Below the pieces are notes generated by a model that worked only from the letters and a program-made list of their open reading frames with translations, was not told the origin of the DNA and did not search any database. A stretch of DNA of 64,000 nt from an uncultured bacterium (GTDB lineage Bacteria > Planctomycetota > UBA1135 > GCA-002686595). Positions 1 through 64,000 of this stretch are shown here, one piece after another. How positions within the stretch are numbered: the stretch's first letter is position 1; each line of letters starts with the position of its first letter. Both the position numbers and the translations under genes were made by a program. The stretch covers positions 1 through 64,000 of the forward strand of contig CALBMX010000108.1 in assembly GCA_937896235.1 (NCBI GenBank), read 5' to 3'.

Positions 1-137
1 TGAGCTCAAGGTAGAACGTCGGCGAATTCCCCTGGCAGGCCAGGAGCCGCGACGGACAAGCCCGCAGTGGTTCCGATCGTTGAGCTCAAGGTAGAACGTC
101 GGCGAATTCCCCTGGCAGGCCAGGAGCCGCGACGGGC
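1..137. repeat. Imperfect tandem duplication, period 80 bp, of the 3' end of the adjacent gene (copies about 1-57 and 81-137)
   Basis: tgagctcaaggtagaacgtcggcgaattcccctggcaggccaggagccgcgacgg occurs at 1-55 and again at 81-135. Confidence 0.9.
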
Positions 138-1087
138 AGGCCGTCATCCTTGAGGTTGTCGAGCTCGCGGCGGGCGCCGATGAGGTCGCCACTTTTGACA
201 AGGGCCCGGACCAGCTCCAGGCGGCGCGGACCCTCGTGGAGGCGATCGGGGATTCCGAACTCCTCCATTTGGATCAAACGATCGTGCTGTTGGGTTGCGG
301 CGCGCGCTTCGGATACGGCGCCAAGCTCCGCGTAACAGCTTGCTAGGCGGTACCAAGCTTCCGTGTCATTGGGACGGCTACCAGTGGCGTCTTGGAAGAG
401 CGTGAGGGCGCTCTCGTACTCTTCAAACTCAAAAAGCACTGCGCCTAGACGCAGCTTCAAGTGCGGTTGAAACGGATGTAATTCGAGGCCCTTCTCAAGC
501 GCCGCACGGCCGGCCTCGAGCTCACCAAGCTCCCAATAGGAGCTATACATCGGCCCTGCCAATCCAACGTCGTCGGGAGTTAGCTCCGTTAGATGTTCCC
601 AAATGGCTAGCGCATCCCTGTGGCGATTCTGGGCGGCGAGACCTGCGGCCGCCATCTTGAGGGCCAGTGAGTTACCAGGGGTTTGGCTAAGGCAAGTGCC
701 GAGGACGGCGAGGGATCTGTCGGGGAATAGGTTCGCAGAATAGGTGTTCGCCAGCTTGAGAAGCAGTCCTGTATCTTTTGGAGAAAGGCTGAGGCGCTCG
801 GTTAGTGCACGCGCGCGATCGATGGCTTGGCGCTGCTCCGCTGTTCCCGATTCCGTCGGGACTGCTGGTATTCCCGCGCCTGCTTGCAACTCTACGAGCT
901 GGGCTTCCCACGCATCGGGATTTTGGAGCTTCGGCCACGGCAAGCTGGACCCCGCCTGGGCCGCGAGGCCGACGGGGGGGTGAGGCACCGTCTCGCTGAC
1001 CACCTTGACGAGAGGGGGCTGCGGCTGGGGGGCCTCTCCAGCGTCCGAGCAAGAGGCAAGTGCCAAAACGAAGAGTGCGCGTCTCAT
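86..1087 (-). CDS. TPR-repeat lipoprotein-like protein
   Basis: 333-aa ORF; N-terminus MRRALFVLALASCSDAGEA resembles a lipobox signal; TPR-like repeats (DALAIWEHLTELTPDDVGL..., SALTLFQDATGSRPNDTEAWYRLASCYAELG). Confidence 0.75.
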   Translation of the reverse strand: MRRALFVLALASCSDAGEAPQPQPPLVKVVSETVPHPPVGLAAQAGSSLPWPKLQNPDAWEAQLVELQAGAGIPAVPTESGTAEQRQAIDRARALTERLSLSPKDTGLLLKLANTYSANLFPDRSLAVLGTCLSQTPGNSLALKMAAAGLAAQNRHRDALAIWEHLTELTPDDVGLAGPMYSSYWELGELEAGRAALEKGLELHPFQPHLKLRLGAVLFEFEEYESALTLFQDATGSRPNDTEAWYRLASCYAELGAVSEARAATQQHDRLIQMEEFGIPDRLHEGPRRLELVRALVKSGDLIGARRELDNLKDDGLPVAAPGLPGEFADVLP

Positions 1088-1189
1088 CGCTTTATCCTAA
1101 CCCGAATCGAATGGCGAGGTGAAATGGAAGCCGCCCGGCGCACCAGAATTCTGGAGCGCCGAGCGGCCAATAGAAGCGCAGAGATGGCT

Positions 1190-2188
1190 CTATAGGTTCG
1201 TGCGGGTAAACGCTTTGTCGACCTTGGAGCTCGGGAAACCGTTGACCTCAACATAGGGGTAGATGAATAAGTTCAAGCTCCCCGCTGCCGGTTCGGGGCT
1301 CAGAACGATGTCGCGGCCGCCGATCATCTCCAAGCGGTTCTCGTCGAGGTTTCCGAAAAAGAACTCGGCCTTATCGGGGTTCTTGTCAGCCTCTGAGATG
1401 TCAACCGGGCGCCAGCCTTCGCTCTGGTCGTAGAAGTAGGCCCAGCAGTGGTAGCCGCCGATGTTTCCGGTGGAGCCAGCGGCCTCACCGGCACCTGAAA
1501 TCGGAAAGCCCATGACAAAGCGAGCTGGGATTTCACGCGTGCGCGCAAGTCCCATGAAGTAGGAGTGGAAGTCCGTGCAGTTACCGTGGCGACTGTCGCA
1601 AGCCCACTCGGCATCGCCGCGGCCCCAAGAGCCGTTCGCTGGCTTTTCGTAGGTCATCCGATCAAGCGTATGGTCGTAGAGTGACCGCGCAATCGACATC
1701 GTTCCAGAGCCTCTTGAGACTTTGACCGAGGCGGACATCGCAGAGACTTTGCCGCCCATCGGAATCATGGAGTCCGTATGGAGACCCGCTGCGATTTCCG
1801 TTGCCGTTGCGGAGCCGCCGCCGGCCGTCGCAGTGCGCTTGACATCGAAGCTTACGGTAACCGACAGGTCCTCGCCCTTAGATTCAAGGTAGAGGGAGCG
1901 GCCGTCGCCAGACTGGAGTGCATTGATCAAATAGGGGTGACTAGCCACTACCGTAAGCTCGCCAATCTCTTGATCCACGGTGTTGCTTGGCAGGGGGAGC
2001 CACATGCGAATCTCGTCGTCCGGATTCTCGGCTGCGAGTTCGGCGTGGTAGTCGAACCGAAAGCTTCGCGAGGGTGCTTCGGTGTCGAATGCGACGTTGG
2101 TTGTGGCGGTCGTGGAAGGCATGCCAGTACAGGCAGCCATAAGTCCAAGCGCAGCAGTTAGCGCAAGGAGAAAGCTAGGCTTTTTCAC
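1190..2188 (-). CDS. Transglutaminase-like domain lipoprotein
   Basis: Lipobox LMAACTG; transglutaminase-core-like CDSRHGNCTDFHSYFMGLARTREIPARFVMGFP...GYHCWAYFYDQSEGWRPVDISEADKNP. Confidence 0.8.
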   Translation of the reverse strand: MKKPSFLLALTAALGLMAACTGMPSTTATTNVAFDTEAPSRSFRFDYHAELAAENPDDEIRMWLPLPSNTVDQEIGELTVVASHPYLINALQSGDGRSLYLESKGEDLSVTVSFDVKRTATAGGGSATATEIAAGLHTDSMIPMGGKVSAMSASVKVSRGSGTMSIARSLYDHTLDRMTYEKPANGSWGRGDAEWACDSRHGNCTDFHSYFMGLARTREIPARFVMGFPISGAGEAAGSTGNIGGYHCWAYFYDQSEGWRPVDISEADKNPDKAEFFFGNLDENRLEMIGGRDIVLSPEPAAGSLNLFIYPYVEVNGFPSSKVDKAFTRTNL

Positions 2189-2572
2189 TATGAAGAATCT
2201 CTCGGGGTTTCTCAGACTTCCGTTTCTCCAAGCGTTTTGGCCTGGAGCGGTGGGGGAAGGGAAAGTTAGCCCGGGATCCTACAGTTGATTTGATGGCCTG
2301 CCTAGTGCATGCCTGCAAGTTGCAGGGGGTAATGATGTAGGTCAAACAATGGGGATGCCTAGAGCCAAAAGAAGAGTTGGAGATCGTTTGTTCTGAGCCT
2401 CTCAATCTGCAAAATTGTGAGCTTTACAGGCTGAGAGGAGCCAAACAATGGTGGTGGCGATTAGCTACGGATGTGCCTCTCCGTCAGCTTAAAGCGCCTA
2501 TGCCGGGTTCGAACGGGCGTGGCCTGCGAGTGCGCTGCTCGGCTCCCATGGAGCTTGTCCCTAGGATTCGTG

Positions 2573-3502
2573 CTAGCCGTCAAACGCGGCCAGCAGCTCC
2601 TCTGGGCTGAGCTTGCCGTCGGCATCTCTATCGAGGCCGGCGAGGATCGCAGAGGGGCGAACCACGGTGTGGGCGGAAAGGGAGAGCTGCTCGAGATCGT
2701 CCACGTCGATGAAGCCGTCGTTGTCCAGGTCCAAGCGTCGGAATGGAAGTACGGGGCCTTTGATCGTCGGCGGCTGAGGAGTGCCACCGGTGAAGTAGGG
2801 GCGAGGGGTTGTGCCTCCAAAGAGCTCTTCGATCGAACCCGCTTTTGCGCCCAGTGAGACGAGGCTTGCGGCATCCAAAATGTGAAGTGCGGCGAGGACT
2901 CCTTCCAGCTCGGGGGGCTCAACGGAGCCATTCTTGTTGAGGTCTAATTTCGCGAGGATCGCTGTCGGGGGAATCCCTGGAAAACCAAGGGCCGTCGAGG
3001 CGCTGGTGAGTTCAGCAAGGTTGAGCATGCCGTTGACGTCCTTATCGTAAAGGCCCACGAAAGCCTGGCTTGTGTTGGGCAGGGCCGTCACGGGTTGCAT
3101 GGATAATGGAACCGCACCCACGGGAACTTGGGTCACGGACTCAGGTGTCGGAATGCGGAACGATCCGACGCGCTTGAGTAGCAAGCGATAGCGTGTGTTG
3201 AATTCGTCTCGGGTAACTTGGCCGTTGTTGTCAGCGTCGTATTGGGCAAAGCCGTCGCGGTTCAAATGTAAGCTCGCCTCTGCCTCGCGATAGGAGATCC
3301 AGCCGTTCTCGTCGTAGTCGCACGTTGCGAAGTACTCGCCTTCTTGAGCGTCGAGGTTGGTCACCGGCTTCTCGGCTTGAGGCGCCTGTACCTGACCGCC
3401 ATCTTGGGCGAGAAGGACAGGGGCACAAAGGACGAACGCGTAGAGGGGGTGGTGGAGCTTGAACATGAGGGGCATCTTCGGGGGCGTAGGTGGATTCGTC
3501 AA
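2573..3502 (-). CDS. Secreted EF-hand domain protein (start may be 3466, MFKLHH...)
   Basis: Multiple EF-hand loops: DYDENGWISYREAE, DADNNGQVTRDEF, DKDVNGMLNLAEL, DLNKNGSVEPPELE, DLDNDGFIDVDDLE, DRDADGKLSPEEL; signal peptide. Confidence 0.8.
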   Translation of the reverse strand: MTNPPTPPKMPLMFKLHHPLYAFVLCAPVLLAQDGGQVQAPQAEKPVTNLDAQEGEYFATCDYDENGWISYREAEASLHLNRDGFAQYDADNNGQVTRDEFNTRYRLLLKRVGSFRIPTPESVTQVPVGAVPLSMQPVTALPNTSQAFVGLYDKDVNGMLNLAELTSASTALGFPGIPPTAILAKLDLNKNGSVEPPELEGVLAALHILDAASLVSLGAKAGSIEELFGGTTPRPYFTGGTPQPPTIKGPVLPFRRLDLDNDGFIDVDDLEQLSLSAHTVVRPSAILAGLDRDADGKLSPEELLAAFDG

Positions 3503-5313
3503 GAGGACGGGCCATTGCCTCTGGATTTGACGGGCTTTCCAACGCTTTTGGCAGCGCGGGCGTGGGGAAGACGATTCTTGGCACTCTTGGAGTGCACCTC
3601 CTCGTCTTTCCTCGGCATGAGAGCGATCTGAAAGACTTGATCGACATGATCCACCAAATGAACCGAGATATCTCCCAGAACATCTTGAGAGAGCTTGAGG
3701 ATGTCCTCTTCATTTCGACGGGGCACGATGACCGCGGAGTAGCCCATTCGAATCGCGACCAGGATTTTCTCGCGGAGTCCACCGACTGGAAGGACCTCGC
3801 CGTGCAGGGTGATCTCGCCGCTCATGGCGATGTCATTGCGCACGGGGATCTCGGTGAGCAGGGAGAGCAGGGCCGTTGCAATAGCGACGCCTCCCGAGGG
3901 CCCGTCTTTGGGGACGGAGGTCGAGGGGAAGTGCATATGTATATCGAGCTGCTCCAACGTACTGGGCTCGATGCCGATGGTGCAAAGCTGCGTGCGGACG
4001 TAGCTGATAGCCGTCTGGACGGACTCCCGCATCGTGTCGCCAACCCTACCGGTCAGAATCGTGCGGCCGTTTCCAGGCATCATGACGACCTCGACGGGGA
4101 GCAGCGCACCTCCGGCAGCGGTCCACGCCAGCCCCGTCGCGATTCCGACAGCCGGTTTGCGGCGAGAGATCTCGTCGTCTGCAAATGAGGGCCCGAGCAT
4201 TCCAAACAGGTCCTCATTTCGAATCGACAAACCCTCGCCCCTTTGAATGACGTGAAGGGCAGCTTTACGAGCTAAGGATTCGAGTAGCCTTCCCAAGTGA
4301 CGCGTCCCGGCTTCTTCAGTGTATTGGTAGATTAGACCACGTAGAGAGCCTTTGCTGATGCGGAGCTCTCCCGGGGTGAGCCCTGCGAACGACCGTGCCC
4401 TGGGGATCAAGTGCTTGCGGGCGATGCAGATCTTCTCCTCTTCGGTATAGCTGCCAAACTCAATGACCTCAAGGCGATCCAGAAGGTTCTCTGGGATCCG
4501 GTCCCGATCGACAGCTGTTGCCACAAATACACACTCGGAGAGATCAAAGGGAGTCCCAAGGTAGTGATCGTGGAACGCGGAGTTGTACTCGCGGTCGAGT
4601 ACGCGCAGCAGGGCGCCGGCGGAGTCTCCTGTGGGGCCGAGTGCAAGCTTGTCGATCTCGTCGATCAACAAGACGGGGTTCCTTGTCCCCGCTAGGTGGA
4701 GTCCAGCCAAGATCGCACCGGGCCATGCTCCGTCCAGGCGGTGGGGGCGTCCGCGAAGCTCTCGCTCATAGACGATCGAGCCCGCGTTGATCTCGACCAA
4801 TGCGCGACCTAGTGCCTCGGCAACGGCACGCCCCATGGACGTCTTTCCGGTGCCGGGCGGGCCGATAAAACAGAGGATAGCGCCGCGTCCGTGCCCACCC
4901 AGAATGCGGGCGGCCAAATGTTCGATGATGCGCTGCTTGACCTCGTCTAACCCGCAAAGTCTGGCGTCCAAGTCAGCAATGATCGAAGTCAGAGATGTGC
5001 GAGCTGCCTGCACTGCCTTCTTGCGTTGGCTACTGGGCTTGGCTGAGCGTAAAGCTGCATCGACTCCTAGGGCGGGCCAGGGTAACTCGAGCATCCACTC
5101 CAGCCAGTTCCGAGTACGAATCGCGTCGTTGGAGGTCGGTGGCGTGTGAACGAGGTGGTCGAGCTCTCGCTCGGCCGCTATGCGGGCCTTCTCGGGGAGA
5201 TTCGCAGCGGCAACGGCCAAGCGCAGCCTCTTTAGCTCGGCAACGGTAAGGCCGTGCGGGTCCTCCGAGGAGTCCAACGAGGTCATCGGGAGCGGGATGG
5301 GCGTATCACTCAT
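3499..5313 (-). CDS. lon: LonA-type ATP-dependent protease lacking the N-terminal substrate domain
   Basis: Walker A GPPGTGKTSMGRAVAEALGRALVEIN, Walker B NPVLLIDEIDK, catalytic Ser region PKDGPSGGVAIATALLS, Lys region GGLREKILVAIRMGYSAVIVPRRNE; only 604 aa. Confidence 0.9.
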   Translation of the reverse strand: MSDTPIPLPMTSLDSSEDPHGLTVAELKRLRLAVAAANLPEKARIAAERELDHLVHTPPTSNDAIRTRNWLEWMLELPWPALGVDAALRSAKPSSQRKKAVQAARTSLTSIIADLDARLCGLDEVKQRIIEHLAARILGGHGRGAILCFIGPPGTGKTSMGRAVAEALGRALVEINAGSIVYERELRGRPHRLDGAWPGAILAGLHLAGTRNPVLLIDEIDKLALGPTGDSAGALLRVLDREYNSAFHDHYLGTPFDLSECVFVATAVDRDRIPENLLDRLEVIEFGSYTEEEKICIARKHLIPRARSFAGLTPGELRISKGSLRGLIYQYTEEAGTRHLGRLLESLARKAALHVIQRGEGLSIRNEDLFGMLGPSFADDEISRRKPAVGIATGLAWTAAGGALLPVEVVMMPGNGRTILTGRVGDTMRESVQTAISYVRTQLCTIGIEPSTLEQLDIHMHFPSTSVPKDGPSGGVAIATALLSLLTEIPVRNDIAMSGEITLHGEVLPVGGLREKILVAIRMGYSAVIVPRRNEEDILKLSQDVLGDISVHLVDHVDQVFQIALMPRKDEEVHSKSAKNRLPHARAAKSVGKPVKSRGNGPSS

Positions 5314-5423
5314 TAGGAAACTCTTATCGGCGTTTCTGTGGACTTTCCATAGGCCGATAATGCTCTCTTTTCAGGCCCCAGGACGATGGAAGTCACGTTT
5401 CTCGTGCAACTTGGGCGGGCTTA

Positions 5424-5470
5424 GAAAAAAAGCGAGGGGGGTGCGCGATCCCTCGCACACCCCCCTCGCT
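5424..5470 (-). terminator. Rho-independent terminator for the minus-strand symporter gene
   Basis: agcgaggggggtgcg...cgcacacccccctcgct inverted repeat followed on the minus strand by T7 (plus-strand aaaaaaa at 5424-5430). Confidence 0.8.
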
Positions 5471-5511
5471 CTCACGCTAGCAGGCGCTCTCGCCCTGTGC
5501 GTCTCGATGCC

Positions 5512-7410
5512 TTACGGGTAAGTTTTGAACTCACCAGCTTTGTACTTCTCCCAGTACTCGTCGAGCTTGACCCGGACCTTACCTGTGAGGAGGACAACTC
5601 CCAAGATGTTAGGTAGAGCCATGCCAAGGATCATCAGATCGCCAAACTCTAGAACGTTTGTTGCGGAGACGATCGAGCCTAAGAATACGAAGGTCAAAAA
5701 CAAACACTTGTAGGCAATGCTCGATGCGTCGCCGAACATCCAAACCCAGCACCGCTCGCCGTAGTAGCTCCACGAGATGATCGTAGAGTAGGCGAAGAAG
5801 AAGACCGCGACAGCGAGTAGCTTGGGGAACCAAGAGATCACGCCGCCCATGGCGAGCGAGGTGAGGACAGCTCCTTCATTACTGGAGATGGCGCTCTGCA
5901 TCGCGAGATCGGTGCCACCTTGTGCGTCATAGGCACCTGTGATCACGATCACGAGTGCGGTCATCGTACAGATGACCACGGTGTCGATGAAGGGGCCGAG
6001 CATCGCGACCGTACCCTCGCGAATTGGGAAGTCAGTCTTCGCAGCGGAGTGTGCGATCGCGGCCGAACCCGTGCCAGCCTCGTTGGAGAAGGCAGCGCGT
6101 TTGAAGCCTTGAACAAGCACACCCACAAGACCGCCAAAGCCAGCAGCCGGGGTGAATGCCCCGCTAAAAATGGTGCTAAAGGCGGCCGGGATTTCACCGG
6201 CCATTGACAGCAAGATAAAGATGCAGGCTAGGACGTAGACGCCACACATCAGGGGCACGATTTTCTCTGCAGTTGCTGCGATACGCTTGATGCCACCGAT
6301 GATGACGACGCCGACAAGTACGGTCATGAACAGGCCGTACATCCACTCGTTGCCTCTGAGCCATTCGAACTGTGAGGACATCAAACCCATCGATTGGTTG
6401 ACCTGGAAGGCATTTCCGCCGGCGAGGGATCCGCCAATGCAGAGGAACGCAAAGGAGTAGGCAAGGATCTTGCCTGGGATGGCGAGAGAGCTGGATACAT
6501 CCTTCAGACCTTCGGATAGGTAAACCATGGGGCCACCTAGCATGCGTCCGTCGGGGCGCTTTACGCGATACATCTGCGCGAGGCTACACTCGACAAACTT
6601 GCTGGACATGCCGAGGAAACCGGCACAAATCATCCAGAAGGTTGCGCCTGGACCACCAATGGATATCGCGATGGCGACACCGGCGATGTTGCCGAGTCCG
6701 ACAGTGGCGGAAAGGGCGGAGGTGAGCGCCTGGAAGTGGCTGACTTCGCCTTCGTCTGCGGGGTTGTCGTAAAGGCCGCGGGTCACGCCCAGCGCGTGCT
6801 TGAAGCCGCGGATGTTGATGAAGCCCATGCGAATCGTGAAGAAGATTGCGCCGAGCACAAGCCACAATACAGCAAAGGCAACACCTGGGCTGTAGGCGGC
6901 AAGGGTGACCTTTGTTACGGCGTCGTCTCCTTCGGGGACGGTAACGGCGAAGTTGCGTGATCCTTTGCCGTAATCGGCACTCAGGGACTCCTGGAGCGCC
7001 TTCATCTCAGCCTCGTTTAGAAGCCCCGCGGGTAGCTTCAGGGTTAGATTGGATTCGCTTGCATCCAGCTTGCCATTGGCATCGAGTTTTGCGACCAAAG
7101 CCGCCATTTCGGTGGCGGGGTCGGAGAGGTTGTTGCTGCTGACCTCGGCCGAATCTTCGATGTGAAAGAGGTCGTAAAATATATAACCGGCCAGGAAGCC
7201 GTTGACCTTTCCAAACGTGTCGTTGGCGCCATCGTTAAAGGCCTGCCACCAACCGCCATTCTCGTCCGCTGGCGGAGTCGCCTCTTCAGCAGCGGAGCTG
7301 ACATCGGTCGCCTCCGACGGGGCGGTTCCAAATGGTGTCGCTAGAGCCGTCGGTGCTAAGGAGCAGAGACTGGCGAGGAGGAGTGAGACGAGTGGGATCC
7401 GTCGGCGCAT
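5512..7410 (-). CDS. Sodium:alanine symporter (AGCS) family protein with N-terminal signal/extension
   Basis: GLGNIAGVAIAISIGGPGATFWMICAGFLGMSSKFVECSLAQMYR, FSNEAGTGSAAIAHSAAKTDFPIREG. Confidence 0.9.
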   Translation of the reverse strand: MRRRIPLVSLLLASLCSLAPTALATPFGTAPSEATDVSSAAEEATPPADENGGWWQAFNDGANDTFGKVNGFLAGYIFYDLFHIEDSAEVSSNNLSDPATEMAALVAKLDANGKLDASESNLTLKLPAGLLNEAEMKALQESLSADYGKGSRNFAVTVPEGDDAVTKVTLAAYSPGVAFAVLWLVLGAIFFTIRMGFINIRGFKHALGVTRGLYDNPADEGEVSHFQALTSALSATVGLGNIAGVAIAISIGGPGATFWMICAGFLGMSSKFVECSLAQMYRVKRPDGRMLGGPMVYLSEGLKDVSSSLAIPGKILAYSFAFLCIGGSLAGGNAFQVNQSMGLMSSQFEWLRGNEWMYGLFMTVLVGVVIIGGIKRIAATAEKIVPLMCGVYVLACIFILLSMAGEIPAAFSTIFSGAFTPAAGFGGLVGVLVQGFKRAAFSNEAGTGSAAIAHSAAKTDFPIREGTVAMLGPFIDTVVICTMTALVIVITGAYDAQGGTDLAMQSAISSNEGAVLTSLAMGGVISWFPKLLAVAVFFFAYSTIISWSYYGERCWVWMFGDASSIAYKCLFLTFVFLGSIVSATNVLEFGDLMILGMALPNILGVVLLTGKVRVKLDEYWEKYKAGEFKTYP

Positions 7411-7804
7411 GGGAAAATCGGGGATTAGAGGCTGGGCTACAGGGGGAGCGGGGGGAGAACGTAGCTTGCAGGGGCGTAAATCTCACGGTCAAAATTCCGG
7501 CACTCGAATGGCTTCCCGGGCTAGGGGGGAGTTTAGAGGGGCGGTTTGGGAGTAAAGATGGGGTGAAATGGGGAATGGGGTCCCCTCTAAGGTGTTCTAG
7601 ATCGATTGAGGTGGCATCCGCCATTTGTTCAAACACCAGGATCCATCTTCCCTTAAATAAAGAGAATCGTTTCGAGGGCGAGCCTCCAGAAAAGCTCCTT
7701 GAGGGTACGATAAGTGGTATTGAGAGGCCTGTGAGTCACCTTGATCCGGCATGCATGTTCCCCTCCCGCTTCCGCTCCCTGCACCTCTTGCACGTGTTGG
7801 CTCC

Positions 7805-10546
7805 ATGCCCAAGTTTTCAGCCTTCTTGGCTCTTGCACTTTGCCTAAGCGGCCCGGCGCTCAACACGAGCGCCCAAACCACGGTGGTCTCCACGCCTCCG
7901 CCGGGCTCGCAGACACCCATCTCAAGCGCGAACGTGGAGGGCTTTGTGCTCGATCCACTGCAGACCGCGAACCAGGTCTACCTACGCACTCGCTATCCCG
8001 ACGGAACGATTTGCCCACCAATCGTCAGCGATGGTGGCTTTGAACCCAGCCAGCTCGGGTGGGACTACGACATCAACTGGGACGGTGCAGGCTTCGGAAC
8101 GTTCAAGGGCCGAATCAAGTGGCTCCAGACAGGCACGAATTTCATCGACATCTACCTGCCGGGGGACAGCTTAGGGGCACCGAGCTACACCCAGTCCATC
8201 GTGTACCAACCGGCAAGTGTTCAGCCGACGGACGTTGTGGCGAACATTCACCCTTTGCAGCGCACGATCGACACGGTCCCCGTCGGTGGAGGCGTCGGTG
8301 CGCTGGCATTCCGCATCGACCTATTGAACACGACTCTGGCAACAACCATGAACGTCACCCTAACGGCGACGTGCAAGTTGCCCGACGGCACCGTGGTTGC
8401 GTTGCCGATGGGGGGAGGCGGGTTGCCCTCTAAAAGTTATACGATCCCCGCGGGCGACTTTAGCTACACGTCAGTCCTCGACAAGCCGGGCATGACCTTC
8501 AGCTTTGACCTCGATCAACCGCCGTTTCCGCAGCCGATCCAGGAGGGTGCCTACCACGTCGAAGTCTTTCTCCACTCCGGACCTGCTCTGATCTTTTTTG
8601 ACGAGGCCACTGATTTCGAAGTGGTTGATCGATCGGGCAAAGCCTTCCGAGATGTGACTCACCTCTCGGGCCTTGACAGCGTCGATTTCCAAGGGGGAAA
8701 CTTACCTGCGGCGGGAACGTGCGTGGCAGTGTTCGACTACAACGGGGACGGGCTGCAGGACCTGTTCTTTAGCAACCCCGTCGCCGACGAAATCTTCCTC
8801 GCGGTCGGAAGCAACTTGGCCATCCCCGGAGGCCGCAACTACCTCATGCAAAACAACGGGGACGGAACGTTCTCGGATGTGAGCGCAATTGCGGGCGTCG
8901 AAGGCGAAATGAAAGAGGCGTCGTACGGTGTGACGTGGGGGGATGTGGACAACGATGGCGACATCGATTTCTTTGTGGCCAACCGAGAGCACCCTCCTTT
9001 CTTCTATCGCAATAATGGCGACAGCACATTTACAGATGTGGGCCATGGTTCGTTTGGCTCGGCGACAGCTGCTTGGTGGATGGCGCCGCGATTTGGAGAT
9101 ATCGATGCGGATGGCGATTTGGACCTCTATGTCGGCCGCTATATGGAAGTCTTCTCCTCCACCTGGAAGCTGGACGGTTGGGAGAACCAGCTCTATCGCA
9201 ATGAGCTCAAAGAGGGCGGAACCGATCCGCTCTTTCCGAACTTCCCTCTCTTTACTCGGCCCCCCTCCGCGACGAACTCCAAAGGAGTGACCCTCGGCAC
9301 GTTCTTTATGGACCCTAATCGCGATGGGAATCTCGACCTGTTTGTTCAGAACGACTTTGGTGCGTTCTCCACGTCGAATCAGATTTTTGAGGGCGACGGC
9401 GCTTTCGGATTTACGGATGTGACGGTCGCCCATGGTGGGGACGTTCGTGAATTTTCGATGGGGGCAGCGACGGCGGATTTCGATGGCGATGGCGACCTGG
9501 ATCTCTACTCAACCAACATCGGGCGCAACTCGCTCTTACTCGGCGACGGTTTGGGCAACTTCACTCAAGGAATCTCTGGCTCGGGAGCGGAGGGGGACTT
9601 CTTGACCCTTGGTCCGCAAGCCGACGGGGAGAAACTTAACGACAACTGGGGAGCGATCGCGTGGGACTACGACCTGGATATGGCGACGGATCTCTATGTT
9701 GTCGGCGCGGACTTGTTTACGGGGTACAACATGCCCATCGCAGAGATTCACCCCGACTCCGTCTTCCGCAACGACGGTACGGGCCACTTTACGGAAGAAG
9801 CTGAGAACTTGGGTTTGAACAACGCCGGTCGCGGTCGCGGCGGTGCGGCCATCGACTTCGACAACGACGGCGACCTCGATATCGTAATCGCCTGCGAGAA
9901 CGAGGGGCCCACACTGCAGCGAAACGACCAGGTCCTCACGAATCATTGGATTGGGCTGCGCCCAAAGACAACACGCTCCGCCCCGGGTGGCTTCAACACT
10001 TACTTCGAAGTGAACGCGGGGGGCACGCAGCAGATCTTTGAATTGATGGCTGAGGTCGCCCACGCAGGTCAAGGGGACAACTACCACGTCTTCGGCCTCG
10101 GCGGGAATCTGACTGCCGAGGTTACGGCCTACTGGCAGCGCGGCGGGAGTACGACACTCTTCAACCTTGCTGCGGACAGCGAGAAGTGGATTTACGAGAC
10201 CGTGATTGAAATTGAAGGCGAGATCGATGGCTCGATTCAGGAGGGGAATGCGCCGACCGTTCGCCTGCTAGGTCCCCCGCTAAGCCTTGGAATCGCCGTT
10301 CTTGGTGATCCCTCCATCCCGGCCGCTTTCCCGCTTCCAAGTGGCGGCACGCTTGACCTGTGGCCCAACTTTTCCTTTTTACATGTCGCGTTTCTTGACG
10401 GTACCGGTGTTGCACCCTGGCCTCTTCCTACGATTCCAGTTGGATTCGCGGGTTTCACTTTTGACTTCCAAATGGTGACTTTCGATGTTGGCCTTTCCAA
10501 CTACGACTCGAAGTCAGGGCTCAGCAGCCTAACGGTCACGCAATAG
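7805..10546 (+). CDS. Secreted FG-GAP/VCBS repeat protein (ORF opens at 7751; signal peptide from 7805)
   Basis: MPKFSAFLALALCLSGPALNTSAQ signal; repeated Ca-binding blades (DYNGDGLQDLFF, DVDNDGDIDFFVAN, DIDADGDLDLYVGR, DFDGDGDLDLYSTN, DFDNDGDLDIVIA). Confidence 0.85.
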   Translation: MPKFSAFLALALCLSGPALNTSAQTTVVSTPPPGSQTPISSANVEGFVLDPLQTANQVYLRTRYPDGTICPPIVSDGGFEPSQLGWDYDINWDGAGFGTFKGRIKWLQTGTNFIDIYLPGDSLGAPSYTQSIVYQPASVQPTDVVANIHPLQRTIDTVPVGGGVGALAFRIDLLNTTLATTMNVTLTATCKLPDGTVVALPMGGGGLPSKSYTIPAGDFSYTSVLDKPGMTFSFDLDQPPFPQPIQEGAYHVEVFLHSGPALIFFDEATDFEVVDRSGKAFRDVTHLSGLDSVDFQGGNLPAAGTCVAVFDYNGDGLQDLFFSNPVADEIFLAVGSNLAIPGGRNYLMQNNGDGTFSDVSAIAGVEGEMKEASYGVTWGDVDNDGDIDFFVANREHPPFFYRNNGDSTFTDVGHGSFGSATAAWWMAPRFGDIDADGDLDLYVGRYMEVFSSTWKLDGWENQLYRNELKEGGTDPLFPNFPLFTRPPSATNSKGVTLGTFFMDPNRDGNLDLFVQNDFGAFSTSNQIFEGDGAFGFTDVTVAHGGDVREFSMGAATADFDGDGDLDLYSTNIGRNSLLLGDGLGNFTQGISGSGAEGDFLTLGPQADGEKLNDNWGAIAWDYDLDMATDLYVVGADLFTGYNMPIAEIHPDSVFRNDGTGHFTEEAENLGLNNAGRGRGGAAIDFDNDGDLDIVIACENEGPTLQRNDQVLTNHWIGLRPKTTRSAPGGFNTYFEVNAGGTQQIFELMAEVAHAGQGDNYHVFGLGGNLTAEVTAYWQRGGSTTLFNLAADSEKWIYETVIEIEGEIDGSIQEGNAPTVRLLGPPLSLGIAVLGDPSIPAAFPLPSGGTLDLWPNFSFLHVAFLDGTGVAPWPLPTIPVGFAGFTFDFQMVTFDVGLSNYDSKSGLSSLTVTQ

Positions 10547-10642
10547 CCGCATATCGCGGTAGGTTTCCGACAAGGGGCTGCAATCCAAGCAGCGGATAGC
10601 GTAGAAAGAGGCCCCACCCAGACTCCGCCCCTTTCTAAAATC

Positions 10643-11992
10643 ATGTTCAAAATCAGTGCCCTTCTCGTCACCCCACTTCTCCTAACCTCGGATTTTACCC
10701 CAGTCGGATTTGGCCAGGACGAAGCCCCAAAAGAAGGGATAACCCAGGCCGAGCTCGAGGAGATGACCGACGGGATTCTCAAGGATATCGAGGTCATGCG
10801 TGGAAAGAAGTTCTTGCGAGATGTTGAGGTATCCATTGCCGATAAGGAGGGGTTTTTCGATTACGCCATGGAGCGTGTCGAGAGCATGTCTACACCCGAG
10901 CGGCTGCATGCGGAAGAGAGTGTCATGAAGCTGCTGGGGCTCTTGGACCCCAAGATTGATTTCCTGAAGACCCAGCTCGCGATGTTGGAAGAGCAGGTCG
11001 GAGGTTTTTACGACCCAGCTTCGGAGTCGTTCTGCCTCATGGACTCGTTTCAAGGGGGGCTAGCCCAGGTGATCCTCTCGCATGAGCTCACGCATGCCTT
11101 GGATGATCAGCTGTACGACATCGATGGCACTCTGGCCCGCCTTGATGGGAACGGTGACGCCCAGCTCGCCTACCAAGCCGTTGTCGAGGGCAGTGGGACG
11201 ACCAACATGAACCAGTGGCTGCTAAAGCATTTGGGCAGCCTGTCCATGGAGGAGATTACGGCATCGGGCGACATGGGGATGGAGAGCATGATGGCGGCTC
11301 CCGAATGCATGTGGAAGCCAACCTTGATGGTGTACATGCGCGGCGCGGCCTTCCTCGTGCGAAGCGACAACGTGATGATGGGGCAAGCCGTTGCGGTTAA
11401 AAATGAAGACTTGCATGCGGCATTCACGAACCCGCCTCGCTCCTCCGAGCAGATCTTGCACCCCGAGAAGTACTGGGACAGAGAGAAGCTCGACGAGCCG
11501 ATTCGAGTGGATCTTGACGCGAGCGGACTCGAGGGGTGGAGGGTCTTGTATGAAGATACTCTAGGGGAAGCCTCACTCGCCCTGGTGACCACTCCGCCAG
11601 CGGGACGCGGTGGGCTGGACCCCACGAATCCGATGGCCCTCCTTGGAGTGAAATACACCAACGAACAGGCTGAGGGATGGGGCGGCGATCGCTACTTGCT
11701 GCTCGAAAAGGAAGGCGTGATGGCTCTGCACCTTTTGGTCACTTGGGATACTGAGCGCGACGCGGACGAGTTTCTGAAGTGCCTCGATTCCCAGAAAGCT
11801 CACCTTCAAACGGGTCTGCTTGGACTGAGTGAGGAGGGCAAGAAAACGTCTACGAAATTGGGTCAAGTGAATCCCAAGACGGTGTCCGTCACTCTTGTTG
11901 CGAACTGCCCGGATGACTTTGATATGGACGCATTTTTGCTCGGCATTCGCAGTCAAGTCGGGACTCGAGTCGAAACTCCGAAGAGCAAGTAG
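10643..11992 (+). CDS. Putative zinc metallopeptidase-like protein with HEXXH
   Basis: 449-aa ORF with signal peptide; LSHELTHALDDQLYDID contains HELTH. Confidence 0.6.
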   Translation: MFKISALLVTPLLLTSDFTPVGFGQDEAPKEGITQAELEEMTDGILKDIEVMRGKKFLRDVEVSIADKEGFFDYAMERVESMSTPERLHAEESVMKLLGLLDPKIDFLKTQLAMLEEQVGGFYDPASESFCLMDSFQGGLAQVILSHELTHALDDQLYDIDGTLARLDGNGDAQLAYQAVVEGSGTTNMNQWLLKHLGSLSMEEITASGDMGMESMMAAPECMWKPTLMVYMRGAAFLVRSDNVMMGQAVAVKNEDLHAAFTNPPRSSEQILHPEKYWDREKLDEPIRVDLDASGLEGWRVLYEDTLGEASLALVTTPPAGRGGLDPTNPMALLGVKYTNEQAEGWGGDRYLLLEKEGVMALHLLVTWDTERDADEFLKCLDSQKAHLQTGLLGLSEEGKKTSTKLGQVNPKTVSVTLVANCPDDFDMDAFLLGIRSQVGTRVETPKSK

Positions 11993-13676
11993 TCAGTTTG
12001 CTTCGCGGGCTGCGCCCAGCTTTCGTAGCTCGAGGCGCCAGGGATCTTGCACGTCGAGGGGAAGAAAGCCCCAGCTCAAGCCGGTGGCTTGGCCGCTCTC
12101 CATCGGGGGGGAGCTGCCAAGCCACCATCCATTGGGACCGGCCACAAGGGGGGAGCTGGCCACAGATCAGAGGGCTGGGTTTGCCAATGAATCCGAGTCC
12201 GCTCGGCGTGAGCAGGCGGGAGCTGGCGAGCTCTTGCAGGAAGGGGACGGAGGCGAGCCTGCGGGCCTTTGGCCCCTTGTCGGCAACGGCGGCAACCTGA
12301 ATCTGGAGACGCTCTAGTGAAGGGGCGAGCGCAGGTCTTTGGGTGGCGAGCTGCGCGCGATACCAATCGGCGCTGAGTAACTCTCGATCGATGACGAGTA
12401 CGTCGGATCGTTTGCCCAAAGCGAATTGTGCGTAGAGCAGGGGGAAGTAAAGGACGTCGCTAAAGCCTAGGCGGTTGACAACCAGGATGGCGCCTTCTGG
12501 GGCTGCTCCGAGAACTGCTTCGGCGTAGGTCTCAGCCTCGGTAACCTGGGACATATCTTGGAATGCGGCAAGGGTCGGAGCGCCATAGGGGGAGGCGGGG
12601 AAAATCCCAAGGCCGAGTACAAGCAGAACGAAGAGGGGGAGAGGCCTCTTGCCCCAACGCTCCTCCACGCGGCAAAGCAGAACGCCAACAAGTGCAGAGC
12701 AGACAACAATCATTGGGGTGAAGCTACCGGCGAGACGAACGCGCGCGATCTCTTCGCTAACGGGCCAGTGCTGGACCCAAAATGAGCCCATCGCAGTTAC
12801 AAACAGCGTAACTCCAAAGAGTAAGGCGGCTGCGTCAAGTAGGTGCTTGACCTCTGTGTCTTGCCTCTTCCAGCGGACTCCCCAAATCAGTACCAGGACC
12901 AGGATGAGGGGCCATTGACCAACGAGTTGTTCGGAGGCGAACGTAGCTTGCGCAACGAAGTCGCGCTCGGGGCCACTGCCAAACTGCTCTCGCAGCAAAT
13001 GGCTCATTAAGCTGCTGAGATCGTGAATGCCTCCCCAGTTGAGAATGTCGACACGGCCGGCAGCGCGCGCGGCGGCAAGGGGGATGTAGAGAAAAGAACT
13101 AAGGCCGAGGGCCAGGCCGGCACCTCCACGGAGCCACGCCGAGCGTCGATTGGGAGCGCGCAAAACGCCAAAAATAAAGAGCGGGGCTAAGAACAGAGAG
13201 CCGGGGTGCGCCGCGAGCGCGAGCCCAAAGAGCAGGCCAACCACAAGGGGCCGTGCGACTAGCGCTGCAAGCAGTAGACCGGCCTGTAGGGCAGCGGCGG
13301 GGCCATACGCCTCGACCACCACTGCCTGGGCGGCAAACGTCGGTGAAAGTACAAGCAGGAGCCCGGCGAGTAGCGCAGCACCTTTGGCTTTTGGTTGAGT
13401 GACCTCAACGACACGAGCGATCAGGCCGACAGCTGCTGCAGAAGAGAAGACGGAGAGCAACACCAAGCAGCGGGCGGGCTCCATGCCGAAGAGGTCTCCG
13501 ATCCATATCAGTACGCCCCCAACAAGGGAGAGTAGGGGATATCCAGGAGGGTGGGCGACGCCAAAACTGGTTGCTGCCGCAGCGAGCTCCCCGGCATCTT
13601 CAAAGGTGACGCCAGGAGCGGAACGCAAATAGAAGACAACAAGGGCAAGGGCTGCTGCTAAGAGAGAGGGGCGCAT
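11993..13676 (-). CDS. DUF2723/GT-C-like polytopic membrane protein; 3' end probably frameshifted at a 7-G run (raw ORF runs to 11889)
   Basis: N-terminus YLRSAPGVTFEDAGELAAAATSFGVAHPPGYPLLSLVGG typical of DUF2723; many TM segments; removing one base from the run restores a protein-like C-terminus ending at 11993. Confidence 0.75.
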
Positions 13677-13699
13677 GGCGAGCTAGCCTAGCAGCCTAT

Positions 13700-14524
13700 T
13701 CATCCAAAGGCCACGCGCCGCCGCTGCTTCGTGCGTGGCAGTCCGCCAACGATTCGTCCAACAAACAAAAAGACACCTTCGATTCGAGCTCCGGGTTTGG
13801 GATGGGGGAGGTCGTCTCTCTCGAGTTGCCAGGGGCTGATAAAAACCTCGAGGGGCGCACCAGGGGCGTCGAGTTCGAGGCGATGGACGGTATTACCGGT
13901 TAGGGCGTTCCGCATGTGCGTGACGGAGCGAATGCGCATCGAGATCTCCATGCAAGCGGCCGGATTGTCCGCCCCCCCGAGGGGGAGCAGGTACGCACCG
14001 TGGGGAGAGTCGAGTACCTCCGGGTCGGAGGCCCCTTCGTTGGGGCCTAAGTAGTCAATGCTTAGGGCGAAACCCGCGATGTTGATCGCGAGGACATGCC
14101 CCTTTGGAAGCGAATGGGGAAGGCGCCTTGCATCGGTCAGGTAAGTCGTGATTTGGTGCCCCGCGGCGTGCCTGCCCAGGCCCTCTACATCGGAGAGTCG
14201 CCAGTCGTTCGCCTCGTGTTCGATCGGCGCGATCGGATCCGTGACTCCCCGGAGGATTGCGTCATACGTCGAATCTGGAACCGATTCGAGCTTATTGACG
14301 GCCACCCTCCTTCGATAGTTGCTGGAGTAGAACGGCCACAAACTCGGTTCCGATTCCTCATCCTGGTCCAGTCGAAGCTCGAGGCCACCCGTTAGTGGAA
14401 GTCGTAAATGTTCGCCTGTTGGGCCGCGCCACGCCGTGGATTCTCCGTGTTGGCGGACTTCCGCTGCGACTCGGGCGAGGTCCCAATCAGGTGGAAAGCC
14501 GATGCATTCGAGGAGGAACTCCAT
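13700..14524 (-). CDS. Hypothetical protein (MEFLLECIGFPPDWD...); ORF extends to 14593
   Basis: Long ORF with protein-like composition; upstream extension looks non-coding. Confidence 0.55.
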   Translation of the reverse strand: MEFLLECIGFPPDWDLARVAAEVRQHGESTAWRGPTGEHLRLPLTGGLELRLDQDEESEPSLWPFYSSNYRRRVAVNKLESVPDSTYDAILRGVTDPIAPIEHEANDWRLSDVEGLGRHAAGHQITTYLTDARRLPHSLPKGHVLAINIAGFALSIDYLGPNEGASDPEVLDSPHGAYLLPLGGADNPAACMEISMRIRSVTHMRNALTGNTVHRLELDAPGAPLEVFISPWQLERDDLPHPKPGARIEGVFLFVGRIVGGLPRTKQRRRVAFG

Positions 14525-14632
14525 AGGAGCGATACGGTGTTGGATGCGGGGGAGGTTGAGGAGAGTGGAGCACACAAAAAGCAGTGGGCGCAAGAGGTCA
14601 CCAAGGCGGGGGCCTTGTGGTAACCTTTTCCG

Positions 14633-16117
14633 ATGCCCCAGCTTTCACCCGTGACCTCTTTTTGCGCAGTTGCAGTCTCTATTGTACTCGGTGCGTGCTC
14701 TAACGCGCCAACCGGCTTTTCCGCGAAGGGCCCGAATGTGCTTTTGATTTCGGTCGATAGTCTACGCCGCGACCATGTTTCGACTTACGGATATCGAAAC
14801 CGCATCTCGCCAAGCGCGATTACGACTCCAACGGTCGATCGCCTAGCCGCGAATGGGATTCGCTTCAATGACGCGGTTTCTTCGACTTCGTGGACCCTTC
14901 CCAGCCACATGTCTTTGATGACGGGGTTGCCGGACATGCTTCACGGTGTCGTCAATAGCGAGAAGAGCTTGGATCCAGCCCTCTTGACTCTGGCCGAGCT
15001 TCTCCAAGACCGTGGATACCAAACCGGGGGCTTCTTCACGGGGCCGAATCTACACCCGTACTTTGGGTTTGCCGATGGTTTTGACACCTATGAAAGCTGC
15101 AGTGAGGTCGCAATGCCTCTCGGGGCATTTGACGGCATGGAGAACCCCGATCGCCTCGAGATGCACGAGGCTTCCCATAAGGGGTTGACGAGTCCGGTCC
15201 TGCTGGACCGCAGCATGAAGTGGCTCGACGAGGCGGCCGCCCGTGACGATCCCTTTTTTCTGTTCGTACACTGGTGGGATCCGCACTACGACTATGAGCC
15301 GCCCCAGGAGTATGCGGACATGTTCGACCCCGACTACGACGGTGATTCGGATGCGACCAACTTCTACTTGGGAAGGGAGACCAAAACCCCTCGCGACATG
15401 GACTACGTGCAGAGCATGTACGATGCTGAGATCCGCTATACCGATGACCATATCGGCAGGCTTGTGGACCACCTCGACACGTTGGGACTCACCGAGAATA
15501 CATTGATCGTATTCACCGCCGATCACGGCGACGAGTTCTACGATCATGGCAAAAAGGGACACCAACGGAACTTCTACGAGGAGTCCATTCGACTGCCGCT
15601 TGTAATGAGCTTGCCAGGAGTACTTCCCGCCGGTATTGAGATCGGTCGCATGGTGCGTATCCAAGACCTAGCGCCGACGATCCTTGAGGTTTGTGACGTG
15701 GCAGCTCCCACCTATTTCGAAGGCCTAAGCCTACGCGCGCTTTGGGATGAGACTGCGGACCAGGACAGCGTGCCAAAGTCTCCGGTGCAGGTATTCGAGC
15801 TGGATCTCCCCAGCCGAGACATTCTGAAGGTTGGTCTTCGTCGCAAGGACGTCAAGGTGACTTGGGACTACACAGAGGGTACGGGTGAAGTCTTCAATCT
15901 ACGCGAGGATCCATTGGAGTTGAATCCAACGGTATTCACGGATTTCGAGGACCCCGAGCTGGCGGCTGTCCGCTTTCTGAAGGAAAAGCTAGAAGAGCTG
16001 GAGGCGCGTGCGAAGGACATCCCCCGTACTCCAGGCCACAAGGGGGCCGGGGAGATGCCTGTGGAGCTTGAGCAGGATCTCTCAAGTGCTGGCTATCTGG
16101 GTGGCCCTAAAGATTGA
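14633..16117 (+). CDS. Alkaline-phosphatase-superfamily ('sulfatase-like') lipoprotein with Thr at the nucleophile position
   Basis: NVLLISVDSLRRDHVSTYGY, STSWTLPSHMSLMTG, VFTADHGDEFYDHG; lipobox LGACSN. Confidence 0.85.
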   Translation: MPQLSPVTSFCAVAVSIVLGACSNAPTGFSAKGPNVLLISVDSLRRDHVSTYGYRNRISPSAITTPTVDRLAANGIRFNDAVSSTSWTLPSHMSLMTGLPDMLHGVVNSEKSLDPALLTLAELLQDRGYQTGGFFTGPNLHPYFGFADGFDTYESCSEVAMPLGAFDGMENPDRLEMHEASHKGLTSPVLLDRSMKWLDEAAARDDPFFLFVHWWDPHYDYEPPQEYADMFDPDYDGDSDATNFYLGRETKTPRDMDYVQSMYDAEIRYTDDHIGRLVDHLDTLGLTENTLIVFTADHGDEFYDHGKKGHQRNFYEESIRLPLVMSLPGVLPAGIEIGRMVRIQDLAPTILEVCDVAAPTYFEGLSLRALWDETADQDSVPKSPVQVFELDLPSRDILKVGLRRKDVKVTWDYTEGTGEVFNLREDPLELNPTVFTDFEDPELAAVRFLKEKLEELEARAKDIPRTPGHKGAGEMPVELEQDLSSAGYLGGPKD

Positions 16118-16707
16118 AGGCGCGTAGTGTGATCTTTGGAGTGGCACTCGCGTTTGGCCTCCTGCCTCTTGCGAATACGATTCACTCGGTTCGGGATTGG
16201 TGGGAGACACGCGCTGGGAAATCGGAAGTTGAGCAGCTTCGTGAGCTTCGCTTGCCCTGGTGTCGCCCTAGCTTTACCGATCACCTCGACCGTCTTCGCG
16301 AGGTCATCCCCGAGGACGCAGCCATCTTGTGCACTCCGGTTAGCGGTGACGACGAGCTCGGGCGCTCGCGCTGGTACTTATTTCTAGCCGACGCGCTCTA
16401 CCCCCGTCGCGTGTTTGTGCGCGAGCCTTCGTTTGCGAGTGGCACCTTGGTGACCTATCCCGACTGGGTTCGGCACCACTTCGAGGTGATCGACACCGAT
16501 CGCTCGGGGCTGACTACGGGCGGCATCATCACAAAGGCGAAACTCGAAGAGACCGTCCGACTCGGGCTAGAAGAGCGGAGTGTAGAGTGGGAACTCCAAT
16601 ATGCGATGGTTCCCAAGGGACCATTTCGCGACGCGGTTCTCCTGCACAAAGGCGTGGTGGTCGACTATAAGGACGGCACAGAGCTCAACTCAGAGGGAGA
16701 GGAATAG
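16114..16707 (+). CDS. Small membrane-anchored protein, paralogue of 31858-32523 (TTG start, 4-bp overlap TTGA)
   Basis: Shared block RWYLFLADALYPRRVFVREPSFASGTLVTYPDWVRHHFEV vs RWFLYLNYYAYPLHIYAHEPKLASGTLVDYTPWIDHHFEV. Confidence 0.75.
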   Translation: MKARSVIFGVALAFGLLPLANTIHSVRDWWETRAGKSEVEQLRELRLPWCRPSFTDHLDRLREVIPEDAAILCTPVSGDDELGRSRWYLFLADALYPRRVFVREPSFASGTLVTYPDWVRHHFEVIDTDRSGLTTGGIITKAKLEETVRLGLEERSVEWELQYAMVPKGPFRDAVLLHKGVVVDYKDGTELNSEGEE

Positions 16708-18350
16708 TGGGCCTTCTTGATCCCGATGCATCCGGCGTGATTACGGGGCTCTGCCTGTTTTTAGCGGGGCACTTCATGCTGCGTTTTTCCGTGCGCGGAT
16801 CGGAGCTCCGTGGTGATGCGCGCGTGCGCGGACCTTTAGAGTGGAGCGTGACAGCGCTGATGGTCGGCGCAGCGATTTTACCCGCTCTTGTGATTGCACT
16901 GACCTGGCTCTTCGGTCCGCTGAGTGTTCTGGCAGGGCGCCTTCTTGTGTTCGCGCCCGCAGTCCTTGGGCTAGCTCTTCTTCTCTGGCCTGGACTTCTG
17001 GGAAGCGCTCCCACCCCAGGGCGTTTGGGCTCCGGTGATGTGGTGTATCGATTCCGTGGGGAAGCTCCCAAGTCGGCGCTGGAGCTTGCGGGGTTTGCCC
17101 TGCTTGGAGTTGCCACCCTAGCGATTCTGTTTGCAGCCTTCTCTTCACCGGTCCACGCCTTTGATCCGGTGTTTCACTTCGCTTACAAGGGCAAGATCCT
17201 TTTTACAGAGGGCTTCTCGGCAGAGGCTTGGAGCGATCTAACGGGCCCCGTTGGCAGGGTGATGACCCATCCGACCTATCCGCCCGGAGTGCCTGCACTT
17301 GAGGTGCTTGCGAGCTACCCCCTTGGCGAATTCAGTGCGACTGCAGGCCGTGGCTTGATGGCGCTTTTTGTACTAGCGCCCGCAGCGTGGCTGTTCGCCG
17401 CCATGCGCTCGGTGACTTTTCGAAGCGGCGCGTCGGGGCGCGTAGCGGGGCTACTCGCAGCCCTATTGTGGGTGACCCTTCCGATCCTTTTCTACATTCG
17501 CCTGCCACACGCCGCTGGCGGATTCGACGCGGTTTGGGGGCTTGTTTTTGGTCCGGGGGACTCCGCGGGTGTCGTCGGTTCTCCTTGGCGAGCGACGGAT
17601 GGTCCGAGCTTGGATGGGGGTGGAGACCTTCCACTCGCCGGATTTGTGTTTGGGGCTCTCTTGCATCTCTGGCGGCTCCTACCCGGCACAAGAGGCGAGG
17701 GAGATCGAGCCGACATTTTTGTCGCCGGCGCCCTTCTTGGCGCAGCGGTGCTCGCCAAAAACGAGGGACTGGCGCTCTTCGCCGTCCTGGTTATCGCAGT
17801 AGGCCTTGTGGTTTGTGCGAGGCGCATCGCAGGACTTTCCAGCAGCATCTGGCGCGAGCTCGCGCCACTTGGACTCGCCTCGGCCTTCGCCATCCTCATG
17901 ATCTCACCTTGGTTTGTAATCAAGGCGGGTATTCCCACGATCGACGAGTCCTATTTCGACCTTGTGCAGCCGGCGCACCTCGTCAGCGCTGTCTTCACCG
18001 AGCGACCGAATGGCGAGCTTTCGATAACGATTGTTAGCAGGGAGTTCCTCAAGACCTTTTTGGATCCGCTGCACTGGAACATGATCTGGGTCCTGTTCGC
18101 TGGTTACTTGCTCCACAGCCTACGCCGCCCCGTTCAGCTGCTCGGATCGGACGCCGTCCTGCCGCTATTATTCGTGGTTGGTGGCCTGCTAGCATTCTTC
18201 TTGATCCTAGCAGTGACCCCCTGGCCACTCGGTCAGCTGTTTACAACGGGAATCCCCGACAGGCTCTTCTTACAGCTTGCTCCCACCGCGATTTTTGCGA
18301 CCGTTCTCATCGCCTGGCCAAAGGGAAGGGAAGGGGGAGGGGGAGAATGA
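16707..18350 (+). CDS. Polytopic membrane protein, GT-C-like, paralogue of 30224-31861 (GTG start)
   Basis: Many TM segments; FDPVFHFAYKGKILFTEGF...THPTYPPGVPALEVL matches FDPVFHFAYKGKLLYSEGL...THPDYPPGVGALEAF in the paralogue. Confidence 0.8.
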   Translation: MGLLDPDASGVITGLCLFLAGHFMLRFSVRGSELRGDARVRGPLEWSVTALMVGAAILPALVIALTWLFGPLSVLAGRLLVFAPAVLGLALLLWPGLLGSAPTPGRLGSGDVVYRFRGEAPKSALELAGFALLGVATLAILFAAFSSPVHAFDPVFHFAYKGKILFTEGFSAEAWSDLTGPVGRVMTHPTYPPGVPALEVLASYPLGEFSATAGRGLMALFVLAPAAWLFAAMRSVTFRSGASGRVAGLLAALLWVTLPILFYIRLPHAAGGFDAVWGLVFGPGDSAGVVGSPWRATDGPSLDGGGDLPLAGFVFGALLHLWRLLPGTRGEGDRADIFVAGALLGAAVLAKNEGLALFAVLVIAVGLVVCARRIAGLSSSIWRELAPLGLASAFAILMISPWFVIKAGIPTIDESYFDLVQPAHLVSAVFTERPNGELSITIVSREFLKTFLDPLHWNMIWVLFAGYLLHSLRRPVQLLGSDAVLPLLFVVGGLLAFFLILAVTPWPLGQLFTTGIPDRLFLQLAPTAIFATVLIAWPKGREGGGGE

Positions 18351-21300
18351 CAGGCGCTCAAGTGAAGGCTCAGACAACGGCTCTAGAGTTCGTTTTCCTG
18401 CTCGCCTCCGGGGCCATCGCGCTGCTTTGGGGAACCTTTGCTGTCGAGGCCTGGACGCGTACGGGCTTCTCTCCCGGGGCCCGCGACGCTGGCGACTTTT
18501 GGCCTACATGGATCTTTGGACAGCTCGGCCTCACCCTTCTGTTCTCGTTCAAACATTCACAACGAGGGGGGGCCAAAGGCGCTCCCCTGATAAGCGGCTT
18601 CGAGCGTTTTTCGGGGTTGGTGCTAGCCCTGATTGCTTGGGCACTCTCCGTTGAATTCGCGACGACGATTGCGGCCGTACCCAGCGCACAAGACTTTGGC
18701 GGGGGGCCCGTCTTGCGGCCCTTTGCTCTGCTCCTTGGACTGGGTTTAGGCTGGTATGCGTTTGGCGGGCCTACCCCTCCGGGGGGGAAGTTCCGGCCAT
18801 TTGTGTTTGAACATACTCTGGCGGAGCGGAGCCTTGTGCTCTTCACGATTTTTTGCACTGCAAACGGCAAGCTCTTTATGGGGGCCGGTGGCGACAGCTT
18901 CTCTCTGATTTTGGTGGCGGGTTTGGTGACCGCCGTCTTACTTGGTCGGGGGAGAAGCCTGCGAGAGATCGGCTCGTCCCTGGTCGCTCCGCTGGGGATC
19001 CCAACCCTTCTCGCCATCTTTGTCTTGCCCGCTTGGTGGTGGATTGCCGCAGCCAATGCAGCTGCCCCCGACAATGAGATCGCGCTTGCATGGCGCCTGC
19101 TGGTTCCTGCCAGCGTCTCTTTTTTCGCGATGGCGAGCCTCTCCAAAGATGGAATTCGTCGCGTATTTTGCGGTTTGGTCTTCGGGTTCTCCTGCGCCCT
19201 TCTGGCAGGACTTCTCGGTGTGCTCGAAGCTCTAGAGTTTTGCTCGCTGGAGGACGTCCTCCACTCCAGGCTTCGCATCCTCGGCCTGCACCCGAACCTG
19301 GGTGCAGCCCTGCTCGCCATCGGATTGCCCATTACGATCGGGTGGATACTTGCCCCCCAGTCCGTGTCCACGAAGCGCCGAGTGCTCGGCAGCTTCCTTG
19401 TCGCACTTAGCTCGATCGCGCTCTACCTGACGGCCTCACGGGCAGGTGGTCTGGGGGCGATTGTAGGTCTCGTCGCACTTTGGGCCTTTGCGCTAACGGG
19501 CCTGCCAAGGCGCTTGAACGCGAAACTTCTCCTCTCGCTAACTGCGATTGGAGCCGCTGCATTCCTCCTGTTCTTGACTCCTCTCGGAGATGGCATTCGG
19601 GCATCACTCGATGCAAAGGCGCAAACACAATCCGCGATTGGCCAGCGTTGGCACATTTGGAAGATGGCGGGTGACGCCGCGCTGGATCATCCTGTGACGG
19701 GCATCGGCCCCGTTGGTTTCTCCGGTCATGCTCAATACGCCGAGCCCTCGTACTACGACGGCACGTCGCAAACGCTTCATACCCACAACATCTTTCTCGC
19801 AGCCGTTTCGGGTGCAGGCTTTCCGGGGTTGGTCCTCTTTATTGCCTGGCTCATCGCATTTTTCGGCCTCGGTTTTCGGTCTATTTTGACAGAGGGCAGA
19901 GGGCATCCGCTGTTGGCATCTGTTGTTGCTGCCGCCTTCGGATTGTTTGTGTGCAACCTATTCGACCTAGGCCAGACGCAGCTGACCTTCCTTCCTCTGT
20001 TTTACTGGATTGCATTGGCACTCTTCGGCGCTCAAGCACGACTCTTTGGACCACCGGTTGCCGCTAAATTACCTGTCACTTCCTTGGCCATGCCCTTGAT
20101 CTCTATTCTTGCGCTTTGGCCTACGGCGATCAGTGCTTTGGCCGGCAACTACCTTGTCGAGGGTGCGTCCCAAAGGATGAGCGAGGGAGATGTACAGGGT
20201 TCGATCGCAAGATTGGAAGCGGCTCTACTGCCAGGCTTCTCAACTGCGCGCTCTGAAACACGCGCGCTGCTAGCTCGCCAATATGGGCGGCAGGGGCAGG
20301 TCCGGATGCAGCTGGCAACTCTGAAGGCCGGTGTCGAAGAGTCGAGCTACAACGCGCAAACCAGAAGGCTGTATGCCGAGGCGCTTTTAGCAGCCGGTCA
20401 GTTTGAGGCCGGGGCAGTGGTTGCCCAGCGCGCCTTTGAGCTCGACCCGCGCGGAGCCTTTCTTGGCCAGACGCGTATGCTGCAAGCGTGGGCCGCGTTC
20501 GAGCTCGGGGACGTTGTCGCAGGCTCTGCTCACCTAGTGGAAGGGTTTGCGAGTGAGGCCAGTCCTCCCAAGGGAATGCGCTATACGCGCTCCCCGCAGG
20601 ATGATTCGGTGACGTTCCAAACGAAGGATCATGTGGACGTCTCGCTTGCTGAGATCCTTGCGCAGCTAGGCGAGAACCTAGTCGCTCTTGCCAGCAGAGA
20701 CGAGGTCCGAGCACGCAGGGAGCTAACGGGGTTGATTGAAGGCTACCGCTTCAACCACGCTCCGGCCTTGGCCGCACCCTGGATCCGTCGCGTCATTGAT
20801 GGCTCGAAGAATCCCATCCGCGCAACCTACTACCAAGAGATCGAAGTGCTTCTTAGCGCGGGGCTCGAAGGCGAAGCTCGGGCTGTTTGGGAGGGGATGG
20901 ACCTCGGCGAAGACACCAATCTTTCGGACGTTTTTACGGACCTGTTCGCCGCGGAAAAACAGGTCGCCGATCGGCAACTCAACGTAAGCGGTCTGGACAT
21001 CTTTTTTGTTGCTGGGCAGCTGATTGAGCTCCGCTTGGACTGGGCAGCTCGCCTCTCGCTGGAGGGTAAGCGCAGCAAAGCCGTTCATGAGATCGAGCGT
21101 GCAATCTACGATTCGAGTAGTGACACGAGGCGAACGAAGCTCGCCTTTGATTTTTTGGTTAGGGGTATCGGGACCAAAGAGCAGCGGATCGAGGATTGTG
21201 TCAGGTTCTTATATTTTTCATCCCTTACTCGGAAGGGGTCGATGGATGAGGAGCGCTTCCTCGTCGTCTTCTCTCTCCTGTCTGCCACCTTTGAAGGTGA

Positions 21301-21430
21301 TCTGTCCGCACTCCACTCCGCAGTTGTAGCGGCGCTAGGAGAGTCCGGTGGCTTGGGTTTGGCGGGCGAAAACTTCCTGGCGATCAGCACCAAAATGAGT
21401 GCCTTGCGCGGCCCATCGAGGGGGCAGTGA
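18347..21430 (+). CDS. O-antigen ligase-like membrane protein with C-terminal TPR region
   Basis: 10+ TM segments, Wzy_C-like HTHNIFLAAVSGAGFPGLVLFIAWL; TPR-like C-terminus; ATGA overlap with the upstream gene. Confidence 0.8.
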   Translation: MTGAQVKAQTTALEFVFLLASGAIALLWGTFAVEAWTRTGFSPGARDAGDFWPTWIFGQLGLTLLFSFKHSQRGGAKGAPLISGFERFSGLVLALIAWALSVEFATTIAAVPSAQDFGGGPVLRPFALLLGLGLGWYAFGGPTPPGGKFRPFVFEHTLAERSLVLFTIFCTANGKLFMGAGGDSFSLILVAGLVTAVLLGRGRSLREIGSSLVAPLGIPTLLAIFVLPAWWWIAAANAAAPDNEIALAWRLLVPASVSFFAMASLSKDGIRRVFCGLVFGFSCALLAGLLGVLEALEFCSLEDVLHSRLRILGLHPNLGAALLAIGLPITIGWILAPQSVSTKRRVLGSFLVALSSIALYLTASRAGGLGAIVGLVALWAFALTGLPRRLNAKLLLSLTAIGAAAFLLFLTPLGDGIRASLDAKAQTQSAIGQRWHIWKMAGDAALDHPVTGIGPVGFSGHAQYAEPSYYDGTSQTLHTHNIFLAAVSGAGFPGLVLFIAWLIAFFGLGFRSILTEGRGHPLLASVVAAAFGLFVCNLFDLGQTQLTFLPLFYWIALALFGAQARLFGPPVAAKLPVTSLAMPLISILALWPTAISALAGNYLVEGASQRMSEGDVQGSIARLEAALLPGFSTARSETRALLARQYGRQGQVRMQLATLKAGVEESSYNAQTRRLYAEALLAAGQFEAGAVVAQRAFELDPRGAFLGQTRMLQAWAAFELGDVVAGSAHLVEGFASEASPPKGMRYTRSPQDDSVTFQTKDHVDVSLAEILAQLGENLVALASRDEVRARRELTGLIEGYRFNHAPALAAPWIRRVIDGSKNPIRATYYQEIEVLLSAGLEGEARAVWEGMDLGEDTNLSDVFTDLFAAEKQVADRQLNVSGLDIFFVAGQLIELRLDWAARLSLEGKRSKAVHEIERAIYDSSSDTRRTKLAFDFLVRGIGTKEQRIEDCVRFLYFSSLTRKGSMDEERFLVVFSLLSATFEGDLSALHSAVVAALGESGGLGLAGENFLAISTKMSALRGPSRGQ

Positions 21431-21431
21431 T

Positions 21432-22880
21432 ATGTTCAGAATCCGACTGACTCCGAACGGGATCCTATGCAGCGTCTTCGGTGCCCTGGTGCTCAGTTGC
21501 GGGTCTTCCCAAGGTGACGCCAAGCTAAGCACGCAGCCGAACTTACTGTTTGTGGTCTTTGACACGACACGCGCGGATCACCTGACACCCTATGGGTACG
21601 AGCGTGAGACGGCACCGCACGTGGCCGCCCTCGCCAAGCGCGGGGCTGTGTTTGAGGCAGCCCGCAGTGTCTCTACACTCACGCCAGTTTCGGCCGCGAG
21701 CTTCCTAACTGGGATGCAGCCTCTTTCAACCGGAGTCCGCAGCTTGTTTCTCTTTCGGCAGCAAGCTCTCAACCAAGGGGTGACCACTTTGGCGGAGCGA
21801 CTCCGAGAGAGTGGGTATGCGACCGGTGCCTTCGTAAGTGCGGCACCGATGGGCGCGAGGTACGGATTAGATCGCGGCTTCGACGTGTATGACGACGATG
21901 TGAAGGAGGGCGCGAAGAAGCTTCAAAAGATCAAAGTTGGCAATGCTTACCAGCGACGAGCGGATAAAACAACGGATGCCGCGCTGGCGTGGCTGGGATC
22001 ATTGGACCAGGACAAAGACCCGTTTGCTCTGCTCGTTCACTACTTTGATGCACATGATCCGGCAAGGGTCCCGCCCCTTGAGTTTCTAAAGTCACGAGTG
22101 ACTTTCGAGCTCCCCGCTGACCTCGATGAGCGGGGACACTTAGCCGAGCTTTTTGATGGTGCAGAGCCCGGACGCGGCGGCGCAAGACAGTCGGATTTGA
22201 TCGAGCTGTACGACGCTGAGCTCGAGTATATGGACCAACAGTTGGGGCGTATTCTCGATGAGCTCCGTGCTAGTCACGAGCTGGAGAATACCTTGATCGT
22301 TTTCTTGGCTGACCACGGGGAGAGCCTTGGCGAGCATGATTTTTGGACACATGGATTGCTGTGGGATGAGCAGCTACACGTTCCGCTGATCCTTGCTGGG
22401 CCGGGCGTGCCTAAAGGGATCTCCGTTCCCCAAACGGTCTCGCTGGTTGACCTCGTGCCCACGCTGACGGTGCGCGGTGGGCTGATGGGGATGACTCTTC
22501 GCGAGGGGGAGCAGCTCGACGGCCACTCTTTTGGCGCGCTGCTCTCCCTGGCAGGCCAAGGGGAGGCCTTCGAGCAGCGCCCCGTGGTCTCGGAAGTCCA
22601 CAACTCGCCCGAGGATCGAACGGGGCGTCCGGCCGCTCTGTTTGCTGTCACCGCGATGCCTTGGAAGCTCATCGTGGAGCCGGGCGCGCGGGCCCAATTG
22701 TTTCATCTCGGCGAGGATCCAGGGGAGCTTGTCGACCTGTATACAGAGGCGCATCCTGCGGGACGCGCGCTTGCTGCTGTGCTGCTGGCCTCGGGATGTA
22801 CGGAGGCGGCAGACTTGCCGTCTCTCGAAGACTTGACCGAGGAAGAGCGCACGATGCTCGGCGATTTAGGCTACTTCTAG
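21432..22880 (+). CDS. Alkaline-phosphatase-superfamily ('sulfatase-like') lipoprotein with Thr at the nucleophile position
   Basis: NLLFVVFDTTRADHLTPYGYERETAPHVAALAKRG, STLTPVSAASFLTGMQP, VFLADHGESLGEHDFWTHG; lipobox VLSCGS. Confidence 0.85.
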   Translation: MFRIRLTPNGILCSVFGALVLSCGSSQGDAKLSTQPNLLFVVFDTTRADHLTPYGYERETAPHVAALAKRGAVFEAARSVSTLTPVSAASFLTGMQPLSTGVRSLFLFRQQALNQGVTTLAERLRESGYATGAFVSAAPMGARYGLDRGFDVYDDDVKEGAKKLQKIKVGNAYQRRADKTTDAALAWLGSLDQDKDPFALLVHYFDAHDPARVPPLEFLKSRVTFELPADLDERGHLAELFDGAEPGRGGARQSDLIELYDAELEYMDQQLGRILDELRASHELENTLIVFLADHGESLGEHDFWTHGLLWDEQLHVPLILAGPGVPKGISVPQTVSLVDLVPTLTVRGGLMGMTLREGEQLDGHSFGALLSLAGQGEAFEQRPVVSEVHNSPEDRTGRPAALFAVTAMPWKLIVEPGARAQLFHLGEDPGELVDLYTEAHPAGRALAAVLLASGCTEAADLPSLEDLTEEERTMLGDLGYF

Positions 22881-25798
22881 CGCCCGTCTGGCTTAGCTCC
22901 ACGCCTCATGCTACTCCACGCCATGTTGCCATCGCGCCATACAGCACGCGCGTAATAGACCGCGTCCGAGTCTCCTTCGGGCACGTCGAAGGTTGACTCA
23001 AAGAGCCCCTCGTCGAGGGTTGGAGAGGGGGAGCCAAACGTTAGTCTCGTGACGTCCACTAGGGGGCGGCTGGGGGTGGATTCGAGCGGAATGCGCAGGC
23101 TCTGTCCGGTGATGGCAAGATCCGAGTTCCAACTTACGCCGTTGTCGCGGTAGATGAAATCGAGGAGCGAACCCGAGGGAGCGTGGATGTCGAGCGTAAG
23201 CTCAGCATCGGCACGAACGCCGGGTTGGATTGTCACCTTGATGGTATGGGGATTGATGGATTTATAGGCGAGGCCATTGCCAAGGCTTCGGCGCAGCTGA
23301 ATCTGGCTAAAACGGATGGGGTCTTGTTCGTCAGGTTCACCTAAGTTTCTTGCGCGAATGATGAGCTCGTTCTCCGTGCGATTCCAAAGGTGCAAGTTGA
23401 CCATCACCCTAGAGTCTGCGCTCTTGGCGTCGTCTGCTGGATGGCCCTTTGCATCGAGGCGGGCGACAAGCTCACCGTTCCTCACGAGCTCGATGTAGGC
23501 GAGCTCTCGCGCACTTGCCAGGACCTTGAGCACAGAGGCTCCATTCTCCAGATGGACCCGTTTAGGGCCACTCTGGTGGCCAGGGCGGGGCCCCGTGGTG
23601 GCGACCGTCCGGGCATCACCCAGCGCCGCAAACACCTTCTTCCTTGTAGGGAAATGGACTCCAAAAGTCTGGGCCGGTAAGTACACCCCGGCATATCCGT
23701 TGGACGATGAGCTATGGTCCGCGGAGGAGATCAATCCGGGCAACTTCGCATGCGGAGTGAGGGCCAGGACTTCAGGGAGGCGGCTTACGCGTCCAGCTTG
23801 AGCGCCGATGTCGAGCGCTGCATGCGGCAGATTCGCGGCCTCGTAGCTCCCGCGCCGACCCTGGTGAATCTCCACCAATCGATGGCGCTCTGGATCGAAT
23901 GCCTCCCACGAAAATGCGTTGTCCGACAGGCTGGACATGTGGGGGATCGAGATGACTTCATCTTGTGGGAATACACCTGGTAGCGCGGTTCGCGAAGCGT
24001 CGATCGCCAGCTTGCCCGTGGGCCAGATTAGGTTCTGGTGGCCTTCTTTGGGCACGGCTCGCTCGAGGCCTGGAAACACAACTAGGCTGCCTTCCGCATT
24101 CCAGCGATCGGCATCACGACGGCTACGCCACCACGCGGCGGGGGTTAGGTGCTGGTAGTGATCCGTAATGGCAAGGAAGTCGAGCGCGCCGGGACCCCGG
24201 GCGTAGCGAACAGCGTCGAGAAAGGTCCCATCTTGACCACCTGCACAGCGCGACTGATGAGTGTGCCTGTGCAGGTCTCCCCAAAAGATGTCGTCGGGTC
24301 GAGCGCTCCAAGTGAGGCCCATTGGTCCCGCCGATTGAGTCGTCAGAACCGGGGTTGGCGGCCCATCTTGGACCAACGGGAAGCCACGCGAGTTTGCTGT
24401 GGAGCTCGCGATCGAGGAAATGCCGATCCTCCACAAACCCTCAATCGTGCTCGAAAACGACCAGCTTGACTCAAATGAGCTGCTGCGTGTGTCCGTAGCG
24501 AAGACAAACCGAGTCCCCGTCTCGGAGCCAGAGTCTGCGATCAAAACGGCGTCGTTGTAATTGTCGCCATCGCTCTCGGGTACCTCAAAGTCGAAGCCCT
24601 CTCCGTCTTCCCCAAAGGTCGTTATTCGAGTTCGCCAGTTGGCATAGAACGAGTTTCTCGCTGCGTTCCGAGCTTGGTAGTCCGTGTTCGGAACACGCCT
24701 AGAGAGAACAAGTCCGGACGCGCCGATGGCGACCTGGGGGAAGTCGCCACGCTGCATAGAGGTTACCTCTGCGGGTAGTTCCGCATGGGCGACTCGGACG
24801 TTGTTTTCGGAAGGAGTCACCATTGCCAATCGAGTACTTCTTCGAGAGCGAAGGGAGTCGAACTCTCCGAACTGCGGAGCCTCTTCGTAGGCGACCCAAA
24901 CTGCACCCGTTGGTTGCCATGGATCCGCGGCTAGGGATGGGTGCCCCTGGTAGTTTGGTCCCGTTGCGACAAGGGTCTCTCTGAGAGCGCCCCCCCGGGA
25001 ATCCACAGCGAGATAAACAACATCAAATCCATTCGGACTGCCCGCGGTAAAACGGTCAAACACAACATGGATGGTTGGATTTGAGTCTGGCCCCGTGGCG
25101 ACGATCTGCGGGCACCAATCATCACTTTCGTTGTTGGTCAGTGGAAGCGGAGGCGACCATGTGTCGGCGCCGGGCACGAACCGCGAGAGAAAAATATCAT
25201 AGTCATAGAGGTCGCTCTCGCCGATCGCCTGCCAGACCAGGGCAGCGCCGCCATTCGGCAGGCTCGTCAGGCGGGGAAGCCTTGCGGACGAGTTCGATGG
25301 TGGTGGCGAGGTGCGGTGCGCCTCTAGTTTTCCGGCCGCTGTCAGCTGTGCGGTTGCACATTGCAGGCTCGGGATGCCGTCTTCGACCGACTCCCAAACA
25401 ATCAATACACCCCCTTCAAATGTTGCCAGAGTTGGGGCAGCTAAAGAGCCCCCCGTCGTAATGACGAGCTTCTTTCGATTCCCAGTCGAATCGAGGTGGT
25501 GCAGAACCAAGTCAACGCTGCGGACTTCATCGTTCTTGGCTCCCTCGCTCGATAGGAAAGCGCTCCAGAGTCCGCCGGCATCAGCGGCCGTTGCGGTGAC
25601 CTCTCTAGCAAACGGGCGAGCGGAACCAATCCAGAGAGGCTCGGCCGACTTTGGACTTTCCGCCGAGCTGGGCCTCAGAGCCACTCCGGGAGCTTGCGAC
25701 TCCCCACATGCGCTGGTTAGAGACCCAACGAGGCAAGCCAATAAAAGCACTGCAGAGCTGCCGGAGGATGGGGGAGGCGTCATTTGGGGCACATTCAA
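22877..25798 (-). CDS. DUF3604/PHP-like domain lipoprotein
   Basis: DIFWGDLHRHTHQSRCAGGQDGTFLDAVRYARGPGALDFLAITDHYQHLTPAAW; lipobox LTSACGE; shares CTAG stop overlap with the convergent gene. Confidence 0.8.
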   Translation of the reverse strand: MNVPQMTPPPSSGSSAVLLLACLVGSLTSACGESQAPGVALRPSSAESPKSAEPLWIGSARPFAREVTATAADAGGLWSAFLSSEGAKNDEVRSVDLVLHHLDSTGNRKKLVITTGGSLAAPTLATFEGGVLIVWESVEDGIPSLQCATAQLTAAGKLEAHRTSPPPSNSSARLPRLTSLPNGGAALVWQAIGESDLYDYDIFLSRFVPGADTWSPPLPLTNNESDDWCPQIVATGPDSNPTIHVVFDRFTAGSPNGFDVVYLAVDSRGGALRETLVATGPNYQGHPSLAADPWQPTGAVWVAYEEAPQFGEFDSLRSRRSTRLAMVTPSENNVRVAHAELPAEVTSMQRGDFPQVAIGASGLVLSRRVPNTDYQARNAARNSFYANWRTRITTFGEDGEGFDFEVPESDGDNYNDAVLIADSGSETGTRFVFATDTRSSSFESSWSFSSTIEGLWRIGISSIASSTANSRGFPLVQDGPPTPVLTTQSAGPMGLTWSARPDDIFWGDLHRHTHQSRCAGGQDGTFLDAVRYARGPGALDFLAITDHYQHLTPAAWWRSRRDADRWNAEGSLVVFPGLERAVPKEGHQNLIWPTGKLAIDASRTALPGVFPQDEVISIPHMSSLSDNAFSWEAFDPERHRLVEIHQGRRGSYEAANLPHAALDIGAQAGRVSRLPEVLALTPHAKLPGLISSADHSSSSNGYAGVYLPAQTFGVHFPTRKKVFAALGDARTVATTGPRPGHQSGPKRVHLENGASVLKVLASARELAYIELVRNGELVARLDAKGHPADDAKSADSRVMVNLHLWNRTENELIIRARNLGEPDEQDPIRFSQIQLRRSLGNGLAYKSINPHTIKVTIQPGVRADAELTLDIHAPSGSLLDFIYRDNGVSWNSDLAITGQSLRIPLESTPSRPLVDVTRLTFGSPSPTLDEGLFESTFDVPEGDSDAVYYARAVWRDGNMAWSSMRRGAKPDGR

Positions 25799-25945
25799 GT
25801 TTAGGGTTTGTATCAGTAGGCCAGAGATAGCGCCGAATACACACTACACACTACGGAAGCGTCTTGCCTAGTGCCGATCCTGGGGCGAAGTGTTAGCCTC
25901 GTGCTTCGTTCAACTCTCACCCTGTACTTCAACCCCGATCACACC

Positions 25946-26932
25946 ATGATTCGCAACTTGATCTTGGCAAGTGCAATGACTCTCGGTCTTTGCACTTTTG
26001 CCCATGCGGACAACGTTGGCAAACCACTGCCTCTAGCTGACGCTGAAATCGAAGGCCTTGCCCAGTCGCCAGCGTCTTCCCTTGATGAGCTCGCCGGCCG
26101 CGCCGTCCTCATTGAATTCTTCGCCTACTGGTGAGGTCCGTGCGCAGGTGCAGTTTCGCATCTGAACGAACTCAATGAGGAGTTTGCTTCCCAAGGCCTC
26201 TCCATCGTAGCCCTCACCAGCGAAGGTGAGAGCCAAACGGAGCCGTGGATCGATAGCAAGGGTGTCAAGTACGCCTATGCCTATGATCGCGGCGGCAAGT
26301 TGAGCGCAGCCCTCGGCGTATCTGGTATCCCCAACGCGGTCCTAGTGGATACAACGGGCACGATCATCTGGCAAGGACACCCGTCGAGCCTGACCTCCGA
26401 GCTTGTCAGGACGGCGATTTCTGGTGCCATTAAGACTCCCGTGTACGAGTGGGGCGATTCCGCCAAGGCCATCAAGAAGGCCTTTCTAAAGGGCGACTTC
26501 TCCAAGGCGATTTTGGCTGCGGACAAACTTGCTGAAAAGGAAGAGCTCGGCAAAGAAATCGGTAGCTTGCTTCGCGGGATGGTCACCGACCGCGTTGCGA
26601 CCATTGAGAAGCACCTCGAAGCAGGCAACCTCTACAAAGCGTTCGATGGCGCGAAGAGCTTAGCCAGCGGCTTGAAAGGACTTCCAGAAGAGGCCAACAT
26701 CGAGGCGGTCTTGGAAACGATCTCAAAGGATAAGGATCTCAAGAAGGCTCTTGGCGTCCAACAGAAGGTGGTCGAAATCTTGGCCACGGAAGTTGGGAAG
26801 AAGAAGGAGTGCGACGAGTGCATCAAGAAGCTAGAGAAACTCAAGAAGGGGTTCGAGGAAACTCGGACCGGCGAGCTGATCTCCGATGCAATCAAGAGCT
26901 TCCGCGACAAGCAGGGCAAGCTGCAAAGATAG
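25946..26932 (+). CDS. Probable selenoprotein: TlpA/thioredoxin-like secreted protein with Sec63 encoded by TGA (26132-26134), motif W-U-G-P-C
   Basis: Signal MIRNLILASAMTLGLCTFAHA; VLIEFFAYW-TGA-GPCAGAVSHLNELNEEFASQGLSIVALTSEGE...GVSGIPNAVLVDTTGTIIWQG; no other stop between 25946 and 26930. Confidence 0.85.
26145..26164 (+). promoter_or_regulatory. Candidate bacterial SECIS hairpin 17 nt after the TGA
   Basis: caggtgc-agtttc-gcatctg: 7-bp stem (one G-U), 6-nt loop with G at loop position 2. Confidence 0.75.
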
Positions 26933-26954
26933 CCCTAGAGCTCGAAAACAGCGA

Positions 26955-26993
26955 AGAAGCGGCCCCCTCAGTCATACTGGGGGGGCCGCTTCT
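26955..26993. terminator. Strong hairpin terminator downstream of the Sec-thioredoxin gene
   Basis: agaagcggccccctcag-tcata-ctgggggggccgcttct, 17-bp stem including one G-U. Confidence 0.75.
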
Positions 26994-27175
26994 CACTTGT
27001 AAGGGGCCAACTTAGAGGCCATCCCCTAGATTTAGGTACGCCAGGGGCCTGATTTGCACAAGTTCGACGCCGTAAATAGCCGAATTCTGTTTTAATCATT
27101 CCTATAGGAGGCATCCCCCGCTCCTCCTCTGCCTTTTCTCGTCCGCTAGACCATTCTTAGTCGATCCTCGTCGTC

Positions 27176-29941
27176 ATGAAGTTTCTCTCCATGCTTGGCT
27201 CTCTGCTTACTGGCGCATTGTTGTGCACAAGTGCCCCCGCCCAATTCATTGCGGTCACGTCGCCGCCCCCGAGCTCTCAAACCGCCTTACCAAGCGTAGA
27301 GGTTACAGGGCTCGTCATTGGAACTCCTGGACCTGCTCCATTTAGTGATGTTCAGATCAGGACGCGCTATCCCGATGGGACCATGTGCCCTGCATTTTTG
27401 AGTGACGGCTCGGTGGATCAGTCCCCGGGCGCACTCGGTTGGAATTACGCCATAGTGTGGGATGCGTCAGCTGGGATCGGAACCTTCGAAGGGCGGGCGA
27501 GCTTCTTGGATCCGGGCACAAACTACATTGATATCTATTTCCCCGGTAGCACACTTGGAATCCCCGACCAGTCCATTTCGGTCGTTTTCCAGCCGGCCGG
27601 TTTGCAGTCCATGGACTCCATTGCAATCGTCCACCCCCTGCAACGTACGGTTGATCGGACCAACGTAGCGGGCAATTCCGGTGCGATTGAATTTCAAATG
27701 GATGTGTTGAATAACATCATGACACCGACCTCGGCCACAATTACGGCGAAGGTTACGACCCCTAGCGGGGCAATTGTAAATCTGCCTATGGGCGGCGCGG
27801 GTGTGGATGCAGTGAGCTACACGATTCCCCCGGGGGACTTCTCGTTCACCTCGTCAATCGATCCTGTAGGGATGACGTTTAGCTTCCCACTCGACCAGGT
27901 TCCCTTTCCTCAGCCTGTGCAGCTCGGCAAATACCACATGGAGCTCTTTCTCCACGATGGCCCCGCCTTGGTGTTCTTTGACGAGGACATTGACTTCTGG
28001 ATTGTCGACCGTGTTGGCAAGCCGTATCGGGATATCTCCGGCCAGCACGACCTCGGCAAGCTCGTCCTGCATGGCTCTGGTTCCGTCGGGTCCGGACTTT
28101 GTGCCTTCGATTATGACAACGACGGGCTCACGGACCTTTTTGTCACGGACCCTGCGGGCGACCGCATGAGGTTTGAGGGTACCGGAATCGAAATCGACTA
28201 TCCCGGCGCGAGCAACCAATTGATGCACAACAATGGCGACGGTACGTTCACCAATGTGACGGCCATCGCAGGGGTTGGCGGGAACCCCGCGATTCGCTCC
28301 TACGGTGCGTCTTGGGGAGATCTAGATGGGGACGGGGATAATGACCTGGTCGTTGCCAACCGAAAAGCACACTTCACCATCTTCCGCAACAACGGAGATG
28401 GAACCTTCTTTGAGACTCCACAGCCTAGTCTTCCAGATGACGGCAGCGTGTGGGGCCAAGTGATTCGACTCGGTGATTTGGACAACGACGGCGACCTGGA
28501 CATCTTTGTAGGGACTTATGTCCAGCAGTGGAATTTCACCTACCAGCATGTAGGCTTTCGCAATAGGGTCCTCCTAAACGGGGCGAAGCAGGGGAAATTC
28601 GAGGTGTGGGATCCTACTTTCCCAACCTTTGAGGACTTCTCGGCTCCATCGGGCGCAAATTCCCCTTGGCAAACCTTGGCGGCCTTTTTCATAGACAGCA
28701 ACCGTGATGGGAACCTCGACCTAGCCGTTCATCAAGACTTTGGACCTTTCAGTTCACCCAACTCACTTCTTGAAGGGCATGGCGATGGCACCTTTACCGA
28801 TGTCGGCGCGGCTACCGGATACAGTGTGCAGGAGTTTTCAATGGGTGCTGCTTCGGCGGACTTCAACGCGGACGGATATCTTGACGTGTACTCGACTAGC
28901 ATCGGTTTGAACTCCCTTTTGATGGGTGGGCCTGGTGGAACTTATACCCAGGCTATCCACGGTTCTGGCGCAGAGGGTGACTTCATGGCGTTTGGTCCAG
29001 ATGCCAATGGCGTCAATATGGACGACACTTGGGGAGTTCAAACCTTTGACTACGATTTCGACATGGACGTCGATATGCACGTGATTGGTTCTGACCTCTT
29101 CGTTAACTATCAGTTCCCGATCGCGACGCTCGTACCCGACTCCGTGTTTGAGAATGACGGTACGGGGCACTTTGTCGATCGTGCGATAGACCTCGGTTTG
29201 GGCAACGGTGGCCGTGGCCGCAGTTCCGTGCAGATCGACGTCGACAACGATGGTGACCTAGATATCGTCACATCGAACGACAGCGAGGGCCTTACCGTTA
29301 GTCGCAACGACATCGTTCAGACGAACCACTACCTAGGAGTTCGGCCCGTAACGCGTCGCTCGGCACCGGGAGGGTTCAACACCTTCTTCCGCGTTGACGT
29401 GAACCCCGGAAGCTCTCCGGTACAGGTTTACGAGCTTATGGCGGATTCGCCCCACAGTGGCATGCAGGACAACCTGCGCCGCTTTGGCTTGGGCGGCAGT
29501 ACGAAAGCATTCGAAACGACGGCCGAGTGGACTTCGGGTGGCTCGTCGACCTGGTACAACCTGGCTGGCGACCAAGACCACCTGTTATATGAAACGGTGA
29601 TCGAAGTCCAAGGCCAGATCGACGGTAGCGTGGCCGAAGGGAGTACCCCCTCGCTAATCATGTACGGCCGCCCTGGCGACCTCGTCATTGGTGTTTTAGG
29701 AGATGCGGGCGTCCCTTTCCCCTTCCCTTTGCCAACCGGAGGCGAGCTGGACCTCTGGCCTAATTTTAGCTTTCTAAAGCTTGCGTTTGTGGGTCCAACG
29801 GGCACCTCTCCATGGGCAGTGGGACCGATCCCCATCGGATTGGTCGGTGCGATTTTCGAGTTGCAAATGGTCTCGCTTAATCCAGTGAGCGGTATCTTCG
29901 AGTCAAAATCGGGCGTGAGCACCCTGACGGTTACTTTGTAG
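27176..29941 (+). CDS. Secreted FG-GAP/VCBS repeat protein, paralogue of 7805-10546
   Basis: Signal MKFLSMLGSLLTGALLCTSAPAQ; FDYDNDGLTDLFV, DLDGDGDNDLVVAN, DLDNDGDLDIFVG, DVDNDGDLDIVTS; shared N-terminal region RTRYPDGT.CP and C-terminus SKSGxSxLTVT. Confidence 0.85.
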   Translation: MKFLSMLGSLLTGALLCTSAPAQFIAVTSPPPSSQTALPSVEVTGLVIGTPGPAPFSDVQIRTRYPDGTMCPAFLSDGSVDQSPGALGWNYAIVWDASAGIGTFEGRASFLDPGTNYIDIYFPGSTLGIPDQSISVVFQPAGLQSMDSIAIVHPLQRTVDRTNVAGNSGAIEFQMDVLNNIMTPTSATITAKVTTPSGAIVNLPMGGAGVDAVSYTIPPGDFSFTSSIDPVGMTFSFPLDQVPFPQPVQLGKYHMELFLHDGPALVFFDEDIDFWIVDRVGKPYRDISGQHDLGKLVLHGSGSVGSGLCAFDYDNDGLTDLFVTDPAGDRMRFEGTGIEIDYPGASNQLMHNNGDGTFTNVTAIAGVGGNPAIRSYGASWGDLDGDGDNDLVVANRKAHFTIFRNNGDGTFFETPQPSLPDDGSVWGQVIRLGDLDNDGDLDIFVGTYVQQWNFTYQHVGFRNRVLLNGAKQGKFEVWDPTFPTFEDFSAPSGANSPWQTLAAFFIDSNRDGNLDLAVHQDFGPFSSPNSLLEGHGDGTFTDVGAATGYSVQEFSMGAASADFNADGYLDVYSTSIGLNSLLMGGPGGTYTQAIHGSGAEGDFMAFGPDANGVNMDDTWGVQTFDYDFDMDVDMHVIGSDLFVNYQFPIATLVPDSVFENDGTGHFVDRAIDLGLGNGGRGRSSVQIDVDNDGDLDIVTSNDSEGLTVSRNDIVQTNHYLGVRPVTRRSAPGGFNTFFRVDVNPGSSPVQVYELMADSPHSGMQDNLRRFGLGGSTKAFETTAEWTSGGSSTWYNLAGDQDHLLYETVIEVQGQIDGSVAEGSTPSLIMYGRPGDLVIGVLGDAGVPFPFPLPTGGELDLWPNFSFLKLAFVGPTGTSPWAVGPIPIGLVGAIFELQMVSLNPVSGIFESKSGVSTLTVTL

Positions 29942-29971
29942 AGGTGCTCTCTTAGCCAGGGATTTCCTCCA

Positions 29972-30012
29972 GGGGGCGGCCTCCACCGGCAAAGCTGGTG
30001 GAGGCCGCCCCC
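29972..30012. terminator. Bidirectional-type hairpin terminator between convergent genes
   Basis: gggggcggcctccacc...ggtggaggccgccccc perfect 16-bp inverted repeat. Confidence 0.75.
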
Positions 30013-30223
30013 GTTGGGTAAGACCTAGCTTTGTAGCTAGGACTAGGCCTGCATTCGGGTGGGCCTCAGCAGAGTGGTCGTTCGCCCGAGCTACAGGGCC
30101 GGGCCAGTGGTCCGCCCACCGTTGCGGACCCAGGGGGGGCGAATGGCGCCAACAACAAAGGGCACCCACGAGAGCTCTCCTAGCGTCGTAAGGGCGGGAC
30201 TCGAACCAATACGAAAGCGGCCG

Positions 30224-31861
30224 CTACTCTCTCTCGCCGCTGTGATCGAGGATCAGGATCGAGGCAAAGATCGCCAAGGGGGCGACGTGAAAGATCAAGC
30301 GGTCGGGGATCGCCGTATTGAAGAGCGCTTCGAGATTCCAGGGTGTGACCAAAAGTACCAGCGCATAAAGTGCGCAGGCCCCCAGGACGACCAGGGCCGC
30401 AGGGAAAGCTGGCGTACGCAAAAAGCGCTTGGGCCGAGCGAGCCCGAGGACACAGGTAGCGAGGAATAGTAGCCAGACGATCCCGAAGCGCGGGATTTGT
30501 GTGAAGGCATCGAGAAATCCGCCGCCGACAATTCGGGGGACGGGTACTTCGGCAATCTCGTTGGTCGATGGGGAGAGGTGAACGGGCTGCGTGGAGCTCC
30601 ACGACTCCAGGAGGCCCGAGGGGGAGAGGCGAGAGGGGTAGTCCTCACCGATCGTCGGGATGTCACCACGCACAGCAAGCCATGGCGAGGCGACAACAAG
30701 CGCAACGATCATGGTGAGGGCAAGGGCACTCGGGGTCGAGAGGGCGCGGCCTTTTAGGGCTGTGGCTGGCTTGCGACGCAGCTCGAGAAGCCAGGTGATG
30801 CCGATGGCGATCACGACTACGGGAAGAAGCGCAAGGCCCTCGTTTTTCATCAGGGCTCCACCGCCGAGTAGAGCGCCGGCAATCAGCAGATCGGCAGTGT
30901 CGCGCCTCTCGCGATCCGTGAGTACGAATCTGAGGAGGACGATGAAGCCCGAGCAAAAGAGTGCGGCGAGGGGCAAGTCACCGGCACCATCTAAGGTCCA
31001 ACCGTCGGGCGTCGACCACTCCCCGAGGATCGGGCCCTTGGGGCCGATCGTGTCGCCATACTTAGCTTGCGCAGCGTCGGGGCCAAAGAACAGCCCATAG
31101 GCGCCCTTTACCCAGTTGTCGTGGGGCAAGCGCGAGTAATAGAGGAACGGTGTGGACAGCCAAAGCAAGGTTCCGGTTATAGGTGCAAGCCAGCTACCAC
31201 TGCGTCCGAGGTCTTTGAGCGTGCCAAAAAGGAATGCTCCCAAGGCGAGCGCAAAAAGTGCGAATAGAGGCCTCGCGGCGTCCTCGGAAAACACGCCGCC
31301 GATCCAGCCGCAAAAGGCTTCGAGCGCGCCTACGCCAGGGGGGTAATCCGGGTGGGTGATGATGCGGCCAAGGGAGTCCTCAACGTCCATCCAAGAGCTG
31401 GTCATTAAGCCCTCGGAGTACAGCAACTTTCCCTTGTAGGCAAAGTGAAAGACGGGGTCAAAGATGTGCATCGGCATCGTTGCCGTGTAGAACACGATAA
31501 AGGCGCCAAATGCGAGAATGAGCCCGAAGCCAAGCAGGCACAAGAGCTCCTCTGCACTGCGCGGAGAGCGCAGTGGTGGGCGCGCCTCCATAGATGGTTT
31601 TAATTGGTGCCGGCGATACAGGGCGATGGCACCTCCAGCGCACAAGACGGCCGCAAGCGCCCGAGTGAGTCCAACACCGAGTGGGCCGATCGCCAGGGCG
31701 AGCCCGGTGACAAGGGCGGGGAGTAGCGCCAGACCGAGTAGAAGTGCGGTTCCATGGAGTTCGGCGGCCCCTCGTCTTCGGCTGGGCCGGAATAGGGCGA
31801 GAGCGAAATGCCCTCCGAGAAAGACCACGAATAGGGTGATTAGCGTGGACGCTGTAATCAT
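30224..31861 (-). CDS. Polytopic GT-C-like membrane protein, paralogue of 16707-18350
   Basis: IFDPVFHFAYKGKLLYSEGLMTSSW...GRIITHPDYPPGVGALEAFCGW; multiple TM helices. Confidence 0.8.
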   Translation of the reverse strand: MITASTLITLFVVFLGGHFALALFRPSRRRGAAELHGTALLLGLALLPALVTGLALAIGPLGVGLTRALAAVLCAGGAIALYRRHQLKPSMEARPPLRSPRSAEELLCLLGFGLILAFGAFIVFYTATMPMHIFDPVFHFAYKGKLLYSEGLMTSSWMDVEDSLGRIITHPDYPPGVGALEAFCGWIGGVFSEDAARPLFALFALALGAFLFGTLKDLGRSGSWLAPITGTLLWLSTPFLYYSRLPHDNWVKGAYGLFFGPDAAQAKYGDTIGPKGPILGEWSTPDGWTLDGAGDLPLAALFCSGFIVLLRFVLTDRERRDTADLLIAGALLGGGALMKNEGLALLPVVVIAIGITWLLELRRKPATALKGRALSTPSALALTMIVALVVASPWLAVRGDIPTIGEDYPSRLSPSGLLESWSSTQPVHLSPSTNEIAEVPVPRIVGGGFLDAFTQIPRFGIVWLLFLATCVLGLARPKRFLRTPAFPAALVVLGACALYALVLLVTPWNLEALFNTAIPDRLIFHVAPLAIFASILILDHSGERE

Positions 31862-32523
31862 GGCTTCACCTCGCTTTGCATAGATAGGCTATCGGCGAGC
31901 GCATTGAAGTCGGCACTATCGACGGGCATCCAAACGCCGTCCTCGCGGTGGAAAATCCTGACGTTTTCCATCCGAAAAGACTGGCTGATGAGGTAGGTCA
32001 AGCGCCACTCGATGTTGCGTTTTTCGATCTCCAGATCCACCTTTTTTAGCAGCCGTTCCCGCGTAATAGACTCCGCCATACCCTGAAAGGAATTGTCGAC
32101 GTTGAGCACCTCAAAGTGGTGGTCGATCCAAGGGGTGTAATCGACTAGCGTGCCGCTCGCGAGCTTGGGTTCGTGCGCGTAGATATGCAGTGGATAGGCG
32201 TAGTAGTTGAGGTATAAAAACCAACGTGTTCGGCCGCCCGGTTGGCTCTCTTTCTCGTCGATCCCATGGGGCTCGACGAGGATGCCTGTACCTTCGGGAA
32301 GGTGTTCTTTTAGTCGAGCTATGAGCGCTCGGAATTCGGGTTTGAACCACGGGACGCCCTTCATCGAGGCGCGCTGCTGTTCTAGATCTTTACCCTGTCT
32401 CTCGGCGAACCAAGTTCGCGTGTAGAGCGCACCGAACGCGGCGGGAAACGCCGTCAATACAATGACAAGCGGCAGCAGGAGCCGCAGGGGTGATGGCGCG
32501 GCGGTCGGGGGAGGGGTGCTCAC
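31858..32523 (-). CDS. Small membrane-anchored protein, paralogue of 16114-16707
   Basis: N-terminal TM; RTRWFLYLNYYAYPLHIYAHEPKLASGTLVDYTPWIDHHFEVLNVD; 4-bp overlaps with both neighbours. Confidence 0.75.
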   Translation of the reverse strand: MSTPPPTAAPSPLRLLLPLVIVLTAFPAAFGALYTRTWFAERQGKDLEQQRASMKGVPWFKPEFRALIARLKEHLPEGTGILVEPHGIDEKESQPGGRTRWFLYLNYYAYPLHIYAHEPKLASGTLVDYTPWIDHHFEVLNVDNSFQGMAESITRERLLKKVDLEIEKRNIEWRLTYLISQSFRMENVRIFHREDGVWMPVDSADFNALADSLSMQSEVKP

Positions 32524-34100
32524 TTGTCGTTTGTTTTCTCGGGGTCGGCGCTCTCAAGGTAGCCTGCGGCGGAGAGATCGCTGGTGAGGTCGTCGGGCAG
32601 AGCTGCGTCCGAAACATGCAGGTCCAGCTCCTTCACGCGCGCGTCCAGATCTTCCCAGACGGCGAGGGCTTTCTCTAGCGGAGCCTGTACGCCAGCTCCC
32701 GAGTTGAGGATTGGATGCTTTTCCTTGGGGTCGGTAGCTAAGTCGTAGAGCACAAGGCCCTCCTCTGTTTGCAGGACTTTGAGCCGCTCGAGGCGCGCGC
32801 CCCGATGAAAGCGACTGTCCGGGCGGGAGGTGAGCTCCATGGGCGCGGGGCGTAGTTTCGGGGTGGCGGTCGCATCTGTGCAGGCCTCGCGCAAGCTTCG
32901 ACCCCACATGCCGTCTAGTCCGGGTAGATCGCAGAAATCTAGGATTGTCGGCGCGACATCGGCCAGGCTAACGACCTCGGCGATGCGCTTACCCGCTTGG
33001 ATTTCGCCGGGGAAGCGCAGGATGAGCGGCACATGGGTCTCTTCATCGTGCAGGCTGTGCTTGTGGCCAAGGAAGCCGTGCTCGGCAAACGCCTCGCCGT
33101 GATCCGCGGTGAGTACGACCAGGGTATTGTCGAGCCTGCCCGCTGCGTCGAGTGTGCTCAGGAGGTGCTCGACGTTCCGATCGGTGAATTTGAGCTCGCC
33201 ATCGTAGAGGGCGATCAAGTGGTTTAGATCCTTGGGCGCATTCGCGCGGATGCGAAGGTTCATGAAGTCGCGACCGTCGACCTTTCCTCGGTAGTCGGGG
33301 TCAAAAACGTCGAATTCGGCTGGCGGCGTGTAGTCGTAGTGGACATCCCAAAAGTGCGCAAAGGCAAAGAACGGCTTCTCTGCGGGGACGGTCGCAAACC
33401 ACTCGTTAAATGCAGAGACGACTTTGGGGCCCGTGAGCCCTTGATGGGACTCTTCGTGCATGGCCATGAGGGCCTCGTGGTTGGCCTCGGAATCCTCGAG
33501 CGCAAAAATCGTGGGGTCGGCCACGGCGCGGCTGGAACAGTCGACGTAAGTGTCGAAACCGCGGTCGAATCCGAACCACGGATGCAGATTGGGGCCCGAC
33601 CAGAAGCCGGCCGTAGACCAGTTGGCCTGCTGAAAGCGCTGCTGTAGCATCGGGACGGTCGCGGGGAGCCGATCGGGAAGATCGAGCACGCCATGAAGCT
33701 CGTCTGGGCGGCCCGTCAGCAGGGCCAAGTGCGAGGGGAGGGTCCAGCTCGTGGTGCTGAAGGCGCTGTCGAAGGACGTCCCCTGGGCCGCCAGCAGCTT
33801 GTCGATTGCCGGGGTGGTGGGGATATCCGGGCGCGTGGGGCTCTTGTAGCCGTAGCTGCCGACGTGGTCCGCGCGCAAGCTGTCGATGCTGATGAGCAGG
33901 ACGCCCAGGGGTTTCGTCGGGCTGGGCGCGCCTCCACAGCTTCCGAGGGCGAAGAGGCACGCGAATCCCACGGCGGCAGAAGTTGCGCAGTGGGAGGTCG
34001 AAACGTGGCGAGACCAAGTGGTCCTGGTGTGCAGTGGAAAGGCCATAAGTCGCCAACATACACAGAATCGTTCTTCCGTGCCTCGCATTGGCGGCGGCAT
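32520..34100 (-). CDS. Alkaline-phosphatase-superfamily ('sulfatase-like') lipoprotein, paralogue of 14633-16117 (start may be about 34046)
   Basis: GVLLISIDSLRADHVGSYGY, STTSWTLPSHLALLTGRPDELHGV, VLTADHGEAFAEHGFLGHKHS; lipobox LGSCGG. Confidence 0.85.
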   Translation of the reverse strand: MPPPMRGTEERFCVCWRLMAFPLHTRTTWSRHVSTSHCATSAAVGFACLFALGSCGGAPSPTKPLGVLLISIDSLRADHVGSYGYKSPTRPDIPTTPAIDKLLAAQGTSFDSAFSTTSWTLPSHLALLTGRPDELHGVLDLPDRLPATVPMLQQRFQQANWSTAGFWSGPNLHPWFGFDRGFDTYVDCSSRAVADPTIFALEDSEANHEALMAMHEESHQGLTGPKVVSAFNEWFATVPAEKPFFAFAHFWDVHYDYTPPAEFDVFDPDYRGKVDGRDFMNLRIRANAPKDLNHLIALYDGELKFTDRNVEHLLSTLDAAGRLDNTLVVLTADHGEAFAEHGFLGHKHSLHDEETHVPLILRFPGEIQAGKRIAEVVSLADVAPTILDFCDLPGLDGMWGRSLREACTDATATPKLRPAPMELTSRPDSRFHRGARLERLKVLQTEEGLVLYDLATDPKEKHPILNSGAGVQAPLEKALAVWEDLDARVKELDLHVSDAALPDDLTSDLSAAGYLESADPEKTNDK

Positions 34101-34223
34101 GCTTCGATCGGGACCAAAATCTGGGTAGAATCGCGATCAAATAATGACGTAACGGGGCACGACCCCTTACGCCCTTCCGGCCTGCTTACTTGGTTCATTC
34201 CGGTCTTTTGACCCTAGACGCCC

Positions 34224-36710
34224 ATGCGCTTTAAGTCTCTCCCAGCTTCCTCGTCCATCCTTGGTCTTCTTGTCCTCGCCAGCGGCATTGCAGCGTGTAA
34301 AGCGACTGCTTTGGTCCCGCCGCCGCGGATGGATGTGCCTGCCAAGGTTAGCCATTTGGCGCCGGCGCTACCTGTCGATGTCGAACACTACACGATCGAT
34401 CTCGTTTTAGATCCGGTCGCGCGAGCGATTCAGGGTACGTGCAAGTTGCGCTTTACGGCGGGTATGGGCGAGCTGAGCACGGTGGCCCTTAGCCTCGAAG
34501 GACTCCGTGTGCACTCGGTGTTGGACTCCTCCGGGCGCGAGCTGGCGTTCTTTCAAAAGGGCGGCGATCTCAACGTGGTGCTTGCAAGCACCGTGGCCGC
34601 CGGCACCTTTGAGGAGCTCACCGTCTCCTACGGCGGGTCTCCGAAGAAGGGACTGTGGTTTGTCCGTGAGCGCAACGGCGCTCCCACACAGGTCTTCAGC
34701 CAAGGGGAATGCGAGGATGCACAGTGGTGGTTCCCCTGCGTAGACGTTCCCTCGGATCGAGCAACAAGTGAGCTGCGGGTCACGATGCCGACCGGTTGGA
34801 CATCCACCGCAGCTGGCGAATTGATTGACCATCAAGAGGGCACCGGCTCCGTTACCGACACGTGGCGCATGACCGTTCCTCATCCGACATACTTGACCAC
34901 GCTGGTAGCTGGCGAGTTCGCAACCATAACCGGTGATTGGGAGGGTGTTCCGATCTCGTACATGGCGGCACCGGAGTTCGCATCGTACCTAGAGGCGGGG
35001 CTGTCAGAGACTCCGCAGGTGTTGAGCTTCCTCTCGGAGATTACCGGCCTGCGCTATCCCTACGCCAAGTATTCTCAAGCATGTGTCGAGGGTTTCCCCT
35101 TCGGTGGAATGGAGAACATCTCGGCCACGACTTTGACTACCACATGCCTGCGCGACGAGCGCGGTCTGCGCGATGGCGAAGCGACTGGACTCGTTGCGCA
35201 CGAGGCCGCACACCAGTGGTTCGGGGATCTATTGACGTGCAACTCGTGGGATCACATTTGGCTGAACGAGAGTTTCGCCACGTACATGACGATGCTGTAT
35301 TTCGAGGCCACGCGCGGCAACGACGAGTTCCGGATGCGCTGGTACGACACCGTGCAGGGATACCTTGCCGCAGACGTCGGTGCGAAGCGCCGCCCGACCG
35401 TGCACAATGTCTACAAGGACCCGATCGATCTATTCTTCGATGGCCAGACCTATGGCGGCGGCGCTGTTCGCCTGCACTATCTGCGCTTCCTCTTAGGCGA
35501 TGCAACGTTCTTCGAAGGCATCCGCACCTATGTAGCCGACAACCAAGGCCGCGGCGTGACAACCGCTGACCTGCGGGCCGCCATGGAGAAGGTTTCGGGC
35601 CGGGACCTCAGCGTTTTCTTCGGTCAGTGGCTATTGAGCGAGGGATTTCCCGAGCTCTCCGTCAGCTGGAAGTACGATGAAGTCGCCGGTGTTGTCGACC
35701 TACTTGTCGAGCAAAACCAGTCGAGCATAGGGGGAACTCCAGGGACATTCCTCTTGCCCGTCGACATCGAGTTGCGGACCCAAAAGGGAAGCGTTACACA
35801 TCGCATCGAGATCAACGGACGTCGTCAACACTTTGAAATGGCTTCGGAGGATATGCCCACCTGGCTTTGGTTTGACGAGGGCGGATGGGTTCCTGCCCAG
35901 ATCGACCGCAAGAAGAAAATCGGGGAGTGGTTGGCCATTGCCGCCAGTCAAGATGACGTTGTGGCTCGCCGCATTGCGGTTGAAGTACTCGGCAAGCAGC
36001 TGGGCGCAGGGACCGCTGGTCCTCAAACGGACTTCATTCACGCCGAGCTCGTAAACCGCTTGCGTCAAGACTCCAGCAGCTGGGTGCGCAAGGAGGCGGC
36101 GACCGCATTGGGCCTTGCCCATACGGACGAGGCTCGGCTGCGTCTGATGACGGCCGCCACGGGTGACGAGGATACGCAGGTGCGTCGCGCGGCCTTGGCA
36201 GCACTCGGAACCTGGGGTGTTGACCTCGAGTTAGCCGCCTTCGCGCGCACCCAGTATGAGTCCGCCTATAGTTGGGGAACCATGGCCTCAGCTGCGGAGA
36301 TGCTTGCTGCCACAGATCCGAAGGGGATCTTCCAGTGGCTTGTTCGCGAGCTCTTCGCCGCGGATTCACCGCACGACACTCTTCGCGCAGACCTTCTGCG
36401 TTTGATGGCGACCATCGATAACACTCGCGTCACGTCGCAGCTCGTCCAATGGGCAACCGACAAGAGCGCATCGCCCGAAGCCCGTTCGGCCGCTGTGGCT
36501 GGACTTGCCAAACATGGCCAGCTGGACAAAGACGCGCGCGGCGTGTTGATCGAAATGTTGAACGAGCAAGACTTCCGACTACGCGGCGCCGTGGTCCGGA
36601 GCTTGGCCGAGTTCAAGGATGGCGCCTCGCGCAACGCGCTGCAAAAGTTCTACGCGCGCTCGGTATTCCCGCGCGAGAGGCGTGCGATCGAAGCGGCTTT
36701 CGGCAAGTAG
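34224..36710 (+). CDS. M1-family (gluzincin) aminopeptidase with C-terminal HEAT-like repeats
   Basis: GGMENISATT exopeptidase motif, HEAAHQWFGDLLTCNSWDHIWLNE (HEXXH-X18-E); lipobox GIAACK. Confidence 0.9.
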   Translation: MRFKSLPASSSILGLLVLASGIAACKATALVPPPRMDVPAKVSHLAPALPVDVEHYTIDLVLDPVARAIQGTCKLRFTAGMGELSTVALSLEGLRVHSVLDSSGRELAFFQKGGDLNVVLASTVAAGTFEELTVSYGGSPKKGLWFVRERNGAPTQVFSQGECEDAQWWFPCVDVPSDRATSELRVTMPTGWTSTAAGELIDHQEGTGSVTDTWRMTVPHPTYLTTLVAGEFATITGDWEGVPISYMAAPEFASYLEAGLSETPQVLSFLSEITGLRYPYAKYSQACVEGFPFGGMENISATTLTTTCLRDERGLRDGEATGLVAHEAAHQWFGDLLTCNSWDHIWLNESFATYMTMLYFEATRGNDEFRMRWYDTVQGYLAADVGAKRRPTVHNVYKDPIDLFFDGQTYGGGAVRLHYLRFLLGDATFFEGIRTYVADNQGRGVTTADLRAAMEKVSGRDLSVFFGQWLLSEGFPELSVSWKYDEVAGVVDLLVEQNQSSIGGTPGTFLLPVDIELRTQKGSVTHRIEINGRRQHFEMASEDMPTWLWFDEGGWVPAQIDRKKKIGEWLAIAASQDDVVARRIAVEVLGKQLGAGTAGPQTDFIHAELVNRLRQDSSSWVRKEAATALGLAHTDEARLRLMTAATGDEDTQVRRAALAALGTWGVDLELAAFARTQYESAYSWGTMASAAEMLAATDPKGIFQWLVRELFAADSPHDTLRADLLRLMATIDNTRVTSQLVQWATDKSASPEARSAAVAGLAKHGQLDKDARGVLIEMLNEQDFRLRGAVVRSLAEFKDGASRNALQKFYARSVFPRERRAIEAAFGK

Positions 36711-36713
36711 CGA

Positions 36714-37331
36714 ATGGCCTGGATCCGACTGGTTGCTGACGACGAGGCAAAAGGTCGCCTCGCAAAATCCTACCGCTCCGCCATTGGGCGGGCGGGTAGG
36801 GTTTTTGGCATCGTGCGAACCATGAGTCTTTCGCCGAACGTTCTCGACGCATCCATGCTGCTCTACCAACGCATCATGTTTGCCAAGGAAGGGCTTAGCC
36901 GGCGCCAACGAGAGCTTGTCGCCGTTGTGGTTAGCGCCGCAAATGATTGCCATTACTGAACTCAAGCGCACCAATGGGATCTCCGTGAAGAGGTTCAAGA
37001 GGAGTTTGGCGAAGGGGGTTTTTCATTTGAGGGGAGCTGTGGTGTCACTGCGCACGAGGCATTCCTCGCAAGGGTCGCCAGCAGCTGGCGCGACGCCGAA
37101 TTGTCTCCAGCTGACCTCGCACTTTGCGGTTATGCGGAGAAGCTCACGTTGACGCCCTCCAAAATGAGGGAGTCCGACGTCGTCACGATGCGAACCGCAG
37201 GATTTAGCGATGTGGCGATCCACGATGCCGTTCAGGTCATCGGGTACTTCAACTACATCAACCGTATTGCCGACGCGATCCATGTGGATCTCGAACCGGA
37301 GATGACGCCGTACCCCGAAGCAGGTGCGTAA
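36714..37331 (+). CDS. Probable selenoprotein: AhpD/carboxymuconolactone-decarboxylase-like peroxidase-related protein with Sec82 encoded by TGA (36957-36959)
   Basis: MAWIRLVADDEAKGRLAKSYRSAIGR...LSRRQRELVAVVVSAANDCHY-TGA-TQAHQWDLREEVQEEFGEGG...LSPADLALCGYAEKLTLTPSKMRESDVVTMRTAGFSDVAIHDAVQVIGYFNYINRIADAIHVDLEPEM; frame open on both sides of the TGA. Confidence 0.85.
36977..36996 (+). promoter_or_regulatory. Candidate bacterial SECIS hairpin 24 nt upstream spacing from TGA to loop
   Basis: ggatctc-cgtgaa-gaggttc: 7-bp stem (two G-U), 6-nt loop with G at loop position 2. Confidence 0.7.
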
Positions 37332-39519
37332 GTTCCCCGCGCTTGCTCTTGCACTGCTCCTGACCTGGACTCTGTTCAGCAGTGCGTGGACGCTCGGGTT
37401 GGGCTGCTTCGCATTTGCCATCCTGGCGTTTTTGGCACCGCTTCTTTTGGCCCGAACGGGGGCACTCTTTGGGGTCGTCGGGTGCGAGGGCCTGTCCACT
37501 CGAGTGTGGCTTTTTTGTTTGGGAGCCGTATTCGCAACTCCCCTGTTGCCGTCACTGGTTGGTGTTGACGGCTTTTTCTTCGCGAGTGCACTCTTACACT
37601 CCGCCTTGATCTTCTTCGCCCTCAATGGCGAAATGCACTTCACAGCAGTGCCGCCGTCCCATCGGATTGATGCGGCGCGCACTCTACTCTGGACCTGGGG
37701 GGCGTGGACGATAGGTTCGATGCTGCGCGGGTATTTCTCCTATCTGCCTCTGGGGACCCCGGATTGGACACCTGGCTTCCTCTCGGCCAACAGCCTGGGA
37801 TTCGGAGACATGACCGCCGCGAACCACCCTCTGGTTGTTGGGTTGTTGCGCTTTGAAATGATCGCATTCGCCTGGATGGGACTTGAGCTCACCTTGCGCG
37901 AGCGTTTGACCAAATCCGAAACGGGCGACCCAAAACGGTCCATGGGGTATCGCATCGCGCGCGCCTTGGCTTGGGCAACGCTTGCCGGTTTCATGATCGG
38001 TGGGGTCGAGTTTGTGTTCTCCTCGCTTTGGCGTGGCGACTCCTCGGTGTTCGCGCGACTAGAGGCAGGATTCGGTCGAAACTACCGCCCGCTACTCGAC
38101 CACAACGCCTTAGGGACGGCGACGGTGTTGATTCTACCCCTGTTGATTTGCTTTGGCGCCGAGCGCGTTTTGGTTCGAATTCGCGCGGGCTCCACATCAC
38201 AGGCCCTGAAGCCCGAGTGCTCTTGGACGGGCTCTGCAATTGACTTGTACCTTGGTCCTCTGGCGGCGCTCGTCGGCTTAGGATTCCTAGTGACCTCGCG
38301 CTCGAAGTCGGCCCTGGTGGGGTTCGGACTCGCGCTTGTTGTACTCGGAACCACGGCGGCCCTGCGAGCGGGCGGCAAGGTGAGAAGACTGGTTGTCGCT
38401 GCGCTTGGTGTCGGTCTCCTGTTTGTGCTTGGCTTCAATCTCGCGCCGGACGCTACGCTCGAGGGGCTCTCGCGCTCACGATATGGCAACGATCTCGTGC
38501 GTGTCTTACGGCTCGACGCGGCGACCGAATACATCGCGGACAACCGCAGCGTGGTCTGGGAGAATACGGCCAAGGTAGGTGCGGAGCATCCCCTTGTTGG
38601 AGTCGGTCTTGGTCGGCTTCCGCTGTTGATGGCCGAGCACCACGACCCGGCGGCAGAGGGCTGGTTTAATCCCCTTCACGAAAATGCGCACAGCCAGTAC
38701 CTACAGGTCCTGGCTGAAGAGGGCTGGGTCGGACTCGGACTTTTTGTTGCGGTCTTGGCGCTCGCGCTGATGGGAGCGCGGCTGAGCAGAGGCGCGCAGG
38801 CCACTCCTAAACGTACGGAGAATCCTATTTGGCGCATCGGGGGTGTTGCAGGTCTCGCTGCGGTCGCCCTCAACCTGGCCGCGGGGCACGCACTTTTGAT
38901 GCCATCGGTGGCCGTTCTTTTTGCAGGGCTTCTCGGCTGGCTGCTCGCCGGACCCGCCGAGCTCACTAAAGCGAGGGCGCGCGGCAAAGGGCTTCTACTT
39001 GTCGCGACCTGCGCAGGTTTTACGATCTCCCTCACCCCCTTGTGGTTGCCAGGCGGACACCGCCCCTTGCCACTCGCAGACATGACATTGGGCTGCTATC
39101 CGTGGGAGTGGCAACCTGATCAATCTCCCAATCGAGCTCGTGTGGTCTCCGGGGACGCGCGTTGGTTCCAAGTGTGGGGGAAGGGCAGCACTATGAAGAT
39201 TCCCGTGCGCGACGTGCGGGATTCGTTCTTTGAAAACTCACAGGAGTTGAGCTTGAGTGTGAAGGTTCCAGGGGTTGCACAAACCACTCCACCCATCCGA
39301 CTCGTGCTTCCGCACAGCAGTGGACTCGACACAGCGGTCGGCCCCGAAAAGGAAGTCAACCCAGTGGCCTACTTCAAGGTGGACGCGCCAGCTGGTATTC
39401 GAGAGGGGGACCTCGTGGAGCTGCATCTCCAAGCCAGCAGCACCTTTAACGGCAGTCGCCTGTTTAGTCTGGACTATCGCCAAGTGGCCGCTCGTATGTG
39501 GCCACCCTTTTTCCAGTAG
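37324..39519 (+). CDS. O-antigen ligase-like polytopic membrane protein (GTG start)
   Basis: NRSVVWENTAKVGAEHPLVGVGLGRLPLLMAEHHDP...NPLHENAHSQYLQVLAEEGWVGLGLFVAVLALALMG. Confidence 0.8.
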   Translation: MRKFPALALALLLTWTLFSSAWTLGLGCFAFAILAFLAPLLLARTGALFGVVGCEGLSTRVWLFCLGAVFATPLLPSLVGVDGFFFASALLHSALIFFALNGEMHFTAVPPSHRIDAARTLLWTWGAWTIGSMLRGYFSYLPLGTPDWTPGFLSANSLGFGDMTAANHPLVVGLLRFEMIAFAWMGLELTLRERLTKSETGDPKRSMGYRIARALAWATLAGFMIGGVEFVFSSLWRGDSSVFARLEAGFGRNYRPLLDHNALGTATVLILPLLICFGAERVLVRIRAGSTSQALKPECSWTGSAIDLYLGPLAALVGLGFLVTSRSKSALVGFGLALVVLGTTAALRAGGKVRRLVVAALGVGLLFVLGFNLAPDATLEGLSRSRYGNDLVRVLRLDAATEYIADNRSVVWENTAKVGAEHPLVGVGLGRLPLLMAEHHDPAAEGWFNPLHENAHSQYLQVLAEEGWVGLGLFVAVLALALMGARLSRGAQATPKRTENPIWRIGGVAGLAAVALNLAAGHALLMPSVAVLFAGLLGWLLAGPAELTKARARGKGLLLVATCAGFTISLTPLWLPGGHRPLPLADMTLGCYPWEWQPDQSPNRARVVSGDARWFQVWGKGSTMKIPVRDVRDSFFENSQELSLSVKVPGVAQTTPPIRLVLPHSSGLDTAVGPEKEVNPVAYFKVDAPAGIREGDLVELHLQASSTFNGSRLFSLDYRQVAARMWPPFFQ

Positions 39520-39523
39520 CGGA

Positions 39524-41272
39524 TTAGTTGTGCTTGGTCGAGTTCAGCGCTTGGAGCGAGTCCGCCGCCAAACGAAAGCTCGGGTCGAGTGCGAGCGCGA
39601 TCTCGAGTTCACGGCGCGCCTCCTTGAGCTCGCCAAGTTTGATATGGAACTTGGCAAGCCAGAAGTGCGACACAGTGCGCGACTGTACTTTGGAATTCTC
39701 CCTGTCGAACAGGTCGGCCACATGACGAAGCTTGGAGAGGCCCTCTTCGAGCCAGAGCTTGCGACCTTCCTCGGTCATTCCACCCCAGTCGGTTAGATAC
39801 AAGCGACGGTGTTGGTCGAGAAGCTTCTGGAAGAGATCGTCATAGGACTTCAGCGTGAAGACCTTCTTGAAGTTGGTGATGCGATCCCATTCGCCTTGCA
39901 GGTGCTGCGTCGCAGAGGGGTACGTGGCGACGTCGATGTTGAGGGCCCCTTCAGGCGAGTCGGTGTAGCGGTAATGAAATTTGGACCAGGGTTGCACCGC
40001 CCCGAGGGCCGAAGCCATGCAACTCCAAAGCAAGAGTGGTGCGAGACAGAGAAGAGCCCGTCTTGCCATCTTCTTGTCTGCCAGTCGGAACCACAAAGCG
40101 GGCAACAAAAACAGGGCGGGGGAGAACACCGTGAACCAGCGCATGCCAAAGGAAGAGCCCCCGAAATTCCGCGACTGGGTCAGGTAGTAAAAGAGGATGC
40201 CCAGCGCTGCTAGATCAATCGCCGCGATGAGTGCGACTAGGTTGGTAGCCTCGGCCGTTCCCTTGCAGTCGTCGACCTCGCGGTCCGCTACTTTGATGTG
40301 GGCCAAAACACCGAGGACTCCCAGTATCCACGCCCAAAGGAGTGTCGGGCTATGACTGAACAGGCCGCTCTCCCCAACGAGAGCGCCCTTGGCGTAGGCG
40401 AGAAAACTGCCATCGGGTCCACCCTCTCCGCCACCGGTTAAACTCATCAACAGGAACGGCGACATCGAATATTCAAAACCCTCGGTGTGCAAACCAAGTG
40501 GCTTCCAGTCCCCTGCGATCGAATAGTTAATTCCAAAGTGCAAGGCCAAGATGGGGAGTGCGGCAAGACCGTACCTGAGCACCGCTCCGAGTCCACCGGA
40601 GGCGCCCCTCTTGGTGCGCTCGAGTAGACCGGGGAAGGCAATAGGGAGGACCACTGCGACGGCGAAGAAGACGGCTGTCAAATCGACGGTTGTCGCCAAG
40701 GCGAGCAAGATTCCGGCTGTCGCGAGCCTGCGATTATAGATCGCCGAGAGGGCTAATAGGACGAGGCCAGCGGCTAACCCATGCTGGTTGAGAACCAAGG
40801 AGTAGGGAAGCAGCAGGGTGCCAAAGCTTGCAGCGGCGAGCAGGCAGGCGGTTTGGCCATCGCTGGCGCCTATTCGCCTCATCAATCTGGCCAAGCTGAT
40901 CAGCCCGAGAAGAACGGGAAGTCCGACTAAGGTAAGTGTGAGTATGCGGTACGTTCCTGGATCGGCGATACCGCGCCCACACCAGTGCAGCGCGCCATAT
41001 GGGAGCGCGCCAGCAAGCGCCATCATCGGTGGCTGGTGGCTGTAGAAGTGGCCGCCGAGTTGGACCTTGTCGCCCTGCCAAAGGTAGTCGGACTGATCTA
41101 GGCTTAGTGTCCCGTGTTCAACCAGCGACTGGATGGTTCCCATTCGGGAGGCGTCTGCCCAGGACATGGGCTCGGACTTCGTGAACAGAAGCAGGGCCAA
41201 TGCGAAAAGTGCCAGGACGATTTTAGGCGCGCGGCCAAGCCGAGGTTTTTCCGTCATCGAGTCGGGCATCAT
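39524..41272 (-). CDS. Polytopic membrane protein (GT-C/glycosyltransferase-like) with short C-terminal TPR-like segment
   Basis: N-terminal DQSDYLWQGDKVQLGGHFYSHQPPMMALAGALPYGAL; many TM segments; C-terminal FHIKLGELKEARRELEIALALDPSFR. Confidence 0.7.
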   Translation of the reverse strand: MMPDSMTEKPRLGRAPKIVLALFALALLLFTKSEPMSWADASRMGTIQSLVEHGTLSLDQSDYLWQGDKVQLGGHFYSHQPPMMALAGALPYGALHWCGRGIADPGTYRILTLTLVGLPVLLGLISLARLMRRIGASDGQTACLLAAASFGTLLLPYSLVLNQHGLAAGLVLLALSAIYNRRLATAGILLALATTVDLTAVFFAVAVVLPIAFPGLLERTKRGASGGLGAVLRYGLAALPILALHFGINYSIAGDWKPLGLHTEGFEYSMSPFLLMSLTGGGEGGPDGSFLAYAKGALVGESGLFSHSPTLLWAWILGVLGVLAHIKVADREVDDCKGTAEATNLVALIAAIDLAALGILFYYLTQSRNFGGSSFGMRWFTVFSPALFLLPALWFRLADKKMARRALLCLAPLLLWSCMASALGAVQPWSKFHYRYTDSPEGALNIDVATYPSATQHLQGEWDRITNFKKVFTLKSYDDLFQKLLDQHRRLYLTDWGGMTEEGRKLWLEEGLSKLRHVADLFDRENSKVQSRTVSHFWLAKFHIKLGELKEARRELEIALALDPSFRLAADSLQALNSTKHN

Positions 41273-41306
41273 CAGTTCACCTTAGCAGGTCCAGGAGACC
41301 TGCGCG

Positions 41307-43328
41307 TTATTCGGCACCTTGGAATTCAAGGATGTCGATTTGGATGAAGTCGGCCTTGAGTTTGCCGATCAGGTCGGCGAGCTCTACTTGGTCTTTGGAC
41401 AAAAGCGCTGCCTTGATCAGTGCTTCCCACACGGGCCGATTGGGCTTGTCGTGCTCCCCTAAGAAGCGCTCCAGGCCGCGCAGCTCATCCCGTACATTCC
41501 GTTTCATACGCAGCTCGTTCCAAACTGCGGCGCGTTCCAACATCGCGCGCGGCTGGTTGTTCGCGCCCTTGCTGTCCGACAGACTCTCAGCCTCTCGAAG
41601 CTTTGCGATGACCTCAGCAGGCAAGATTCGTAGCTCTGTAAGGTCGGAGGGATGAACCAGATTGATCGCCGCCTCGGTTATCCCGTCCGCGGTGTTCATG
41701 ACAACGCCATCGGACCCCCAAAAACTAGCTGCACGGCGCGCATTCTCCGAGTCACGGCGTACCCAAACGACGGCGATTTCGTCGGTCCAAACGCGGATCC
41801 AACTCTCGTTCGCCGCCTCGCCAGTGCTGGGCGAGTTTGGAGTCCACGACAGAGCGCCCTTCCCGTGGTAGACAAAGTGTTTGAACACGACGAGGTCAAC
41901 GTTTCGATCTTGGAAGACCTGTGCGCGGATGGCGGCGTCGCGCTCCGCTTGCCAACGCTCGAGGATGACATCCTCAAAAAGAACGGTGCGAGCATCGATG
42001 AAAACGGGCGCTGCGTCGCCCAAGACCCAGCCGAGATAGCCGCCCCATTCATAGGGGTTGTACAAGTTACCCGCAAGGCCAGCCTCCGCCGCGAAGTGTG
42101 CAGCTCCGACGGGGAAGAGCGAGTGATCGACGAGGCTCCCGTATTCGCCATTTCGCAAAGATCGTGCTGCGCTAGCGGGATAGTGAGTCGGGAAAAGTAA
42201 AAGCCCCAATAGCGCCGCACCCAGAGCGGGTGGAATTACGAGGCGCCGCAGGGAAGCGCGGCCGCTCAAGGACAGGGAGACAGCGTCGAGTAGTGGGAAC
42301 CAGGCAAGCCAGAAGAAACGTCGTGCGGAGAGCGCGAAGAGTAGGCAGCCTGCGAGAAAGGCGAGCCGCTCCCAGCTGATCTCGTTTGGGGTCCGGCTTA
42401 GTTTTCTCACGAGTGTCCGCAGAGCAAAGAGGCCGCCGAGGAGCAGCGTCGCACAATACGTGGCGAAGACGGGAATCGTGACAGGTGCAAAACGTGGGTC
42501 GCCAGGCAGGACCCACGGGCGGAACCACTCCTCAATGAAATCTTGGGGCACGCCTCGACCAAACAGGGCGTAGTGGTGGGGTGCGAGGAAGAGAGGCGAC
42601 GCCATGGTTCCAACGAGAGCGCAGAGGAACATGGCACACCAAGCGAGTGTGTGTTTTGCGCCTGCGCCTTCGCGGGTGCTCGTAAGGGCTGCGCCCGTCA
42701 CAATGGCGAGTACGAGGATGGGCGCGAAGAGGGCCTCCGCGTGTAGCTGTACCCAGATTGTCGAGAGAATAAAGAGCTCAAGACACCGGCGAAGGTTTGG
42801 CGTTTCGAGGCTTGGGCCCTTGGGGTGTTTGTTCCGGCCGAAGAGGTTGTTCTCAAGCCAAAAGAACAGGAGCAGGCTGAACAGGTGCGGGCGTAACTCC
42901 CACTTTAGCGCGAAGAGAAGGGCAAACAGGCACGTGAAAAGTGCCGCCCATGGTTGGTCGAGCTCCCTGCGGGCGCGCCTCCAAACGACAGCTAAAACAG
43001 CGAGGGAGACCAGGGTTGCAAACAGCTTGATTCCAGGGAATCCTGCTGCGCTATGGACAAGCGCAAGCAGGACTTGGCTGCCGTATTCCTGCAATACCCA
43101 GGGCGTGCTTCCGGCGGTATGGCTAAAGGGGTCGATTGTTGGAAGGCGGCCCTCCGCAAGGATCCACTTGCCGGTGCGCAGGTGCCACCATAGATCGCCG
43201 GAGACGATGGGGCCGAGGTTGGCAAGTAGGACAGCAAGAACGGTAGGGACAAGCGCGAAGAGGGCCCACTTGCGTTTCGGCGAAGCGGCGGTGGCGATGT
43301 GGTGGTCTTGAACTTGGGGTTGTTCCAA
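41307..43328 (-). CDS. Polytopic integral membrane protein with soluble C-terminal region
   Basis: WWHLRTGKWILAEGRLPTIDPFSHTAGSTPWVLQEYGSQVLLALV; multiple TM helices. Confidence 0.7.
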   Translation of the reverse strand: MEQPQVQDHHIATAASPKRKWALFALVPTVLAVLLANLGPIVSGDLWWHLRTGKWILAEGRLPTIDPFSHTAGSTPWVLQEYGSQVLLALVHSAAGFPGIKLFATLVSLAVLAVVWRRARRELDQPWAALFTCLFALLFALKWELRPHLFSLLLFFWLENNLFGRNKHPKGPSLETPNLRRCLELFILSTIWVQLHAEALFAPILVLAIVTGAALTSTREGAGAKHTLAWCAMFLCALVGTMASPLFLAPHHYALFGRGVPQDFIEEWFRPWVLPGDPRFAPVTIPVFATYCATLLLGGLFALRTLVRKLSRTPNEISWERLAFLAGCLLFALSARRFFWLAWFPLLDAVSLSLSGRASLRRLVIPPALGAALLGLLLFPTHYPASAARSLRNGEYGSLVDHSLFPVGAAHFAAEAGLAGNLYNPYEWGGYLGWVLGDAAPVFIDARTVLFEDVILERWQAERDAAIRAQVFQDRNVDLVVFKHFVYHGKGALSWTPNSPSTGEAANESWIRVWTDEIAVVWVRRDSENARRAASFWGSDGVVMNTADGITEAAINLVHPSDLTELRILPAEVIAKLREAESLSDSKGANNQPRAMLERAAVWNELRMKRNVRDELRGLERFLGEHDKPNRPVWEALIKAALLSKDQVELADLIGKLKADFIQIDILEFQGAE

Positions 43329-43333
43329 ATCGT

Positions 43334-46015
43334 CTAACGCGGCTTGCGGTTCTCGAAAAGTCGTGCGGTGGTGTTGGGCTTGCCGGGTCCGTGCGTCGTC
43401 GTCGTTCCGGACGGCCAGCGAATCTCGATCACGGCCACAATATCGAACTCGCCCAACCCAAAGAAGAGCTCCGGAGCATTCCCACCCAAGTAGCTCGATC
43501 CCGCAAGTAAGCTGCGCCGTAGGGTGAGCTTCTCCCCGGTGACGGAGTTCTCTAAGTTCAAGGAGACCTCAGCCCCAATCCCGTGCGTGTTTTTACCCAA
43601 GCCGACGAGGCGCAACGTCAGCCAGTTTCCGGCAATACCAAGTTGACGGTGCTGGTTGCGAAGAAGTTGAACCGGTCCGTTGTTGCTCGTAACAACGAGA
43701 TCTAAGTCGCCGTCTTGGTCGTAATCTGCCGCAAGGGACGTACGTGAGGGTAGCTCAATCGTGACAACCGGTCCCGCCTCAACGCTCGCATCTTCGAAGC
43801 GCGAGTTGCCGAGGTTGCGAAAGAAGTGATTGGGCTGGCCGACGCAAATGCCCGTCTGCTCGTAGTCGGGACTCGTATAGCCGTTGGGTACAAATAGGTC
43901 TAAGTCGGTGTCACAGTCCGCGTCAAAGAGCTCGGCACCCCACGAGGTGTAGCCGACACCATAGGGTGCCAATCGGGACTGAACGATGACGTCTTGGAAG
44001 GTGGCAACACGTGACTTCTGGCTGCGGTGGCTCAACAAGTTGTTGCGGTACAAGGCATTGGCGTCAAGCTGCCAGTTGGACAGGAAAAGGTCCTCGTCGC
44101 CATCTTGATCGTAATCACCGACGGCGACGCCCATGCCGCCGCGGGGGTCGTCCATCCCCGTGCTGAAGGAGACGTCCTTGAAGCCGCCGGGGCCGGGCAT
44201 GGTGTCCCGGGTCATCTCCTTGGTTTTGACTCCATCCGAGGGCTTCGAGGACTCCGATGGCTTGGATGCGACAATCGTCTCGTTTCTCCACAGCCGGTTC
44301 ATCGAGACGTCGTTCGCAACATAGAGGTCCATGTCTCCGTCGCGATCGAAGTCCCAAAAGACGGGTTGCATGCCGCGGCCTTCTTCATCGGCTAGGCCAT
44401 ACTCCTCGGTGCCGTCGCGAAACTGAATCGCGCTTGAGTTTTTGTCGCCGAGGCGCTTTTCTCCGGAGTCATTGAGCAGCAGGTAATTGGCGCCACCAGG
44501 GAATGAAAACGGAAGCATGGCCGCCGGATCTTCGCGCGAGTACAGAGAGCCTTCGCCGTCATCTGGCATTTGGCTTTCGTCGTAGACCAAATAAGTGGTT
44601 ACGTACAGGTCTAGATCACCGTCTAGATCGACATCGCCTGCTGCGACCCCTGCGCTCCAGCCACCGGTGACCTCCACAGGAAAGCCATCGCTGGCAATGC
44701 GGCGGAAGGGTGCACTCAGGGCGGGGCGCTCCTCAAGCCAGCGATTCTCGAAGAAGGTATCCTCACCGAAGTTGGCCTGATAGAGATCTAAGTCGCCGTC
44801 TCCATCCGCGTCAAAGAGCAAGGGCCCCATGCCGAAGGAGGGCACTTCAAGACCCGAGGGGGCCACACTCTCAAAACGATCCATCAGAGCTCCTTCCGCT
44901 GGAAGGAAGCGGAAGAGTCGAGCCACTGGCTGTTCGATTTCGGCTGCGGCTAGCTCCTCGCGCCCGCCTCCTTGCGCAAGGTACAAGTCGATGTAGCCGT
45001 CTCCATCCACGTCACCCCAAGCTGCTCCCGGCCCCATGGTCGGGCGAATGTCCAGCTGTTCGGCTGGTCCCTCCAAGTGTGTGAAGCCGCCATCGAGCAA
45101 AGAGCTCGCGTCGTCGAACAAGGGCGGCTTTTCTGTTTTGGCACCAGCGGGAATCTCTGACCACGGCGCTGGAATGGAGTAGTCACCGTCATTTGCAAGG
45201 GTCGTGATCGAGACGAGGAGCGTCCACGCTTCGGCATCCTCAAGTCGGGGCTCGTCGATCCAGAGCTCCAGACACCGGCCGCGACCGATAACGCGCCCCA
45301 CATAATTATCCGCGTCTAAGGAGAGCGGATACGCCACCTCTTTAGCCATACGCACAGAGCCGTGCGGCAAAGTGCTGGGGTAGCTCAGGGGATAGACCTC
45401 GCGCTCGAGCACATCGACCAAGTTGGCATCACTAAAGTGAACCGGGACGGCGGGGTTGGGTACACCTGTCCCCGTCAGCGCACGCACTGTTGCAGCGAAG
45501 ATTTGATCAAATGAGCGCTTTAGGATATTGCCCGACGACAGGCTTGTCGCTGAACGCACGGACTGCATGCTGTTGATCCCAAGGAGCGCTTTGCCGGCGG
45601 GGGCGCGCACCGACTCTCGGAAGCGGGGGCCGAACGCCATGTCTAGCCGTGCAACCGCTGGGTCCCCTGTGACCAATGTCGGTGGGCCTACAATCGCGGC
45701 GGCGCCATCCACAAGAAGGACTTGCTCGTCAAAAGCGTGGGGCACTGCTGTGATGTTGACCCCGGTCAGGCTCACAAATCCGTCAGAGGCGAAAAAGCGA
45801 AGCCGGATTCCACCCTCCGTGACAATGGCGCGCGGGACGGCCACACTCCGGGTGACCATGGGGAGAGGCCAGGCGACTCCGCGATCAAAGTCGTCGTTTT
45901 GCACGACAGCCGGTGCCCAGACTCCGTCGTCAAAGACGTACAGCTCCATGTGCTGCGCTTGCGCGGGGAATGTGGCAGCAAGGAGCAGGGAAAATGCCAG
46001 TAGGGTGCGATTCAT
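43334..46015 (-). CDS. CRTAC1-like FG-GAP/VCBS protein with C-terminal ASPIC/UnbV domain
   Basis: GDVDGDGYIDLYLAQGG, DADGDGDLDLYQANFG, DYDQDGDEDLFLSN; C-terminal NWLTLRLVGLGKNTHGIGAEVSL...SSYLGGNAPELFFGLGEFDIVAVIEIRWPSGTTT. Confidence 0.9.
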   Translation of the reverse strand: MNRTLLAFSLLLAATFPAQAQHMELYVFDDGVWAPAVVQNDDFDRGVAWPLPMVTRSVAVPRAIVTEGGIRLRFFASDGFVSLTGVNITAVPHAFDEQVLLVDGAAAIVGPPTLVTGDPAVARLDMAFGPRFRESVRAPAGKALLGINSMQSVRSATSLSSGNILKRSFDQIFAATVRALTGTGVPNPAVPVHFSDANLVDVLEREVYPLSYPSTLPHGSVRMAKEVAYPLSLDADNYVGRVIGRGRCLELWIDEPRLEDAEAWTLLVSITTLANDGDYSIPAPWSEIPAGAKTEKPPLFDDASSLLDGGFTHLEGPAEQLDIRPTMGPGAAWGDVDGDGYIDLYLAQGGGREELAAAEIEQPVARLFRFLPAEGALMDRFESVAPSGLEVPSFGMGPLLFDADGDGDLDLYQANFGEDTFFENRWLEERPALSAPFRRIASDGFPVEVTGGWSAGVAAGDVDLDGDLDLYVTTYLVYDESQMPDDGEGSLYSREDPAAMLPFSFPGGANYLLLNDSGEKRLGDKNSSAIQFRDGTEEYGLADEEGRGMQPVFWDFDRDGDMDLYVANDVSMNRLWRNETIVASKPSESSKPSDGVKTKEMTRDTMPGPGGFKDVSFSTGMDDPRGGMGVAVGDYDQDGDEDLFLSNWQLDANALYRNNLLSHRSQKSRVATFQDVIVQSRLAPYGVGYTSWGAELFDADCDTDLDLFVPNGYTSPDYEQTGICVGQPNHFFRNLGNSRFEDASVEAGPVVTIELPSRTSLAADYDQDGDLDLVVTSNNGPVQLLRNQHRQLGIAGNWLTLRLVGLGKNTHGIGAEVSLNLENSVTGEKLTLRRSLLAGSSYLGGNAPELFFGLGEFDIVAVIEIRWPSGTTTTHGPGKPNTTARLFENRKPR

Positions 46016-46092
46016 GGGAGTAGTCTACGGATTGCAGGCTGCCAAGGTTAGCTCTCTAAGGGGGTCCGCTTGGCAGATCTCGCAATAGGAAA

Positions 46093-46131
46093 GGGACGAC
46101 CCCGAGCAGCGAGGCTGCCCGGGGTCGTCCC
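46093..46131 (-). terminator. Hairpin terminator at the 3' end of the minus-strand 46165 gene
   Basis: gggacgaccccgagcagc...gctgcccggggtcgtccc inverted repeat; T-rich on the minus-strand 3' side. Confidence 0.7.
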
Positions 46132-46164
46132 GTGATTTACAAGCCGACGCTAGTTGCCCGGCGA

Positions 46165-46395
46165 TTAGCTGCGAATGTCTCGAATGTCGTCGATGGAGAA
46201 GTCCTCGCTCAGCTCTTCGTCGACATTGATCAGGCGCCCCGTGCCTTTCAACTGGTTGAAAATGAGGGCGCCCGTGAGCACGCGCCCATCTTTGAAGCTC
46301 AAAGTAATCGTGTCTGCGGTTCTGGTACTCATCAATTGGTCGTAGATGCGCTCAGGAGATAGGGATCGCGATTTCTTGCTGGAGGAAGTTGTCAT
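46165..46395 (-). CDS. Small hypothetical protein (MTTSSSKKSRSLSPERIYDQLMSTRTADTITLSFKDGRVLTGALIFNQLKGTGRL...)
   Basis: 76-aa reading frame inside a longer ORF; starts just upstream of the NUDIX gene end. Confidence 0.55.
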   Translation of the reverse strand: MTTSSSKKSRSLSPERIYDQLMSTRTADTITLSFKDGRVLTGALIFNQLKGTGRLINVDEELSEDFSIDDIRDIRS

Positions 46396-46420
46396 GGAGT
46401 TCGAGAGTCGATCCGCAGAT

Positions 46421-47107
46421 CTAAGAATGGGCAGGTTGTGGAAGTGGAAGCAGCTCGCCCAGACGCTCGACAAGCATCCGGGACCAGGTCTCGAAATTCG
46501 CACCTTCGGCGAGGAGGGAAGCAAGCTCGTCAGGGGCGACCATACGCCCCTCGAGAATCTCCTCTTCGCGAACGCGCGCCGAACCCTTGTGGAGGAAGAG
46601 CACCTGCACGAGACCTACGTGCACGGCGCCAACGGGGTTCGAATCGTCATTGATTAGGCCGATGGGCTCGAGGCGTCGCGCGCCCTCAAGCCAGAGCTCC
46701 TCTTCAAGCTCGCGCAGAGTGCACTCTGCGATCGGATCCTCTGTTACGGTCTGATTGTTCTCCGCCTCACCAATGTGGTCGACGGGATTCATGTGGCCAC
46801 CGATTCCAATCGAGAGCTTGCCAAAAAGCCGGCCCTCGCCGCCCTTGGGAAGGCGTTTGGTCAGCATGACTTTGCCTTCAGAAACGACCACCGTATAGGG
46901 GATCACTTGCTTGAGGCTGGGAGTGCGCTCGGCGTACTCCCGCTCTACGTAAAAGCCGTTCGCATGGATGCTATCCATGACGGAGTCCCGCGAGAGCTCG
47001 GCGCTAAAACGCACCAGTCCTTGGGGGTAGAACTCAGGAAAGATCTTCTCCCTGGGGACGACGTATACAAACTCCATGAACTCTCTTCGCTCTCTGATGG
47101 AGGGCAT
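46421..47107 (-). CDS. NUDIX hydrolase-like protein (start 47107 or 47077)
   Basis: GIGGHMNPVDHIGEAENNQTVTEDPIAECTLRELEEELWLEG Nudix-box-like. Confidence 0.75.
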   Translation of the reverse strand: MPSIRERREFMEFVYVVPREKIFPEFYPQGLVRFSAELSRDSVMDSIHANGFYVEREYAERTPSLKQVIPYTVVVSEGKVMLTKRLPKGGEGRLFGKLSIGIGGHMNPVDHIGEAENNQTVTEDPIAECTLRELEEELWLEGARRLEPIGLINDDSNPVGAVHVGLVQVLFLHKGSARVREEEILEGRMVAPDELASLLAEGANFETWSRMLVERLGELLPLPQPAHS

Positions 47108-47366
47108 CCCTGGGGAATGCCCGAGGTCGTGTGGGGACCAAGTTGGGGGGGTGGAAGCGCTGATGCGCAGCGAGTCGTAACTCACGTGCTCATCTTCACC
47201 GCATCTTCGAATTCCGTCAACCCGTACAGGGCAAGGAAGCCCAAGGTTGCGAACATCCGACGTCAAAGGTGGCCTTGAGTTCGGGTTAATTCCCGTTTTT
47301 GGGGCGACTGCTTTCCATGGCCAGCCTGCCCAAGCTCCAGGCCGAACCTCTAAGGATTACAGGGAA

Positions 47367-50300
47367 TCAATCGCGAGAGTCTCCAAGGGCCCCGACGAGC
47401 GCTTGGGTTAATTGCTGGAGGGCAAATGGTTTTGCCAGGAACTCACCAGGGACGCGTTTTTCTGCCTGATCCAAATAGCCCGACATATAGAGGATGCGCT
47501 GCCCTGGCGAAATCGCTGCGATCTCTTCGCCAAGTTCGATCCCATCCATCCTTGGCATCATGATATCGGTCAAAACTAGATCGTAGGCACCTTGGTTCGC
47601 AAGCCAGATCTCTAGGGCTTCACGCCCGTCGACAGCTTCCGTAATCGTGTTGCCAAGCGCCTGAAGCAGGCTGCTTATCGTCATGCGGACGTCTGCCTGG
47701 TCTTCAACGAGAAGGATATGGTGGCTTGTATTGGGCGTGGAATTTTGAAGTCCCACGGGTTTGTCGAGCTGGACCCCAGGCGCAATGGTCGGAAGGAAAA
47801 TGCGCATCTCCGTGCCCACGCCGGCAGCGCTAAGGACTTCTAGGTGTCCGGAGCTTTGACTGACGATTCCATGGACTGTCGAGAGGCCAAGCCCCGCACC
47901 GTTCATGAGGTCCTTAGTCGTGAAGAATGGTTCAATTGCGCGCGCTTTGACTTCGGGCGTCATCCCGATGCCATTGTCCTTCACCGACAAGAGAGTCCAA
48001 TCCTTGGGCGCATCTGGAGCCAACCCCAGAGGTAAGAGCTCAATGGGCAAGGCTGGGCGAACGGTGATTTTGATCGCGCCGCCATAGGGCATGGCATCTC
48101 GAGAATTCAGACAGAGGTTGAGAACGGCGCGATCGATTTCGGCGCGATCCGCACGAACATAACCGAGTACAGGTTGTTGCTCGGTTTCGATGGTAATCGA
48201 CTTGCCGAGAAGGTCTTTGAGAGGGGCGGCTACCGAAGCGACGACGGGGCCCAAATGGATGAGCTCGGGAATAAGGACTTGGCGCCTGCCAAATGCCAAG
48301 AGCTTGCGAACTAGGCTGGCTCCACGTTGGCCGGCCTCGAGAATCCCGTGGATGCGCTCGCCACCATCCTCGTTTCCTGCGCGTTCGATTTGCAACAGCT
48401 CCGCATGACCAAGAATGGTTGTCAATAGGTTGTTGAAGTCGTGGGCAAGTCCACCCGCAAGTTGACCAATGACACGCAGGCTATCGCCCTGTCGAAGCTC
48501 CTCTCTTAGATTACGCTCTTCCGTAATGTCTAGGATGGTGACGAGCGATAACTTGCCGTCACCAATCTCAAAGCGTGTTATGCGGAACTCTAAAAAACGG
48601 GGCGAGTCAGGTTGGGCCGAAGTCCGTAGCTCGAGTCGGGTCTCTCCATGCACCGCGGCAAGCGCAGAGGTGAGAACCTCTTCCAAAACCTCGCAGCCCA
48701 GGCATTCGACCCATTTCGTGAGTGAGCTTCCTATCAGTAAATCGGGTTTGTCCGGGCCAAGTTTTTTGGCGGATTCGTTGGCTTGCTGAATGGTGCCGGT
48801 CTCTGGATCGACTAGGAGTTGGCCCGCAGGATTCAGGGAGAACAGCCTCTCGAAACGCAGCTCTGTAGAGCGCAGTGCATCTGTGCGTGCAGCGAGCTCC
48901 GCATGTAAGAAGCGGGCCTGTTTACCTTTCTGGATCAGCCCCGTGAGGCTCGCAACCAGCGTGATTCCCAGTAAGGCGGAGAGCGTCTGGAACCACCACG
49001 TATTCCAAAATTTCTCTCGAACTTGAAGGGCGGGCAGAAGGATCGAATCGCTCCACAAGCCAACGGAATCCCTAGTTTGTAGCTCGAGTTGGAACCTCCC
49101 GGGGGCCAGATTGGCGAAGTGAATCTGGTTGTCACTTGCGGGCTTTGGGGCGGACCAATCCTTTGCCTGGTCAAACATGCGAACGCGATACTCCGGTGCG
49201 CCGACGCCTGCAATGGACGCGACATTTATCGCAATGAGTAGATCGCTACCTTCCGTAACCTTCGTAGCTTCGTCGAGAACTAGGGGGGCGCCCTGGGAGA
49301 AGGCAGCAACTGATCGCAAAGTCGGTGCCGGGTGGACGACCTCACAATCGGGTCGGAAGAAGGCTAGTCCACCGTCCATGCCAAACCAAACTGTCCCCGC
49401 AGCATCCTCGAGAATAGCATCGCGATTGACCTCTTGTCCTGGCAGTCCATCCGCTGCGCCAAAGTGGCGCAAGTGGGCTCCGTTCCAGCGGAAAATCCCC
49501 AATGCCGTTCCGATCCAAAGCCAACCTCGCGAATCCTCGAAGGACGCAAATACGGGAGCATCGATGGCGAGTTGAGAAGGAGGGGGAACCAAGCTGGAAC
49601 CCCTTAGTTCACAAAGCCCTCCCAGTGTGGCCACCAGGGGCGGCCCCTCGGATCGGATCAGCACGTTGAAGACATTGTTACAGTCGGGTCGATCTGAGAG
49701 GAATTGACTCCACTCCCCGTCCTTCCACCTGTACAAACCGAGGTTGGTGGTACAGGCATAAAGTTCACCCTCGGGGCCCGCGACGATCCTGCGGACATAG
49801 CTCGTGGGGTGAGGAAAAGGGATGTGCTCAAATCCGTTGCCTTGGTCGCGAGCAAGCCCCTCACTTCTAGTTATCCAAAGGCTACCATCTGTTGTTGTAG
49901 CAAAACCGTTGACTGTACTGGGACTTCCCGGGTCGGGCCTGTCCAGCTCGAAGGTTGTGTCAGCAAGCCAGCGGAAGTGATTGTCCTCGGTGAGGTGAGC
50001 TGCACCAAATCCATTGGCGGCAATCCAAAAGCCACCCCGGCCGTCAGGTTCAAGGTCCAGCGTCCGACCAAGGGTATCTCTCTGCTCCTCAAATGGTATT
50101 TGCTCCCAATCTCCCGGCGAACCACTCTCAAGAATCGTCAAACCCAAGTTGTGCCCAGCAACGATCCCTCCATTGGCGCGAATCGCAAGAGCTGAGACTT
50201 CATTATCCAGAAGCCCACTGCTACGGTCGAAGTATTCCCATGTGCGAGGCGGGACGCGATAAGAGCCGCGAAGAGTCCCCACCCAGATGTTGGAATCGTA

Positions 50301-51218
50301 GTCCAATGCGAATGCGCTTGTCCCACCTCGCGGAAAATCAGTGGACTGATCCAAGGGCCGGACCCGACCTTCGCTATAGAGATTTACCTCAGTGTAGTCC
50401 CCAATGTAGAGTCCTCCAAGGCCATCCGATTGAAGCGACTGTTGCTTGGAAGCCGAGTACAAAGGGTGCTCTTCATCACCGGCAAGGTGGGTGTAGACCC
50501 CCTCTTCGATAGAGTAGAGTCCTCCCTGCGAGAGGACCCAAGTTTTGACTTTGCCTCTGGGCAAGTACTCGCGGTGAGCAGCTTGGACGGGCTCGCGTCT
50601 AGATGCTTCGAGCGGGGCGATCTTCCCGTTTTGGGAAAGGATTTCAACACCCCGTACGGTGGCCAAGAGAAGGCCCTCGGGAATGGGTTGTATGCAGGAC
50701 ACCCCCGCGGCGATTTGCACCCAAGCCCCATCTTGAAATCGCATAAGGGCGCCATTCGACCAGAGCGCATGGGGCGTGTTCTCCGAGTTACGGGAGACAA
50801 TACTGAAGTCGAAGATCGATACGGCGGAGTTGGGAGAAGCCTTTGATGGGAAGTACTCCCAAGTCTCAGCGCGAAGTACAGAGATTCCGGTAGAGGGTCC
50901 GTCACCTGCGACCCAGAGATCTCCGTTCGAGTCGAAAGCCAAGTGGCGGGCGCCGATGGAAAGCTGAGAGCCCATACCCTCCCGATGGATTGCTTCCCAG
51001 TGCACACCGTCGAAGGCGGCGATACCGGAGCGTGTGGCAAACCAAACGCGGTGATCCGGCCCGGCCTTGATGTCGTAAGTCCGCGCGCTGGGGAGCCCGT
51101 TTAGTTCGTTGTACTTAAAGGAGCGAAATGACTGCGCAGAAGTACACTCAGCCAAGAGGGCCAAGAGGGCACCAACTAGACCGATCTTTAGGACGGTTAT
51201 GCGGGGCCGTAGGTTCAT
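47367..51218 (-). CDS. Hybrid sensor histidine kinase/response regulator with two-component propeller (Reg_prop), Y_Y_Y, PAS, HisKA, HATPase and REC modules
   Basis: Propeller repeats (VWFATRSGIAAFDG, IWVGTLRGSYR, LWIGTALGIFRWNG, VWFGMDGGLAFF); H-box GGLAHDFNNLLTTILGHAELL; N/G boxes; REC ILLVEDQADVRMTISSLL...YDLVLTDIMMPRMDG. Confidence 0.9.
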   Translation of the reverse strand: MNLRPRITVLKIGLVGALLALLAECTSAQSFRSFKYNELNGLPSARTYDIKAGPDHRVWFATRSGIAAFDGVHWEAIHREGMGSQLSIGARHLAFDSNGDLWVAGDGPSTGISVLRAETWEYFPSKASPNSAVSIFDFSIVSRNSENTPHALWSNGALMRFQDGAWVQIAAGVSCIQPIPEGLLLATVRGVEILSQNGKIAPLEASRREPVQAAHREYLPRGKVKTWVLSQGGLYSIEEGVYTHLAGDEEHPLYSASKQQSLQSDGLGGLYIGDYTEVNLYSEGRVRPLDQSTDFPRGGTSAFALDYDSNIWVGTLRGSYRVPPRTWEYFDRSSGLLDNEVSALAIRANGGIVAGHNLGLTILESGSPGDWEQIPFEEQRDTLGRTLDLEPDGRGGFWIAANGFGAAHLTEDNHFRWLADTTFELDRPDPGSPSTVNGFATTTDGSLWITRSEGLARDQGNGFEHIPFPHPTSYVRRIVAGPEGELYACTTNLGLYRWKDGEWSQFLSDRPDCNNVFNVLIRSEGPPLVATLGGLCELRGSSLVPPPSQLAIDAPVFASFEDSRGWLWIGTALGIFRWNGAHLRHFGAADGLPGQEVNRDAILEDAAGTVWFGMDGGLAFFRPDCEVVHPAPTLRSVAAFSQGAPLVLDEATKVTEGSDLLIAINVASIAGVGAPEYRVRMFDQAKDWSAPKPASDNQIHFANLAPGRFQLELQTRDSVGLWSDSILLPALQVREKFWNTWWFQTLSALLGITLVASLTGLIQKGKQARFLHAELAARTDALRSTELRFERLFSLNPAGQLLVDPETGTIQQANESAKKLGPDKPDLLIGSSLTKWVECLGCEVLEEVLTSALAAVHGETRLELRTSAQPDSPRFLEFRITRFEIGDGKLSLVTILDITEERNLREELRQGDSLRVIGQLAGGLAHDFNNLLTTILGHAELLQIERAGNEDGGERIHGILEAGQRGASLVRKLLAFGRRQVLIPELIHLGPVVASVAAPLKDLLGKSITIETEQQPVLGYVRADRAEIDRAVLNLCLNSRDAMPYGGAIKITVRPALPIELLPLGLAPDAPKDWTLLSVKDNGIGMTPEVKARAIEPFFTTKDLMNGAGLGLSTVHGIVSQSSGHLEVLSAAGVGTEMRIFLPTIAPGVQLDKPVGLQNSTPNTSHHILLVEDQADVRMTISSLLQALGNTITEAVDGREALEIWLANQGAYDLVLTDIMMPRMDGIELGEEIAAISPGQRILYMSGYLDQAEKRVPGEFLAKPFALQQLTQALVGALGDSRD

Positions 51219-51387
51219 TTAGGGGGGGGTGGGGAGGCGAGCGCTTTTCAGTCTAGCATCACTCGAACTTACCCAACGTGACAGTACCGAAAGGATCTCT
51301 GGAAGATCCGGACTCTCGGAGTCGTCGGTCCTCAATCCGTTGAAGCCCTAGGTCCCACCCCAGCGGCACTCTACAGGAGAGGGAGGT

Positions 51388-51778
51388 GGACGTGAGTGGA
51401 TCTATAAGCCGGGTTCTGTCTCCCATCTCCTCGCGGAGGGTGGGGAGGCAACCATTTCTCTAGGACTACTGTCGCCAGCAGCCTCGAACGACCTACCCGG
51501 AAACGAAAGGTGGGGTCATCACCACGCTTCCCTATTTGGTCTTTCTCCAGGTGGGGTTTACCCTGCCAGTCTTGTCACCAAGACCGCGGTGCGCTCTTAC
51601 CGCACCGTTTCATCCTTACCGCAGGCTTGCACCTGAGGCGGTTTATTTTCTGTGGCACTTTCCCTAGCCTCGCGGCCGGTTGCCGTTAACAACCACCTTG
51701 ACCCATGGAGCCCGGACTTTCCTCTCCTCGTTTCGGCCGAAACCTAGCGAGCAACGGCTGCCCAAACCACTCACGTCC
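51388..51778 (-). ncRNA. rnpB: RNase P RNA (bacterial type A-like)
   Basis: Minus strand contains GAGGAGAGGAAAGTCCGGGCTCC ... ACAGAACCCGGCTTATAGATCCACTCACGTCC; perfect 12-bp P1 pairing ggacgtgagtgg/ccactcacgtcc at the ends. Confidence 0.95.
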
Positions 51779-51877
51779 AAGCGCAGTCTATCCCCTACGG
51801 CATGAATAGAAAATACCCGCTCTCGAAAAGTGAGAGATGGATGTGCGACTCCTCCTTCTCTGGGCGATACTTTGGCC

Positions 51878-53869
51878 ATGTTATTCATCCCATTTCTTTC
51901 TGCGGTTCTGGCCCTGGCGCCGGCCTTGAGTTCAGCGGTGCCCTCACCCGCGTCGGTGACGCCAATCGTCAGCGTCGATGACGCCAAGGACGCGTATGAG
52001 GCGGCGGAAAAGCGATTGCGCCAGGCCTCACAAAAACCCCTGTTGAGCGACCGAATGGACGCTCTCACCGGATTGGTAACCTTGGGCGAGCCCGCAGGGG
52101 TCTTGGTTTTGATCGACCGGGGGGCAAGCGCTTCAAAGGAGGCGAAGGCGAGCCGTCGGGAGCTCGACGAAAAGGGTGTGCTCCTAGATCGTCGTCGCGT
52201 TCAACTTGCAGAGATGAGCTTGGCCGCCGAGCGAAACAGCAACATGAAGTCAAAGGTCGGGGAGATGAAACAAATGGTGCGCGACCTCGAAGAGCGCGTC
52301 TCTATCCTCCAAATCGATCTCCAGGTCCAAGAGCCTTGGGCGGGGGCTCTTCGGGAGGGGGCCAAGACCCTTGTCTTAGCTCAAGCCGAGGGAAAGCGGC
52401 GGGCCGTGCTCAAGGGAATCTGGAAGCTCCTCGAGAAGAGTGAAAGTGAGGATTCCCGCGTCTCCAGTGCTGAGTTGTTAGCGGATATTGGCGAGCAGGG
52501 GACGGCGAAGCGTCTTGCGGATGTGTCGCTAGACGCACTAGATGAGCGATTGGACATGATGAAGGCGTTGCCCCAACTCGAGGCCAAAGTGCACGAGTGG
52601 GAGCGGAAGCTTCAAGGGGAGAACGACAAAACGGGCGCAAACAGCCAAGCAACGATGAGCGGTTACAACCAGGTTGTTAACGATGCGGCGGGGCTGCGCC
52701 ATAAGAGTTTTGTACAGAAGCTCTTTGCCGAGGACCTACTGAGTGCCGCAGCTGTAGGGCTTGGGAACGAAGCTGTTGAAGGCCAGTCCGAATCTACGCG
52801 CGCGCTTCTAAAAATCGCGAAGAAGTCGTCCCATAGACTGCGTATTATCGAGCTGCTCATCAACTCCGGCGCAGAGGCTGCTCGCGAGAGCTTGGCGGTC
52901 AGTTTGGCAGATGAAGACGAGCCGCTGATGCGGGTCGCGGTGATCGACGGTCTCGCAGCCGTTGGGGATTCACGCATCGTGGATTGGCTCTTGGAGTTCG
53001 GTCTGGCGGATGAAAGTTGGCATGTTCGCTCGCGCTCCATGCTCGCACTTTCGACTCTTCGTGCGAGCGCGGCTGTGGAGCCGCTCATTGACGCATTGGA
53101 GACCGAAGAGGGTCGTTTGCGAACGGACGCCGAGGCCGCGCTCGAGCTGCTGACGGCCAAGAACTATCACGGGAATGTCACGCTTTGGCGCCGCTGGTGG
53201 GCAGATAACAAGGAGGGCTTTACAGCCTCGGATGCGCCTCAAGCGTCGGACGAGGAGAAGGCTCTCGAGGGTGTCGGATTGACCTTTTTCGGATTGCAAA
53301 CGGAGAGTGAGAAGGTCCTGTTTATTTTAGACGCATCGGGTTCGATGAACGAACCGATGGCTACCTATACGAACGGCGAGAGCGCCGGCGAGACCCGCCT
53401 GACCGTCGCCAAACGGGAGCTCCTGAAGGCGCTCGGTGGAGTGAAAGACGGTGGCACCTTCAACATCGTAGTGTACGCCGCCGACGTTTGGACTTGGTCC
53501 GAAGACCCAAGGGTAATGGACGCGAAAACCCGGGAAGACGCGACCCTTTTTGTGAATGAGATTAAGGCGGTGGGGGGGACCAATATCTGGGGCTGTATGG
53601 AAAAAGGACTTGATCTTGCCCTAGGTCGGAAGGCTCCGAAAGGCCCTTCCAGGTGGCTGCAGCCTAATTACGACACCCTGTTCCTGCTGACGGACGGGCA
53701 GCCGTCCATCGGCGTCTCTATCGACCGCGAGGAGATCCTAGACATGGTTCGCGAGCGAAACGAAGGGCTTGGTCTCGTCCTAAATACCATCGGCCTTTCT
53801 ACAGATCAAGATGCTGTTTTGATGAGACGACTTGCCGAGGAGAACAGTGGTACTTACGCTGCTCGTTAA
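51878..53869 (+). CDS. Secreted HEAT-repeat plus VWA-domain protein
   Basis: Signal MLFIPFLSAVLALAPALSSA; HEAT-like repeats; VWA VLFILDASGSMNEPM MIDAS motif. Confidence 0.8.
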   Translation: MLFIPFLSAVLALAPALSSAVPSPASVTPIVSVDDAKDAYEAAEKRLRQASQKPLLSDRMDALTGLVTLGEPAGVLVLIDRGASASKEAKASRRELDEKGVLLDRRRVQLAEMSLAAERNSNMKSKVGEMKQMVRDLEERVSILQIDLQVQEPWAGALREGAKTLVLAQAEGKRRAVLKGIWKLLEKSESEDSRVSSAELLADIGEQGTAKRLADVSLDALDERLDMMKALPQLEAKVHEWERKLQGENDKTGANSQATMSGYNQVVNDAAGLRHKSFVQKLFAEDLLSAAAVGLGNEAVEGQSESTRALLKIAKKSSHRLRIIELLINSGAEAARESLAVSLADEDEPLMRVAVIDGLAAVGDSRIVDWLLEFGLADESWHVRSRSMLALSTLRASAAVEPLIDALETEEGRLRTDAEAALELLTAKNYHGNVTLWRRWWADNKEGFTASDAPQASDEEKALEGVGLTFFGLQTESEKVLFILDASGSMNEPMATYTNGESAGETRLTVAKRELLKALGGVKDGGTFNIVVYAADVWTWSEDPRVMDAKTREDATLFVNEIKAVGGTNIWGCMEKGLDLALGRKAPKGPSRWLQPNYDTLFLLTDGQPSIGVSIDREEILDMVRERNEGLGLVLNTIGLSTDQDAVLMRRLAEENSGTYAAR

Positions 53870-53897
53870 TCCCCTCTCTCTAATTTGCTCCCAACTC

Positions 53898-54803
53898 ATG
53901 TCTAGCCCCGATTTCCTTCTCACAAACCTCGAGCTTCGCGCTTCGAATCCCGACGGCACCGAAGGCGCTGGCCTCAGCCACCAGACCGGCGGAATCGGCG
54001 GCGCGGGCATGGTCCTCGTCCGCGTCCTCGAGCTGGGCCCACCCCGGTCCAAAGGCGAACCTGACGGCGCGGCGATCGTCATCCACGATGTGGGCGATCA
54101 CGGCGCCCGTTATGAAGAGCTGGCTAAGGAGCTGGCGGCAGCCGGCTGGATGGTTAGCCTGCCCGACATGCGCGGCCATGGTGCATCGGAGGGCGCACGC
54201 GGTCACACCCCCGGAGTCGCGGAGCCCGTTCGTGATATTCACAAGGTCCGCGAGCATGTTGCCTATCGTATGCCCGAAGCGAAAAGTGTAGTCATCGGTG
54301 TGGGCGTCGGTGCCCTTTGGGCGATGGCATATGCCTGCGCCCATCAAGATGAGGTGCACGGCCTTGTGTTGGCTGCCCCGCTCTTGGATCCGAAATTCGG
54401 AGCGCCCGAGAAGATCGGCGGCATGCTGGGAATGTTCAAGAAGATCGAGACGCTGAGCCCGTGCGCGATCTCCTGGAAGGCGAGCGATCTCTTCGCAGAT
54501 GGTGCGGACCAGGCTGCTTGGAGCGGCGACTCGGGCTGTGTGAAGAGCGTCTCTAAAGGCGCGGTCGACGCGATCACAGCTACGCTCCAAAGCGCGCCGG
54601 CCGCCTACGCGGCCCTCGGCAAACCTGCACTTGTTCTCGCTGGCTCTGACGATCCCCTGACGACTCCAGCAGCTGCGCAAGCGCTCGCCGAGAAACTTGG
54701 GGCTACCTGCGAAGTGATCGAAGGCGCAAGGCATTCGATCTTTCAAGGTACTTCAGCGGATCGGGCTGTTGCAAAGGTCGTGGAGTGGCTCGCGGCAAAC
54801 TGA
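53898..54803 (+). CDS. Alpha/beta-hydrolase-fold protein with Gly at the nucleophile position
   Basis: AAIVIHDVGDHGARYEELAKELAAAGWMVSLPDMRGHGASEGARGHT...VVIGVGVGALWAMAYACAH...LVLAGSDDPLTTP...IEGARHSIFQG. Confidence 0.8.
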   Translation: MSSPDFLLTNLELRASNPDGTEGAGLSHQTGGIGGAGMVLVRVLELGPPRSKGEPDGAAIVIHDVGDHGARYEELAKELAAAGWMVSLPDMRGHGASEGARGHTPGVAEPVRDIHKVREHVAYRMPEAKSVVIGVGVGALWAMAYACAHQDEVHGLVLAAPLLDPKFGAPEKIGGMLGMFKKIETLSPCAISWKASDLFADGADQAAWSGDSGCVKSVSKGAVDAITATLQSAPAAYAALGKPALVLAGSDDPLTTPAAAQALAEKLGATCEVIEGARHSIFQGTSADRAVAKVVEWLAAN

Positions 54804-54827
54804 CCGCTAGAACAACCGCGAGTCCGA

Positions 54828-55265
54828 TCACTCGGGTTCGCCGCACTGAAGCCACTCTCTCAAGAAGACGAGTGCACTCCAACTGTCGCGTCGCTTCTTG
54901 CGCTCGTCTCCGATGTAGCCGGCCTCGACCAAAAGAGAGTCGGCTTCTTTTGTTGAGAGCCGCTCATCTTGAAAGCGAATCGGGATCCGCCCAAAGCGCT
55001 TCTCTAGATGGGCTCGTAGGCTGTCGCCAAAGGCGCGGGTCTCTGCGGCACGGGGACCCTCGGTGCCATCCATATTGAAGGGCATGCCGATGACAAATCG
55101 CTCGACGTCGCGCTCATCACATAGCTTCGCAATGTGATGCAATAGGTCCTCTCCATCGCCCGCGCCGTGAAAAACCGCAAGCGGTTCGGTGAGAATCCGC
55201 ATGCCATCGGCGACCGCAAAGCCGGTCTTTTTGGTGCCGTAGTCGATTGCAATGATGACGCCCAT
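54828..55265 (-). CDS. ruvX: Holliday junction resolvase-like protein RuvX/YqgF
   Basis: IIAIDYGTKKTGFAVAD, FVIGMPFNMDGTEGPRA, IPIRFQDERLSTKEAD, DSWSALVFLREWL. Confidence 0.9.
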   Translation of the reverse strand: MGVIIAIDYGTKKTGFAVADGMRILTEPLAVFHGAGDGEDLLHHIAKLCDERDVERFVIGMPFNMDGTEGPRAAETRAFGDSLRAHLEKRFGRIPIRFQDERLSTKEADSLLVEAGYIGDERKKRRDSWSALVFLREWLQCGEPE

Positions 55266-55275
55266 ACTCGGAACC

Positions 55276-56352
55276 CTAGAGGAAGTTTATTCCAGAGGCT
55301 TTGAGCTCGTCGACGACTGCCTTCACATCTTGAGCGCGGTCCAGAGGGCACACAAGGGTGGCCGTTTCGGTTTGGACAACCGCTAGGCCTTCGACACCAA
55401 CGAGCGCAACGACTCGCTCACCTTCGGCATAGACCAGATTGTTTTTAGCATCTAAGGCGATCAGCTTTCCAGCAGGGCCCAGGACAGCCGCGTTTCCGTT
55501 GGCGTCTTTTGGGGAGATCTCGGCAAGCGCTTGCCACGAGCCGACATCATTCCAAGAGTAGGTGATGGGGAGGAGGCGCACATCGTCCGAGCGCTCCATG
55601 ATGGCGATGTCAATGGGATCCGAGGGGAGCGCTGCGTACTCCACGGCCAAGTCGGAGCCTCCAGCTACGATACGGCGGATACCTGCGTCGAGCTCTGGGG
55701 TGTATTTTGCTAGGGCCGCCAAGATGCTCTTTGTACTCCAGACAAAGATGCCGGCGTTCCAGTAGAAGCCTCCCTCTGACAAGAACTCCTCGGCTTTGGC
55801 TAGGTTCGGCTTCTCGACAAAACGGTCGACGGCATAAACGGGCTCGCCAAGAGACAGACCAAGCTGCGCTGACGTTTTGATATAGCCGTAGCCGGTCGCG
55901 GGGTGGTCGGGCTCAACGCCAAAGGTGAAGAGTCCTCCTTCGACCGCTGCCGCAGCTGCGGCCTCCAGGGTCTTGCGAAACGCATCAGCTGGCTGAATGA
56001 CATGGTCTGCGGGGAGGACGACCTGAATGGCGTTGGGGTCGCGGCGTGCGATCTCGTGGGCGGCCCATGCCACGCAGGGGGCCGTGTTGCGGGCGCAGGG
56101 CTCGGCGAGAATGTTGTCCGCGGGGAGCTCTGGCAAACATTCCGCCACGAGTGCGGCCTGGCTTTCGGCGGTCACTACAAACACGCGCTCCGGCGGAACA
56201 AGCCCATCGAGCCGCCGAAAGGTCTCCTCGATCATGGTTAGCCCGCCAGAGATGGGCAGGAATTGTTTAGGTCGCGCGATTCGGCTAGCTGGCCAAAAAC
56301 GGGTGCCGGATCCGCCGGCCATAATCACGGCGTAGAGAGCGTTGGACGTCAT
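55276..56352 (-). CDS. manC: Mannose-1-phosphate guanylyltransferase
   Basis: AVIMAGGSGTRFWPASRIARPKQFLPI, NTAPCVAWAAHEIARRDPNA, FVEKPNLAKAEEFLSEGGFYWNAGIFVW. Confidence 0.9.
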   Translation of the reverse strand: MTSNALYAVIMAGGSGTRFWPASRIARPKQFLPISGGLTMIEETFRRLDGLVPPERVFVVTAESQAALVAECLPELPADNILAEPCARNTAPCVAWAAHEIARRDPNAIQVVLPADHVIQPADAFRKTLEAAAAAAVEGGLFTFGVEPDHPATGYGYIKTSAQLGLSLGEPVYAVDRFVEKPNLAKAEEFLSEGGFYWNAGIFVWSTKSILAALAKYTPELDAGIRRIVAGGSDLAVEYAALPSDPIDIAIMERSDDVRLLPITYSWNDVGSWQALAEISPKDANGNAAVLGPAGKLIALDAKNNLVYAEGERVVALVGVEGLAVVQTETATLVCPLDRAQDVKAVVDELKASGINFL

Positions 56353-56412
56353 GGCAGCAGTCTAGCAGCCAGCGAGGCGATGCGGATAGCCACGAGGTGC
56401 CGAAATCCCAGT

Positions 56413-59400
56413 CTAGAACCTAGTCGGAAGCCTCGAACTATTGGGCAAGGGCAGGATTGGCTTGATCTTCGGGTCGGAGGAGAAGAGGTTAAAAAGGGAG
56501 TTTCGAAGCAGGACCACGGGCTGGTAGAGATCGCCCTTAACCTCGACCGTTAGCAGGCTGTTTTGAAACCAGTACACAAGCTCACGGATTGGGCCCAACT
56601 TGTCGATCAAGCCGTACCTAACTTCAAAATTTGCACCGAGGTTGCTGTTTAGGTCAAGGAAGCCATCGCCAACTAGCTTGAGAAGCGGGCTGTGGGCGTG
56701 CATCTTATTAAAGGAGATGCGTCCATCGGAGATGGTGAACCCGGAGTTCATGGAATCGAAGACCGCTGTCGCGTCGAATCCTAGGCGTGTGAAGAGCTCG
56801 CGGAAGACCGGAATCGACCAGAGTCGAGCATCGGTTAGGCGAAGGAATCCTCCTCCCTGGGCGTCCAATAGGTTGCCGGGTGCAGCTTCTAACCGGATCG
56901 AGGCATCGATGCTTCCGGAGTTGTCGTCATCTCCCCCAAAGGCGCCAGCGAGAAGCTGTTTAGCCTCGACATCCCGCAGCTCGACGGCGATGGCGAAGTG
57001 GTGGCGGTCCGACAGGTCCAAAGCAAGTGCAGCACCACCGTGGCCTTCGACGCCACCGAGGGAGGTGAGCGTTCCACCGGCGAAATTCAAGGCGAGGTCC
57101 TCGATGTTTAGGCGTTGGTCCGCATAGGTGAAGAGAAGGTTGCCGCCATCGACGCTCCGCCCTCCGACGGCTCCCGCCATGTCGCTCATTCTTCCCCAGG
57201 CACGGGCTCGCCCACCCTCCAGGACAAGCTCCTCGACAAAAACCGAAGCCGCGTGAATCTCGATGGGCGTGCCGGCAACTACACGCAAGCCAGATGGGAT
57301 GACATGGCCAGCAAGTACGAGCCGATGCCGCCCGTCGCTCGACTGGGCCAGGCTCAGCCGGATGTCATCTAGGTCGAGTCGCCCTTCCAAGTAGAATTCG
57401 TCGATAAGCGCACTCAGAGACTCTTGATCAAGGAAAGAGCCCATGTGCTCTTGGTCGAGGGGTAAGTCTTCGGCCGTCAGGCGCGCTGTTAAGAAGACCT
57501 CATCTACACGGGCCTCTTCCGCAATGGCAAAACGGAAATCGCGGAGCTCGATCGGCGTGCCCGCCAAGACTGCACCCACATGGGCACCGGCGAGCGCATC
57601 CCCTACAAGTTGCAGTTTGCCGCGCAGATTGTCCAAAGTCATCGTGCCCGTTCGGAGCGTGTTCTCGCGCAGCTGTATGGAGAGATCGAGTTTGGGCTCG
57701 GCGCCCTCTTCAAAGCCGATGTGGCCCGCCAGGTCAACGCGACCCGTCAAATGGGCTTGCCCCCAGTCGTCGCTTCCTGGGGAACTCGAGGTTGAAGAGA
57801 GGAAGCTTGTGCCGGTCGCCCCGGTCATCTTTGCAAAGGCGCCTATCAAGGCCTCATGGCTCGGGTTGATCCCTCCACCCACGATGTCGAGGTGAGCGCC
57901 GCCACCCTTTTGGGCGTCGGCCTTGACGGTTGCGGCGACCCGCATGCCACCGACCCAATCCCCAGCGAAAACCGCATCGATTGTTCCACTCCGAGTTCCG
58001 TCGACTTGCGAAACGGAGGAATAGCCACCGCGCCCCGCGAGCCGCCGCGTGACCATTTCGAAAGACTTAGGGAGCAGCTGCACTTCGAGGGGGGTGACCT
58101 CTAGAGCTACCTCTGTCGCGCGATCGGACACTCGCTCGCTCTGGGTCCAGCTGAAGTTGACGCGGCCTTTGGCGCCGAGCTCTGCGGCCTGTTCACCGAG
58201 CTCCGGAATCATCTGAACAAGCACATCCCAATCGCTGCCTTCACTGCCGAGCAAGGGCAGCCCCGCACCCGTGATCTTGAGTGCATGCACACTTCCAGTC
58301 CCAGAGATTGGCAGCCCGGAACCGGGAACAGGGTGGCCTTCCCAGAGGCGTGGTTCGGTCGCCTTTGACGCTTCCAACGACCCTAGGTCGACGTCTCGAA
58401 AGACGCCCTCAACGACAAGCTCTTCGACGGACTTGGTCCTTCCGAGCGCTAGGAAGTGCGCACCTAAATCACGCTGCTCCAAGCCCTCTGCGCGCTTGCG
58501 AGGATAGCCGGCCCAGCGCAGCTCCAAGTCAAAATCATCAACTACGGAATCCACTGGAAGTCCGACCCATTTGACCTGTGCGCTCTTGACCTGAATGTCG
58601 CCATGTGCGGAGAAGCCTCCTTGGTCTGCGCGATCGCGAAGATGGAACTGCGCCGAGGCCGTTCCGCCCTTAATCCCGTAGACCTCGTACAGGTTACGGG
58701 TTCCTATAGAGGAGTCCAGCGCGAGCCCCAGCTCGGGATTTAACTCGCGGTCTTCGATCTCGATCACAAGGTCGAGATCCGACCCCATGCGGTCTTGCAG
58801 AGGCTCCGTAATGATCCCCGCGGCACGCGCCCAGCCCGTGCCGTGATATGCCGCAGCTTCGGAGATACCTAGAATCTCACGGCGTTTGTTTTGGCCGCTG
58901 TGCCCAAAGACAACGTGCCCCGAGACCTGATCGCACGCCAGGGGCACGCCTTCGCGCTGCAGCGGACCCTCGCCGTCGACGTCCCACCCAAAGTAGCAGA
59001 ACTTACCCTTTCCAGCCGATCGCACATCCAGCGCAATGTCCAGGTCGTGCAGCGGATCAAAGTCCGCCGTCAGGGGCATCCGGAGACCAAGGCTGACGTC
59101 GGCCCTGCCACCAAGCCCAAGCGCACTCCACGTCTTGCGGAGGGGGTCCTGCTCTGCAAGTCCCGCCTCGATCAGGAGCTTCTCCTCGATCGCAACGCCG
59201 TTTGCGTTGAGGTTAGCCTCTAGGTCCCCTTGTTGGGTTAGCTTGGCTACCCCCGTCATCGTTTCCCCAAGGATGTTCGCGCTCACTTCGGCGCGCACCG
59301 CTAGGGTCTGCCACAAGGCGGTGAGCTTGCTACCGGCAGTGATGGAATCCTGCGGGGTCCAGGTGAAGTCGCCGTTGATTTGAACTTTCTCAAGGGGCGG

Positions 59401-60285
59401 GAAATCTTCGGACGGTCGGAAAAAACCATCTTCGATACGAACATGTGCGCTGGCATGTGGAGGGGCAGTCCCCGCTGGCGCAAGGGTCATCCTGAAGTCA
59501 GTGGAGAGCTTCAAGGTGGCGTCTAAGTTCTGCAGAGCGGGCGGGAATAGAGCCCGTAAATGGGACGTACGGCCCGAAACACGCAAGTTGCGAGCAGCAG
59601 CTTCGACTTCGAGTCGGTCGTCTTTTGTAAGGGTCGCGCGCGCGAAAAGCGGTAGGGGGGAGCCTCCCTCTTGGGGGAGGTCAATGCTGCCCACTAGGCT
59701 GAGGTTCTCCTCCGCATTCAGTTCGAGGCGCGCCTGCCCCTTGCCAAGCTCCACCACCGGGCCACCCACAAGGCGGAGTGCGATTTCAATGTCACGCAAA
59801 GTAAACGTTGGGATTCCCAATGGATCTTTGGGGTCAACCTGGAGCAAGTCGGGGTCCAGCGCAGAGAGGTCTCCAAAGCGGGCGCGCAATCTCTCCTCCA
59901 CTTGAGCAACCGAGCGCGTGCAAGCCTCGATGAAGTCGCGCTCCAGCAACAGGCGACCGCTCTCTATATGAATCGCAGAAAGCGTCGAGCTCGCTTGGGG
60001 GGACAAGTCAAAAAAACAGTCCACCCTTTCGACAAGCGCCTCGCCATGCTCGCCGCGGATGTGCAACCCCCGCAGGGTGAGACTCGGTGCGAACCAATTG
60101 ATCTGAAGGTCGCGGAGGGTGATCGAAAGCTCGGGCTCGTCTTCGATCAGGTTGGCGAGCTCGCGCTCAAGGCGACTCTGGATCACACCCGTCGCGTCGA
60201 GGACAAGAAGGGCCACAAGCCCCGCGCCCACTAGGAGCGCAAGGCTTATGAAAGTCCTGGCGAGGATGCGGAGGAGACGCTTCAA
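56413..60285 (-). CDS. Large AsmA-like protein with N-terminal TM
   Basis: 1290 aa; N-terminal TM, LEGRLDLDDIRLSLAQ, C-terminal FDSMNSGFTISDGRISFNKMHAHSPLLKLVGDGFLDLNSNLGANFEVRYG typical AsmA_2-like C-terminus. Confidence 0.75.
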   Translation of the reverse strand: MKRLLRILARTFISLALLVGAGLVALLVLDATGVIQSRLERELANLIEDEPELSITLRDLQINWFAPSLTLRGLHIRGEHGEALVERVDCFFDLSPQASSTLSAIHIESGRLLLERDFIEACTRSVAQVEERLRARFGDLSALDPDLLQVDPKDPLGIPTFTLRDIEIALRLVGGPVVELGKGQARLELNAEENLSLVGSIDLPQEGGSPLPLFARATLTKDDRLEVEAAARNLRVSGRTSHLRALFPPALQNLDATLKLSTDFRMTLAPAGTAPPHASAHVRIEDGFFRPSEDFPPLEKVQINGDFTWTPQDSITAGSKLTALWQTLAVRAEVSANILGETMTGVAKLTQQGDLEANLNANGVAIEEKLLIEAGLAEQDPLRKTWSALGLGGRADVSLGLRMPLTADFDPLHDLDIALDVRSAGKGKFCYFGWDVDGEGPLQREGVPLACDQVSGHVVFGHSGQNKRREILGISEAAAYHGTGWARAAGIITEPLQDRMGSDLDLVIEIEDRELNPELGLALDSSIGTRNLYEVYGIKGGTASAQFHLRDRADQGGFSAHGDIQVKSAQVKWVGLPVDSVVDDFDLELRWAGYPRKRAEGLEQRDLGAHFLALGRTKSVEELVVEGVFRDVDLGSLEASKATEPRLWEGHPVPGSGLPISGTGSVHALKITGAGLPLLGSEGSDWDVLVQMIPELGEQAAELGAKGRVNFSWTQSERVSDRATEVALEVTPLEVQLLPKSFEMVTRRLAGRGGYSSVSQVDGTRSGTIDAVFAGDWVGGMRVAATVKADAQKGGGAHLDIVGGGINPSHEALIGAFAKMTGATGTSFLSSTSSSPGSDDWGQAHLTGRVDLAGHIGFEEGAEPKLDLSIQLRENTLRTGTMTLDNLRGKLQLVGDALAGAHVGAVLAGTPIELRDFRFAIAEEARVDEVFLTARLTAEDLPLDQEHMGSFLDQESLSALIDEFYLEGRLDLDDIRLSLAQSSDGRHRLVLAGHVIPSGLRVVAGTPIEIHAASVFVEELVLEGGRARAWGRMSDMAGAVGGRSVDGGNLLFTYADQRLNIEDLALNFAGGTLTSLGGVEGHGGAALALDLSDRHHFAIAVELRDVEAKQLLAGAFGGDDDNSGSIDASIRLEAAPGNLLDAQGGGFLRLTDARLWSIPVFRELFTRLGFDATAVFDSMNSGFTISDGRISFNKMHAHSPLLKLVGDGFLDLNSNLGANFEVRYGLIDKLGPIRELVYWFQNSLLTVEVKGDLYQPVVLLRNSLFNLFSSDPKIKPILPLPNSSRLPTRF

Positions 60286-60464
60286 GGGCTACAGCCTAGC
60301 AGTTCACTTGGGGAAAGGGGCGTGGCGAGACTCCGCCATCTTTGAGCATATAAAGGAAGGTGAACCTGCCAACCCGCTGGTCCTGGAGGCTGGAGATACC
60401 GGGCATGACGCAGGGGGGGTAAAGATGACGTGGTCGAGTCGATTGATTGCGGGTGAGCTGCTGT

Positions 60465-61670
60465 CTATTCCGTGGCCAAAAGTGGGGCGGATTCGGGAGT
60501 GCCTTCCTCGGCAAAAACGCGCTTCTGGTTACTAGCTGACCCTCCAAACGAATCGGAATCGCGGAACACCCTAGCGACCCTCTTGCCGATGGAGCAGGCG
60601 ATTTCGTAGGGGATGGTCTCGGCGTGCGAGGCAACGTCGCGCAAAAGAATCGTCTCGTCGCCGTCGTTTCCGATGATCGTAGCCACATCGTCCACGCCGA
60701 CTCCCTTGATGTCCGTCACGTCGATGGTGGTGTAATCCATCGAAACTCTCCCGACAATAGGGGCCCGCTGGCCGTGGACGAGCACTTCCCCGCGGTTGGA
60801 GAGCCTCCACGGGACCCCATCGTTGTACCCGACCGGTAGGGTTGCGATTCTGCGCTTGCCGTCGGCAGTCCACGTTCCGTCGTATCCGACGGTGGATCCG
60901 GAGGGGAGGTCCTTTAGGAAAATGATGCGCGTGCGAAGCGCCATGACAGGAGTCAAATCCGAACCCCAAGTCGCATCTCTCGGCACAACGCCATAAGCGC
61001 TAATCCCGACCCGCACAGCGTCGTAAAGAGGTGAAGTACCGCTGAATAAACCAGCCGAGTTTGACATGTGCACCCAACCGGAAACCAGATCTTCGGCGCG
61101 CGCATTGGCGAGTACCTCTTCGAATTTGGAGGTTTGCGAGGCGATTCCGGCGACAGAGTCCCCTTTTGGTGAGGAGATGTGGGTCATGATACCGGCCAGC
61201 TCCAAGTGGCTTGCGGCGTGAATCTCACGCAAGAGCTCGGTGGCGCGCTCCGGCAAAACCCCCAGTCGACCCATTCCGGTGTCCACATTCAGGTGAACTC
61301 GCGCAATGCGACCTTGTCGGCGCGCGGCTGCTTGCAAGGTGCGACACCGATTCATCGAGTGTAAACCGATATGAATATCGTGGTGTAAACACGCGACGAC
61401 CTCTTCGTCGACGATGGTCCCCAGTACCAAAATTGGCGCGCAGATGCCCCCATGGCGTAATTCGAGCGCTTCCGTAGAGGTGCCCACCCCAAAGGCGGTC
61501 ACCCCGGCACGTGTGGCATGGTGAGCAACGGCGACGGCACCGTGGCCATAGGCGTCCGCCTTGACCACCAGCATCACGTGAACCTTGTCACCAATGGCGT
61601 TGCGGATAACTTTGAGATTTTGAGTGAGGGCGTCGACATTGATGTCGGCCCATGCGCGGTATGCATCCAT
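60465..61670 (-). CDS. alr: Alanine racemase
   Basis: RAWADINVDALTQNLKVIRNAIGDKVHVMLVVKADAYGHGAVAVA; HMSNSAGLF; GRVSMDYTTIDVTDI. Confidence 0.95.
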   Translation of the reverse strand: MDAYRAWADINVDALTQNLKVIRNAIGDKVHVMLVVKADAYGHGAVAVAHHATRAGVTAFGVGTSTEALELRHGGICAPILVLGTIVDEEVVACLHHDIHIGLHSMNRCRTLQAAARRQGRIARVHLNVDTGMGRLGVLPERATELLREIHAASHLELAGIMTHISSPKGDSVAGIASQTSKFEEVLANARAEDLVSGWVHMSNSAGLFSGTSPLYDAVRVGISAYGVVPRDATWGSDLTPVMALRTRIIFLKDLPSGSTVGYDGTWTADGKRRIATLPVGYNDGVPWRLSNRGEVLVHGQRAPIVGRVSMDYTTIDVTDIKGVGVDDVATIIGNDGDETILLRDVASHAETIPYEIACSIGKRVARVFRDSDSFGGSASNQKRVFAEEGTPESAPLLATE

Positions 61671-61968
61671 GCCATCAAGATACTAAGCGCGGGGCGGCTG
61701 ACCAAGTACGCTCTGGACAACACGGAAAAGAGTCGGGACCGCTCTCCCAGGAACGGCTCGAATAGCAGGAAAAACCCTAGAATTCGCGGGTTTTCCTCTT
61801 TGATAGTTGGCCCCGGAGTTGCATTCTTCTCTTTGTCGGCGCAGCGCTTTCCTGTGTGGCGCCTCGACAATTTTCTGGACGCTGTGTTTGAAGGTCGAGC
61901 TTTTATCTAAAGAGCTTCTTCGAGCCAGACCCCTCCCAAACCCAACATCGAGCCCACGGAATAATCCA

Positions 61969-62274
61969 ATGGCAAAAACGACCAAGAAGGCGGCTGCTAA
62001 GAAGGCGCCGGCTAAGAAGGCAAAAGCCAAAGCCGCTAAGAAGCCAGCATCCAAGGCAGGCAAGAAGCCAGCCGCGAAAGCAGCAAAGAAAGGTGGCAGT
62101 AAGAAGCCCCTCGAGCTGATCATCAGCAAGAGCCGCACCAAGAACGCAGCCGCGATTAACGTCTCCGGCGAATTCTACGGCGCACTTGACGCAGCTGTTC
62201 GCGAGATCATCGCCGGCGCAGAAGCTCGTGCCATGTCGAACGGTCGCAAGACCCTTCGTCCTCACGACCTGTAA
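61969..62274 (+). CDS. Putative bacterial histone-fold protein with Lys/Ala-rich N-terminal tail (101 aa; ORF extends upstream to 61807)
   Basis: MAKTTKKAAAKKAPAKKAKAKAAKKPASKAGKKPAAKAAKKGGSKK tail; INVSGEFYGALDAAVREIIAGAEARAMSNGRKTLRPHDL resembles histone-fold alpha2 and the GRKT...D(I/L) motif. Confidence 0.75.
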   Translation: MAKTTKKAAAKKAPAKKAKAKAAKKPASKAGKKPAAKAAKKGGSKKPLELIISKSRTKNAAAINVSGEFYGALDAAVREIIAGAEARAMSNGRKTLRPHDL

Positions 62275-62298
62275 GGGATCGGCTTTCGGGCCTATGGA

Positions 62299-62343
62299 AG
62301 TGGCCTCTCGTTTGTTATCACCGATATCAAACGAGGGGCCACT
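62299..62343 (+). terminator. Hairpin terminator downstream of the histone-like gene
   Basis: agtggcctctcgtttg...caaacgaggggccact inverted repeat followed by ccccttt. Confidence 0.75.
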
Positions 62344-62375
62344 CCCCTTTAATCCACTTGGTAGAATCCCCGCCA

Positions 62376-64000
62376 TGAGCAACGAAGCGAAAGAGGAGAT
62401 CCTTGGATTTCTCCGCCAAAACGAGATTGGCCGCCGCGCGAGCGTGAATACCCCCTTTGGAAAGCGCCTGATTACCTATGCGGACTTGACGGCTTCGGGG
62501 CGCTATCTGCACTTCGTCGAGGCTTGGTTCCGCAATGTGCGACCCTTCTACGCGAACACTCACACGGCTGTCTCGTCCACCGGTCGGATCCTGACGGAGC
62601 TTCGCGAGAAGTCCCGCGAGGTTGTTCGCTGCAGTGTCGGAGCCGACGGGGATTACGTCACCGTGTTCTGTGGTGCAGGGGCAACCGCCGCCATCAATAA
62701 GATCGTTGGCATCCTAGGTCTCGCCATTCCGGAGCCACTCCAGCGGCGTTACAACCTGGCCCAGTACATCCCGAAAAACGAGCGACCGATCGTGTTTGTC
62801 GGTCCCTACGAGCACCACTCGAATTACCTGCCTTGGCTCGAGTCGATCGCCGACGTGGTCGAAATCCCACCGCGCGAGTGTGGTGCGGTCGACCTAGACG
62901 TACTCGCCAGTAAATTGGAAGAGTACAAGGATCGCCCGCTGAAGTTGGGCTCGTTCTCCGCCGCTTCCAACGTGACGGGAATCCTCGCGGATGTTCGAGG
63001 CATCTGCCGCACGCTACACAACGGTGGGGCAAAGGCGATATTCGATTACGCCGCGGCTGGCCCCTACGTCCCCATTAAAATGGTGGTGAGCGATCCAGCG
63101 GAGTGCATCGATGCTGTTGTTCTCTCCACACACAAGTTTTTAGGAGGTCCTGGAGGCTCAGGCGTCTTGGTCGCCCACAAGGACTTCTTTGTTTCGCGAA
63201 CCCCGGCGTTGCCCGGTGGCGGAACGGTGGACTATGTCGGTGCGGTCTCCTACGAGTCTGTCGACTACGTCACCCACCTGGACGAGAGGGAAGAGGGTGG
63301 CACCCCTGCAATCATGGGGGACCTGCGCGCAGGCGCTGCCTTCCTAGTAAAGGATATGGTTGGTGCGCAAACGATCCTCGACCACGAGGTCGTCCTGGCT
63401 GCTGCTGCTGTAAAGCGCCTCGATAGCCACCCGAACATTCGAGTGCTCGGACCGAAAGATGCTCCGCGCCTTGCGATCATCTCGATCATCTTTGAAGGGT
63501 TGCACCACGACTATGCGTCGGGACTACTCGATCACCTCTTTGGTGTGCAGAGCAGGTCGGGATGCGCGTGTGCGGGCCCCTACGGGCACACATTACTCGA
63601 TATTGACGCCGAGACCTCCGAAGCTTACCGCGGTGTGGTCGGACGCGGTTTGACCGGAATGAAGCCGGGCTGGGTCCGCTTGTCTCTACCTTATTACGCC
63701 TCAGAAGAGGACCTTGAGTTCGTGCTCTCCGCAGTGGAGTTTGTAGCGACTCACGGCAAAGAATTTGTGCCGGCCTATCGCTTCGACTGGAGCAATGGCG
63801 TTTGGACACACATGCGCCTCGATATGGACACCGCGGCTCCGTTTGAGCTTAGCGTCAAGTCTTTGACTGAAACGGCCGCTTGCTTTGCGGCAGGCGACCA
63901 CGAGGCGCCCCTCAATGATGATCAAATCGCTGTGGAGCGTGCGCGCTACTTCCGAGAAGCGGAAGCGCATCTAGCGGAAATGCGAACCTTAGCTGCCGCT
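62376..64000 (+). CDS. Aminotransferase class V / cysteine-desulfurase-like PLP enzyme (truncated by window end; absent from the ORF track)
   Basis: Open frame from ATG at 62376 (MSNEAKEEILGFLRQNEIGRRASVNTPFGKRLITYAD...); VVLSTHKFLGGPGGSGVLVAHKD PLP-Lys motif; VQSRSGCACAGPYGH Cys loop. Confidence 0.85.

Follow-up and report, generated by a model that had tools for sequence, protein, structure and literature searches.

The window analysed here (the whole 64,000-nucleotide stretch of planctomycete DNA) carries, near its right-hand end, a short gene encoding a tailed histone, with an alanine racemase gene on one side and an aminotransferase-family gene on the other. The following features are discussed below:

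60465-61670, minus strand: alanine racemase, upstream and divergent (TIGR00492, E=9e-98)
61969-62274, plus strand: gene for a putative tailed histone of the face-to-face (FtF) type, 101 aa, with an ATG start
61969-62109, plus strand: N-terminal tail, residues 1-47, rich in K, A and P, net charge +19, predicted by AlphaFold to be unstructured
62110-62271, plus strand: predicted histone fold, residues 48-101, with alpha1 at 54-60, alpha2 at 67-90 and a truncated alpha3 at 98-100 (AlphaFold, profile search, Foldseek)
62227-62271, plus strand: putative FtF signature R87-xxx-N91-x-R93-x-T95-xxxx-D100 (HLp R49, N53, R55, D62), from conservation and alignment
62300-62343, plus strand: strong stem-loop after the stop codon, a probable transcription terminator (MFE -37 kcal/mol, z -5.5)
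62375-64000, plus strand: SufS-like cysteine desulfurase / class V aminotransferase family gene, downstream and running past the end of the window (match below the curated cut-off)

The histone frame opens with the ATG at 61969 and closes with the stop codon at 62272-62274; the encoded 101 aa protein is MAKTTKKAAAKKAPAKKAKAKAAKKPASKAGKKPAAKAAKKGGSKKP followed by LELIISKSRTKNAAAINVSGEFYGALDAAVREIIAGAEARAMSNGRKTLRPHDL, and its C-terminal end is GRKTLRPHDL. The frame stays open in the 5' direction as far as a TTG at 61807, but an ATG lies just ahead of an M(A/G/V)-(K/R)-rich run in nearly all close relatives, so that comparison with them makes the ATG at 61969, rather than the upstream TTG, the likely true start. 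The ORF at 61969-62274 is a real gene: relative to its nearest relative, L005, the core differs at 3, 2 and 15 first, second and third codon positions; of its 54 codons, 12 have changed synonymously and 5 nonsynonymously, and such mostly third-position, synonymous change is expected for a gene under purifying selection. The original prediction had placed an ORF with a tail and a histone-like core at just this location, and all three of these elements are confirmed.

Of six relatives compared, five (L005, L006, L009, L011 and L014) have the alanine racemase gene aligned in the corresponding place. The product of the downstream gene scores well below the curated cut-offs of the cysteine desulfurase models. 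The stem-loop between this gene and the histone gene is a near-perfect inverted repeat with arms of about 16 bp; stable stem-loops are also found 3' of the gene in most relatives checked, though their sequences differ. Such a hairpin would fit a transcript of the histone gene alone with a firm end. No sigma-70 promoter was found by scanning.

The core comprises 54 residues (48-101) with a net charge of +2, and profile searches and structure prediction agree in identifying it as a histone fold. In the AlphaFold2 monomer prediction, which was run on the family alignment, the core has a pLDDT of about 90-96 and contains helices at 54-60 and 67-90 and a three-residue alpha3 at 98-100, in keeping with the very short alpha3 that had been proposed originally; the segment LELIISKSRTKNAAA, then left out of the fold, contains alpha1 (residues 54-60). 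Against PDB sequences, the core alone matches HTkC (9f2c) at E=1.6e-4, followed by Bd0055/HBb at about 0.8. A profile built from 35 relatives matches HTkC (9f2c) at 5.4e-12 and HLp (9qt0) at 5.1e-8, with the DNA-binding protein HmvA at 0.003 and HBb at 0.004 (HmvA and HBb/Bd0055 together span 0.003-0.007). Foldseek against the PDB also puts HTkC first, at 1.4 A over 57 columns with a TM to target of 0.81, followed by HBb and HLp (HLp TM 0.80-0.81), all with probability 1.00, and ranks canonical histones below these three; its E-values reach no better than 5e-3, which is modest, the query being a core of 54 residues with a disordered tail attached. The bacterial histone fold first suggested from the sequence is thus borne out by the profile and PDB matches, AlphaFold and Foldseek, histone-fold matches having been found and no other fold predicted.

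Schwab et al., 2024 (PMC11390915) defined the alpha3 histones as having a shortened alpha2 and 3-4 residues in alpha3, and among them distinguished the FtF histones, which form a toroidal tetramer held by profile residues R48 and N52 and carry an RxTxxxxD motif, from bacterial dimer histones without R48 and N52. In HLp, the tetramer is made by R49, N53 and R55, and R55-D62 forms the RD clamp (PMC12701072). The AlphaFold helices of the window protein show the 3-4 residue alpha3 and shortened alpha2, and HTkC and HLp are among its top fold matches; R87 and N91 stand at the end of alpha2 where the tetramer residues are expected; and the RxTxxxxD motif, or RD clamp, is present as R93 K T95 L R P H D100. 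All five of R87, N91, R93, T95 and D100 are invariant in the 35 relatives, and the profile lies nearer to FtF members than to other histones (5e-12 and 5e-8 versus 0.003-0.007). The full-length alpha3 (about 10 residues) of nucleosomal, HMf/H3-H4-like histones is absent, as the protein ends at the DL with an alpha3 of about 3 residues. A face-to-face tetramer would be expected from these residues, and the protein is very probably an alpha3-truncated, nucleoid-associated histone of the FtF kind with basic tails, which would form a tetramer and wrap DNA as HLp does. It thereby belongs to a published family, that of the FtF alpha3 histones, in which N-terminal tails are already known.

Among solved structures the closest by both sequence and fold (1.4 A) is HTkC of Thermococcus kodakarensis (9F2C, named as HTkC in PMC11390915), which differs in being archaeal, in having a PDB chain of 59 residues and hence no long basic tail, and in carrying E in the profile alignment where HLp and the window protein carry N (N91); since HTkC is itself FtF, the N is not strictly required. 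HLp of Leptospira perolatii (PDB 9QT0-9QT2) shares with the window protein its bacterial origin, truncated alpha2 and alpha3, the R-N-R tetramer residues and the RD clamp. An N-terminal tail is a constant feature of FtF histones in Leptospirales (PMC11390915); that of the window protein consists of 47 residues of K/A/P repeats. In addition, the window's genome has two HU-family genes, whereas HU is encoded by neither L. perolatii nor L. interrogans (PMC12701072). Eukaryotic core histones and the tailed nucleosomal histones of Asgard archaea likewise combine a histone fold with a basic N-terminal tail, but they have a long alpha3 and a different dimer-dimer interface, and no sequence relation was found between their tails and that of the window protein.

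The best-surviving alternative is that the protein is a "bacterial dimer" alpha3 histone like HBb/Bd0055 of Bdellovibrio (8CMP, 8FVX), which would stay dimeric and bend or coat DNA rather than wrap it. HBb shares the truncated histone fold, with the same short alpha2 and alpha3, and the RKT...D motif; Foldseek places the HBb-DNA structure (9ezz) between HTkC and HLp, and bacterial dimers have also been reported in Planctomycetota (PMC11390915). However, HBb, which is reported to be strictly dimeric and is without a long basic tail, lacks the tetramer R and N, having S and D at those positions, while both residues are present and invariant here, and the two FtF structures, at 5e-12 and 5e-8, match the profile far better than HBb does (E 0.004). 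This makes a strictly dimeric protein improbable.

The reading as an FtF histone suggests how the protein may act. The 54-residue C-terminal part would form a histone-fold homodimer, and two such dimers would be closed into a torus-shaped tetramer by R87, N91 and R93, which lie where alpha2 ends and in loop 2 and are conserved with HLp. Around the basic rim of this tetramer about 60 bp of DNA would wrap, as reported for HLp. For HLp the tetramer and the wrapping of about 60 bp are supported by structures, simulation and nuclease protection, and its expression in E. coli leads to DNA compaction and nucleoid reorganisation (PMC12701072). Four 47-residue lysine-rich tails would then touch the wrapped DNA or DNA nearby through electrostatic contacts that do not depend on sequence, which would raise DNA affinity and compaction. 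By this analogy, the window histone probably wraps and compacts the chromosome, presumably working alongside the two HU-family proteins of the same genome, whose genes (L079 and L080) lie on contigs C22 and C16; given these genes it is probably not the sole nucleoid protein, and may be a minor nucleoid component. One of the two HU-family genes encodes an extended C-terminus that is not lysine-rich. No second histone was found in the genome in searches with the core, the full protein and PF00808.

The 47-residue tail contains 19 K, 16 A, 4 P and 3 G with some S and T and no acidic residue, for a net charge of +19, and AlphaFold2 gives it a pLDDT of about 57-64 without secondary structure, which agrees with the disordered basic tail envisaged in the original prediction. 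Every tailed relative aligned has a basic tail (33-59% K+R), with lengths in bacterial relatives from 2 to 49 residues: 16-48 in the window protein's own family (38-59% K+R), 43-49 in a sister family, 12-14 in another, 9-18 in Myxococcota and allied genomes, and only 2 in Krumholzibacteriota and Eisenbacteria, where the core is kept. No invariant tail position or fixed tail motif was found among the 35 relatives aligned. Matches to the tail elsewhere in the genome (L002-L004) look like effects of composition: the HU gene beside one of these (L079), read in its own frame, lacks a K-rich tail.

The combination of histone and basic tail had been thought unusual, but basic tails on bacterial FtF alpha3 histones have already been published (PMC11390915), and the tail is a long example of this known feature. 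Nor is its description as "eukaryote-like" supported, the protein being closest to FtF histones; because its length ranges from 2 to 49 residues without a fixed motif among bacterial relatives, the tail looks like lineage-specific low-complexity sequence and is not evidence of a eukaryotic link. A more far-reaching suggestion is that the lysine-rich tails of about 25-49 residues on FtF histones in the host's planctomycete order may represent an independently evolved tailed chromatin coexisting with HU. The tails would have arisen or grown longer inside the family, separately from those of Asgard and eukaryotic histones, and may favour contacts between tetramers or the formation of condensates, and perhaps carry modifications; this is offered as a tentative idea, with the odds against it.

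Regulation of the protein through a tail that is reversibly acetylated or methylated, in the eukaryotic manner, would add to the FtF reading rather than replace it, and is very unlikely: there are 19 lysines in the tail and two histone-deacetylase-superfamily genes in the genome, but the same deacetylase family occurs in 9 of 14 control genomes, Bacillus subtilis among them, so that its presence here says nothing specific on tail modification, tail positions vary between relatives, and no SET domain was detected in the genome assembly (88.5% complete). Least likely of all, and already disfavoured, is a linker-histone-like protein of the H1/HC1/HC2/AlgP type, whose function would rest with the lysine-rich part, the C-terminal part being incidental. 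In its favour are the Pfam HC2 (E=0.023; 15.3 of 40 bits) and NCBIfam Burkholderia H1-like (NF038053, E=0.003; 17.8 of 80 bits) matches, which start in the K/A-rich stretch, though all fall short of their curated cut-offs. Against it, the conserved part is the core (91% in the nearest relative and 61% or more in all bacterial relatives identified), which Krumholzibacteriota and Eisenbacteria retain with a 2-residue tail.

The gene is present in 47 of the 61 genomes searched (the window's own and 60 relatives), in single copy in all carriers except one, which has two. Duplication occurs in some relatives: genome G009 has two histone matches, and the isolate KW1-S15_115 has two close, short-tailed copies, L036 and L040 (JAPUJU010000009.1 and JAPUJU010000058.1). 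In a wider sample, 127 of 297 Planctomycetota genomes have a profile match, the weaker of which may include bacterial dimers. Most of the relatives with names belong to Planctomycetota, the phylum to which the host is assigned on the strength of its nearest relatives, and the complete genomes of Pla86 and Pla163 are among them; others come from Myxococcota/Deltaproteobacteria, Krumholzibacteriota, Eisenbacteria and Latescibacterota. Two archaeal genomes (Thermoplasmata/Methanomassiliicoccales) encode homologues, L047 and L048, that are tail-less, 43% identical to the window core and share its RKTLRPHD(L/I) ending; as such they may stand at the archaeal end of a gene transfer, or reflect descent from a common ancestor.

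Scanned singly against Pfam and NCBIfam, the protein drew only sub-threshold matches that follow its lysine composition, and PF00808 has no match anywhere in the genome. When all 35 members were scanned, DUF1931, DUF6465 and core-histone models gave weak matches to 1-2 members each, and were rejected. Such histones are missed by the Pfam histone models, and so are probably under-annotated. Standard domain libraries overlook the bacterial histone encoded at this locus, which is genuine, though its family and tail type were already published. Within one planctomycete lineage, FtF histones are widespread, being carried by 47 of the 61 genomes searched. The occurrence of a single core with tails of 2 to 49 residues offers a natural series in which the function of basic histone tails can be studied in non-eukaryotes.
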